In this document: positions 1-35,214 of the stretch, in pieces
Layout of the letters: every line of letters starts with the position of its first letter
Position numbering within the stretch: the first letter of the stretch is position 1
Assembly (NCBI GenBank): GCA_913045115.1
Contig: CAJWPJ010000008.1
Coordinates: 1-35,214 of the forward strand
From: an uncultured Gammaproteobacteria bacterium
GTDB taxonomy: Bacteria; Pseudomonadota; Gammaproteobacteria; GCA-002705445; GCA-002716945
Direction of reading: 5' to 3'
Length of the DNA: 35,214 nucleotides
The notes under the pieces: model-generated
Database searches by the model: none
The model's input: only the letters and a program-made list of their open reading frames with translations
What the model was told of the DNA's origin: nothing
Program-made: the position numbers and the translations under genes

Positions 1-75
1 AAAGTCTTGGCTGATATTGCAGCTAATAACCCTGAGAAATTTTCTAGTATTGTCAAAACGGTAGCTCCTAGCTAA
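1..75 (+). CDS. rplT: 50S ribosomal protein L20, C-terminal end (partial)
   Basis: Only the last 24 codons are in the window; the gene is cut by the left edge and ends with TAA at 73-75. The visible peptide starts KVLADIAANNP, which matches the conserved L20 C-terminus (R-K-x-LADIA). L20 binds 23S rRNA early in assembly of the large subunit. The call is strengthened by context, because rplT lies directly upstream of pheS in gammaproteobacteria. Only 12 bases separate it from the pheS start, so pheST is probably read from the rplT transcript. Confidence 0.9.
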   Translation, partial: KVLADIAANNPEKFSSIVKTVAPS

Positions 76-87
76 GAAAAATTTATT

Positions 88-1077
88 GTGAAAATAAATC
101 ATACTGATTTAGAAGCTCTACTAAAACAAGATCTTGAAACATGTAATAAAGAACATGATCTTCAACAAATTAAATCAAGATATCTTGGAAAGAAAGGGCA
201 TCTCACTAACTTATTTTCCTCTTTGAAAGATATTCCCTCTGAAAATCGAAAGTCATATGGTTCCGAGCTTAATAATTTAAAACAAATACTAACAAAATTA
301 ATTAATTCAAAATTTGAGGAACTGGATAATAATAAAGAAAAAAGTAAAAGATTAGATTTAGACGTTCCTGCTAGGCATCATCAATTCGGTTCGCATCATC
401 CAATTTCTCTTGTGATAAGAAGAATAGAAAAAATCTTCTCTGGTTTCGGTTTTGAAACTCATGACGGACCTGAGATTGAGACGGAGCACTATAATTTTAA
501 ATCTCTAAACATTCCCGATAACCATCCTGCAAGAGATATGCATGACACATTTTACTTTGATAGCGACTTGTTATTAAGAACACATACATCATCTGTACAA
601 ATCCATGCTATGGAACACATGTCAGCACCTTTAAGAGTGTTAGCGCCAGGCCGAGTTTATAGATGTGATTCTGATCCAACACATTCACCGATGTTTCATC
701 AAATTGAGGGTTTATGTGTTGACACAGATATAAGCTTTTCTAATTTGAAGTGGTTATTAAATGATTTTATATATAAATTTTTTCAGTCGAAAAAAATAAA
801 GACTAGATTCAGACCATCTTATTTCCCTTTTACTGAACCATCTGCTGAGATGGATATTATGTTCAATGGAAAATGGTTAGAGGTACTCGGCTGTGGCATG
901 GTTCATCCTAATGTATTGAAGAATGTAAACATTGATCCCAAAAAATATTCTGGACTCGCATTTGGATTAGGAATAGAGAGGTTCGCAATGCTGGCATATC
1001 AGATTAAAGATTTAAGAGTTTTCTTTGAGAATGATATTAATTTCCTAGAACAATTTGAGAGTCTAAGAGAGTCATGA
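88..1077 (+). CDS. pheS: Phenylalanine--tRNA ligase alpha subunit
   Basis: Catalytic subunit of the (alpha-beta)2 PheRS that charges tRNA-Phe with phenylalanine in the cytoplasm. The 329 residues match the usual length of about 327. The N-terminal coiled-coil arm contains the family motif YLGKKGHLT. The class II core follows, with the motif-2-like stretch RTHTSSVQIHAM, the FHQIEG segment, and the motif 3 stretch GLAFGLGIERFAML near the C-terminus. The start is a GTG at 88 with only a weak A/G-rich ribosome site (AAGAAAA), chosen because the protein then aligns from its first residues. The end overlaps pheT by four bases (ATGA), which implies translational coupling. No room exists upstream for a pheM-type leader. 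Confidence 0.97.
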   Translation: MKINHTDLEALLKQDLETCNKEHDLQQIKSRYLGKKGHLTNLFSSLKDIPSENRKSYGSELNNLKQILTKLINSKFEELDNNKEKSKRLDLDVPARHHQFGSHHPISLVIRRIEKIFSGFGFETHDGPEIETEHYNFKSLNIPDNHPARDMHDTFYFDSDLLLRTHTSSVQIHAMEHMSAPLRVLAPGRVYRCDSDPTHSPMFHQIEGLCVDTDISFSNLKWLLNDFIYKFFQSKKIKTRFRPSYFPFTEPSAEMDIMFNGKWLEVLGCGMVHPNVLKNVNIDPKKYSGLAFGLGIERFAMLAYQIKDLRVFFENDINFLEQFESLRES

Positions 1078-3053
1078 AAATAAGCAAAAACTGGTTATCA
1101 GAATTTATCACTGTGAACAATAGGAATATTGAAGAGGAGCTGACGCAGATTGGCTTAGAGGTTGATAAAGTAAATAAAGTTAAAAATGACTATGTTATAG
1201 ATATTGAATTTACTCCCAATAGAGGAGACTGTCTATCTGCTCTCGGAACTTCAAGAGATCTTGCAGCATTAAAGAATAAAAAAATTAATCTACCCCAGAT
1301 TACCAAGATTGGCTGTCATAAAAGTAATAATAATTTTAGAAAAATTTCTCCTGACATATGTCCAGAATATAGATTTATGTTATTAAACGATGTTGACCTG
1401 AAAGTTAATACTCCCAAATTCATTAAAGATAGATTAATTAAATCTGACATAGCAACAGTAAATATTATTGTAGATATATCTAATTATGTAATGATGGAAG
1501 TTGGTCAACCGACACATGCGTTTGATGTTGATAAAATAAATGGCAAGCTTAGCATTATCAAGAGCAAGAGAGACCTTACTTTTGTCGGCATAAATAATAA
1601 GAAGTACGACATCAGCAAAGGAACCCCTGTTATTGTAGATGATAATGAATGCGTCCATGCAATACCTGGTGTGATTGGGAGTAAAAACTCTATGGTAGAT
1701 TCTGATACAAAAAATATTCTTTTTGAAAGTGCATTTTTTATTCCTGATACTGTCAGGGCCTTATCTACAAAACATAGGGTACAAACAGACTCATCATATA
1801 GATTTGAAAGGGGTGTAGATTATAAACTACAAGAATTTGCATTGTCTAGAATTCATTTCTTATTAAATTCAAGTCTCACACTTGGTAAGTGTATTATCAA
1901 TAAATTAAGCTTTAAAAGCCCACACACTAGAACAAAATCATTTAAATTTGACTACAAGTTATTTAAGCGAATTTTAGGCATAGAACTTAAGCTAAGTAAA
2001 ATAAAGTCTATACTATCTAAATTAGGATTTATTTTTAAATCTGACAAGGTCATTGTCCCTAGCTATAGGTTCGATATTTCAACGAATTATGACTTAGTCG
2101 AGGAGGTATGTAGAATTATCGGCTATGATAAAATTCCAGAGTCACCGCTTAGCGATATGACAAGTTTAGTTAGTAAAAAATATACTTTCTATGACAGACT
2201 GGTAACGTTGGGTTATAAGGAGGTTATAAACTTCACTTTCATAGCCAAGAACTATTCATCAGACATAAAACAATTAAAACTTAAAAATCCGATATCTAAA
2301 GATAAATCAGTTATGCGTGATTCACTCATCCCAGGCCTGTTGAAAAATATAAAATATAACCATAATAGACAACATAAAAGTATTCAATTATATGAGTCTG
2401 GAAAAGTTTATGCCCGGTTGAAAAGAAAAATTCATGAGACAAACCTCATTGGAGGAGTGCTTTTTGGAATAAAATCTGGAACAGACCTTGTTAGTAATCA
2501 GTATAATTTTGGCTTAGATGATTTAAAATCACATATTTTTTCCTTAATACCTAATGCAACATTTAACATAAACAACGAGTCTATATACTTCGATAAAACT
2601 AATTCTCTAAAAATCGAACAAAACAATACAGCAATAGGAGAGTGTGGACTCATAGAATCATCCTGTCTCAAAGAGTTTGACATAAAAGGAGAAGTATATG
2701 CATTTGAAATTTGTGAGGACATGCTCTCAGACACAAATCATCTGACATACGAAAATATCTCACAGTTTCCAGCAGTTTATAAAGACATTACACTAATAAC
2801 AAATATCAACGACGACCTATCGAACATCATTAGAGAATTAAATAATAATAGCTATAAATACATGAAAAATATAAGAATTAAAGATATATTTATTAATGAA
2901 GATAAATTACAATTAAACAATAGAAACGTTACTTTGGAGATATGTTTACAATCTATGGATAGTACATTGAATGATGAAAATATAAGCAAATCAATCCAAA
3001 GGATCATAACTGATATCCAGAAAGTATATAAACTTAAAATTCAAGAAGCATAA
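1074..3053 (+). CDS. pheT: Phenylalanine--tRNA ligase beta subunit, short form lacking the N-terminal tRNA-binding OB domain
   Basis: Beta subunit of PheRS. In this family it carries the B3/B4 editing domain, the B5 DNA-binding-like fold and the C-terminal ferredoxin-fold anticodon-binding (FDX-ACB) domain. Those parts are visible: [19 protein letters not shown] near residues 130-150, the class II-like core in the middle, and an FDX-ACB tail starting about residue 565 ([11 protein letters not shown]). The protein has only 659 residues against about 795 in E. coli. The deficit maps to one place: [10 protein letters not shown] (about 27-36) runs almost directly into [10 protein letters not shown] (about 44-53). 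In the standard protein an OB-fold tRNA-binding (EMAP-II-like) domain of about 110 residues sits between these motifs. The reading frame is intact, so this looks like a natural domain loss rather than damage. A GAGAG ribosome site precedes ATG 1074, which overlaps pheS. Confidence 0.96.
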
Positions 3054-3349
3054 TGACAGTCACAAAAGATTCACTTGTAGAAATGGTGCACAACGAGATT
3101 GGTCTGAATAAAAGAGAAGCTAAAGAGCTCATAGAATCTTTTTTTGAGCAGATAAAGCAATGTCTTGAGGATGGTAATGATATAAAATTGTCAGGATTCG
3201 GTAATTTCACGCTTAGGGATAAATCACCAAGACCTGGTAGAAATCCAAAAACAGGCGAAGAGGTCACAATATCCTCAAGAAGGGTTGTAACATTCAAATC
3301 TGGTTTGAAACTAAAGTCAAAACTTGAAGGTTATGATGGAACGGAATAA
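3053..3349 (+). CDS. ihfA: Integration host factor alpha subunit
   Basis: DNA-bending histone-like protein that pairs with IhfB and shapes promoters, origins and recombination sites. The 98 residues match the family length (E. coli 99). Recognisable blocks are [17 protein letters not shown] in the N-terminal helices, KLSGFGNF before the beta-arm, and the DNA-inserting arm [10 protein letters not shown], whose proline intercalates in the minor groove. SSRRVVTF and LKSKLE follow. RNPKTGE followed by ISSRRVVTF is closer to IhfA than to IhfB or HU. The start overlaps the pheT stop (TAATG), as expected in the pheST-ihfA operon. Confidence 0.95.
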
Positions 3350-3674
3350 TTCTATAGAGATACCTAATAAGAGATATTTTACAATAGGCGAAGTCTCTAA
3401 AATAACAAAAATTAAAACACATATTTTGAGATATTGGGAAAAAGAATTCGATGCTCTTGAGCCAACAAAAAGAACTGGCAATAGAAGATATTATTCTCAA
3501 AATGACATATTAACCATTCTTAAAATTCATGAATTGATCTCAGTGCAAGGGTTTACGATAGATGGAGCAAAACAAAAAATTAGCTCACCATCTGATGACT
3601 CATCTCAAGACAACCAAACTCTTTCTTTAATTAAAAAAGACATTCAAAAAATCATAGATGTACTTGATAAATGA
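3336..3674 (+). CDS. MerR-family HTH regulator (the type found downstream of ihfA)
   Basis: A 112-residue DNA-binding protein with a MerR winged helix: [20 protein letters not shown] gives helix-turn-helix one, followed by [18 protein letters not shown] and GFTIDGAK. Together these are the classic MerR wing and helix pattern. The C-terminal part is short (about 35 residues) and shows no cysteine metal site, so this is not a mercury- or copper-type sensor. It is the small MerR protein that conventionally follows ihfA in gammaproteobacteria; its targets are unknown to me. ATG 3336 is preferred because GAAGG at 3326-3330 is five bases upstream; ATG 3333 and TTG 3324 are alternatives. It overlaps the end of ihfA and the following nuclease gene. 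Confidence 0.85.
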
Positions 3675-4323
3675 CGACTTTACATTCTCACCTTTATTTG
3701 ATTATTGTGAGTATGAGGTAATAAAGCAGAACAACTTTAGATATTATAAAATTGAGGACAACTTGGTCCCAAGTGTAACTTCAATTCTAAGATTATCTAG
3801 ATATAACCAAAAGGATATATTTTCAGCAAAACAAGCTGATTCTTTTGAAATAGGCAATTTGATGCATAGCTACCTTGATAGATATATTAGAAAAGAGGAG
3901 ATTGAAATCGAAGATACTAATAATTCAAAAATCGCTTTTCAGCTTTGTAAATCAATAATTGATAATATTTTTCCTAATATTGATAAGTTTTTTGCCTCAG
4001 AGGCAACTATACACGAAGATTATAAATATGCTGGTAGACTTGATCTACTTGCAGAAATAGATGGTAAACTCACAGTAATAGACTACAAATCATCATTTCG
4101 AAAAAAAAGCACTTATCAAATTGACGAACACTTTCAACAGCTTGCAGCTTATGCGTCGGCACATGATAAAATGTTTAATACAAAAATTGAAAGAGCTATG
4201 ATATTTATTGCATATAAAGATACTTATGAGCATGAAATAGTCGAGGCAGGATATTCGTCTTTGAAAAATTACAAGGATATGTGGTTAGATAAACTTCAGT
4301 ATTATAATGATGTGTCACAATGA
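3658..4323 (+). CDS. PD-(D/E)XK exonuclease-like protein, related to the MGME1 type
   Basis: A 221-residue putative nuclease. The N-terminal part has PSVTSIL (about 38-44), followed by IGNLMHSYLDRYI (about 65-77) with a conserved His70. The nuclease core is YAGRLDLLAEIDGKLTVIDYK (about 124-144), giving Asp129, Asp142 and Lys144 as the probable D...D-x-K metal site. QQLAAYASAHD (about 160-170) is the downstream Q-x-x-x-Y motif of RecB-like nucleases. This order of motifs resembles mitochondrial genome maintenance exonuclease 1 and its bacterial and phage relatives, which act on single-stranded DNA ends. Function in this organism is inference. It overlaps the MerR gene by 17 bases and prfB by ATGA. 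The start at 3658 has no strong ribosome site, consistent with coupling. Confidence 0.75.
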   Translation: MYLINDDFTFSPLFDYCEYEVIKQNNFRYYKIEDNLVPSVTSILRLSRYNQKDIFSAKQADSFEIGNLMHSYLDRYIRKEEIEIEDTNNSKIAFQLCKSIIDNIFPNIDKFFASEATIHEDYKYAGRLDLLAEIDGKLTVIDYKSSFRKKSTYQIDEHFQQLAAYASAHDKMFNTKIERAMIFIAYKDTYEHEIVEAGYSSLKNYKDMWLDKLQYYNDVSQ

Positions 4324-5439
4324 ATAAACTAATAGACCAGGTTAATGAAATTATAGAGCAGACAAAGCTCAATAAGCTTAAGTTAAATGAGCTACGGGGG
4401 TTAGTTTGACTATGATTCGCTTGATCAAAATATTACAGAAATAACAAACAAGCTCAATGATCCAAATATTTGGGATGATAGAATAGAGATAACAAATTTA
4501 AATAAAAACCTTAAAAAGAAAACTTTACTAAAATCTACTGTTGATGAAATAGCTTCTGACATAGATTTAATAAATTACACTCTCGAAACAATACTTACTG
4601 ACTCATCTGACGATGATGAAAAACTTTTAGCAGAGATGTCAGATTTACATAAATCTACTACTTCTAACCTTGAAAAGTTTTCTTTCACACAACTATTCAA
4701 GGGTGAAAATGATGATGCCAGCGCTTATATTGATATTCAATCAGGCTCTGGAGGGACCGAAGCACAAGATTGGGTAGCTATGATTATGCGTATGTACCTT
4801 AAGTGGATTGAAAAACACTCATTTACATCTGAGATCACTGAAGCCAGTGAAGGAGAAGTAGCAGGATTTAAAAGTGTTACTATTAAAGTAAGCGGTGATT
4901 ATGCTTATGGTTGGCTAAGAACAGAAACAGGAGTGCACAGATTAGTTAGAAAATCTCCATTTGACTCAGGAAATCGGAGACACACATCATTTGCCTCCGT
5001 TTTTATTTATCCTCAGATAGATGATTCATTTGAAATAGAGATTAATCCATCTGACCTAAGAATAGATGTCTTCAGGGCAAGTGGAGCAGGCGGCCAACAT
5101 GTTAATACTACTGAATCTGCTGTCCGCATAACACACCTACCTACAAAAATTGTGGTTCAATGTCAGAATGATAGATCTCAGCATAAAAATAAAGAATCAG
5201 CTATGAAACAGTTACGTGCTAAACTATACGCACATGAGCTCAATAAAAAGAATGAGATTAAAAACCAAGTTGAATCAGAGAAATCTGATATAAGCTGGGG
5301 CAATCAGATTAGATCTTATGTTTTGGATGACTCAAGAATTAAAGATTTGAGAACAAATTTTGAAACTGGGAATACTCAGTCTGTTCTTGATGGTAATCTT
5401 GATGATTTTATTCAAGAGAGTCTTAAGAGGGGACTATAA
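4320..5439 (+). CDS. prfB: Peptide chain release factor 2, expressed through a programmed +1 frameshift
   Basis: RF2 terminates translation at UGA and UAA. The gene starts at ATG 4320 and reads 29 codons to an in-frame TGA at 4407-4409. A +1 shift there (skipping T4407) continues at GAC 4408 and gives a full protein of about 372 residues. Across the join the protein reads LRGLV then DYDSL, matching E. coli LRGYL-DYDAK. Functional motifs are present: the stop-reading tripeptide SPF (about 212-214) and the peptidyl-hydrolysis GGQ (about 257-259). An alanine stands at the position equivalent to E. coli residue 246 (RASGAGGQ), the residue usual outside E. coli K-12. Product level should be autoregulated by RF2 itself. 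It overlaps the nuclease gene upstream and abuts lysS, as in E. coli. A caller ignoring the frameshift would start it wrongly at 4636. Confidence 0.96.
4395..4410 (+). promoter_or_regulatory. RF2 programmed +1 frameshift site with a GTT slippery codon
   Basis: CGGGGG (4395-4400) is an internal Shine-Dalgarno-like stimulator. It is followed by TTA, the shift codon GTT (4404-4406), the stop TGA (4407-4409) and C4410. The layout and spacing are the same as the E. coli site (AGG GGG TAT CTT TGA C). The unusual feature is GTT in place of the almost invariant CTT. A CUU-reading tRNA-Leu can re-pair on UUU after slipping, whereas a tRNA-Val slipping from GUU to UUU has a worse first-position fit. 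The site is still clearly the shift point, because the downstream frame resumes with conserved RF2 sequence immediately. Confidence 0.93.
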
Positions 5440-6909
5440 ATGTCAGAGGATAATAAACTAATACTAGAAAGAAAGAAGAAATTACAAGCTCTTTCAGAGC
5501 TGACTCCAGTATACCCAAATGATTTCAAGCGTGACTCTTATACAAAAGAGTTGATTACAAAGTATGGCAAAGAAACTAAAGAAAACTTAGAAAAACAGGA
5601 TGTTTCATTTTCAATTGCAGGAAGGCTTTTGACTATAAGAAAAATGGGGAATTCAACTTTTGCAAATCTGCATGATGACTCTGGTAAATTACAGCTGTTC
5701 CTATCAAAAAATGGAACAGGTAAAGATCAATATAAATTACTTGATCAAACTGATTTGGGAGACATAGTGGGTGTAGTAGGCAAAATTTTTAAAACAAAGA
5801 CTGGTGAACTTACATTAAACGTCAGTGAGTATAGAATTTTATCTAAATCATTGAGACCATTGCCTGAAAAGTATCATGGATTGTCTGATATCGAAATTAA
5901 ATATCGACAAAGATATCTAGATCTAATGATTTCGGAGGAATCTAAAAATGTCTTTAAAAACCGGATAAAAATAATTTCATTAATAAGAGACTTTTTTGAG
6001 CAGAATAAATACCTTGAGGTTGAAACCCCAATGATGCACCCGATTGCTGGAGGCGCAGCTGCTAAACCATTTGTAACGCATCATAATTCTCTAGACATGG
6101 ACCTTTATTTAAGAATAGCTCCAGAGTTATATCTAAAACGACTTATAATTGGTGGATTTGAGAAAGTTTTTGAGATAAATAGAAGCTTTAGGAATGAGGG
6201 ATTATCTGTAAAACATAATCCTGAATTTACGATGATTGAGTTTTATGCTGCATTCGAGGATTACCATTATCTTATGAATTTTATTGAAGATCTATTTAAA
6301 TCATTATTCAACTCCCTTGCTATCAACAAATCACTCACTTACCAAGAATATGATATTGATACTACGAAGCAATTTGAAAGACTAAACTTTCATGACTCTA
6401 TTATTAAGTATTGCGATTCAATTAATTCAGATAATTTATATGATTACAGTTTTCTAGAGAGTTATTGTAAAGATAATGACGTCGAAATCTCAGTTAAAAA
6501 CTCAGTATTTAAAACTCAATTAGATATTTTTGAGAAAAAAGTCGAGGGAGAACTTATCCATCCGACTTTTATAACGGAATATCCTACAGCAGTCTCGCCC
6601 TTATCAAGGCGCGTTGACAATAATCCAGATATTGTTGAGAGATTTGAATTATTTATTGCTGGAAGGGAGATAGCAAATGGCTTCTCAGAACTTAATGATC
6701 CTGCAGATCAGTCAGAAAGATTTCATGAACAGTTAGCCACTGAAGAAGAAAAGATGAAACTTGATAAAGATTTTATAACTGCTATGGAGTATGGCATGCC
6801 GCCAACTGCTGGTGCAGGAATTGGGATAGATAGACTTGTGATGCTTCTAACTAATTCAGCATCTATTAGGGATGTTTTATTTTTTCCTTTAATGAAGCCA
6901 AAGGCCTAA
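5440..6909 (+). CDS. lysS: Lysine--tRNA ligase, class II
   Basis: Charges tRNA-Lys in the cytoplasm. The 489 residues are close to the family norm (about 505). An N-terminal OB anticodon-binding domain is visible (SIAGRLLTIRKMGNSTFANL, about 57-76). The class II core follows: motif 1 near the FLEVETPMM-equivalent YLEVETPMMHP, then APELYLKRL, motif 2 FEINRSFRNEGLSVKHNPEF, and motif 3 GAGIGIDRLVMLL near the C-terminus. GGAAAKPFVTHHN and ELNDPADQSERF are LysRS-specific. The ATG directly follows the prfB stop with AGAGGGG upstream, so translation is coupled. Its stop codon overlaps the stop of the convergent small gene at 6906. Confidence 0.97.
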   Translation: MSEDNKLILERKKKLQALSELTPVYPNDFKRDSYTKELITKYGKETKENLEKQDVSFSIAGRLLTIRKMGNSTFANLHDDSGKLQLFLSKNGTGKDQYKLLDQTDLGDIVGVVGKIFKTKTGELTLNVSEYRILSKSLRPLPEKYHGLSDIEIKYRQRYLDLMISEESKNVFKNRIKIISLIRDFFEQNKYLEVETPMMHPIAGGAAAKPFVTHHNSLDMDLYLRIAPELYLKRLIIGGFEKVFEINRSFRNEGLSVKHNPEFTMIEFYAAFEDYHYLMNFIEDLFKSLFNSLAINKSLTYQEYDIDTTKQFERLNFHDSIIKYCDSINSDNLYDYSFLESYCKDNDVEISVKNSVFKTQLDIFEKKVEGELIHPTFITEYPTAVSPLSRRVDNNPDIVERFELFIAGREIANGFSELNDPADQSERFHEQLATEEEKMKLDKDFITAMEYGMPPTAGAGIGIDRLVMLLTNSASIRDVLFFPLMKPKA

Positions 6910-7130
6910 ATAAGTAATTCATCTAGTTTCTTAAAAAACTCATCAATTATTTCAAATTCATGTTTATTTTTATTAATTAAGATCGAAAAACTATTTTCAT
7001 TGATCTCTGCAACAATTAATCCTCTATCGAGATGATAAATTTCAATTCTATTATGAAGACATTGGTATTCAACGTTGACTTTTTCTAAATAATTTTCTAC
7101 TAAACTTATGAGATCATGATTATTTAACAT
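6906..7130 (-). CDS. Small uncharacterised protein downstream of purB
   Basis: About 74 residues if ATG 7130 is used (MLNNHDLISL). ATG 7148 and TTG 7154 would add six to eight residues. I do not recognise the family. It has no membrane segment or signal peptide and alternates short charged and hydrophobic segments, suggesting a small alpha/beta fold, with an acidic-amphipathic C-terminal helix (DEFFKKLDELLI). It overlaps the end of purB by 11 bases and converges on lysS with overlapping stop codons (TAA 6907-6909 on plus, TAG on minus). No clear ribosome site is visible, so translation probably depends on coupling with purB. The full-length open frame in a tightly packed position favours a real gene. 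Confidence 0.6.
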   Translation of the reverse strand: MLNNHDLISLVENYLEKVNVEYQCLHNRIEIYHLDRGLIVAEINENSFSILINKNKHEFEIIDEFFKKLDELLI

Positions 7131-8484
7131 CACATAGTTTTTTTGCATAACCAATATATTTTTTTGGAGTTAGTTCTAGGAGTCTATTTTTCTCACTTGC
7201 TGGGATATCTAAGCTTTCAATGATTTTTTTAATTGTCATTTTATCGACTTTCTTGCCACGTGTGTATTTTTTGAGTATTTCATATGAGTTTGATATTTGA
7301 TATTTTCTTGCCACCATCTGTATAGGTTCCGCTAATATTTCCCAACATTCATCCAAATCATTAGCTATTTTTACTTTATTTAAATCTAGTTTGTTAAGAC
7401 CTAATAAAATATTTTTATAGGCAATGATAGAATATGCATATACAAGACCAATGTTTCTCAAAACTGTTGAATCAGATAGATCACGTTGTAATCTTGAAAT
7501 CACAAGTTTAGTAGCAAAGTATTGTGATATTGCGTTGCTCATCCCAAGGTTCCCTTCAGCATTTTCAAAATTTATTGGATTAATTTTATGTGGCATTGTT
7601 GATGACCCGATTTCACCTTTAATATTTTTTTGAGAGAAGTAATTTTTTGATATATAAGTCCAAATATCTTGTGAAAATCCAATTAAAATTGAATTTATAT
7701 GGTTAATTTTATGACATATGTCCGCTATGTAGTCATGTGGCTCAATTTGAGTCGTATGGCTATTAAATTCTAGCTTTAAACTATTAACGAATCTTTTCAT
7801 AGATAGTGGCCAATTTATTTTGGGGTATGCAATGCTGTGAGCGGAATAATTACCAGTAGCTCCGTTAAACTTGCCTTTAATCTGAATATTTTTAAGATCA
7901 TCAATTTGGGCACTGAAACGCTTCTGAAAATTAATAAACTCTTTGCCCATAGTAGTAGGAGAGGCTGGTTGTCCATGAGTGTGTGATAACATGGCTACGC
8001 TCTTGTATTTTTTACCCATGGATTTTATTGCTCGCTCAAGCATATTTGCTTGATTAATTAAAAGATCCCTTCCTTCTTTTATCATGAGAGAGTAGGCAAT
8101 GTTATTTATATCTTCTGAAGTACAGCATATGTGTATGTGTTCGTTATATCTGTTTACTAATTTATTTTTTTTAATTCTATTTTTTATGAAATATTCAACA
8201 GCCTTTACATCATGCTTTGTGGTATCTTCGATTTTTTTTACACTCAATGAGTCTTTTAAACTGAATTCCTGATATATTTTCCTAAGTTTCTTAGTTTGAG
8301 ATTCTGATATTTTTGGTAAAGTTTCTATATTTTTTTGATTAGATAAAAAAATCAACCATTCAATCTCAACTTTTACTCGCATTTTAATTAAATTATGCTC
8401 AGAGAATATGTTGTTTGTCTCTTGACATAAACTGCTATATCTTCCATCGGTCGGTGCGGAGATATTGAGATTATAATTTTTCAT
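7120..8484 (-). CDS. purB: Adenylosuccinate lyase
   Basis: Catalyses two steps of purine synthesis: SAICAR to AICAR, and adenylosuccinate to AMP, each releasing fumarate. The 454 residues match the gammaproteobacterial form (456). The N-terminal SAPTDGRYSS is typical. TSEDINNIAYSLM carries the region around a catalytic His/Ser, SHTHGQPASPTTMGKE holds the catalytic histidine, and GSSTMPHKINPINFENAEGN is the fumarase/aspartase superfamily signature loop. It is divergent from fumC (64 bases between starts); since fumarase consumes the fumarate PurB releases, the neighbours are metabolically linked, though this may be coincidence. A small unknown gene overlaps its 3' end. Confidence 0.97.
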   Translation of the reverse strand: MKNYNLNISAPTDGRYSSLCQETNNIFSEHNLIKMRVKVEIEWLIFLSNQKNIETLPKISESQTKKLRKIYQEFSLKDSLSVKKIEDTTKHDVKAVEYFIKNRIKKNKLVNRYNEHIHICCTSEDINNIAYSLMIKEGRDLLINQANMLERAIKSMGKKYKSVAMLSHTHGQPASPTTMGKEFINFQKRFSAQIDDLKNIQIKGKFNGATGNYSAHSIAYPKINWPLSMKRFVNSLKLEFNSHTTQIEPHDYIADICHKINHINSILIGFSQDIWTYISKNYFSQKNIKGEIGSSTMPHKINPINFENAEGNLGMSNAISQYFATKLVISRLQRDLSDSTVLRNIGLVYAYSIIAYKNILLGLNKLDLNKVKIANDLDECWEILAEPIQMVARKYQISNSYEILKKYTRGKKVDKMTIKKIIESLDIPASEKNRLLELTPKKYIGYAKKLCDVK

Positions 8485-8548
8485 ATTAAACAGGTTTTTA
8501 AAATGGTATTATATCATAAATTTACTTTTAATTATATTTACTAAGGGT

Positions 8549-9928
8549 ATGAAAAAAAATAATTATAGGATTGAAACAGACTCTCTAGGAAAAGTTAAAG
8601 TAGCAAAAAACGCACTTTATGGAGCTCAAACTCAAAGAGCTATAGATAATTTTAAAATGAGCGGGATAACTTTTGACCCGGCATTCATACAAGCCCTATC
8701 TAATCTTAAAAATGCATGTGCTAAAGCTAATGCAAACTGCATGGTCTTGCCTAAAAATAAAGCCACTTGTATCTCATCAATTACCAATAAGATATCTTCT
8801 AATACGCTTGAATTCATGGATCATTTCCCAGTGGATGTATTTCAAACTGGCTCAGGCACAAGTACAAATATGAATATGAATGAAGTTATATCAAATATCG
8901 CAAAACAAGATCATAAAAAAAGTATTCATCCAAATGATGATGTAAATATGTCGCAGAGCTCAAACGATGTAATACCTACTACAATCAATATTTCTAGTCT
9001 TACTATGAGTAAAAGCCTCTCAATGTCTATTAATTTTCTTTGTGATTCAATTAATTCTAAGTCCAAATCTCTGGCACATATCATAAAGTCTGGAAGGACT
9101 CACTTAATGGATGCCGTACCGATTTCTTTTGAACAAGAATTAAATGTCTGGGAAGAACAAGTAAGGGCATCTCAATCACAAATAGACTTGTCTTGTGAGG
9201 AAATATCGTATCTCCCTATCGGCGGTACAGCTATTGGTACGGGTATTAACTCACCTAAAAAATTTAGTAAAAATGTTTGCCAGGAATTGAATAAAATATA
9301 TAGCGAAATGAAGTTAAAATTTAAGCCTCTTGAAATAAAAGGCGAAATGATGAGCTCTCAAAATCACATACTTACTTTAAGTTCTGCGCTTACTCGATAT
9401 GCATCTACTTTATCAAAAATTGCAAATGACATCCGTTGGATGAATAGCGGGCCAATCTCAGGACTTTCAGAGATATCCCTAAAAGCTCTCCAACCAGGAA
9501 GTAGTATTATGCCAGGAAAAATTAATCCTGTTATATCAGAATCTATAATGATGGCTGCTGTGCAAATAAATGGTAATCATTCAACTATAGTCCAAGCCTC
9601 TAGTAGTGGCAGTTTTCAATTGAACACAATGCTTCCTTTGATAGCGCACAATATAATTGAATCTCTATATCTTATGATAAATTCCTCTTTTAGCATGATA
9701 GATCTAATAGATAGCTTCACTGTGAATGAGGATTCTGTCAGAGAAAATTTATTCCGCAACCCCATAATAGCAACTAAACTTAACCAAGTTATAGGATATG
9801 ATTTAGCGTCTAAGATTGTTAAAGAAGCATATAAAACTAATAGCTCTATCTTTGATGTTGCTGAGAACATGACAAGTCTAACAAAAGCAGAACTAATAAA
9901 AATATTAGATCCCAAAAAACTGATATAG
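8549..9928 (+). CDS. fumC: Class II fumarate hydratase
   Basis: Iron-independent, oxygen-stable fumarase that interconverts fumarate and L-malate in the TCA cycle. The 459 residues match the family (467 in E. coli). Key stretches: ALYGAQTQRA near 24-33, QTGSGTSTNMNMNEV (about 96-110), SQSSNDVIPT (substrate binding), SGRTHLMDAVPIS with the catalytic-site histidine, and the signature GSSIMPGKINPV. AAGGG-type bases lie only one base before ATG 8549, so the ribosome site is poorly spaced. The start is fixed by homology, since residues 6-12 (YRIETDS) align with the conserved N-terminus. The stop at 9928 is immediately followed by the ATG of the ExbB-like gene, so the membrane module is probably co-transcribed. 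Confidence 0.96.
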   Translation: MKKNNYRIETDSLGKVKVAKNALYGAQTQRAIDNFKMSGITFDPAFIQALSNLKNACAKANANCMVLPKNKATCISSITNKISSNTLEFMDHFPVDVFQTGSGTSTNMNMNEVISNIAKQDHKKSIHPNDDVNMSQSSNDVIPTTINISSLTMSKSLSMSINFLCDSINSKSKSLAHIIKSGRTHLMDAVPISFEQELNVWEEQVRASQSQIDLSCEEISYLPIGGTAIGTGINSPKKFSKNVCQELNKIYSEMKLKFKPLEIKGEMMSSQNHILTLSSALTRYASTLSKIANDIRWMNSGPISGLSEISLKALQPGSSIMPGKINPVISESIMMAAVQINGNHSTIVQASSSGSFQLNTMLPLIAHNIIESLYLMINSSFSMIDLIDSFTVNEDSVRENLFRNPIIATKLNQVIGYDLASKIVKEAYKTNSSIFDVAENMTSLTKAELIKILDPKKLI

Positions 9929-10576
9929 ATGAAGAATAGTAATATAGATAATGTTTTTATCTACTGGCTCTATTTTGTTTCTCTAATTTTAATATCTATT
10001 TATATTCTTGAATCATTTGGATTTATATCCGGGATTTTTAGAGAAGATATCAGTTATATATCATCGCTTATTGTCTCAATTTTTATATTTTATCTTTTTC
10101 GTGGAGGATATTATTTATATGTGCTCAGAAATACTATTGATAGCTTAGATAGAAATGATTTACGTTTAACAAATAATATATTTGTGGATATTTTAGATGA
10201 GTATAAAGTTTCATCATCAAATAATTCTAATAAAAAACCGTTTCAAGAAGAATTAAAATTAAGGTTATATGAAATTGTAGACAATGGATTTTTTGTAGCC
10301 GACATACTCTTAAAACTTGGAATTGTTGGAACTGTTATAGGTTTCATCATAATGCTAAGTTCATTATCGACGATTGATGAAATGAATTTAGCAAAGATGA
10401 ACAACTTATTATTAAGCATGAGTAGTGGCATGAAGGTCGCTTTATACACTACGTTAAGTGGTTTAATTTGTTCTATACTTCTAACGATTCAAAATAATTT
10501 TTTTGAAAATAAAATTAATTTTTTTATCAGCAAAATTATGAGCCTGGGAAATAATGAGAAGAAAGACAAGAATTAG
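9929..10576 (+). CDS. MotA/TolQ/ExbB-family proton-channel-like membrane protein
   Basis: A 215-residue inner-membrane protein. Hydrophobic segments lie at about 9-30, 42-60, 122-146 and 168-188, with a cytoplasmic stretch of about 60 residues between the second and third. The last two segments carry the family pattern: LKLGIVGTVIGFI with glycines and a Thr lining the presumed channel, then SSGMKVALYTTLSGLICSILL. These match the TM2/TM3 signature of TolQ/ExbB/MotA. Such proteins form a pentameric ring around two copies of an ExbD/TolR/MotB-type partner and use proton flow to do work in the periplasm. The partner is likely the next gene, which overlaps by 23 bases. What the complex drives is unknown. 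No TonB, TolA or flagellar gene is nearby. Confidence 0.8.
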   Translation: MKNSNIDNVFIYWLYFVSLILISIYILESFGFISGIFREDISYISSLIVSIFIFYLFRGGYYLYVLRNTIDSLDRNDLRLTNNIFVDILDEYKVSSSNNSNKKPFQEELKLRLYEIVDNGFFVADILLKLGIVGTVIGFIIMLSSLSTIDEMNLAKMNNLLLSMSSGMKVALYTTLSGLICSILLTIQNNFFENKINFFISKIMSLGNNEKKDKN

Positions 10577-11159
10577 AACAGAGCCTTTTACAGATTTACT
10601 TTTTAACACACTTCTAGGTTTTACTTTTTTGTTTTTTATTACGGTACTCTTTATAAATCCTATATCGAAAATAGGAAATGTGAATATGAAGGCAGAATAT
10701 ATTGTAACAGTTGACTGGAAGGACAGTCTTCCAGACGATGTTGATATTTGGGTTCAAGACCCTAATGGAGAAACTGTCTCATATTTAAAAAAAGATGCTG
10801 GATGGCTTCATCTTGATAGAGATGATCAAGGAATAGTCAATGATATCGTCACGATTGATGGCGAAGATATTGTTTATCCGATTAATAGAGAAGTCGTTAC
10901 TTTGAGAGGAATAATTCCAGGTGAGTATATTATAAATTTATATCTCTACGAACATAAAAGTAATATACCTGTGGATGTAAAAGTTATAATAGAAAAAGTG
11001 AATCCAACGCTGAAACTTGTTTACGCAAATAATATTGTACTGGCTAATAAAGATACTGAAGTAACTGTAACAAGATTTTACTTGGACGAAAACGGCGAAT
11101 ATTCATCAGGCACTAACCAAAAGAAGATTCTCACACCCTATAATTTAAAAGGATTTTAA
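10554..11159 (+). CDS. ExbD/MotB-like membrane-anchored protein with an unusual periplasmic domain
   Basis: A 201-residue protein with a basic N-terminus, one membrane segment (about 16-36) and a periplasmic C-terminal part of about 160 residues. EPFTDLLFNTLLGF (about 10-23) resembles the ExbD/TolR stretch P-F-x-D-x-x-L-x-L-L, so Asp14 is the candidate proton-carrying residue. The periplasmic domain is not the ExbD or OmpA-like peptidoglycan domain. It has VDWKDSLPDDVDIWVQDPNG (about 53-72) and GWLHLDRDD (about 83-91), like beta-sandwich domains of the DUF2135 kind in which D-x-D-x-W-V-x-DP-x-G recurs. That similarity is from memory of motifs and should be treated as tentative. It is translated from within the channel gene, so the two subunits are probably made together. 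Confidence 0.7.
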   Translation: MRRKTRIRTEPFTDLLFNTLLGFTFLFFITVLFINPISKIGNVNMKAEYIVTVDWKDSLPDDVDIWVQDPNGETVSYLKKDAGWLHLDRDDQGIVNDIVTIDGEDIVYPINREVVTLRGIIPGEYIINLYLYEHKSNIPVDVKVIIEKVNPTLKLVYANNIVLANKDTEVTVTRFYLDENGEYSSGTNQKKILTPYNLKGF

Positions 11160-11162
11160 CCA

Positions 11163-11591
11163 ATGAGCTTGTATCTATATTTATTCTTATTACTAATTAT
11201 ATATATATTTCTAGTAAATAATTTTATTAAGAACAAAGCATTCAATTTAAAAATAATTATTGCTCTGACTATATCCGTTATTTTTATATTCTTGTTCCAA
11301 AGCATAAAAAATAATGAGGGATATGCAGTAAACCATGATTTACCTAATAGTTTTTATGTATTAAATAGTTATATTGAGGGGGACAATATACTGATTTTAA
11401 TCAGAGAAAAAGATAAAGAGCCAAGACTCTATCGTATTAAAAAGAGCATAGAACTCAACAGATTCCTAAAAAAGTATAATAGTCTCAAAAAAGATGGACA
11501 AGATGTGGTTGTAAAAAAACATAATGCGCCAAATAGAGATTCATTGGGCATGTATATCGAAAGTGTACAAAAAAAGTTACCACTTAAGTAA
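11163..11591 (+). CDS. Small two-helix membrane protein, third gene of the ExbB/ExbD-like module
   Basis: A 142-residue protein that I do not recognise. Two strongly hydrophobic segments (about 3-21 and 31-48) are separated by a short basic loop (IKNKAFNLK). A soluble tail of about 90 residues follows, rich in lysine. Its middle, YIEGDNILILIREKDKEPRLY, looks like beta-strands, and RFLKKYNSLKKDG looks like a helix. It starts three bases after the previous stop, with AGGA about nine bases upstream, and is followed by the acnA promoter region. Position and membrane topology suggest an accessory subunit of the proton-channel complex; this is inference from context. Confidence 0.65.
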   Translation: MSLYLYLFLLLIIYIFLVNNFIKNKAFNLKIIIALTISVIFIFLFQSIKNNEGYAVNHDLPNSFYVLNSYIEGDNILILIREKDKEPRLYRIKKSIELNRFLKKYNSLKKDGQDVVVKKHNAPNRDSLGMYIESVQKKLPLK

Positions 11592-11617
11592 TTCATAGAA
11601 TTAGTTCATCTTTTTTG

Positions 11618-11638
11618 TTAGAATACTGCAAATTCTAA
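11618..11638 (+). promoter_or_regulatory. Perfect 7+7 inverted repeat upstream of acnA
   Basis: TTAGAAT, a 7-base spacer (ACTGCAA) and ATTCTAA form a perfect dyad ending 16 bases before the acnA start. The left arm contains TAGAAT, which could serve as a -10 element, and AGAGGG follows as ribosome site. The dyad has no run of T after it, so an operator or an mRNA hairpin near the ribosome site is more likely than a terminator. The binding protein is unknown. Confidence 0.4.
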
Positions 11639-11654
11639 TCTAGAGGGAAAAATA

Positions 11655-14240
11655 ATGTCAGAAAAAACAGAAATTTCTATAAATAATAGTAACTTTCATA
11701 TCTTTAATATTAATAAATATAAGATCGACAATCTACCATATTCCCTCAGAGTACTTATGGAAAATTATCTAAGAAACGAAAAAGATAACCCAAATTTTCA
11801 ATCTATTATAGATAAATTTACTAGTTGGGATGGGAGTGCAGACACTAGTACAGAACTAACATTTTATCCAAGTAGGGTAATCATGCAAGACTTCACTGGA
11901 GTACCTGCTGTGGTAGACCTAGCCTCCATGCGAGATGCAATGAAATCGCTTGATTCAACAAAAGCAGACGCAGTAAACCCGCAGTGTCAAACTGACTTAG
12001 TTATAGATCACTCAGTCATGGTTGATCATTTTGGATCATCGGAATCTAAAGATTTGAATACTAAGCTTGAGTATGAAAGAAATACTGAAAGATATAAGTT
12101 ATTAAAATGGGGTCAACAAGCATTCAAAAATCTGCGTATCGTACCGCCGAATAATGGAATCATCCATCAAATCAATATTGAATACATTGCTAGAGTGATC
12201 TATGAAAAAGATGGAAATTTATATCCTGATACAGTTGTTGGAACTGACTCTCATACAACGATGGTGAATGGTTTGGGTGTTTTAGGATGGGGAGTTGGTG
12301 GTATTGAAGCTGAGGCCGCTATGCTAGGCCAACCGATACCTATGTTACTTCCTGAGGTAATAGGTTTTGAACTTACCGGAGAGCTTGGGCAAACTACAAC
12401 AGCTACAGATTTAGTCCTAACTATTGTACAAATGCTTCGAGAAAAAAATGTAGTAGGTAAGTTTGTTGAGTTTTATGGATCAGGATTGGACAATTTAACA
12501 ATTGCTGATAGATGTACAATATCAAATATGGCGCCTGAGTATGGTGCTACTTGTGGATTTTTCCCTATAGATTCACTTACCATTGACTATCTTAGGATGA
12601 CTGGCAAAGATGAAACTCATCTAAATATAGTTGAGGGCTATAGTAAAGAATGTGGATTTTACAGAGATGATAGTCAAAATATTAAATACACCGATACACT
12701 ATCTCTAGACATGAGCAAAGTTGAAGCTTGTCTGTCAGGACCAAAAAGACCTCAAGATAGGGTGCTCTTATCTGATGTAAAAGATGTTTCAGAAAAAGAA
12801 ATAAAGAAGCTTAAGAAGTCAGATAAATCAAGTGGTAAAATAAATGATGGCGATATATTAATTGCAGCAATAACAAGTTGCACAAATACATCAAATCCAA
12901 GTGTCATAATTGGTGCTGGACTATTAGCTAAAAATGCTATTGAAAAAGGCTTATCTACAAAAGATTGGGTTAAAACATCTCTGGCTCCAGGCTCAAGAGT
13001 TGTTGAAAATTATTTAAGGAAGGCAAATTTGCTAGATTCATTGAATCAGCTTGGTTTTAACATTGTTGGATATGGATGTACAACTTGTATAGGTAACTCT
13101 GGTCCATTAGATGAGAATTATGTGAAAGAAATTAATGATAGAGATCTTATTGTAAGTTCTATTTTATCAGGTAATAGAAATTTTGAAGGAAGGATTCATC
13201 CCGAAATAAAAATGAACTTCTTAGCAAGCCCAATGCTCGTTGTAGCATACTCGCTTGTAGGAAAAATTAATATTGATATCAATCAAACTATACTCGGTCA
13301 GGATAACAACGGCGATGATGTATACCTAAGAGATATATGGCCTTCAAATAGTGAAATTGATGATGTAATGTCAAAAACTATTGACGGTGACATGTTCAAC
13401 AAATCTTATGAGAACTTATTTGATGGTGATGAAAATTGGTCATCTATTCCTACATCAGAATCTGACCATTTTGACTGGGATGAGAATTCTACATATATTC
13501 AACCATCACCTTTTTTTGGCAAAGGGAAAGATAATCAAGAATTTTTACCAGCAATAGAATCTGCGTATCCTCTTGTAATACTTGGAGATAGTGTAACGAC
13601 AGATCATATTTCCCCAGCGGGTTCCTTCAGGGACACTACGCCAGCAGGCAGACATTTGATTGAAAATTCTGTCAAAATAAAAGATTTCAATTCATATGGA
13701 TCGCGGAGAGGTAATTTTAAAATTATGCAAAGAGGCACTTTTGCAAACGTGCGTCTATCCAATAAACTAGTACCTGAAAAAACTGGTGGTTACACTAAAC
13801 ATCTGCCGGACGGAGCCGAAATGTCAATCTATGATGCTGCGCAGGAGTATAAAAAAACTAATACAAATCTCATTATATTTGCTGGTAAAGACTATGGCTG
13901 TGGATCATCGCGTGATTGGGCTGCAAAAGGCACTAAACTATTGGGTGTTAAGGCCGTGGTTGCAGAGAGTTTTGAGAGAATACATAGATCAAATTTAGTA
14001 GGAATGGGAATAATGCCTTTACAGTTCAATAAAGGGGATAGTTTTGAGTCTCTTGATTTATCTATGGACTCGTCTTTCAACATAGAGTCGATTAATAAGA
14101 CTGATAAAAGAGTTCTGATTACAGAAAATACCTCATCTAAAAATTTTGAGGTTAAAGTAAGAATTGATACCGCTAAAGAGTGGGAGTATTTCGTTAATGA
14201 TGGAATACTTAATTATGTTTTGAAGAAATTAGCGAATTAA
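11655..14240 (+). CDS. acnA: Aconitate hydratase A
   Basis: Isomerises citrate to isocitrate through a [4Fe-4S] cluster, for the TCA cycle and glyoxylate shunt. The 861 residues are slightly shorter than E. coli AcnA (891). The three cluster ligands are visible as Cys409 (SCTNTSNP), Cys475 and Cys478 (GYGCTTCIGNSG). The substrate-site loop DSHTTMVNGLGVLGWGVGG and the swivel-domain motifs GDSVTTDHISPAG, YGSRRGN and GSSRDWAAKG, all diagnostic of the AcnA/IRP type, are present. AGAGGG precedes ATG 11655. The gene converges on hflD with only one base between the two stops. The nearby iscU gene would supply its cluster. Confidence 0.97.
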   Translation: MSEKTEISINNSNFHIFNINKYKIDNLPYSLRVLMENYLRNEKDNPNFQSIIDKFTSWDGSADTSTELTFYPSRVIMQDFTGVPAVVDLASMRDAMKSLDSTKADAVNPQCQTDLVIDHSVMVDHFGSSESKDLNTKLEYERNTERYKLLKWGQQAFKNLRIVPPNNGIIHQINIEYIARVIYEKDGNLYPDTVVGTDSHTTMVNGLGVLGWGVGGIEAEAAMLGQPIPMLLPEVIGFELTGELGQTTTATDLVLTIVQMLREKNVVGKFVEFYGSGLDNLTIADRCTISNMAPEYGATCGFFPIDSLTIDYLRMTGKDETHLNIVEGYSKECGFYRDDSQNIKYTDTLSLDMSKVEACLSGPKRPQDRVLLSDVKDVSEKEIKKLKKSDKSSGKINDGDILIAAITSCTNTSNPSVIIGAGLLAKNAIEKGLSTKDWVKTSLAPGSRVVENYLRKANLLDSLNQLGFNIVGYGCTTCIGNSGPLDENYVKEINDRDLIVSSILSGNRNFEGRIHPEIKMNFLASPMLVVAYSLVGKINIDINQTILGQDNNGDDVYLRDIWPSNSEIDDVMSKTIDGDMFNKSYENLFDGDENWSSIPTSESDHFDWDENSTYIQPSPFFGKGKDNQEFLPAIESAYPLVILGDSVTTDHISPAGSFRDTTPAGRHLIENSVKIKDFNSYGSRRGNFKIMQRGTFANVRLSNKLVPEKTGGYTKHLPDGAEMSIYDAAQEYKKTNTNLIIFAGKDYGCGSSRDWAAKGTKLLGVKAVVAESFERIHRSNLVGMGIMPLQFNKGDSFESLDLSMDSSFNIESINKTDKRVLITENTSSKNFEVKVRIDTAKEWEYFVNDGILNYVLKKLAN

Positions 14241-14241
14241 T

Positions 14242-14850
14242 TCACAGCGTGACTGCTAGCTCCGCAATTTTTTTCTTAAATATGAAGATTCTGAATTTAG
14301 AGCCCCCAGATTGTTTCCATAAAATATAAGACCTTATTGCACAAAGTAGCAGCGTTCTTATCATTGCTGCGTTTTTTTTATCTGTCAAGTACTTGTTATC
14401 TCCATTTACTATGATTCTTGGTTCCACTTTACTGACAGTACTTAAATACAAATTAGATAAAAATAACGCATGGTCACCTAAGTTATCCTCCTGAACTGGC
14501 ATGGTTTGTTCAGCAAGCTGTTTTCGTAATGTATTAAAAATATCCTCCTCTTTATTCATATTCTTAATTAGAATACCTATCGCTTCAAAATATCTAGTTA
14601 CTTCTGCATCTCTAGAAAAGGCGTCACCTACAAGTTGTCTTCTTAAAAAATCTAGGCCCGTATTAAGTCTTTTTGTACTTATATAAATATCATCTATATT
14701 TTCAGATGTTATTTGATAAACACTGTTTATAAGTGGCTCTATGACATTAATATTTATTTCACCTTGCCAGGCAATTTTTTTGATTTCATTGCATGCTTGA
14801 TAGATCGCTCCCAATGATATGGTTTCATTCTTTAATTCTTGTTTAAACAT
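14242..14850 (-). CDS. hflD: HflD-family protein
   Basis: A 202-residue protein of the HflD family (E. coli 213), a peripheral membrane-associated helical protein. In E. coli it binds the lambda CII activator and affects lysogenisation. Its housekeeping role is poorly known. The N-terminus shows LGAIYQACNEIKKIAWQGE, matching the family pattern A-x-x-Q-x-x-x-x-V-x-x-x-A-x-x-G. The C-terminus has SKVEPRIIVNGD, RTLLLCAIRSYILWKQSGGS and FRIFIF, aligning with the E. coli stretch S-x-x-x-PRI-x-V-x-G, then R-x-x-L-LA-x-IRAAVLWHQVGG. It overlaps the mnmA end by 19 bases; mnmA-hflD-purB is a common gammaproteobacterial order, here without adjacent purB. This is a chromosomal gene, not a sign of a prophage. 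Confidence 0.87.
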   Translation of the reverse strand: MFKQELKNETISLGAIYQACNEIKKIAWQGEININVIEPLINSVYQITSENIDDIYISTKRLNTGLDFLRRQLVGDAFSRDAEVTRYFEAIGILIKNMNKEEDIFNTLRKQLAEQTMPVQEDNLGDHALFLSNLYLSTVSKVEPRIIVNGDNKYLTDKKNAAMIRTLLLCAIRSYILWKQSGGSKFRIFIFKKKIAELAVTL

Positions 14851-15920
14851 TTTGTTTTAACGACTCCACCTCCAAGACATTGACTACCTTGGTATAATAC
14901 TGCTGCTTGTCCTGGCGCAATACCTCTTTCACTATCTTTTAGATCAATTATATATCTATCGTTTATTGTTTTAAAATCACAATCTCTTAACTTCCCCCCA
15001 TGTCTAAATCTCACCTTGATATTTTTATTATCAAAATCCTTATTTATAAAACTAAAATCTACAAGTTCAACTATACCCGAATAAATGAGTGGCGACTGAT
15101 TCTGACTCACATAAAGTTTATTTTTACCTATATCTTTATCTATAACATACCAAGGACTATCTAAAGAGTTTTTCATACCACCTAATTTGATACCCTTTCG
15201 TTGGCCGATTGTATACTTACTTATACCAGCATGATGCCCAATTTGTTCTCCAGTATTGAAGTTAATTATTTCGCCCTCAACTGGTGGAATATATTTGTCT
15301 ATAAATGTTGAGAATTTCCTTTTGCCGATAAAACAAATTCCCATACTCTCTTTTTTATGACTTAAATCAAGCTTCAGGTCGTCAGCTATTGTTTTAACTT
15401 CATCTTTATTTAAATCTTGGAGTGGAAATAAGGTATTTTTTAAAACAGTCTGATTAATCATGTATAAGAAATAAGTTTGATCTTTTACTTTGTCTTTCGG
15501 AATATGTAGCTCAGGGACTTTTGTATTTGTTTTACATGCATAATGCCCTGTTGCTATTAGGTCAAAATTTAACGACATTGCATACTGGTAATATTGTTTA
15601 AATTTGATCTCTTTATTGCAAAAAACATCTGGGTTTGGTGTACGCCCTTTCTTTAGTTCGGTAATGAATGATTCAAAAACATCAGTCCAATATTTGTCTG
15701 AGAAATTTACAAGATTGAGCTCTATCCCTAGGTACTTGCATACTCTCATAGCATCTTCATAATCTTCTTTTGATGAGCAATTTTCACCGTCATCCTCCTC
15801 CCAGTTCTTCATAAAGATTCCCTTTACCTCATAACCAGACTCAGACAGCAGATATGCCGCTATAGATGAGTCAACTCCACCCGACATTCCTACGGCTACT
15901 TTTTCCTTTGAAACAGTCAT
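14832..15920 (-). CDS. mnmA: tRNA-specific 2-thiouridylase MnmA
   Basis: Adds the 2-thio group to the wobble uridine (U34) of tRNAs for Lys, Glu and Gln, using ATP and sulfur relayed from IscS through the Tus proteins. The 362 residues match the family. The PP-loop ATPase motif SGGVDSS is at about 13-19 and MKNWEEDDG follows at about 37-45. The catalytic cysteine pair is Cys101 (TPNPDVFCN) and Cys197 (MGICFIGKRKF). Other signatures are DLIATGHYA, KDQTYFLY, IGQRKG and GIAPGQAAVLY. It is divergent from aceA with 128 bases between starts, and hflD overlaps its 3' end. Confidence 0.97.
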   Translation of the reverse strand: MTVSKEKVAVGMSGGVDSSIAAYLLSESGYEVKGIFMKNWEEDDGENCSSKEDYEDAMRVCKYLGIELNLVNFSDKYWTDVFESFITELKKGRTPNPDVFCNKEIKFKQYYQYAMSLNFDLIATGHYACKTNTKVPELHIPKDKVKDQTYFLYMINQTVLKNTLFPLQDLNKDEVKTIADDLKLDLSHKKESMGICFIGKRKFSTFIDKYIPPVEGEIINFNTGEQIGHHAGISKYTIGQRKGIKLGGMKNSLDSPWYVIDKDIGKNKLYVSQNQSPLIYSGIVELVDFSFINKDFDNKNIKVRFRHGGKLRDCDFKTINDRYIIDLKDSERGIAPGQAAVLYQGSQCLGGGVVKTKCLNKN

Positions 15921-15986
15921 ATTCTATACATATTTTTTTAAATTTATTTTTATTTCTAAATCATGATAATAATTGGGCTATTTAAT

Positions 15987-16015
15987 TTGTCAATTAATCT
16001 CACAAGTAGTATCAT
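15987..16015 (+). promoter_or_regulatory. Candidate sigma-70 promoter of aceA
   Basis: TTGTCA (15987-15992), a 17-base spacer and TATCAT (16010-16015) form a good -35/-10 pair in the mnmA-aceA divergent region. Transcription would start near 16022, giving a leader of about 27 bases with TGAGG just before ATG 16049. This is the best-matching promoter in the window by eye. Confidence 0.55.
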
Positions 16016-16048
16016 CTAGCCAATTATTTTAAGTCCAATGAGGTAGCA

Positions 16049-17329
16049 ATGAGTAAAATTAGATCTGCACAAGATATACAAAAGGAATGGGATAGTAATC
16101 CTAGATGGAAAAATGTAAAACGCGACTATTCTGCTGAAGAAGTAGCTAAACTAAGCGGAAGTGTAAATATCGAGTACAGTTTAGCCAAACAAGGAGCTGA
16201 AAAGCTCTGGAATGAGATAAATAACAGTGATTTTGTTAATGCTTTAGGTGCATTAACAGGTAATCAAGCTATGCAGCAGGCAAAAGCAGGTCTTCGAGCA
16301 GTGTATTTATCTGGCTGGCAAGTTGCGGGTGATGCTAATACGGGTATGCAAATGTATCCAGATCAATCACTTTACCCAGTTGATAGCGTTCCAGCTGTAG
16401 TAAAACGTATTAATAATTCATTAAGAAGAGCAGATCAATTAAATATTGCTGAAGGCAATGACCCTATAGATTACATGCTACCTATTGTCGCAGATGCAGA
16501 AGCAGGCTTCGGGGGTGTTCTTAACGCTCATGAATTGATGAAGGCAATGATCGAAGCTGGTGCCGCAGGTGTACACTTTGAAGATCAGCTTGCATCAGCA
16601 AAAAAATGCGGTCATATGGGCGGGAAAGTCCTTGTACCAACTCAAGAAGCTGTGCAAAAACTTGCAGCCGCAAGATTAGCTGCTGATATTTATAACACGC
16701 CTACTGTTCTACTAGCGCGTACAGATGCAGAGGCAGCAAACTTACTTACAAGCGATATTGACGAGAGAGACAGAGAATTCACAACCGGTGAAAGGACATC
16801 GGAAGGTTTCTATCGTGTTAAAAACGGTATTGATCAGGCTATTTCAAGAGGACTATCATATGCCCCATATGCTGACTTAGTATGGTGCGAAACTGGTGTG
16901 CCAGATCTTGAATTTGCGAAAAAATTTGCTGAGGCACTTAAAAAAGAGCATCCAGAACAACTACTAGCATATAATTGTTCACCATCATTTAATTGGAAGA
17001 AGAATCTTGATGATGCGCAGATTGCGAAATTCCAAAAAGAGCTTGGCGCAATGGGCTATAAGTTCCAGTTCATCACTTTAGCAGGTTTCCATGCTTTAAA
17101 TTACAGCATGTTTGAACTATCTAAAGGGTATAACGCAGAGCAAATGACAGCATATGTTAAGCTTCAGGAAGCAGAATTTGCGGCAGAAAAAGATGGTTAT
17201 ACAGCTACTAAACATCAAAGAGAAGTTGGAACAGGGTATTTTGATTCTGTAACACAAGTAATTACAGGCGGTTCCTCTTCTGTGACAGCACTGACAGGAA
17301 GTACAGAAGAAGAGCAATTTGATAAATAG
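16049..17329 (+). CDS. aceA: Isocitrate lyase
   Basis: First enzyme of the glyoxylate shunt: isocitrate to succinate plus glyoxylate, allowing growth on acetate or fatty acids. The 426 residues match the short bacterial ICL class (E. coli 434). The catalytic loop KKCGHMGGK lies at about 185-193 with Cys187. The metal and substrate residues appear in [18 protein letters not shown] and VHFEDQ, and the downstream motifs are [17 protein letters not shown] and [18 protein letters not shown] precedes the ATG. icd follows 13 bases after the stop, so the two enzymes that compete for isocitrate are probably co-transcribed. Malate synthase is not in the window. Confidence 0.97.
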
Positions 17330-17342
17330 TAGGAGCTATTGA

Positions 17343-18659
17343 TTGAAGCTTAATATTCCAGTTGATGGAACAAAAATTGATCATGATGGTAAGAAACTCA
17401 TCGTGCCCAATAATCCGATTATCCCATACATCATAGGTGATGGCATCGGCATTGATGTAACTCCTGTTATGAAACGCGTCTTAGACTATGCAGTTAATAA
17501 AGCCTATGGTAACGATAGGGAAATCAAGTGGTTAGAGTTATATGCTGGCTCTAATTCTGATGATCTATATGGATCTATTCTTCCTGATGAAACACTTGAT
17601 GCTATGAAAGAATACAGAATCTCTATAAAGGGACCTCTCACTACACCTATTGGAACAGGTCACAAATCAATTAATGTTATGATTCGTCAAAAGCTGGATC
17701 TATTTGCATGTGTAAGGCCGATTAAATATTTTCCTGGTACCAGCACGCCTATGGCTGAATCCGGATTAACAGACATGGTTGTATTCAGGGAGAATACTGA
17801 GGATTTATATTCTGGGATAGAGTGGGAGCCTGATTCCGAGGGAGCTAAGAGAATAATAGAATTCATCAGTAAAGAACTTGGAACTTCTCCATTTAGATTC
17901 GAGAGAAATTGTGGAATCGGGATAAAGCCAGTGTCCGAGGAAGGGACAAAGAGATTAGTAAGAATGGCTATTGACTATTCATTAGAGCTTAATAAATCTA
18001 GTATAACGATTGTTCATAAAGGAAACATAATGAAGTACACAGAAGGAGCTTTCAGAGATTGGGCTTATGATGTAGTAACTAGCGAATATGGTGGAAAAGC
18101 ACTTAATGATGGTACATATGTAATTGATAATAATAAGTTTAATAATGAGTTAGTTATAAAAGATTGCATTGCAGATAACTTTCTTCAACAAATCATTCTA
18201 GCGCCAGAGCAACATGATGTAATAGCAACGCTTAACCTGAATGGAGATTATATATCTGATGCATTAGCAGCGCAGGTCGGCGGTATTGGAATGGCGCCCG
18301 GCGGTAATATTGGCGATGGTTGCGCGGTATTCGAGGCTACTCACGGTTCTGCTGAACCGTTTGCGGGCAAAAATAGGGTGAACCCTGGTTCAATCATTCT
18401 ATCCGGAGAGATGATGTTAAGATATCTCGGTTGGACAGAGGCTGCAGATCTTGTCCTAAAGGGTGTAAAGGGTGCGATTAGGAATAAACAACTAACATAT
18501 GATCTAGCACGTGCAAGGGCAGGTAAAAGACTCATCAGAGTAAAATACAAAGATAAAAATAGACCTGTTGATGTAAAAGAGGAAATTACTAAGCTTGTTC
18601 CTGGAGCTACATTAGTGTCTACAAGTGGTTTTGGCGATGCAGTGATAAATAATCTCTAA
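17343..18659 (+). CDS. icd: Isocitrate dehydrogenase, bacterial homodimeric type, with a C-terminal insertion
   Basis: Oxidative decarboxylation of isocitrate to 2-oxoglutarate. The 438 residues exceed E. coli Icd (416); the extra length is a lysine/arginine-rich insertion of about 25-30 residues after TYDLARA, before the conserved C-terminus FGDAVINNL. GDGIGIDVTP, GPLTTPIG, TDMVVFRENTEDLY, GIGIKPVSEEGT, VHKGNIMKYTEGAF and NLNGDYISDALAAQVGGIG are all conserved. Ser109 (GHKSINV) corresponds to E. coli Ser113, the residue phosphorylated by AceK. At the cofactor-selecting positions equivalent to E. coli Lys344/Tyr345 there are Pro339/Phe340, while the Tyr and Arg of TYDLAR are kept, so cofactor preference is uncertain. 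The start is TTG 17343, supported by AGGAG seven bases upstream and by N-terminal homology. It converges on infA. Confidence 0.95.
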   Translation: MKLNIPVDGTKIDHDGKKLIVPNNPIIPYIIGDGIGIDVTPVMKRVLDYAVNKAYGNDREIKWLELYAGSNSDDLYGSILPDETLDAMKEYRISIKGPLTTPIGTGHKSINVMIRQKLDLFACVRPIKYFPGTSTPMAESGLTDMVVFRENTEDLYSGIEWEPDSEGAKRIIEFISKELGTSPFRFERNCGIGIKPVSEEGTKRLVRMAIDYSLELNKSSITIVHKGNIMKYTEGAFRDWAYDVVTSEYGGKALNDGTYVIDNNKFNNELVIKDCIADNFLQQIILAPEQHDVIATLNLNGDYISDALAAQVGGIGMAPGGNIGDGCAVFEATHGSAEPFAGKNRVNPGSIILSGEMMLRYLGWTEAADLVLKGVKGAIRNKQLTYDLARARAGKRLIRVKYKDKNRPVDVKEEITKLVPGATLVSTSGFGDAVINNL

Positions 18660-18673
18660 GGCGTTTATTTATC
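18644..18673. terminator. Possible bidirectional hairpin between icd and infA
   Basis: GATAAATAA (18644-18652) and TTATTTATC (18665-18673) are a perfect 9-base inverted repeat around a 12-base loop. It spans the two convergent stop codons and so partly codes for both protein ends. It is AT-rich with only one G-C pair and lacks a clean T-run on either side, so intrinsic termination would be weak. No other terminator is visible between these genes. Confidence 0.3.
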
Positions 18674-18883
18674 TCGAAAAATTATTCTACCTTTTGTAAG
18701 ATCATATGGTGTGAGCGCAACCATTACAGTGTCTCCTCTTAATATTCTAATATAATGCTTTCTTATTTTTCCTGATATGTGAGCTGTGACAATATGCCCG
18801 TTTTCTAGTTCAACTCTAAACATTGTATTAGGTAATGTTTCTATAACCTTGCCGGACATTTCAATCTGTTCTTTTTTTGTCAT
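18665..18883 (-). CDS. infA: Translation initiation factor IF-1
   Basis: A 72-residue OB-fold protein that binds the ribosomal A site during initiation, the same length as in E. coli. The sequence is strongly conserved: [52 protein letters not shown]. No good ribosome site is visible before ATG 18883 (the upstream region is almost purely A/T). It is divergent from the DUF1249 gene with 52 bases between and ends five bases from the icd stop. Confidence 0.97.
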
Positions 18884-18935
18884 ATATATTATATTGTTGT
18901 GTATTGTAGCAAAATATTAATTTATATAAACAAGC

Positions 18936-19346
18936 ATGTATCAATCATCAGTTCAAAAGAATAAAAAAGACTTCAAAATAATGAATTTTAATCACCTCAT
19001 GTCAATATATGAGACAAATTATCACAATTTTAGGACAATTATAGATCACAAAGACAATTGCTCTAGCAAATCCATCAACACAAGATTTTTAACTATTGAA
19101 GATATATTCCATGATAAATTCACACGAATATTTAAAATATATCATAAATTTAAATACCAGGATTCGTTAACTCCACTAGGTACGTTTTCGATCAAATCTC
19201 ACCTCATTTTCTATATGTATGACGATGCTAAACTTCTTGAGGTAAAATCATTACGAGATAATAAAACTTTTGAAAACTCTATTCAGCAGAAAATTAAACT
19301 AAACCTCAATCTTTTCTATTGGATTAAAAGCATTATAAATCAATAA
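18936..19346 (+). CDS. DUF1249-family protein (YqiB-like)
   Basis: A 136-residue cytoplasmic protein. The N-terminal NFNHLMSIYETNYHNFRTII matches the DUF1249 pattern in which a short helix M-x-x-x-E-x-N-Y-x-x-L is followed by a beta-rich body. The C-terminal part has a Y-x-DAK-x-x-EV element (YMYDDAKLLEV) and KIKLNLNLFYWIKSII, corresponding to the family's K-x-Q-x-N-x-FL-x-x-WL. E. coli YqiB is the named member; its function is not established. Identity is low and the family call rests on these end motifs. A perfect AT-rich hairpin (AATAACTT/AAGTTATT, 19342-19360) covers the stop codon. Other possible starts are Met16 and Met22. Confidence 0.6.
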   Translation: MYQSSVQKNKKDFKIMNFNHLMSIYETNYHNFRTIIDHKDNCSSKSINTRFLTIEDIFHDKFTRIFKIYHKFKYQDSLTPLGTFSIKSHLIFYMYDDAKLLEVKSLRDNKTFENSIQQKIKLNLNLFYWIKSIINQ

Positions 19347-19408
19347 CTTATAAAGTTATTAAGACTTTACATCTACTAGTTACACCACACGAAGTTTCTA
19401 GTTCACAC

Positions 19409-19436
19409 TTGAATTATAAGTATTAAACCTTACAAT
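19409..19436 (+). promoter_or_regulatory. Candidate promoter of the iscR-iscU operon
   Basis: TTGAAT (19409-19414), a 16-base spacer and TACAAT (19431-19436) form a plausible sigma-70 promoter. The start would be near 19443, with GGAGG at 19464-19468 and ATG at 19476. I could not find a convincing IscR type 1 or type 2 operator by eye. Confidence 0.45.
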
Positions 19437-19475
19437 ATTACTCAGGAATTAAGGAATCATTTTGGAGGATGTAAA

Positions 19476-19907
19476 ATGAAACTATCAGCAAAAGGAAGAT
19501 ATGCTATTAAGGCATTGGTAAATATTGCGACAAATGAGTCAAGTACACCAAAAACTCTATTAGAGATATCAAAATATCAAGGTATATCTCTATCATATTT
19601 AGAGCAATTGTTTTCACTTCTAAGAAAACATGATTTGGTTAGCGGTGTTAGAGGACCTGGCGGAGGATACAGGTTAAAAGATAGCCCTGATAATATAACT
19701 ATCGCAAGTATTATTAAAGCTATTAACCCTGAAGGCATAACCGAAATTGACCATGATAAAACTGATGATGCGGTTTGGGGACAGTTTAGTAAAAAACTTA
19801 CAAACTACCTCGATACTGTCACGCTAGGAAGTTTAATAGATGAGACTAAATCAAAGTCCAATGATATTGATTTAGAGGAACTAACAAACTATTATCAAAA
19901 AAATTAG
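19476..19907 (+). CDS. iscR: IscR-like Rrf2-family regulator lacking all cysteines
   Basis: A 143-residue winged-helix regulator. The DNA-binding half is a close match to IscR: MKLSAKGRYAIKALVNIA, then the recognition region GISLSYLEQLFSLLRK (residues 36-51, Glu43 retained) and the wing VRGPGGGYRL. The C-terminal half has WGQFSKKLTNYLDTVTLGSL, aligning with the IscR dimer helix. Between them the loop that normally holds Cys92, Cys98 and Cys104 of E. coli IscR is short and reads NPEGITEIDHDKTDD. The whole protein contains no cysteine, so it cannot bind a [2Fe-2S] cluster in the known way. It may act as a constitutive apo-type repressor or sense something else (inference). A strong GGAGG site precedes it and iscU follows 37 bases downstream. 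Confidence 0.85.
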   Translation: MKLSAKGRYAIKALVNIATNESSTPKTLLEISKYQGISLSYLEQLFSLLRKHDLVSGVRGPGGGYRLKDSPDNITIASIIKAINPEGITEIDHDKTDDAVWGQFSKKLTNYLDTVTLGSLIDETKSKSNDIDLEELTNYYQKN

Positions 19908-19944
19908 TAAATAGGTACTGAAACTATTTAAACAGGGAGATAAT

Positions 19945-20322
19945 ATGGCATACAGTGATAAAGTACTTGATCATTATGAGAACCCTAGAAATGTTGGAAC
20001 ATTCGAGGATGATGACAAGGTAGGCACAGGAATGGTTGGTGCACCCGCGTGTGGTGATGTTATGAAATTACAGATAAAGGTCGGAGATGACGGAGTAATT
20101 GAAGATGCAAAATTCAAAACCTATGGTTGTGGATCTGCTATAGCATCAAGCTCTCTTTTAACTGAGTGGGTTAAAGGGAAAACTTTAACTGAGGCATCAA
20201 TGATTAAAAACACAGATATTGCTGAGGAGCTAGCTCTTCCGCCTGTGAAAATTCATTGCTCTGTCCTTGCTGAAGACGCGATTAGCGCTGCTATTCAGGA
20301 CTATAAAAGTAAGAAAAAATAA
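19945..20322 (+). CDS. iscU: Fe-S cluster assembly scaffold IscU
   Basis: Scaffold on which [2Fe-2S] and [4Fe-4S] clusters are built before transfer to apo-proteins. The 125 residues are near the norm (128). All ligands are present: Cys36 (APACGD, with Asp38), Cys62 (YGCGSA), and His104/Cys105 (KIHCS). The HscA chaperone-recognition motif LPPVK is at about 98-102, indicating that HscA should exist elsewhere in the genome. GGGAG lies just before ATG. The usual order iscR-iscS-iscU-iscA is not followed: the cysteine desulfurase gene is absent between iscR and iscU, and no iscA, hscBA or fdx follows. Confidence 0.96.
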   Translation: MAYSDKVLDHYENPRNVGTFEDDDKVGTGMVGAPACGDVMKLQIKVGDDGVIEDAKFKTYGCGSAIASSSLLTEWVKGKTLTEASMIKNTDIAEELALPPVKIHCSVLAEDAISAAIQDYKSKKK

Positions 20323-20385
20323 TATTGCGATTAGATATTTATTTTAATACTATGTAAACATTAATATTTTCAGGAGTGAATGAAA

Positions 20386-20595
20386 ATGGCAACTACACCT
20401 AAAACTATGTGCACTAACATCGGTAGCATGGAAAGAATGTTACGTGTTATTGCTGGTATAGCAATTCTTTATATGGGACCTGGCCTTGGATTGGGCATGT
20501 GGTCACTTATTGGTATTATTCCAATATTAACTGGTACTACTGGATGGTGCCCTTTATACATACCGTTTGGAATTAGCACATACAAAAATCAGTAA
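20386..20595 (+). CDS. DUF2892 / YgaP-type transmembrane domain protein
   Basis: A 69-residue inner-membrane protein with the DUF2892 pattern: N-terminal cysteine (MCTNIG), SMERMLRVIAGIAIL as first membrane segment, LGMWSLIGIIPILTGTTGWCP as the second, then the tail YIPFGIST. E. coli YgaP joins this domain to a rhodanese; here it stands alone. A role in sulfur or thiol chemistry is possible from that fusion and from the neighbouring iscU, but it is not shown. ATG 20386 is preferred since AGGAG at 20372-20376 is nine bases upstream; ATG 20380 would be only three bases away. Confidence 0.85.
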   Translation: MATTPKTMCTNIGSMERMLRVIAGIAILYMGPGLGLGMWSLIGIIPILTGTTGWCPLYIPFGISTYKNQ

Positions 20596-20606
20596 ACTAA
20601 AAACTA

Positions 20607-20633
20607 ATAGGCGTGTTACTATAGCACGCCTAT
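20607..20633. terminator. Strong hairpin between the DUF2892 gene and the glycosylase gene
   Basis: ATAGGCGTG (20607-20615) and CACGCCTAT (20625-20633) form a perfect 9-base stem, with a nine-base loop that can close further. It is the most stable-looking hairpin in the window. On the minus strand it is followed by TAGTTTTTAGTTT, like an intrinsic terminator, yet no minus-strand gene is nearby. On the plus strand there is no T-run and the glycosylase ATG begins one base later. It may end the isc transcript, block antisense transcription, or mask the glycosylase start. Confidence 0.45.
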
Positions 20634-20634
20634 A

Positions 20635-21273
20635 ATGAACGCAAGCTCACTCAAAAGTCCGCCATACTGGTCTAAAGCTCTGAAGTATCTTCAGCTTCAC
20701 GATCCAGTGATATCACGATTGATCAAGAAGCATAAATCAAAAACTTACCTTGTGGCTACAAACACTATTTTTACAACTTTTGCCAAAATAATCATAGGTC
20801 AACAAATCTCAATCGAAGTGGCTAATTCTATAGAAAATAAGATACTAAAAAAAATCGGTAGACTAACACCAAAGAGAATCCTAATAACATTTGACGATGA
20901 TCTTCGAAATTGTGGACTTTCGTATAGAAAAGTAAATTACATTAAAGGTATAGCTAAGATTTTAGATGATAATAAAAGATTTTTCACAAAGATAGAAAAA
21001 ATGAATGACGATGATGCGGTTGAGGAGCTAACAAAACTCTATGGTATCGGGCCTTGGTCAGCAGAGATGTTCTTAATATTTCATTATAATCGTCAAAATA
21101 TTTTACCGTTGGGCGATATAGGGTTAATAAATAGTTTTTGTAAAAACTATAACGTTAACAGAGATAAGTTTAAGGAAGAAATTATGAATATTAAAAAAAA
21201 ATGGGATCCATATTGCACAGTGGCAACCTGGTATTTATGGAGAGATATAGATGAAGATGTTGTACAATATTAG
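20635..21273 (+). CDS. DNA-3-methyladenine glycosylase, AlkA/HhH-GPD family
   Basis: Base-excision repair glycosylase of 212 residues that removes alkylated purines. The compact form lacks the N-terminal AlkA domain of the 282-residue E. coli protein. PPYWSKALKYL (about 9-19) and IIGQQIS (about 52-58) are typical of the family. The helix-hairpin-helix is LYGIGPWSAEMFL (about 135-147), and the catalytic aspartate lies in LPLGDIGL just after it. WDPYCTVATWYLWR closes the fold. The ATG at 20635 has no ribosome site: a stable hairpin ends one base upstream and a TATAAT (20631-20636) overlaps the start codon. The start is kept because PPYW and upstream residues fit the family. Confidence 0.88.
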   Translation: MNASSLKSPPYWSKALKYLQLHDPVISRLIKKHKSKTYLVATNTIFTTFAKIIIGQQISIEVANSIENKILKKIGRLTPKRILITFDDDLRNCGLSYRKVNYIKGIAKILDDNKRFFTKIEKMNDDDAVEELTKLYGIGPWSAEMFLIFHYNRQNILPLGDIGLINSFCKNYNVNRDKFKEEIMNIKKKWDPYCTVATWYLWRDIDEDVVQY

Positions 21274-21290
21274 TTATTTATATTTATAGA

Positions 21291-22127
21291 ATGAAAATAT
21301 TAATTATTGGCGGAGCAGGATTTATCGGGTCGCATTTATGCGAGGCTTACGCAAATAAACATGATGTAACATCTATCGACAATTACCTATCAGGAAAAAA
21401 GAGCAATCATGTCGATAACGTCAAGTACATAAATCTTAACGCAGTAGATATAACTACTATCGATGAAAAATTTGATATTATTTTCCATCTTGGCGAGTAT
21501 TCAAGAGTAGAACAGTCACTTTTAAAGAGTGATTTTGTTTTAGAAAATAATCTATTACCAATGTTAAATGTATTGAAATTTGCCAAAACCTCAAATGCTA
21601 AATTAATATACTCTGGAAGTAGTACAAAGTTTTCTGACAAGGGACTCAATAGATTTAAAAGTCCGTATTCATTTTCTAAGTGGCAAAATTCTGAACTTGT
21701 TAAGTTTTACTGTGAACTTAATAAAATGCCTTATGCAATTACATATTTTTATAATGTCTATGGCGGCAGGGAAAACTCTCAAGGTGAATTCGCTACTGTG
21801 ATTGCAAAATTTCTTCAGAAAAAAAAGAAAAACGAAGTACTGCAAGTTACCAAACCTGGAACACAATATCGTAATTTTACACATATTGACGATACAATAA
21901 ATGCTCTGATGTTGATAGCAGAAAAAGGCTATGGAGATGAATATGGTATAGCAAACCCTAAGCGATATTCAATTAAAGAAGTTGCAGAAATGATATCTAA
22001 TCAAATTGAATATGTAAGTGAAAATGTTGCAAATAGAATGAGCTCAGAATTAATGACTGAAAAAATATTAAAACTTGGTTGGAAGCCGCACAGAGAACTC
22101 AAAGATTATATTAAATGTAACTTATGA
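21291..22127 (+). CDS. NAD-dependent epimerase/dehydratase (extended SDR, UDP-glucose 4-epimerase-like)
   Basis: A 278-residue Rossmann-fold sugar-nucleotide enzyme. The NAD-binding motif is GGAGFIG (residues 7-13), and the catalytic YxxxK is Tyr126-Lys130 (PYSFSKW), preceded by the SGSST serine stretch. NVYGGREN and a C-terminal substrate region follow. It is shorter than GalE (about 338) and distinct from the galE in this window. The substrate is unknown; a UDP- or GDP-sugar is likely. It lies 17 bases after the glycosylase stop and overlaps mtnP by ATGA, so it is co-translated with a nucleoside phosphorylase, an odd pairing that does not by itself indicate function. Confidence 0.85.
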   Translation: MKILIIGGAGFIGSHLCEAYANKHDVTSIDNYLSGKKSNHVDNVKYINLNAVDITTIDEKFDIIFHLGEYSRVEQSLLKSDFVLENNLLPMLNVLKFAKTSNAKLIYSGSSTKFSDKGLNRFKSPYSFSKWQNSELVKFYCELNKMPYAITYFYNVYGGRENSQGEFATVIAKFLQKKKKNEVLQVTKPGTQYRNFTHIDDTINALMLIAEKGYGDEYGIANPKRYSIKEVAEMISNQIEYVSENVANRMSSELMTEKILKLGWKPHRELKDYIKCNL

Positions 22128-22996
22128 AACAGTTACTAGGCGTTATAGGTGGCAGTGGTCTGTATAACTTTGAGGAGATGAATATAATTAACCAACACAA
22201 AGTTGATACACCTTGGGGCGGTACGTCTGGACCCATAGTTGAATGCGAGTACAATAAGCAAACTATTTTCTTTCTTTCCAGACATGGCGAAGATCATACT
22301 ATACCTCCATCAAAGATCAACTACAGAGCAAATATAGACGCCTTAAAAAATTTAGGCGTTACAGATATTCTATCTATTTCAGCAGTTGGATCTCTTAAAG
22401 ATAATCTAGCACCAGGGTCATTTGTTGTAATTGATCAATTTATAGATTTTACTAAAGATAGAGATTCAACTTTTTTTGAGGATATTGTTGTTCATGTATC
22501 GATGGCCAATCCAACAGATGAGACATTGATGCATATTTCAAAGTTAGTTTTAGAGAAATTATCTATCAGTCACCAATGTGGCGGCACATATCTATGCATT
22601 GAGGGCCCTCAATTCTCGACTTTGGCCGAATCAAAACTATTTCAGAGCTGGGAGTGTGACGTAATAGGCATGACTAGCATGCCTGAAGCAAAATTATGTA
22701 GAGAGGCATCACTTAGATATACAAATATCGGTATGATAACCGATTACGATTGCTGGCATCCAGAATATGAAAATGTTGAGGTATCAAATGTCCTTTCTAC
22801 ATTAGATAATAATGTAAAGAAAGCTAAAAAGCTTATTCAGGAGTTCTTGTTTCTATACTCCAAAACAACATTTAAAAATAATCTTAATTCATTTAACTCT
22901 TTAGTTACTAAAAAAAATAAAATAAAACTAGATACAGCATTAAAACTTCAAAACATTATGCCCGATTTGCTTAAATCGCTTAGTTCTGATAACTAG
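22124..22996 (+). CDS. mtnP: S-methyl-5'-thioadenosine phosphorylase
   Basis: Phosphorolyses methylthioadenosine, a by-product of polyamine and homoserine-lactone synthesis, to adenine and 5-methylthioribose-1-phosphate for methionine salvage. The 290 residues match the MTAP family. The phosphate-binding start IGGSGLY, SRHGEDHTIPPSKINYRAN, and the substrate region LCIEGPQFSTLAESKLFQSW then DVIGMTSMPEAKLCREA and TDYDCWH are all present. MTAP-type residues favour methylthioadenosine over plain purine nucleosides; the related 6-oxopurine phosphorylases of this family cannot be fully excluded. No further methionine-salvage gene is visible here. Confidence 0.93.
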   Translation: MKQLLGVIGGSGLYNFEEMNIINQHKVDTPWGGTSGPIVECEYNKQTIFFLSRHGEDHTIPPSKINYRANIDALKNLGVTDILSISAVGSLKDNLAPGSFVVIDQFIDFTKDRDSTFFEDIVVHVSMANPTDETLMHISKLVLEKLSISHQCGGTYLCIEGPQFSTLAESKLFQSWECDVIGMTSMPEAKLCREASLRYTNIGMITDYDCWHPEYENVEVSNVLSTLDNNVKKAKKLIQEFLFLYSKTTFKNNLNSFNSLVTKKNKIKLDTALKLQNIMPDLLKSLSSDN

Positions 22997-23034
22997 ACTC
23001 TCTTTTTAAACCTTTTCTTTTTAGTTTATGTCTA

Positions 23035-23040
23035 TATAAT
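23035..23040 (+). promoter_or_regulatory. Candidate -10 element of the cold-shock gene
   Basis: A perfect TATAAT lies about 80 bases before the csp start. The -35 region (TTTTCT around 23013-23018) is a poor match. Starting near 23047 would leave an untranslated leader of about 74 bases, in keeping with the long leaders of cold-shock mRNAs, although shorter than that of E. coli cspA. I see no clear cold-box. Confidence 0.35.
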
Positions 23041-23120
23041 ATCTTATGTAATTAAGCTGTTGTTCGTAAATTTTTTGATTTGTTAACCTTCTTAATTATT
23101 AAATAACTAAGGAGAAAACT

Positions 23121-23315
23121 TTGAAAACAGGAACAGTAAAATGGTTTGATACAACAAAAGCATTTGGATTCATCAAACCTGATGAAGGCGATAAAGACAT
23201 ATTTGTACATCAGTCAGATCTAGTGGATGGAACAATTAGAGAAAATGATAAAGTTGAATTTGAAACAGAGGATGGCCCAAAAGGAATTAGAGCTGTTCAA
23301 GTTAAGACTGTCTAA
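23121..23315 (+). CDS. Cold-shock domain protein (CspA family)
   Basis: A 64-residue single OB-fold RNA/DNA chaperone. The nucleic-acid-binding motifs are KAFGFIKP (RNP1-like, about 11-18) and DIFVHQSD (RNP2-like, about 26-33), with the opening KTGTVKWFD. The start is TTG 23121, fixed by AAGGAG six to seven bases upstream and by homology from residue 2. It is probably the first gene of an operon with the sigma 1.1-like protein (14-base gap) and the HAD protein. I cannot tell which Csp paralogue this is. Confidence 0.95.
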   Translation: MKTGTVKWFDTTKAFGFIKPDEGDKDIFVHQSDLVDGTIRENDKVEFETEDGPKGIRAVQVKTV

Positions 23316-23329
23316 AAAATACTTCACAT

Positions 23330-23605
23330 ATGAGTTTGCCTGATCAGATAAAGAATTTGATAAGGGCTGGTAAAAAAGATGGGTACATCTTAAGAGCTGA
23401 TCTTAATAAGTGTATCTCATCTTTCTCTGAAACTGATCAAAACTATATCACTAATACTATTGAAGGGTTTAAGATACAGATAGTTGAATCTGTTAGAGAT
23501 TATGATGAGCTAAAGTATTTGTCAGGTAAAGATGCGATTGACTTTCTACAAAGCTTAACTGATGGGAAATATAGTGCATTCAAAAATGAGGATGAGAAAA
23601 GCTAG
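23330..23605 (+). CDS. Stand-alone sigma-70 region 1.1-like protein
   Basis: A 91-residue soluble, acidic protein. Residues about 3-55 resemble region 1.1 of the primary sigma factor: QIKNLIRAGKKDGYI lines up with E. coli RpoD QLKLLVTRGKEQGYL, LRADLNKCI with TYAEVNDHL, and TNTIEGFKIQIVES with IQMINDMGIQVMEE. In RpoD this small domain keeps free sigma from binding promoter DNA and occupies the RNA polymerase channel. No other sigma region follows, and the stop codon ends the gene after about 35 further residues. A regulatory role at RNA polymerase is therefore a hypothesis from fold resemblance alone. It sits between a cold-shock gene and a HAD phosphatase, with no obvious ribosome site. Confidence 0.65.
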   Translation: MSLPDQIKNLIRAGKKDGYILRADLNKCISSFSETDQNYITNTIEGFKIQIVESVRDYDELKYLSGKDAIDFLQSLTDGKYSAFKNEDEKS

Positions 23606-23614
23606 TTATTCTCA

Positions 23615-24157
23615 ATGAACGATAAAGGCGCCTCAATAATATTAGCAGTTGATCTTGATAATACACTGATCAAAACAGATATGATATTTGTTGGATTGAA
23701 GTTCTTTCTTCTGTATAAAATGTATCTATTACCTAAACTTTTATGGCTTCTAGTGAATAAAGGTAAGACATACGCAAAACATTATTTATATTTAAATACT
23801 AAATTCTCTATAGAGAATATTAAACTCAATCAAGCGGTGATTGACTTTATAAAATCTAATAAAAAAAAATATACCACTACTATATTGATTTCTGGATCAT
23901 ATTTTAAATACGTAGAGGTTTTCGCCGAATATCTAAATTTATTTGACCATGCAGTTGGAACGACTTTAGATATTAATATGGTCAGCATCAATAAAGTTAA
24001 ATATTTAAATAATAAATACAAAAATTCCAAATTTGATTACATAGGGGATAGTAAGAAAGATATACCAATCTGGGAGTTTGCAAGAAATGCATATGTTGTT
24101 GACAACGGCAATATTACCAAATACTTAAAACATATTAATTATAAAGTCATAGGTTAG
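23615..24157 (+). CDS. HAD-superfamily hydrolase, small UbiA-associated type
   Basis: A 180-residue phosphatase-like protein. HAD motif I is AVDLDNTLIKTD (Asp13, Asp15), motif II is ISGSY (Ser93), a lysine of motif III is in NKVKYL (about 127-129), and motif IV is YIGDSKKD (Asp145, Asp149). The hydrophobic helix after motif I (FVGLKFFLLYKMYLLPKLLW) and GDSKKDIPIWEFAR resemble the N-terminal HAD domain that is fused to UbiA-type prenyltransferases in many bacteria; here no UbiA domain is attached. The substrate is unknown. Nine bases separate it from the preceding gene, so the three genes are probably one operon. Confidence 0.8.
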   Translation: MNDKGASIILAVDLDNTLIKTDMIFVGLKFFLLYKMYLLPKLLWLLVNKGKTYAKHYLYLNTKFSIENIKLNQAVIDFIKSNKKKYTTTILISGSYFKYVEVFAEYLNLFDHAVGTTLDINMVSINKVKYLNNKYKNSKFDYIGDSKKDIPIWEFARNAYVVDNGNITKYLKHINYKVIG

Positions 24158-24164
24158 CGTTTAG

Positions 24165-24195
24165 TTGTATTCTTTTAATCTCTTTATGTTAAAAT
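24165..24195 (+). promoter_or_regulatory. Candidate promoter of the bacterioferritin-like gene
   Basis: TTGTAT (24165-24170) and TAAAAT (24190-24195) are separated by 19 bases, or 18 if TTAAAA is used. GAGGTGG lies just before ATG 24220. Spacing is longer than ideal, so this is only a candidate. Confidence 0.3.
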
Positions 24196-24219
24196 TTGAA
24201 AAAAATATGAGGTGGTACT

Positions 24220-24660
24220 ATGAACAACAATAAAACGAATGAAGTAATGGAAATACTTAATAAAATTATGGAATATGAGTTATCAGGTGTTGTGAGATAC
24301 ACACACTATGCACTCATGATAACTGGTCGTGACAGGCTCAGCTTAGCTCAATTTTTTAAAGATCAAGCGTCTGAGTCTCTTCTTCATGCGCAAGAAGCTG
24401 GAGAGATTGTCACAGGCTTGGGCGGTCATCCATCCCTAAAAATCCAAATAATTGAGGAGTCAAATAAACATTCAACAATTGACCTTCTTAATGAAAGTTC
24501 TGAGCATGAAAAAGCAGCAGTAGGGCTATACAAACTATTACTTGATATAGTAAAAGATGAAAGTATCTATATTGAGGAATATGCAAGAGGCATGATTAAA
24601 GCTGAAGAAATGCACGCGATAGAGGTTTCTAAAATGTTAAAGGACTACGCCGACGCGTAA
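24220..24660 (+). CDS. Ferritin-like protein of the bacterioferritin family
   Basis: A 146-residue four-helix-bundle protein likely to store or oxidise iron. Diiron-type residues can be placed: Glu20 (YELSGVVRYTHY), His56 (ESLLHAQEAGE), Glu97 (SEHEKAA), Glu129 and His132 (KAEEMHAIEV). Two positions depart from E. coli Bfr: the glutamate three residues before the first histidine is Ser53 (Glu52 is adjacent), and the heme-ligand methionine corresponds to Leu54, so heme binding is doubtful. The stretch GLGGHPSLKI is typical of the Bfr-like subfamily seen in other bacteria. A good GAGGTGG ribosome site is present. Whether it forms a 24-mer cage cannot be judged from sequence. Confidence 0.82.
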   Translation: MNNNKTNEVMEILNKIMEYELSGVVRYTHYALMITGRDRLSLAQFFKDQASESLLHAQEAGEIVTGLGGHPSLKIQIIEESNKHSTIDLLNESSEHEKAAVGLYKLLLDIVKDESIYIEEYARGMIKAEEMHAIEVSKMLKDYADA

Positions 24661-24734
24661 GCAGAACATAAAATATCAGAAAACTTCGGAGCGATTGCGT
24701 CTAATTAATTTCATGTGGTTAATAGACTAAATCA

Positions 24735-24869
24735 ATGAATAAGAGAAAAAAATTAATCTTAGGCTTTATTGATCGCGAGAAACCGATTACTTGGGTTATC
24801 GCAATAATTATTTCCATGCTTATTGTACCCCTAGTTGTTACATTTGCATTGTATTATGGAATGCAATAA
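24735..24869 (+). CDS. 44-residue single-span membrane peptide
   Basis: Starts MNKRKKLILGFIDREKP and continues with a strongly hydrophobic segment (about 18-41, ITWVIAIIISMLIVPLVVTF) and a short tail ending YYGMQ. The basic N-terminus predicts a cytoplasmic start and a periplasmic C-terminus. No ribosome site is seen. The ORF ends two bases before the oxygenase ATG, which fits an overlapping-operon style and favours a real small gene. Function unknown; small subunits of membrane oxidoreductases look like this, but nothing specific supports that. Confidence 0.5.
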   Translation: MNKRKKLILGFIDREKPITWVIAIIISMLIVPLVVTFALYYGMQ

Positions 24870-24871
24870 AC

Positions 24872-25645
24872 ATGATTAATAACAAGGCTATAATAAGATC
24901 ATTAAGTAATTTTAAAAAAGAACCATTTGACTATTGCGTCATTGATAATTTCTTTGATATTAAGATCGCTAGGGAACTATCATGCAAGTTTCCCAAATAT
25001 AGTAGTAAAGTGTGGCATGAATATAAAAATAAAATTGAGGACAAAAAAACATGTAATAATTGGAACCACTTTGATGATTTGACCTACAATGTTTTTTGTC
25101 ATTTAAATTCGAACAACTTTGTAAATTTAATTAGTCAAAAAATAAAAATTAGCTTAATACCTGATCCAGGTTTACATGGTGGAGGATGGCATATTCATGC
25201 AAATAAAGGTAACCTAAACCCACATTTAGATTATACTATTCATCCTAAAATGTCTTATCAGAGACGACTTAACCTAATCGTTTATTTAGAGGAGTCTTAT
25301 AAAACCTCCTACGGCGGCCATCTTGGTCTATGGGAACACAACGAGAAAGAAAATTTGCCAGGGTGTTTAAAAAAAGAAATATTTCCTAAATTTAATAGAG
25401 CTATAATCTTTGATACATCACAAAACTCATGGCATGGCTTATCCAGGAAAATCAAATTACCAAGAGGCATATTTAGAAAAAGTATTGCCGTATACTATCT
25501 ATGCAAACCAAAAAAAAAGCATTTACAAAACAAAAGAGCATTATTTGCTCCAAGAGACAATCAAAAAAAATCAAAAGATATACTAGATTTAATCAAGTTG
25601 AGATCTAGTAATAACGCATATCAGAAAGCATACGTTAAGAAGTAA
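24872..25645 (+). CDS. 2-oxoglutarate/Fe(II)-dependent oxygenase-like protein
   Basis: A 257-residue protein with the double-stranded beta-helix oxygenase motif. The iron triad is His118 and Asp120 (NPHLDYTIHP) and His188 (NSWHGL), with Arg202 (FRKSIAVYYL) as the 2-oxoglutarate-binding residue. The N-terminal FDYCVIDNFFD is typical of prolyl-hydroxylase-like members, and YGGHLGLWE gives the middle strand. Such enzymes hydroxylate proteins, sugars or small molecules. The position at the edge of the glycan block suggests modification of a sugar or cell-surface component, which is inference. ATG 24872 is chosen; an upstream in-frame TTG at 24791 would only add sequence overlapping the small membrane peptide. 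Confidence 0.82.
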   Translation: MINNKAIIRSLSNFKKEPFDYCVIDNFFDIKIARELSCKFPKYSSKVWHEYKNKIEDKKTCNNWNHFDDLTYNVFCHLNSNNFVNLISQKIKISLIPDPGLHGGGWHIHANKGNLNPHLDYTIHPKMSYQRRLNLIVYLEESYKTSYGGHLGLWEHNEKENLPGCLKKEIFPKFNRAIIFDTSQNSWHGLSRKIKLPRGIFRKSIAVYYLCKPKKKHLQNKRALFAPRDNQKKSKDILDLIKLRSSNNAYQKAYVKK

Positions 25646-25652
25646 ATTAAAT

Positions 25653-26555
25653 TCATTGTTTATATCTTAAGCTTGATTTCTCTGGAAAGCCTTTTAAGGC
25701 AAGTAGCAGTAATTCACTATCCACCTTTCTTAAAAATAAATTTTTGAGAATTTTTAAATATACCATTAACATCATCAGTAATGAATAAACAACACCATAG
25801 TGTTTAAATATTAATTTTCTGTAAGAAATATAATATTCATTTCTCAAGTTCTTATCATCATCTCTCTTACTTCCCCCATGCTCATGAATAACCTCAGGTT
25901 CAGGTATAAAATATACATCTCTACCACTATCCCAAACTCTCTTTGATATATCTTCCTCTTCACAGTCAAGGAAAAATCTTTTATCAAATCCATCTATTTC
26001 AATAAAAACATTTCTCCTAAAAAACATAAATGCCCCAGTGACCACCTGTACTTTTACTGGTTCTGTAATTTCTTCTTTTGGAGATATAAAGTTGTCCTTA
26101 GAAATTAATCTTGCAAATCCGTTGCCCAATATACTTCTAATTAAGGAAGGAAATAATTTATGAGTACCAGTATATTTTCCATCATGTCCGCGAACTTTTC
26201 CTGTCAATAATCCAGCATTTTTATTTCTTAGCATGAAACTGATTAAAGGACTCAAAACATCATTTTTACATTCACAGTCATTATTTATAAATAATAAATA
26301 TTCTCCTAATGATTCTTTATAACCATCCATGTTGCCACCAGAGAAACCATTATTCACTTGGTTTCTCTTAACCTTGATTCGATCATCAATAGGTAAACTT
26401 GATACTAGTCGCTCATAATCCTCTTTACTTGAGGCATTATCAATGATGATGATTTCATATTGAATTGAGGGATCTATTCTTTCTAAAACGCTATCTACCA
26501 GTTTAAGTGTAAAAATTGATGAATTGTAATTGATCGTAATTATACTCACATCCAT
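25653..26555 (-). CDS. Glycosyltransferase family 2 (rhamnosyltransferase-like)
   Basis: A 300-residue GT-A enzyme. It opens MDVSIITINYNSS (nucleotide-sugar strand) followed by IIIIDNASS. LLFINNDCE (about 89-97) holds the metal-binding D-x-D equivalent, VTGAFMFFRR and FFLDCEEEDIS (about 192-202) carry the acceptor-side E-D-x motif, and HEHGGS follows. The C-terminus has a hydrophobic stretch (YSLLMMLMVYLKILKNLFL) that may sit on the membrane, typical of O-antigen or exopolysaccharide transferases. It is the only minus-strand gene in the glycan block, divergent from the next transferase (41 bases) and convergent with the oxygenase (7-base gap). Confidence 0.9.
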   Translation of the reverse strand: MDVSIITINYNSSIFTLKLVDSVLERIDPSIQYEIIIIDNASSKEDYERLVSSLPIDDRIKVKRNQVNNGFSGGNMDGYKESLGEYLLFINNDCECKNDVLSPLISFMLRNKNAGLLTGKVRGHDGKYTGTHKLFPSLIRSILGNGFARLISKDNFISPKEEITEPVKVQVVTGAFMFFRRNVFIEIDGFDKRFFLDCEEEDISKRVWDSGRDVYFIPEPEVIHEHGGSKRDDDKNLRNEYYISYRKLIFKHYGVVYSLLMMLMVYLKILKNLFLRKVDSELLLLALKGFPEKSSLRYKQ

Positions 26556-26596
26556 CTAAATACTATATCATGTAATAGTAGGAGAATTATTTATCT

Positions 26597-27592
26597 ATGC
26601 CATCGATTAATACTAAAATAAGAAATAAATACAAAAGATTATTAATATTATGCAGAGGAAACTCTGTGACAGGAGGCTCTGAGCTTGTACATCAATTATC
26701 CCATGAGCTTACTTCTTTAAATTTTGATTCCTCTATAGTTTATTATCCTTTTCATACTAAATTTTCAGTACCTGAAGAATATAGGATATACAAAGTAAAA
26801 CAGTCGAATTTTGATGATAGCAAAGATAATATTATTTTGCTTCCAGAAGTAGCAACAAAGTTTGCATGGAAAATCAACAATGCAAAAATAGCGATATGGT
26901 GGTTATCTGTTGATAACTACTATAGAAAAAAGGGGGATAGTAAGTTTAAGGACGCGATAAAGTACTATAAGGATCTTTTAAGACTAAGGCTGATGCCCCT
27001 GAGACTAATGAAAAACTATTTCCATTTTGCTCAGAGCGTTTATGCTAGAGCACATCTTAATGAGAATAAACTAAATAGTCAGCTTTTATCAGACTATTTA
27101 AATCCAATTCATTTTGTAAAATCATTAAAAACAAAAGAAGATATTATTTTATACAATCCTGTTAAAGGTACAAAAATTACGAAGAAATTAATTTCTATGA
27201 ATCGCGACCTTAAATTTATTCCTCTACAAAATTTAAGTAATACTCAAGTTCAAGATTTATTTAAAAGAGCAAAGTTGTATATCGATTTTGGGAATCATCC
27301 AGGTAAAGATCGGATGCCACGTGAGGCGGTGATGGCTGATTGCTGTATTATCACAGGCAAAAAGGGAAGCGCAAACAATGATGAAGATGTCTCAATTCCT
27401 AAAAGGTATAAGTTTGACGATAATAAGATATTAGCAAGTAATTTATTTAGAGAAACAGTTTTAGATATATTTCTTAACTATGAAAAAAACGTATTAAGTT
27501 TTTCAGATTATAAGGGTATCATTGAAAATGAACATACTGTTTTTAAAAATCAAGTTAATTCAATATTTAAAACAATATTATATGAAAAATAA
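26597..27592 (+). CDS. Glycosyltransferase-like protein, probable GT-B fold
   Basis: A 331-residue protein. The N-terminal RLLILCRGNSVTGGSELVHQ fits the start of GT-B enzymes, with glycine-rich GG-x-E near the N-terminal domain loop. The C-terminal half reads ILYNPVKGTKIT, then FIPLQNLSNTQVQDLFKRAK and YIDFGNHPGKDRMPREAVMA. The last stretch is like the donor-binding region of GT4-type enzymes (P-x-x-x-D-R-x-P-REA). I cannot name the sugar. It has GGAG 12 bases upstream of ATG 26597, and its end overlaps the glf start by 11 bases. A downstream glf suggests galactofuranose as a candidate donor; this is inference only. Confidence 0.75.
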   Translation: MPSINTKIRNKYKRLLILCRGNSVTGGSELVHQLSHELTSLNFDSSIVYYPFHTKFSVPEEYRIYKVKQSNFDDSKDNIILLPEVATKFAWKINNAKIAIWWLSVDNYYRKKGDSKFKDAIKYYKDLLRLRLMPLRLMKNYFHFAQSVYARAHLNENKLNSQLLSDYLNPIHFVKSLKTKEDIILYNPVKGTKITKKLISMNRDLKFIPLQNLSNTQVQDLFKRAKLYIDFGNHPGKDRMPREAVMADCCIITGKKGSANNDEDVSIPKRYKFDDNKILASNLFRETVLDIFLNYEKNVLSFSDYKGIIENEHTVFKNQVNSIFKTILYEK

Positions 27593-28709
27593 AGTATTAG
27601 TTGTTGGAGCAGGCTTTGCTGGCTCAATACATGCGCGAGAGCTAGCAGAAAACGGATATAACGTTACTTTGATTGATAAAAGAGATCATATTGCTGGAAA
27701 TTGCTATGATTTTATAGACAGAGAGACCTCAGTGAGAATTCATAGGTATGGACCACATCTATTTCATACCTCAAACGGTACAGTCTTTGAATACTTATCC
27801 AAATTTACTAAATGGACAAAGTATGAGCATAGAGTCGTTGTTAAAATAAATAAAAACAAACTTGTACCTTTACCGATTAATATCAATACTATCAATGATA
27901 TATTCAATCAAACTTTTAAAAATGAAGAAGATGTCCGTGCTTTTTTAGACAAGCTTATTATAAGAAAAAAAAATATAATGAATGCTGAGGATTGGCTCTA
28001 CAGTAAAATTGGCAAAGAGCTTACAGACATATTTTATCGACCTTATACAAAAAAAATGTGGGGTTTAGATTTAAAAGAAGTTAGTCACGCAATAGTAAAA
28101 CGAATAAAATTTTCTTTCTCAAATGAAGATAGGTATTTTCCAAACGATACTATTCAATACTTACCTACAAATGGATATACATGTCTTTTTGAGAATTTGT
28201 TAGATCATGAGAATATAGATATAAAGTTATCCCAGAATTTTGATAAGTCGATGATCAATGAGTTTGATTTTTGCTTCAATAGCATGCCTATAGATGAATA
28301 TTATGATTTCCGCTATGGCCACTTGCCTTATAGATCGATCAAATTCGTTCATAGTACTGAAACTCGTGATTCATCTAATGGCCATGTTGTAATTAATTAT
28401 TCTGATCAATCTAGATATACAAGAGAAACATGGTGGCATAACCTGCCAAAACATGCTGAAAAAAATAATAGTCTCTATATCAAAACCAAAGAGATACCCT
28501 GTGACTATAGTGAAAATAATCTTGAGAGATACTATCCGGTGAAAACTCATGATGATAGGTACGGAAAAACTTATAATGAATATAAAAATATAAATGAAAA
28601 TCAAATTCAATTCATAGGAAGATGTGGAACATATCAATATTTAGATATGCATCAGGTCGTTAATCAGTCTTTAATAAATATAAAGAAATGGATTAAGTCA
28701 AATGAATAG
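27582..28709 (+). CDS. glf: UDP-galactopyranose mutase
   Basis: FAD enzyme that converts UDP-galactopyranose to UDP-galactofuranose, the donor for galactofuranose in O-antigens and capsules. The 375 residues match the family (about 367-390). The FAD-binding start is VLVVGAGFAGSIHARELAENG with IDKRDHIAGNCYD. HRYGPHLFHT, RPYTKKMWGL and the flavin-side GRCGTYQYLDMHQVV at the C-terminus (about 345-360) are diagnostic. ATG 27582 is used because the homology begins at its first residues; an open frame extends further upstream to 27522 but only duplicates the previous gene's coding strand. It overlaps galE by eight bases, so UDP-Gal production and ring contraction are coupled. Confidence 0.96.
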   Translation: MKNKVLVVGAGFAGSIHARELAENGYNVTLIDKRDHIAGNCYDFIDRETSVRIHRYGPHLFHTSNGTVFEYLSKFTKWTKYEHRVVVKINKNKLVPLPININTINDIFNQTFKNEEDVRAFLDKLIIRKKNIMNAEDWLYSKIGKELTDIFYRPYTKKMWGLDLKEVSHAIVKRIKFSFSNEDRYFPNDTIQYLPTNGYTCLFENLLDHENIDIKLSQNFDKSMINEFDFCFNSMPIDEYYDFRYGHLPYRSIKFVHSTETRDSSNGHVVINYSDQSRYTRETWWHNLPKHAEKNNSLYIKTKEIPCDYSENNLERYYPVKTHDDRYGKTYNEYKNINENQIQFIGRCGTYQYLDMHQVVNQSLINIKKWIKSNE

Positions 28710-29706
28710 AATAATAGTTACAGGGGGACTTGGATACATCGGCTCACACACAATTGTTGAATTAAAAGATTCATATGATGAGTTTGTCATCATTGATAAT
28801 TTATCCAATAGTGAGGAATCTGTTGTCGAAAGACTGAGGACCTTGACAAAAAAATCAATTCTACACTTCAATATTTCGATTAATGACGAATTAGAGTTAG
28901 ATAGAATTTTTCAATCAATTACTCCAAAGCATGTTATTCATTTTGCTGGATTAAAGTCGGTCAAGGATAGCGAGGAGAAACCATATGAATATTTCCTTAC
29001 AAATGTTGCAGGGACTGCCTCATTACTAAACTCTCTCAGTAAGCATCAGTGTGAGAACTTCATATTCTCATCGTCTGCAACTGTATATGGAGAGCCTAAG
29101 TATTTACCATATGATGAAAATCACCCAACCATACCAATTAATAACTATGGAAGAACAAAACTAGCTGCAGAGCAATTAATAAATCAATGGGCTACTCTTA
29201 ATAAGGTATCATCTTTATCTCTCAGATATTTTAATCCTGTTGGCGCTCATAGTTCAGGCATGATCGGAGAGAAACCAGTAGGTGTCCCAAATAATCTGAT
29301 GCCATACATATTAGAGGTAATTTCAGGAAAATTAAAATGCTTAAAAGTATTCGGTGATGACTATAATACTAAGGACGGAACTGGGGAAAGAGATTATATT
29401 CATATCACGGATCTTGCTAGAGCGCATGTTGCGGCTTTGAATTATTCTAAATCTAATCGTGCCAATGATGTAATAAATATTGGGACCGGTAATAGTATCA
29501 GTGTAATGGAGATAATAGATACTTTTAAAAATTCACTTAGTATTAAATTTGAATACGATATAGTTTCAAGGAGGCCAGGTGATTTACCTAAATACTTCGC
29601 GGGTACAGACAAAGCGCGTAAACTTTTGAAATGGAAAGCAGAGAGCACTGTACTCGATATGTGTAGAGATTCTCTTAATTGGCAAAAACACTATAATAAA
29701 TTATAA
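28702..29706 (+). CDS. galE: UDP-glucose 4-epimerase
   Basis: Interconverts UDP-glucose and UDP-galactose, supplying the substrate of the glf product encoded just upstream. The 334 residues match GalE (338). The NAD motif TGGLGYIGSH, DNLSNS, HFAGLKSV, the catalytic SSSATVYG (Ser/Thr) and YGRTK (Tyr, Lys) are all present, followed by RYFNPVGAHSSG, GDDYNTKDGTGERDYIH and RRPGD, which are GalE-specific. It starts within the end of glf. The DUF457 gene follows 11 bases later. Confidence 0.97.
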   Translation: MNRIIVTGGLGYIGSHTIVELKDSYDEFVIIDNLSNSEESVVERLRTLTKKSILHFNISINDELELDRIFQSITPKHVIHFAGLKSVKDSEEKPYEYFLTNVAGTASLLNSLSKHQCENFIFSSSATVYGEPKYLPYDENHPTIPINNYGRTKLAAEQLINQWATLNKVSSLSLRYFNPVGAHSSGMIGEKPVGVPNNLMPYILEVISGKLKCLKVFGDDYNTKDGTGERDYIHITDLARAHVAALNYSKSNRANDVINIGTGNSISVMEIIDTFKNSLSIKFEYDIVSRRPGDLPKYFAGTDKARKLLKWKAESTVLDMCRDSLNWQKHYNKL

Positions 29707-29717
29707 TTAAAACTTAT

Positions 29718-30728
29718 ATGGATCCATTAACACAAGGAGTTGTAGGTGCAGCTGCATCGCAGGCAAGTTCTAAAAAAAATACAATATATTTAGCTAGCTT
29801 AATTGGATTACTCTCTGGCCTAGCACCTGACTTAGATATATTTATTAGATCAGATACAGATCCATTATTATTTTTGCAGTATCATAGACATTTTACACAT
29901 TCACTTTTTTTTATACCTTTTGGGGCGTTACTGTGCTCAATCGTTTTTTATTATTTATTTGCTAAAAGTCTGAGCCTCAGTTTCAAGCAAACATATATGT
30001 ATTCTTTTATAGGTTATGCAACTCATGGAATTATTGATTCATTTACCACTTACGGAACATTGTTACTTTGGCCTTTTACCGATGATCGTATTGCTTGGAA
30101 TACAGTTTCAGTGATTGACCCTATATTTACACTTCCTGTTTTAATTTTTATCACAATGGCAGTCTTTAAAAAGAATAAATTATTTTCAGTTTATGCCTTA
30201 ATCTGGATTTTGTTGTATCAAACAGTAGCTTACACACAAAAAATTAGAGCTGAATCCATCATCAGTGAATATGCAAATACAAGCCGACATGATGTTCAAA
30301 CAATAGAAGCAAAGCCTAGTTTCGGTAACATAATCGTTTGGAAAGTAATTTATACATCATCAGAAAAACATCATGTCAATGCTATAAGACTCGGCTTGAA
30401 ACACAAAATATATCAGGGTCAAACAGTCGACAAACTAGATATTAATAAATCTTTTCCATGGCTTAACAGTGATCATCAACAGGCAAAGGATTTAGAAAAA
30501 TTTAAATGGTTTTCTAACGGATACTTAGGAATAGATAAAAATGATAGCAATGTAATTTATGATATAAGATTTTCTTCCTTACCAAATGAAGTAGAAGGTT
30601 TATGGGGAGTGCGATTAAATAGAACAAAAAGTAAAGATGAGCATATTGATTATATTACAAACCGCAATAGGGATATTAATAGGTTTGTAATATTACTCAA
30701 AATGATATTCGACAAATATGAAAATTGA
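29718..30728 (+). CDS. Membrane-bound metal-dependent hydrolase, DUF457/YdjM family
   Basis: A 336-residue membrane protein. The conserved N-terminal part is MDPLTQGVVGAA, LSGLAPDLDIF, YHRHFTHSLFFIP and YATHGIIDSFTTYGT. The His and Asp residues in these motifs are the presumed metal site of the YdjM/YbcI family. Four or five membrane segments fall within the first 185 residues, followed by a soluble C-terminal part of about 150 residues. The family's substrate is not settled; the name hydrolase is by motif. It follows galE by 11 bases, so it may be co-transcribed with the glycan genes. Its end overlaps a 47-codon ORF. Confidence 0.87.
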   Translation: MDPLTQGVVGAAASQASSKKNTIYLASLIGLLSGLAPDLDIFIRSDTDPLLFLQYHRHFTHSLFFIPFGALLCSIVFYYLFAKSLSLSFKQTYMYSFIGYATHGIIDSFTTYGTLLLWPFTDDRIAWNTVSVIDPIFTLPVLIFITMAVFKKNKLFSVYALIWILLYQTVAYTQKIRAESIISEYANTSRHDVQTIEAKPSFGNIIVWKVIYTSSEKHHVNAIRLGLKHKIYQGQTVDKLDINKSFPWLNSDHQQAKDLEKFKWFSNGYLGIDKNDSNVIYDIRFSSLPNEVEGLWGVRLNRTKSKDEHIDYITNRNRDINRFVILLKMIFDKYEN

Positions 30729-30861
30729 AAAGTATATAAAAACTAAGTGTGGATTAGAGCGTTACTACCAACTATATAAAGAAAGAGATAAGAGCATCTA
30801 TCACCAACTGAGATTTTACCTTTATGTTTTTTCAGCGTCTATAAGAGACTTTATTAAATAA
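30718..30861 (+). CDS. Possible 47-residue small protein
   Basis: An ATG-started frame beginning inside the end of the DUF457 gene (11-base overlap). It reads MKIEKYIKTKCGLERYYQLY and onward, basic and aromatic-rich, with a moderately hydrophobic stretch near LRFYLYVFSASIRDFIK. It fills most of the 173-base gap before the VOC gene, and its overlapping start resembles the coupling style of this chromosome. I recognise no family and no ribosome site, so it may be chance. Confidence 0.35.
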   Translation: MKIEKYIKTKCGLERYYQLYKERDKSIYHQLRFYLYVFSASIRDFIK

Positions 30862-30901
30862 ATCACATTGTCTATAAGACATAATCATTTTATTATAAAT
30901 T

Positions 30902-31381
30902 ATGATTAAAAAAATTCATCATGCAGCGTATCGATGTAAAAACTCGGAAGAGACAAGAAAATTTTATGAAGACTTTTTAGAATTGCCTTTGACAGATGCT
31001 TTTGAAATTACAGAAACGAAGACGGGAAGGAAAACATCAGTTCTTCATAGCTTTTATCAAATGGAAGACGGATCACACATCGCTTTTTTTGAAGCTCCTG
31101 ATCAACCATTTGATTTTATCAATCAACATGACTTTGATCTTCACATTGCACTTGAAGTTGATCATGCAGTACTTGTTCAGATGTATGATAAAGGAAAGGA
31201 TATTGGTATAGAAACGAGGGGTATCAGCGATCATGGTTTCATCTCCTCAGTATATTTCCGAGACCCCAATGGTTATGTCGTTGAACTTGCAGCAAAGAAA
31301 CTCCGTCAGAAAAATGAGGATAAATCTGTAAATGACAGCTCTGCACATAAGGTCCTTAGAGAGTGGTGTGAGAGAAATTAA
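30902..31381 (+). CDS. VOC-superfamily (glyoxalase/dioxygenase-like) protein
   Basis: A 159-residue protein with the paired beta-alpha-beta-beta-beta fold of the vicinal oxygen chelate group. HHAAYRCKNSEETRKFYEDF (about 6-25) gives the first metal-binding histidine and the following helix. DGSHIAFFEAP gives a strand with an acidic ligand (about 57-67), DLHIALEVD (about 79-87) a second histidine, and YFRDPNGYVVELAAK (about 118-132) the last glutamate. The reaction cannot be read from sequence; lyase, dioxygenase and isomerase members share these motifs. It is not the classic GloA, whose sequence is well conserved. It appears monocistronic. Confidence 0.85.
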   Translation: MIKKIHHAAYRCKNSEETRKFYEDFLELPLTDAFEITETKTGRKTSVLHSFYQMEDGSHIAFFEAPDQPFDFINQHDFDLHIALEVDHAVLVQMYDKGKDIGIETRGISDHGFISSVYFRDPNGYVVELAAKKLRQKNEDKSVNDSSAHKVLREWCERN

Positions 31382-31433
31382 AGTTAATGACCATTAATTA
31401 TTTAATGTATTATTTTATTTGTCTCAGTTCTGG

Positions 31434-31462
31434 TTGAGAAAGATGTCTTTTAACATTACTAT
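31434..31462 (+). promoter_or_regulatory. Candidate promoter of pntAB
   Basis: TTGAGA (31434-31439), 17 bases and TACTAT (31457-31462) give a reasonable sigma-70 pair. The resulting leader before ATG 31477 would be only about eight bases and would exclude the AGGA at 31463-31466, so either the leader is extremely short or the promoter lies elsewhere. Confidence 0.3.
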
Positions 31463-31476
31463 AGGACTTTATTATC

Positions 31477-32994
31477 ATGAAGATTGGCGTTTTAAAAGAA
31501 AATAAACAGAACGAAAAGAGAGTCGCCCTTACACCTTCAATCGTCAAAAAAATAAAAAAACTCGGTTATGACGTATCAATCGAGCGAGATGCTGGAGTCA
31601 ATTCAACTTTTTATAATACCGCTTATGAAGATTCAGGTGCTGAAATAGCTGCAATAGATAATGTCTTGAAGAGTGATATCTTGCTCAAAATTAACAAGCC
31701 AACACAAGACGAAATATCAAAATTGTCTGGTAATCAAACTTTAATATCTTTTTTTAGTCCTGCAACAAACACAGAGTCACTTCAGTTATGCGCGAAAGAT
31801 AAACTAAATATTCTGTCCATGGATTCTGTTCCACGTATATCAAGGGCACAAAAAATGGACGCATTATCATCCATGGCGAATGTGGCCGGATCTAGAGCCG
31901 TAATCGAGGCTGCGCATTATTTTGGTAGATTTTTTGGCGGTCAAATTACTGCAGCTGGAAAAATAAACCCAGCAAAAATTTTAATTATTGGAGCAGGTGT
32001 TGCTGGATTATCAGCAATTGGTACTGCGACGAGCTTGGGTGCAATTGTACGAGCATTTGATACACGACCTGAAGTTAAAGAACAAGTTGAAAGTTTAGGA
32101 GCACAGTTCTTAACTGTTAGCCTTGATGAAGATGGCTCAAGCTCTGATGGTTATGCAAAAGTAATGAGTAAAGAGTTCATAGCGGCTGAAATGGATTTAT
32201 TTAAAGAGCAAGCTAGAGATGTCGACATAATTATAACAACAGCACTCATACCCGGAAAAGAAGCTCCCAAACTTATTACCAAAGAAATGGTTGAGCTTAT
32301 GAAGCCTGGCTCAGTTATTGTTGATTTAGCTTCACAACAAGGAGGGAACTGTGAGCTTTGTGAAAAAGATAATGTTGCAGAATACAAGGGAGTAAAAATA
32401 ATTGGTTTTACTGATTTACCCTCACGCCTTCCTTCACAATCAAGCGAGCTATATTCTAACAATCTATTTCACATACTAGATGAATTAACTCCTAATAAGG
32501 ACGGGATACTAGACATTAATATGGATGATGACGTAATCAGGGGAATGACGGCTGTCAAAGATGGATCAATAACATATCCACCACCTAAAATTGAAGTATC
32601 AGTAACACCTAAAAAGCCTGACGAAATAGCTGAGCCTGTAATTAAGGCAGATGAAAAGAAATCATCAGTTGTACCCGCACTAATTTCTTTAGCATTATTA
32701 TTTATCGTAGGCGCCTTTGCACCAGCTTCTTTCATGAATCATTTCACAGTATTTGTGTTGTCTTGCTTCGTAGGCTATATGGTTATATGGAATGTAACAG
32801 CCTCTCTGCATACACCTTTAATGTCTGTAACTAATGCGGTCAGTAGCATCATCATTATCGGTGCGATTACACAAATATCAACTACTGATACTATATCTCT
32901 TGTCCTTTCGAGTGTGGCAATATTTATTGCTAGTATAAATATATTTGGCGGCTTCGCTGTTACAAAGAGAATGTTGGGAATGTTTAAAAAATGA
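31477..32994 (+). CDS. pntA: NAD(P) transhydrogenase subunit alpha
   Basis: Subunit of the proton-translocating transhydrogenase that reduces NADP+ with NADH using the proton gradient. The 505 residues match E. coli PntA (510). The soluble NAD(H) domain is about 1-380: [40 protein letters not shown], the Rossmann motif [33 protein letters not shown] and [14 protein letters not shown]. The C-terminal roughly 110 residues hold about four membrane segments ending near [11 protein letters not shown]. Domain I and the membrane part are fused in one chain, as in E. coli; in the three-subunit type they are split. It overlaps pntB by ATGA. Confidence 0.97.
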
Positions 32995-34403
32995 ATTTTG
33001 AAATACTAAACATGGAGGTTGTAAGATCGCTTTATATTGTTTCTGCTGTTTTGTTTATTCTAACTCTAGGCGGGCTCAGTAACCAAGAAACATCAAGGAA
33101 AGGTAATCTTTATGGAATAAGCGCTATGCTTATCGCAGTTATAGCTACACTTCTAGGCCCACAGGTGTCTAGCAATTATGGACTCTTGATTATCTTAATA
33201 TTGCTTGGTGGCTCCATAGGTCTAATACTGTCTAAAAAAGTTCAAATGACAGAAATGCCAGAATTAGTTGCTATATTGCACAGCTTAGTTGGTATGGCTG
33301 CAGTATTAGTCGGCCTTGTAAACTTCATTAACCCTACTCAAGAATATCTAGGTATTGAAAAGACAATTCATTCGATAGAGATTTATATTGGAATATTTAT
33401 AGGTATGGTCACATTTTCTGGTTCAATTATTGCTTTTGGTAAACTTAGCGGCAAACTCTCTGGCAATCCACTGATGTTGCCTGCAAAACACTATCTAAAT
33501 CTAATCATGATAATTGCTATAATCTTCTTTGGACATAACTTTGTAACTTCTGGAACTATAGATAGTGCTCTTGTTCCACTTGCTATAATGTTAACTATAT
33601 CTTTCTTTTTTGGTATTCATTTAGTTGCATCTATTGGGGGTGCAGACATGCCGGTGGTGGTGTCAATGTTAAATTCCTACTCAGGATGGGCAGCATCTGC
33701 TACAGGTTTTATGCTTAGCAATGATCTATTAATTGTTGTTGGAGCACTTGTTGGAAGTAGTGGAGCAATTTTAAGCTATATAATGTGTCGAGCAATGAAT
33801 CGAAGTTTCATATCAGTCATTGCTGGTGGTTTTGGAACTGAGTCCTCATCAGCAGCAACCGCAAGTACTGACCAGGGTGAAGTACAAGCAATTGATATTG
33901 ATGAATTTAAAAATATGATTACATCATCAAAAAAAATCGCAATTATACCTGGTTATGGTATGGCTGTAGCGCAAGCCCAGTTTGTAGTCAATGAAATTAT
34001 AAATATTCTTAAAACGAAAGATATAGAAGTTATATTCGTCATACATCCAGTTGCTGGAAGGATGCCTGGTCACATGAATGTTCTTCTCGCAGAAGCACAA
34101 ATTCCTTATGATATTGTTTATGAAATGGAAGAGGTTAATGACGATTTTGGTAATATTGACTTATCAATAGTTATTGGCGCTAACGACATAGTAAATCCAT
34201 CAGCTTTAGAGGACCCAAATAGCCCAATTGCTGGAATGCCGGTTATAGAATGCTGGAGAGGGACATACACTGTTGTAATGAAAAGAGGAATGTCTACTGG
34301 TTATGCTGGGGTAGAGAACCCGCTCTTCTTCAAAGATAACACTAGAATGCTCTTTGGTGATGCAAAAGAATCTTTATCACAAGTCTTAACACTAAATAAC
34401 TAG
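32991..34403 (+). CDS. pntB: NAD(P) transhydrogenase subunit beta
   Basis: Second subunit of the transhydrogenase, with eight or nine membrane segments over about residues 1-265 and the NADP(H)-binding domain III behind (about 290-470). Membrane motifs include [16 protein letters not shown] (here LTLGGLSNQ), [15 protein letters not shown] with the proton-path histidine, and [14 protein letters not shown]. Domain III shows [45 protein letters not shown] and [10 protein letters not shown]. The 470 residues compare with 462 in E. coli. It overlaps pntA, and the two subunits are made together. Confidence 0.97.
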
Positions 34404-34512
34404 TCTTTTGAATAATTATTACAAGATTATGAATTCCATTGTTTTCGCTATAGTACTCATTTACTTCTTAGTGGGAGTAAAGTGTGGCTTTGTATCATGG
34501 AGTTGTTAGGGT

Positions 34513-34815
34513 TTATAAAACAACATTGAAACCCTCAAAAACAGGATGACCAATATAAATATCTTTATGTTGACCAGCATTCTTATGAGCTAATTTAAAA
34601 GCTTCCGATTTAGTCCAATTAAGGAAGTCCTCTTGAGTATTCCATGTACTATGGGAAGCATATAACGTACACTCATCATCCTGTTCACCCTTTACTAAAT
34701 TAAAATTAATAAAACCAGGCACATTCTCTAAGTGTGTATCTCTATTTTTCCAAATACTCTCGAATTCATTCTCTCTACCAAGGACAATCCTAAATCTATT
34801 CATTGCTATATACAT
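34513..34815 (-). CDS. ABM-domain monooxygenase (HmoA/IsdG-like)
   Basis: A 100-residue ferredoxin-like alpha+beta-barrel protein. MYIAMNRFRIVLGRENEFES gives strand one with Asn6, then IWKNRDTHLENVPGFINF, LYASHSTWNTQEDFLNWTKS and FKLAHKNAG. Heme-degrading monooxygenases of the IsdG/HmoA class share the N-terminal Asn, the central Trp and a histidine pattern like this, and this subfamily (GHPVFEGF end) is usually annotated as antibiotic biosynthesis monooxygenase. A heme-iron role is suggested, not shown. It sits between pntB (convergent, 109 bases with only weak hairpins such as TTTACT/AGTAAA) and the DUF6787 gene, which lies 16 bases upstream. Confidence 0.83.
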   Translation of the reverse strand: MYIAMNRFRIVLGRENEFESIWKNRDTHLENVPGFINFNLVKGEQDDECTLYASHSTWNTQEDFLNWTKSEAFKLAHKNAGQHKDIYIGHPVFEGFNVVL

Positions 34816-34831
34816 ATTTTAAAACTCCTAA

Positions 34832-35122
34832 TCATGAATAACGCTGACCACTTTTTTTATTGAATTTAAATCTTGAGATTATTTTTTTTTCCATTTCCCA
34901 AAAATATTTAAACTCACCAAATAAACTACCAATTATGATTAATAAAACTTGATAAACTAAAAGAACAAATATTATTGATAATATAATGTTTTCTATATTT
35001 AAAAATTCAGAGATATACTGTGAAACAACTAATGACAGAGATCCAGTAATTCCAAATACTGTAAAAACAACTACAAGTTGATATGTCGAGGTCACTTTAA
35101 ATAAATTCTTTAGTTTATCCAT
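34832..35122 (-). CDS. DUF6787-family two-helix membrane protein
   Basis: A 96-residue membrane protein using ATG 35122 (MDKLKNLF), or 99 with ATG 35131. It has two membrane segments: YQLVVVFTVFGITGSLSLVV with the family pattern F-x-I-T-G-S-x-S-L-x-V-S, and SIIFVLLVYQVLLIIIGSLF. The ending GEFKYFWEMEKKIISRFK matches the DUF6787 hallmark G-x-F-K-x-FW-x-x-E-K-K. The family is best known from Bacteroidota; function unknown. There is no ribosome site. A TATAAT lies 8 bases before ATG 35131 on this strand, so the mRNA could be nearly leaderless. Confidence 0.75.
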   Translation of the reverse strand: MDKLKNLFKVTSTYQLVVVFTVFGITGSLSLVVSQYISEFLNIENIILSIIFVLLVYQVLLIIIGSLFGEFKYFWEMEKKIISRFKFNKKSGQRYS

Positions 35123-35139
35123 AAACAACATAACGAGTA

Positions 35140-35145
35140 ATTATA
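35140..35145 (-). promoter_or_regulatory. Candidate -10 element of the DUF6787 gene
   Basis: ATTATA on the plus strand reads TATAAT on minus, just upstream of the DUF6787 start. Transcription would begin near 35132-35134, on top of or a few bases before ATG 35131. The -35 position would fall inside the 3' end of the tmRNA gene and has no match. Confidence 0.3.
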
Positions 35146-35158
35146 GCATATCTGCTAT
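35143..35158 (-). terminator. Short hairpin just behind tmRNA
   Basis: ATAGCA, a four-base loop and TGCTAT form a perfect 6-base stem, ending two bases from the tmRNA discriminator base. On the minus strand it follows the RNA directly, so it could help end transcription or guide 3' trimming. It lacks a T-run, so it is a weak terminator at best. Confidence 0.35.
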
Positions 35159-35159
35159 G

Positions 35160-35214
35160 TGGAGGCGGGGGGAATCGAACCCCCGTCCGAGAGCACTCGG
35201 CCATTGGTACTACA
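35160..35214 (-). ncRNA. ssrA: tmRNA (transfer-messenger RNA), 3' end only
   Basis: Minus-strand sequence starts TGTAGTACCAATGGCCGAG and continues to CTCTCGGACGGGGG-TTCGATT-CCCCC-CGCCTCCA. This has the T-arm (five G-C pairs around TTCGATT) and acceptor strand of a tRNA-like end. TGTAGTACC followed by a stem leading into TCGGACG is the tmRNA 3' domain as in E. coli ssrA, whereas a tRNA would show an anticodon stem here. tmRNA rescues stalled ribosomes with SmpB. The gene continues beyond the right edge, so the tag-encoding part is not visible. After the discriminator A the genome reads CAT, so the CCA end is not encoded and must be added. Confidence 0.9.

Follow-up and report, generated by a model that had tools for sequence, protein, structure and literature searches.

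A conserved gene trio encoding a MotA/TolQ/ExbB-family channel protein, a predicted helix-plus-beta-sandwich protein and a constant third subunit in proteobacteria and rhizobial phages

What do three small genes packed directly behind fumC in an uncultured gammaproteobacterium encode, and do they belong to any of the ion-driven motors already described? The motors of this kind described so far power flagella and gliding, import through the outer membrane, constriction of the envelope and defence against phages. An unnamed member that is both widespread and strongly conserved, and whose periplasmic domain is new, points to an energised process at the envelope that nobody has assigned. The genes, here called A, B and C, lie in a 35,214-nt stretch (the window), which is contig C8 of a 1.05-Mb gammaproteobacterial assembly that is 96.65% complete. 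All features of the run are on the forward strand. fumC (8549-9928) ends on the base preceding A (9929-10576), A overlaps B (10554-11159) by 23 nt, B is followed after 3 nt by C (11163-11591), and acnA (11655-14240) begins 63 nt further on. Promoter- and terminator-like signals inside the operon run did not clearly exceed the shuffled expectation, and one transcript for the whole gene run is plausible.

Gene A encodes a protein of 215 aa that matched PF01618 (MotA_ExbB) with an E value of 9.5e-10 and 38.7 bits, above the curated Pfam cut-off of 22.9. About four membrane helices are suggested by its hydropathy profile. ExbB has three helices, and four is the arrangement of MotA. Invariant columns in a 38-sequence alignment include G131, G134, T135, T174 and T175, and the channel threonines are nearly invariant in the wider set as well; we take T135, T174 and T175 to be equivalent to the channel Thr positions of ExbB/TolQ. 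A is a genuine MotA/TolQ/ExbB-family protein, in line with the channel character proposed for it at the outset.

With the ExbB-ExbD and TolQ-TolR pairs of Ton and Tol-Pal, A shares PF01618 and the conserved channel Thr, whereas it apparently has four helices instead of the three of ExbB/TolQ. It resembles MotA of the MotA-MotB/PomA-PomB systems in four-helix topology and in a weak profile match, but is too short to hold the large torque domain. Its nearest named profiles in both PADLOC and NCBIfam are ZorA of Zorya, and ZorA (8vvn, E 0.0013) was also the best match of the A profile in the PDB, MotA coming next and weakly. However, A covers just 60-100 residues of ZorA models that run to 461-699 positions, and it lacks their full length and long cytoplasmic tail.

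Gene B encodes 201 aa with a basic N-terminus and, by hydropathy, one membrane helix, which spans residues 11-34 and opens with P11-F-T-D14. Residues 10-21, EPFTDLLFNTLL (10581-10616, forward strand), include Asp14 (codon 10593-10595) as the candidate ion-carrying residue, and P11, F12, D14, L15, F17 and N18 are invariant in alignment A3. The remainder of the protein carries a D-x-D-x-W-V-x-D-P-N-G motif. An AlphaFold2 model (pLDDT 83.5) places a beta-sandwich at 47-185 and no helix outside 11-34.

B had no family match in Pfam (VWA included), NCBIfam or PADLOC and nothing significant among PDB sequences by sequence or profile, and Foldseek found no PDB structure for the model at E 0.001 (best E 0.057). 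The weak match to PF09906 (DUF2135) in 5 of 39 B members is non-significant (best E 0.0068) and does not include the B of the window. In PHROGs all matches were weak and fell on large phage families that are uncharacterised (phrog_1735, E 0.0056; phrog_16549, E 0.01). Against BFVD, five larger phage proteins were matched by Foldseek (E 2e-5 to 3e-4), which we read as a common beta-domain with no function implied. The view of B as a single N-terminal helix joined to a novel periplasmic domain is thus upheld by the lack of a library match and of a PDB fold.

Purifying selection on B is stronger than on FumC, and B is constrained like a central enzyme. Between the window and locus L030, dN/dS was 0.019 for B, 0.023 for acnA, 0.030 for fumC, 0.053 for C and 0.077 for A, all rough values as dS exceeds 1.

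The original prediction likened the start of the B helix to the proton-carrying Asp segment of ExbD. ExbD does have P-x-x-Asp at the start of its N-terminal helix with the same spacing as B (alignment A6, covering this genome and its relatives), so motif and spacing stand. Homology finds no support, as profile-profile comparison of B with ExbD by hhalign returned probabilities of 0.9% for the full length and 1.8% for the helix alone, below many shuffled controls. Because this comparison is non-significant, the likeness is one of architecture and motif, and a common descent of B and ExbD is unsupported by sequence. Nor is B an ordinary ExbD or TolR over its whole length, as it lacks PF02472, whose sole matches in the genome are two exbD genes on contig C10, and its periplasmic domain is modelled as a beta-sandwich and not as the ExbD fold. 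There is no exbD or tolR neighbour able to act as the axle instead of B.

As in MotB, an Asp lies in a single helix of B, but the OmpA-like peptidoglycan-binding domain of MotB is missing from B by Pfam, PADLOC and PDB fold; no flagellar genes were recognised in the window. B is not ZorB by PADLOC, and neither ZorC/ZorD nor ZorE was recognised on inspection of the window's ORFs. The nearest precedent is the TPH-vWA class, in which a TolQ-like gene lacks tolR/exbD neighbours and its partner combines a pore-helix Asp with a different periplasmic domain (PMC12204202). That domain is a Rossmann-type vWA, in contrast to the helix and beta-sandwich modelled for B, and no counterpart of C is described there.

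Gene C encodes 142 aa. Hydropathy supports the two-helix membrane protein first proposed, with a basic loop between the helices, and the model (pLDDT 85.7) adds a C-terminal alpha/beta domain. By the positive-inside rule, the basic inter-helix loop suggests that this extra domain is periplasmic. Three residues are invariant, G53, R88 and K142, the last being a conserved terminal Lys. Neither Pfam nor PADLOC had a match for C, and those among NCBIfam models were weak and below the cut-off; the C profile found nothing significant among PDB sequences, and the C model found no PDB structure at E 0.001 by Foldseek.

Linkage of the three genes was assessed in a profile scan of species genomes, which found 348 encoding stretches, 80 of them kept. 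A stood beside B in all 83 loci considered (the 80 and three distant ones), C was absent just at contig ends, and order, offset and strand of A-B-C were constant across 78 loci. C is a constant subunit of the set and no bystander. A chance arrangement can be dismissed given this linkage and a dN/dS of about 0.02 for B, and the trio stays together away from fumC, as in every complete locus all three genes were present.

A search of 57 relatives recovered B from the majority of genomes in the window's family, as well as from three distant gammaproteobacteria. Evenly drawn samples showed it in 40 of 369 genomes from the Gammaproteobacteria and, for the phylum, in 17 of 399, the latter including an alphaproteobacterial genus with genomes of 6-9 Mb; the trio thus occurs in Gamma- and Alphaproteobacteria. 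Additional loci likewise have A and C alongside B; the exceptions are L133, where A was unrecognised, and several loci of a distant B subfamily, whose profile is homologous to that of the main group (hhalign E 2.5e-30). Distant B copies with no recognised A are those of L153/L181, L157 and L158.

Distant B homologues of about 30% identity also occur on Azospirillum megaplasmids (for example NZ_CP012915.1, 960333-960950), each of seven records having two such places. One locus, L034 (PBJZ01000005.1), is titled Flavobacteriaceae and has the same fumC-A-B-C-acnA run with a B 92% identical to that of the window; the title is probably wrong.

Could the trio serve fumarate and aconitase metabolism? 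The order fumC-A-B-C is fixed in 21 of 21 loci of the window's family, and acnA follows wherever the contig extends that far (L022 ends before it). Yet neither fumC nor acnA was found beside the trio at any surveyed locus outside this family, and we give next to no credence to a metabolic tie. Of the coupling to fumC originally put forward, the tight packing (an overlap and gaps of 0 to 3 nt) is real, while a functional coupling is rejected outside the one family to which the linkage is confined.

The reading that we find reasonably probable is that A-B-C form a new branch of the ExbB/MotA-type motors that acts on the envelope, with B as axle and load in one and C as third subunit. The three proteins would make up one inner-membrane machine with A as the channel ring. 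Two B helices may sit inside this ring with Asp14 facing the threonines of A, and ion entry would then turn or shift B, whose beta-sandwich would transmit the movement into the periplasm. C may dock on the ring and contribute a second periplasmic domain. In favour of this stand the family of A and its channel threonines, the P-x-x-Asp opening of the B helix, the constant order and strand of the trio, its retention in phages, the strong constraint on B, the envelope-type neighbours and the lack of an alternative axle gene nearby; against it weigh the missing profile homology of B to ExbD, the altered ion-path residues of some lineages and the distant B copies with no recognised A. An ExbB/MotA-type motor as such is known; an axle-plus-load protein, a constant third subunit and carriage by phages are undescribed in the sources searched. 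Open-licence papers, a selection in which a description may be missed, gave no account of the trio, and B and C are unnamed in the libraries searched, which fits the uncharacterised module of ExbB/MotA kind that was predicted.

The target of the putative motor would be the envelope, and genes that recur around the trio favour this. Outside the window's family, in Alphaproteobacteria and several gammaproteobacterial families, the gene after C is lipoprotein-like and has a weak DUF3108-like match, an arrangement scattered across several clades of the B tree; the lipoprotein is the likely partner in many relatives. Other loci have an L,D-transpeptidase (YkuD) and a DUF302 gene before A, some of them also an FHA or VWA-FHA gene after C, and a gene for a DsbH-type thioredoxin protein recurs near the trio. 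The lipoprotein, L,D-transpeptidase and FHA/VWA neighbours point to envelope work, although adjacency is not proof of interaction. At L106 (11141-13983), C is succeeded by three lipoprotein-type genes of one family, all in its orientation; an ORF on the other strand separates the first from the second.

The FHA and VWA-FHA genes, which follow C in several lineages, would also suit an ion-gated envelope sensor, in which the periplasmic domain of B senses the state of the envelope, A switches between open and closed, and a signal goes on to, for example, FHA/VWA proteins. The ZorA profiles nearest to A agree with this; ZorA complexes, which act in phage defence, are reported to be 5:2 assemblies (PMC11890865). 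But FHA/VWA genes are missing from most arrangements, including that of the window, and A at 215 aa falls far short of the ZorA models; we therefore regard a sensor as unlikely. For the envelope-acting motor that we prefer, a 5:2 assembly of A and B would be the corresponding arrangement.

The relation of the trio to Ton and Tol-Pal bears on a further alternative. As noted at the outset, no TonB, TolA or other Tol/Pal gene lies beside the trio, and the constant subunit C is an addition relative to both systems; this can be refined in that a Ton locus (tonB, two exbD and exbB, near receptors) is present elsewhere in the genome, on contig C10, separate from the trio. Its ExbB and A are the only two PF01618 proteins found in the genome, and genomes of the family hold at most two. 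TolB and Pal gave no match in the assembly, and TolB was absent from the four genomes of the family in the class sample, while most gammaproteobacteria have it. In streamlined genomes, A-B-C could accordingly stand in for Tol-Pal in a lineage-specific way. However, TolB was found in all 36 other B-positive gammaproteobacterial genomes of the sample and in 7 of 11 streamlined alphaproteobacterial genomes, and even a lineage-specific replacement appears distinctly improbable. A general replacement is rejected on the same co-occurrence, which argues that A-B-C is a separate system and no general Tol substitute.

Phages carry the trio as well. By tblastn, phage B copies were restricted to Rhizobium and Sinorhizobium phages, namely temperate 16-3 (p040) with its relatives and T4-like Pootjesviridae; the B of the window matched phage RHph_N34 with an E value of 6e-26. 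IMG/VR contained no relatives when scanned with the window's B and with A1, and seven loci when scanned with p040 of 16-3. With profiles widened by distant members, A, B and C were recognised in five of five phage records, A of the 16-3 type weakly (E about 1e-3), and three phage A proteins narrowly exceed the PF01618 cut-off. Phage A proteins are 138-158 aa long, and the miniature A-B-C loci lie at L184 4244-7132, L185 4537-6026, L186 3586-6511, L187 4515-8734 and L188 3054-6231. A trypsin-like protease gene is near the trio in four of these five.

The B tree joins N34-type phages to a Bradyrhizobium-like clade (support 90) and puts those of the 16-3 type with the distant subfamily, placements that are unsure as the tree was made by a quick method and has long branches. 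Since the phage copies stand in two places of this tree, at least two captures of the trio by phages are likely. The miniature set makes the trio testable in a tractable temperate phage, 16-3.

The opposite direction, in which bacteria domesticated a module that came from phages or acted against them, would be consistent with the rhizobial phage copies, with a prophage-like region at L182 and with the BFVD matches of the B fold to larger phage proteins (E 2e-5). Cellular copies, however, lie amid core genes (fumC/acnA, apt and others) at positions conserved within families and adjoin no recognised Zorya partner gene, and copies in phages are scarce, confined to those of rhizobia and split between two places in the B tree. 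Such an origin is very improbable.

The prophage-like region of L182 (5711-10230) has a distant A-B-C set and genes resembling those for a trypsin-like protease, a holin and a GH19-type endolysin. A member of the distant B subfamily at L157 likewise lies in a stretch with phage-like genes.

Returning to the motor, we offer a wider proposal tentatively, at somewhat less than even likelihood. A-B-C and the recurrent lipoprotein may constitute, in addition to Ton and Tol-Pal, a further proton-motive-force-driven link between inner and outer membrane that belongs to the core of streamlined marine proteobacteria. Its axle would itself bear the load domain, and rhizobium phages would have captured the system on two or more occasions as a means of acting on the envelope of their hosts.

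The acid-threonine pair on which ion flow would depend is a rule with clade-specific exceptions, and the predicted ion path is not universal. In the wider set, Asp occupies position 14 of B in 137 of 162 rows, three further rows being unaligned there; these are row counts in which some rows repeat one genome, and not independent events. All 22 rows without Asp14 have Val or Ala at this position together with Lys18 in place of Asn18. The six Ala14 rows are those with two C genes (L132, L137, L164, L170, L171 and L172), and the further rows lacking Asp14 are L142-L152, L175-L178 and L183. In the gammaproteobacterial family f108 (L139 and L161), T135 of A is replaced by Lys (LGLLGKVIGF) and B keeps D14. 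These natural swaps at Asp14/Asn18 and at Thr135 provide ready comparisons of motor ion use.

Elsewhere in the window, prfB, encoding release factor 2 (4320-5439, forward strand), reads as two frames joined at RGLV-TGA-C, with the stop TGA at 4407-4409. The site is that of the customary programmed +1 frameshift, except that GTT takes the place of the common CTT ahead of the TGA.
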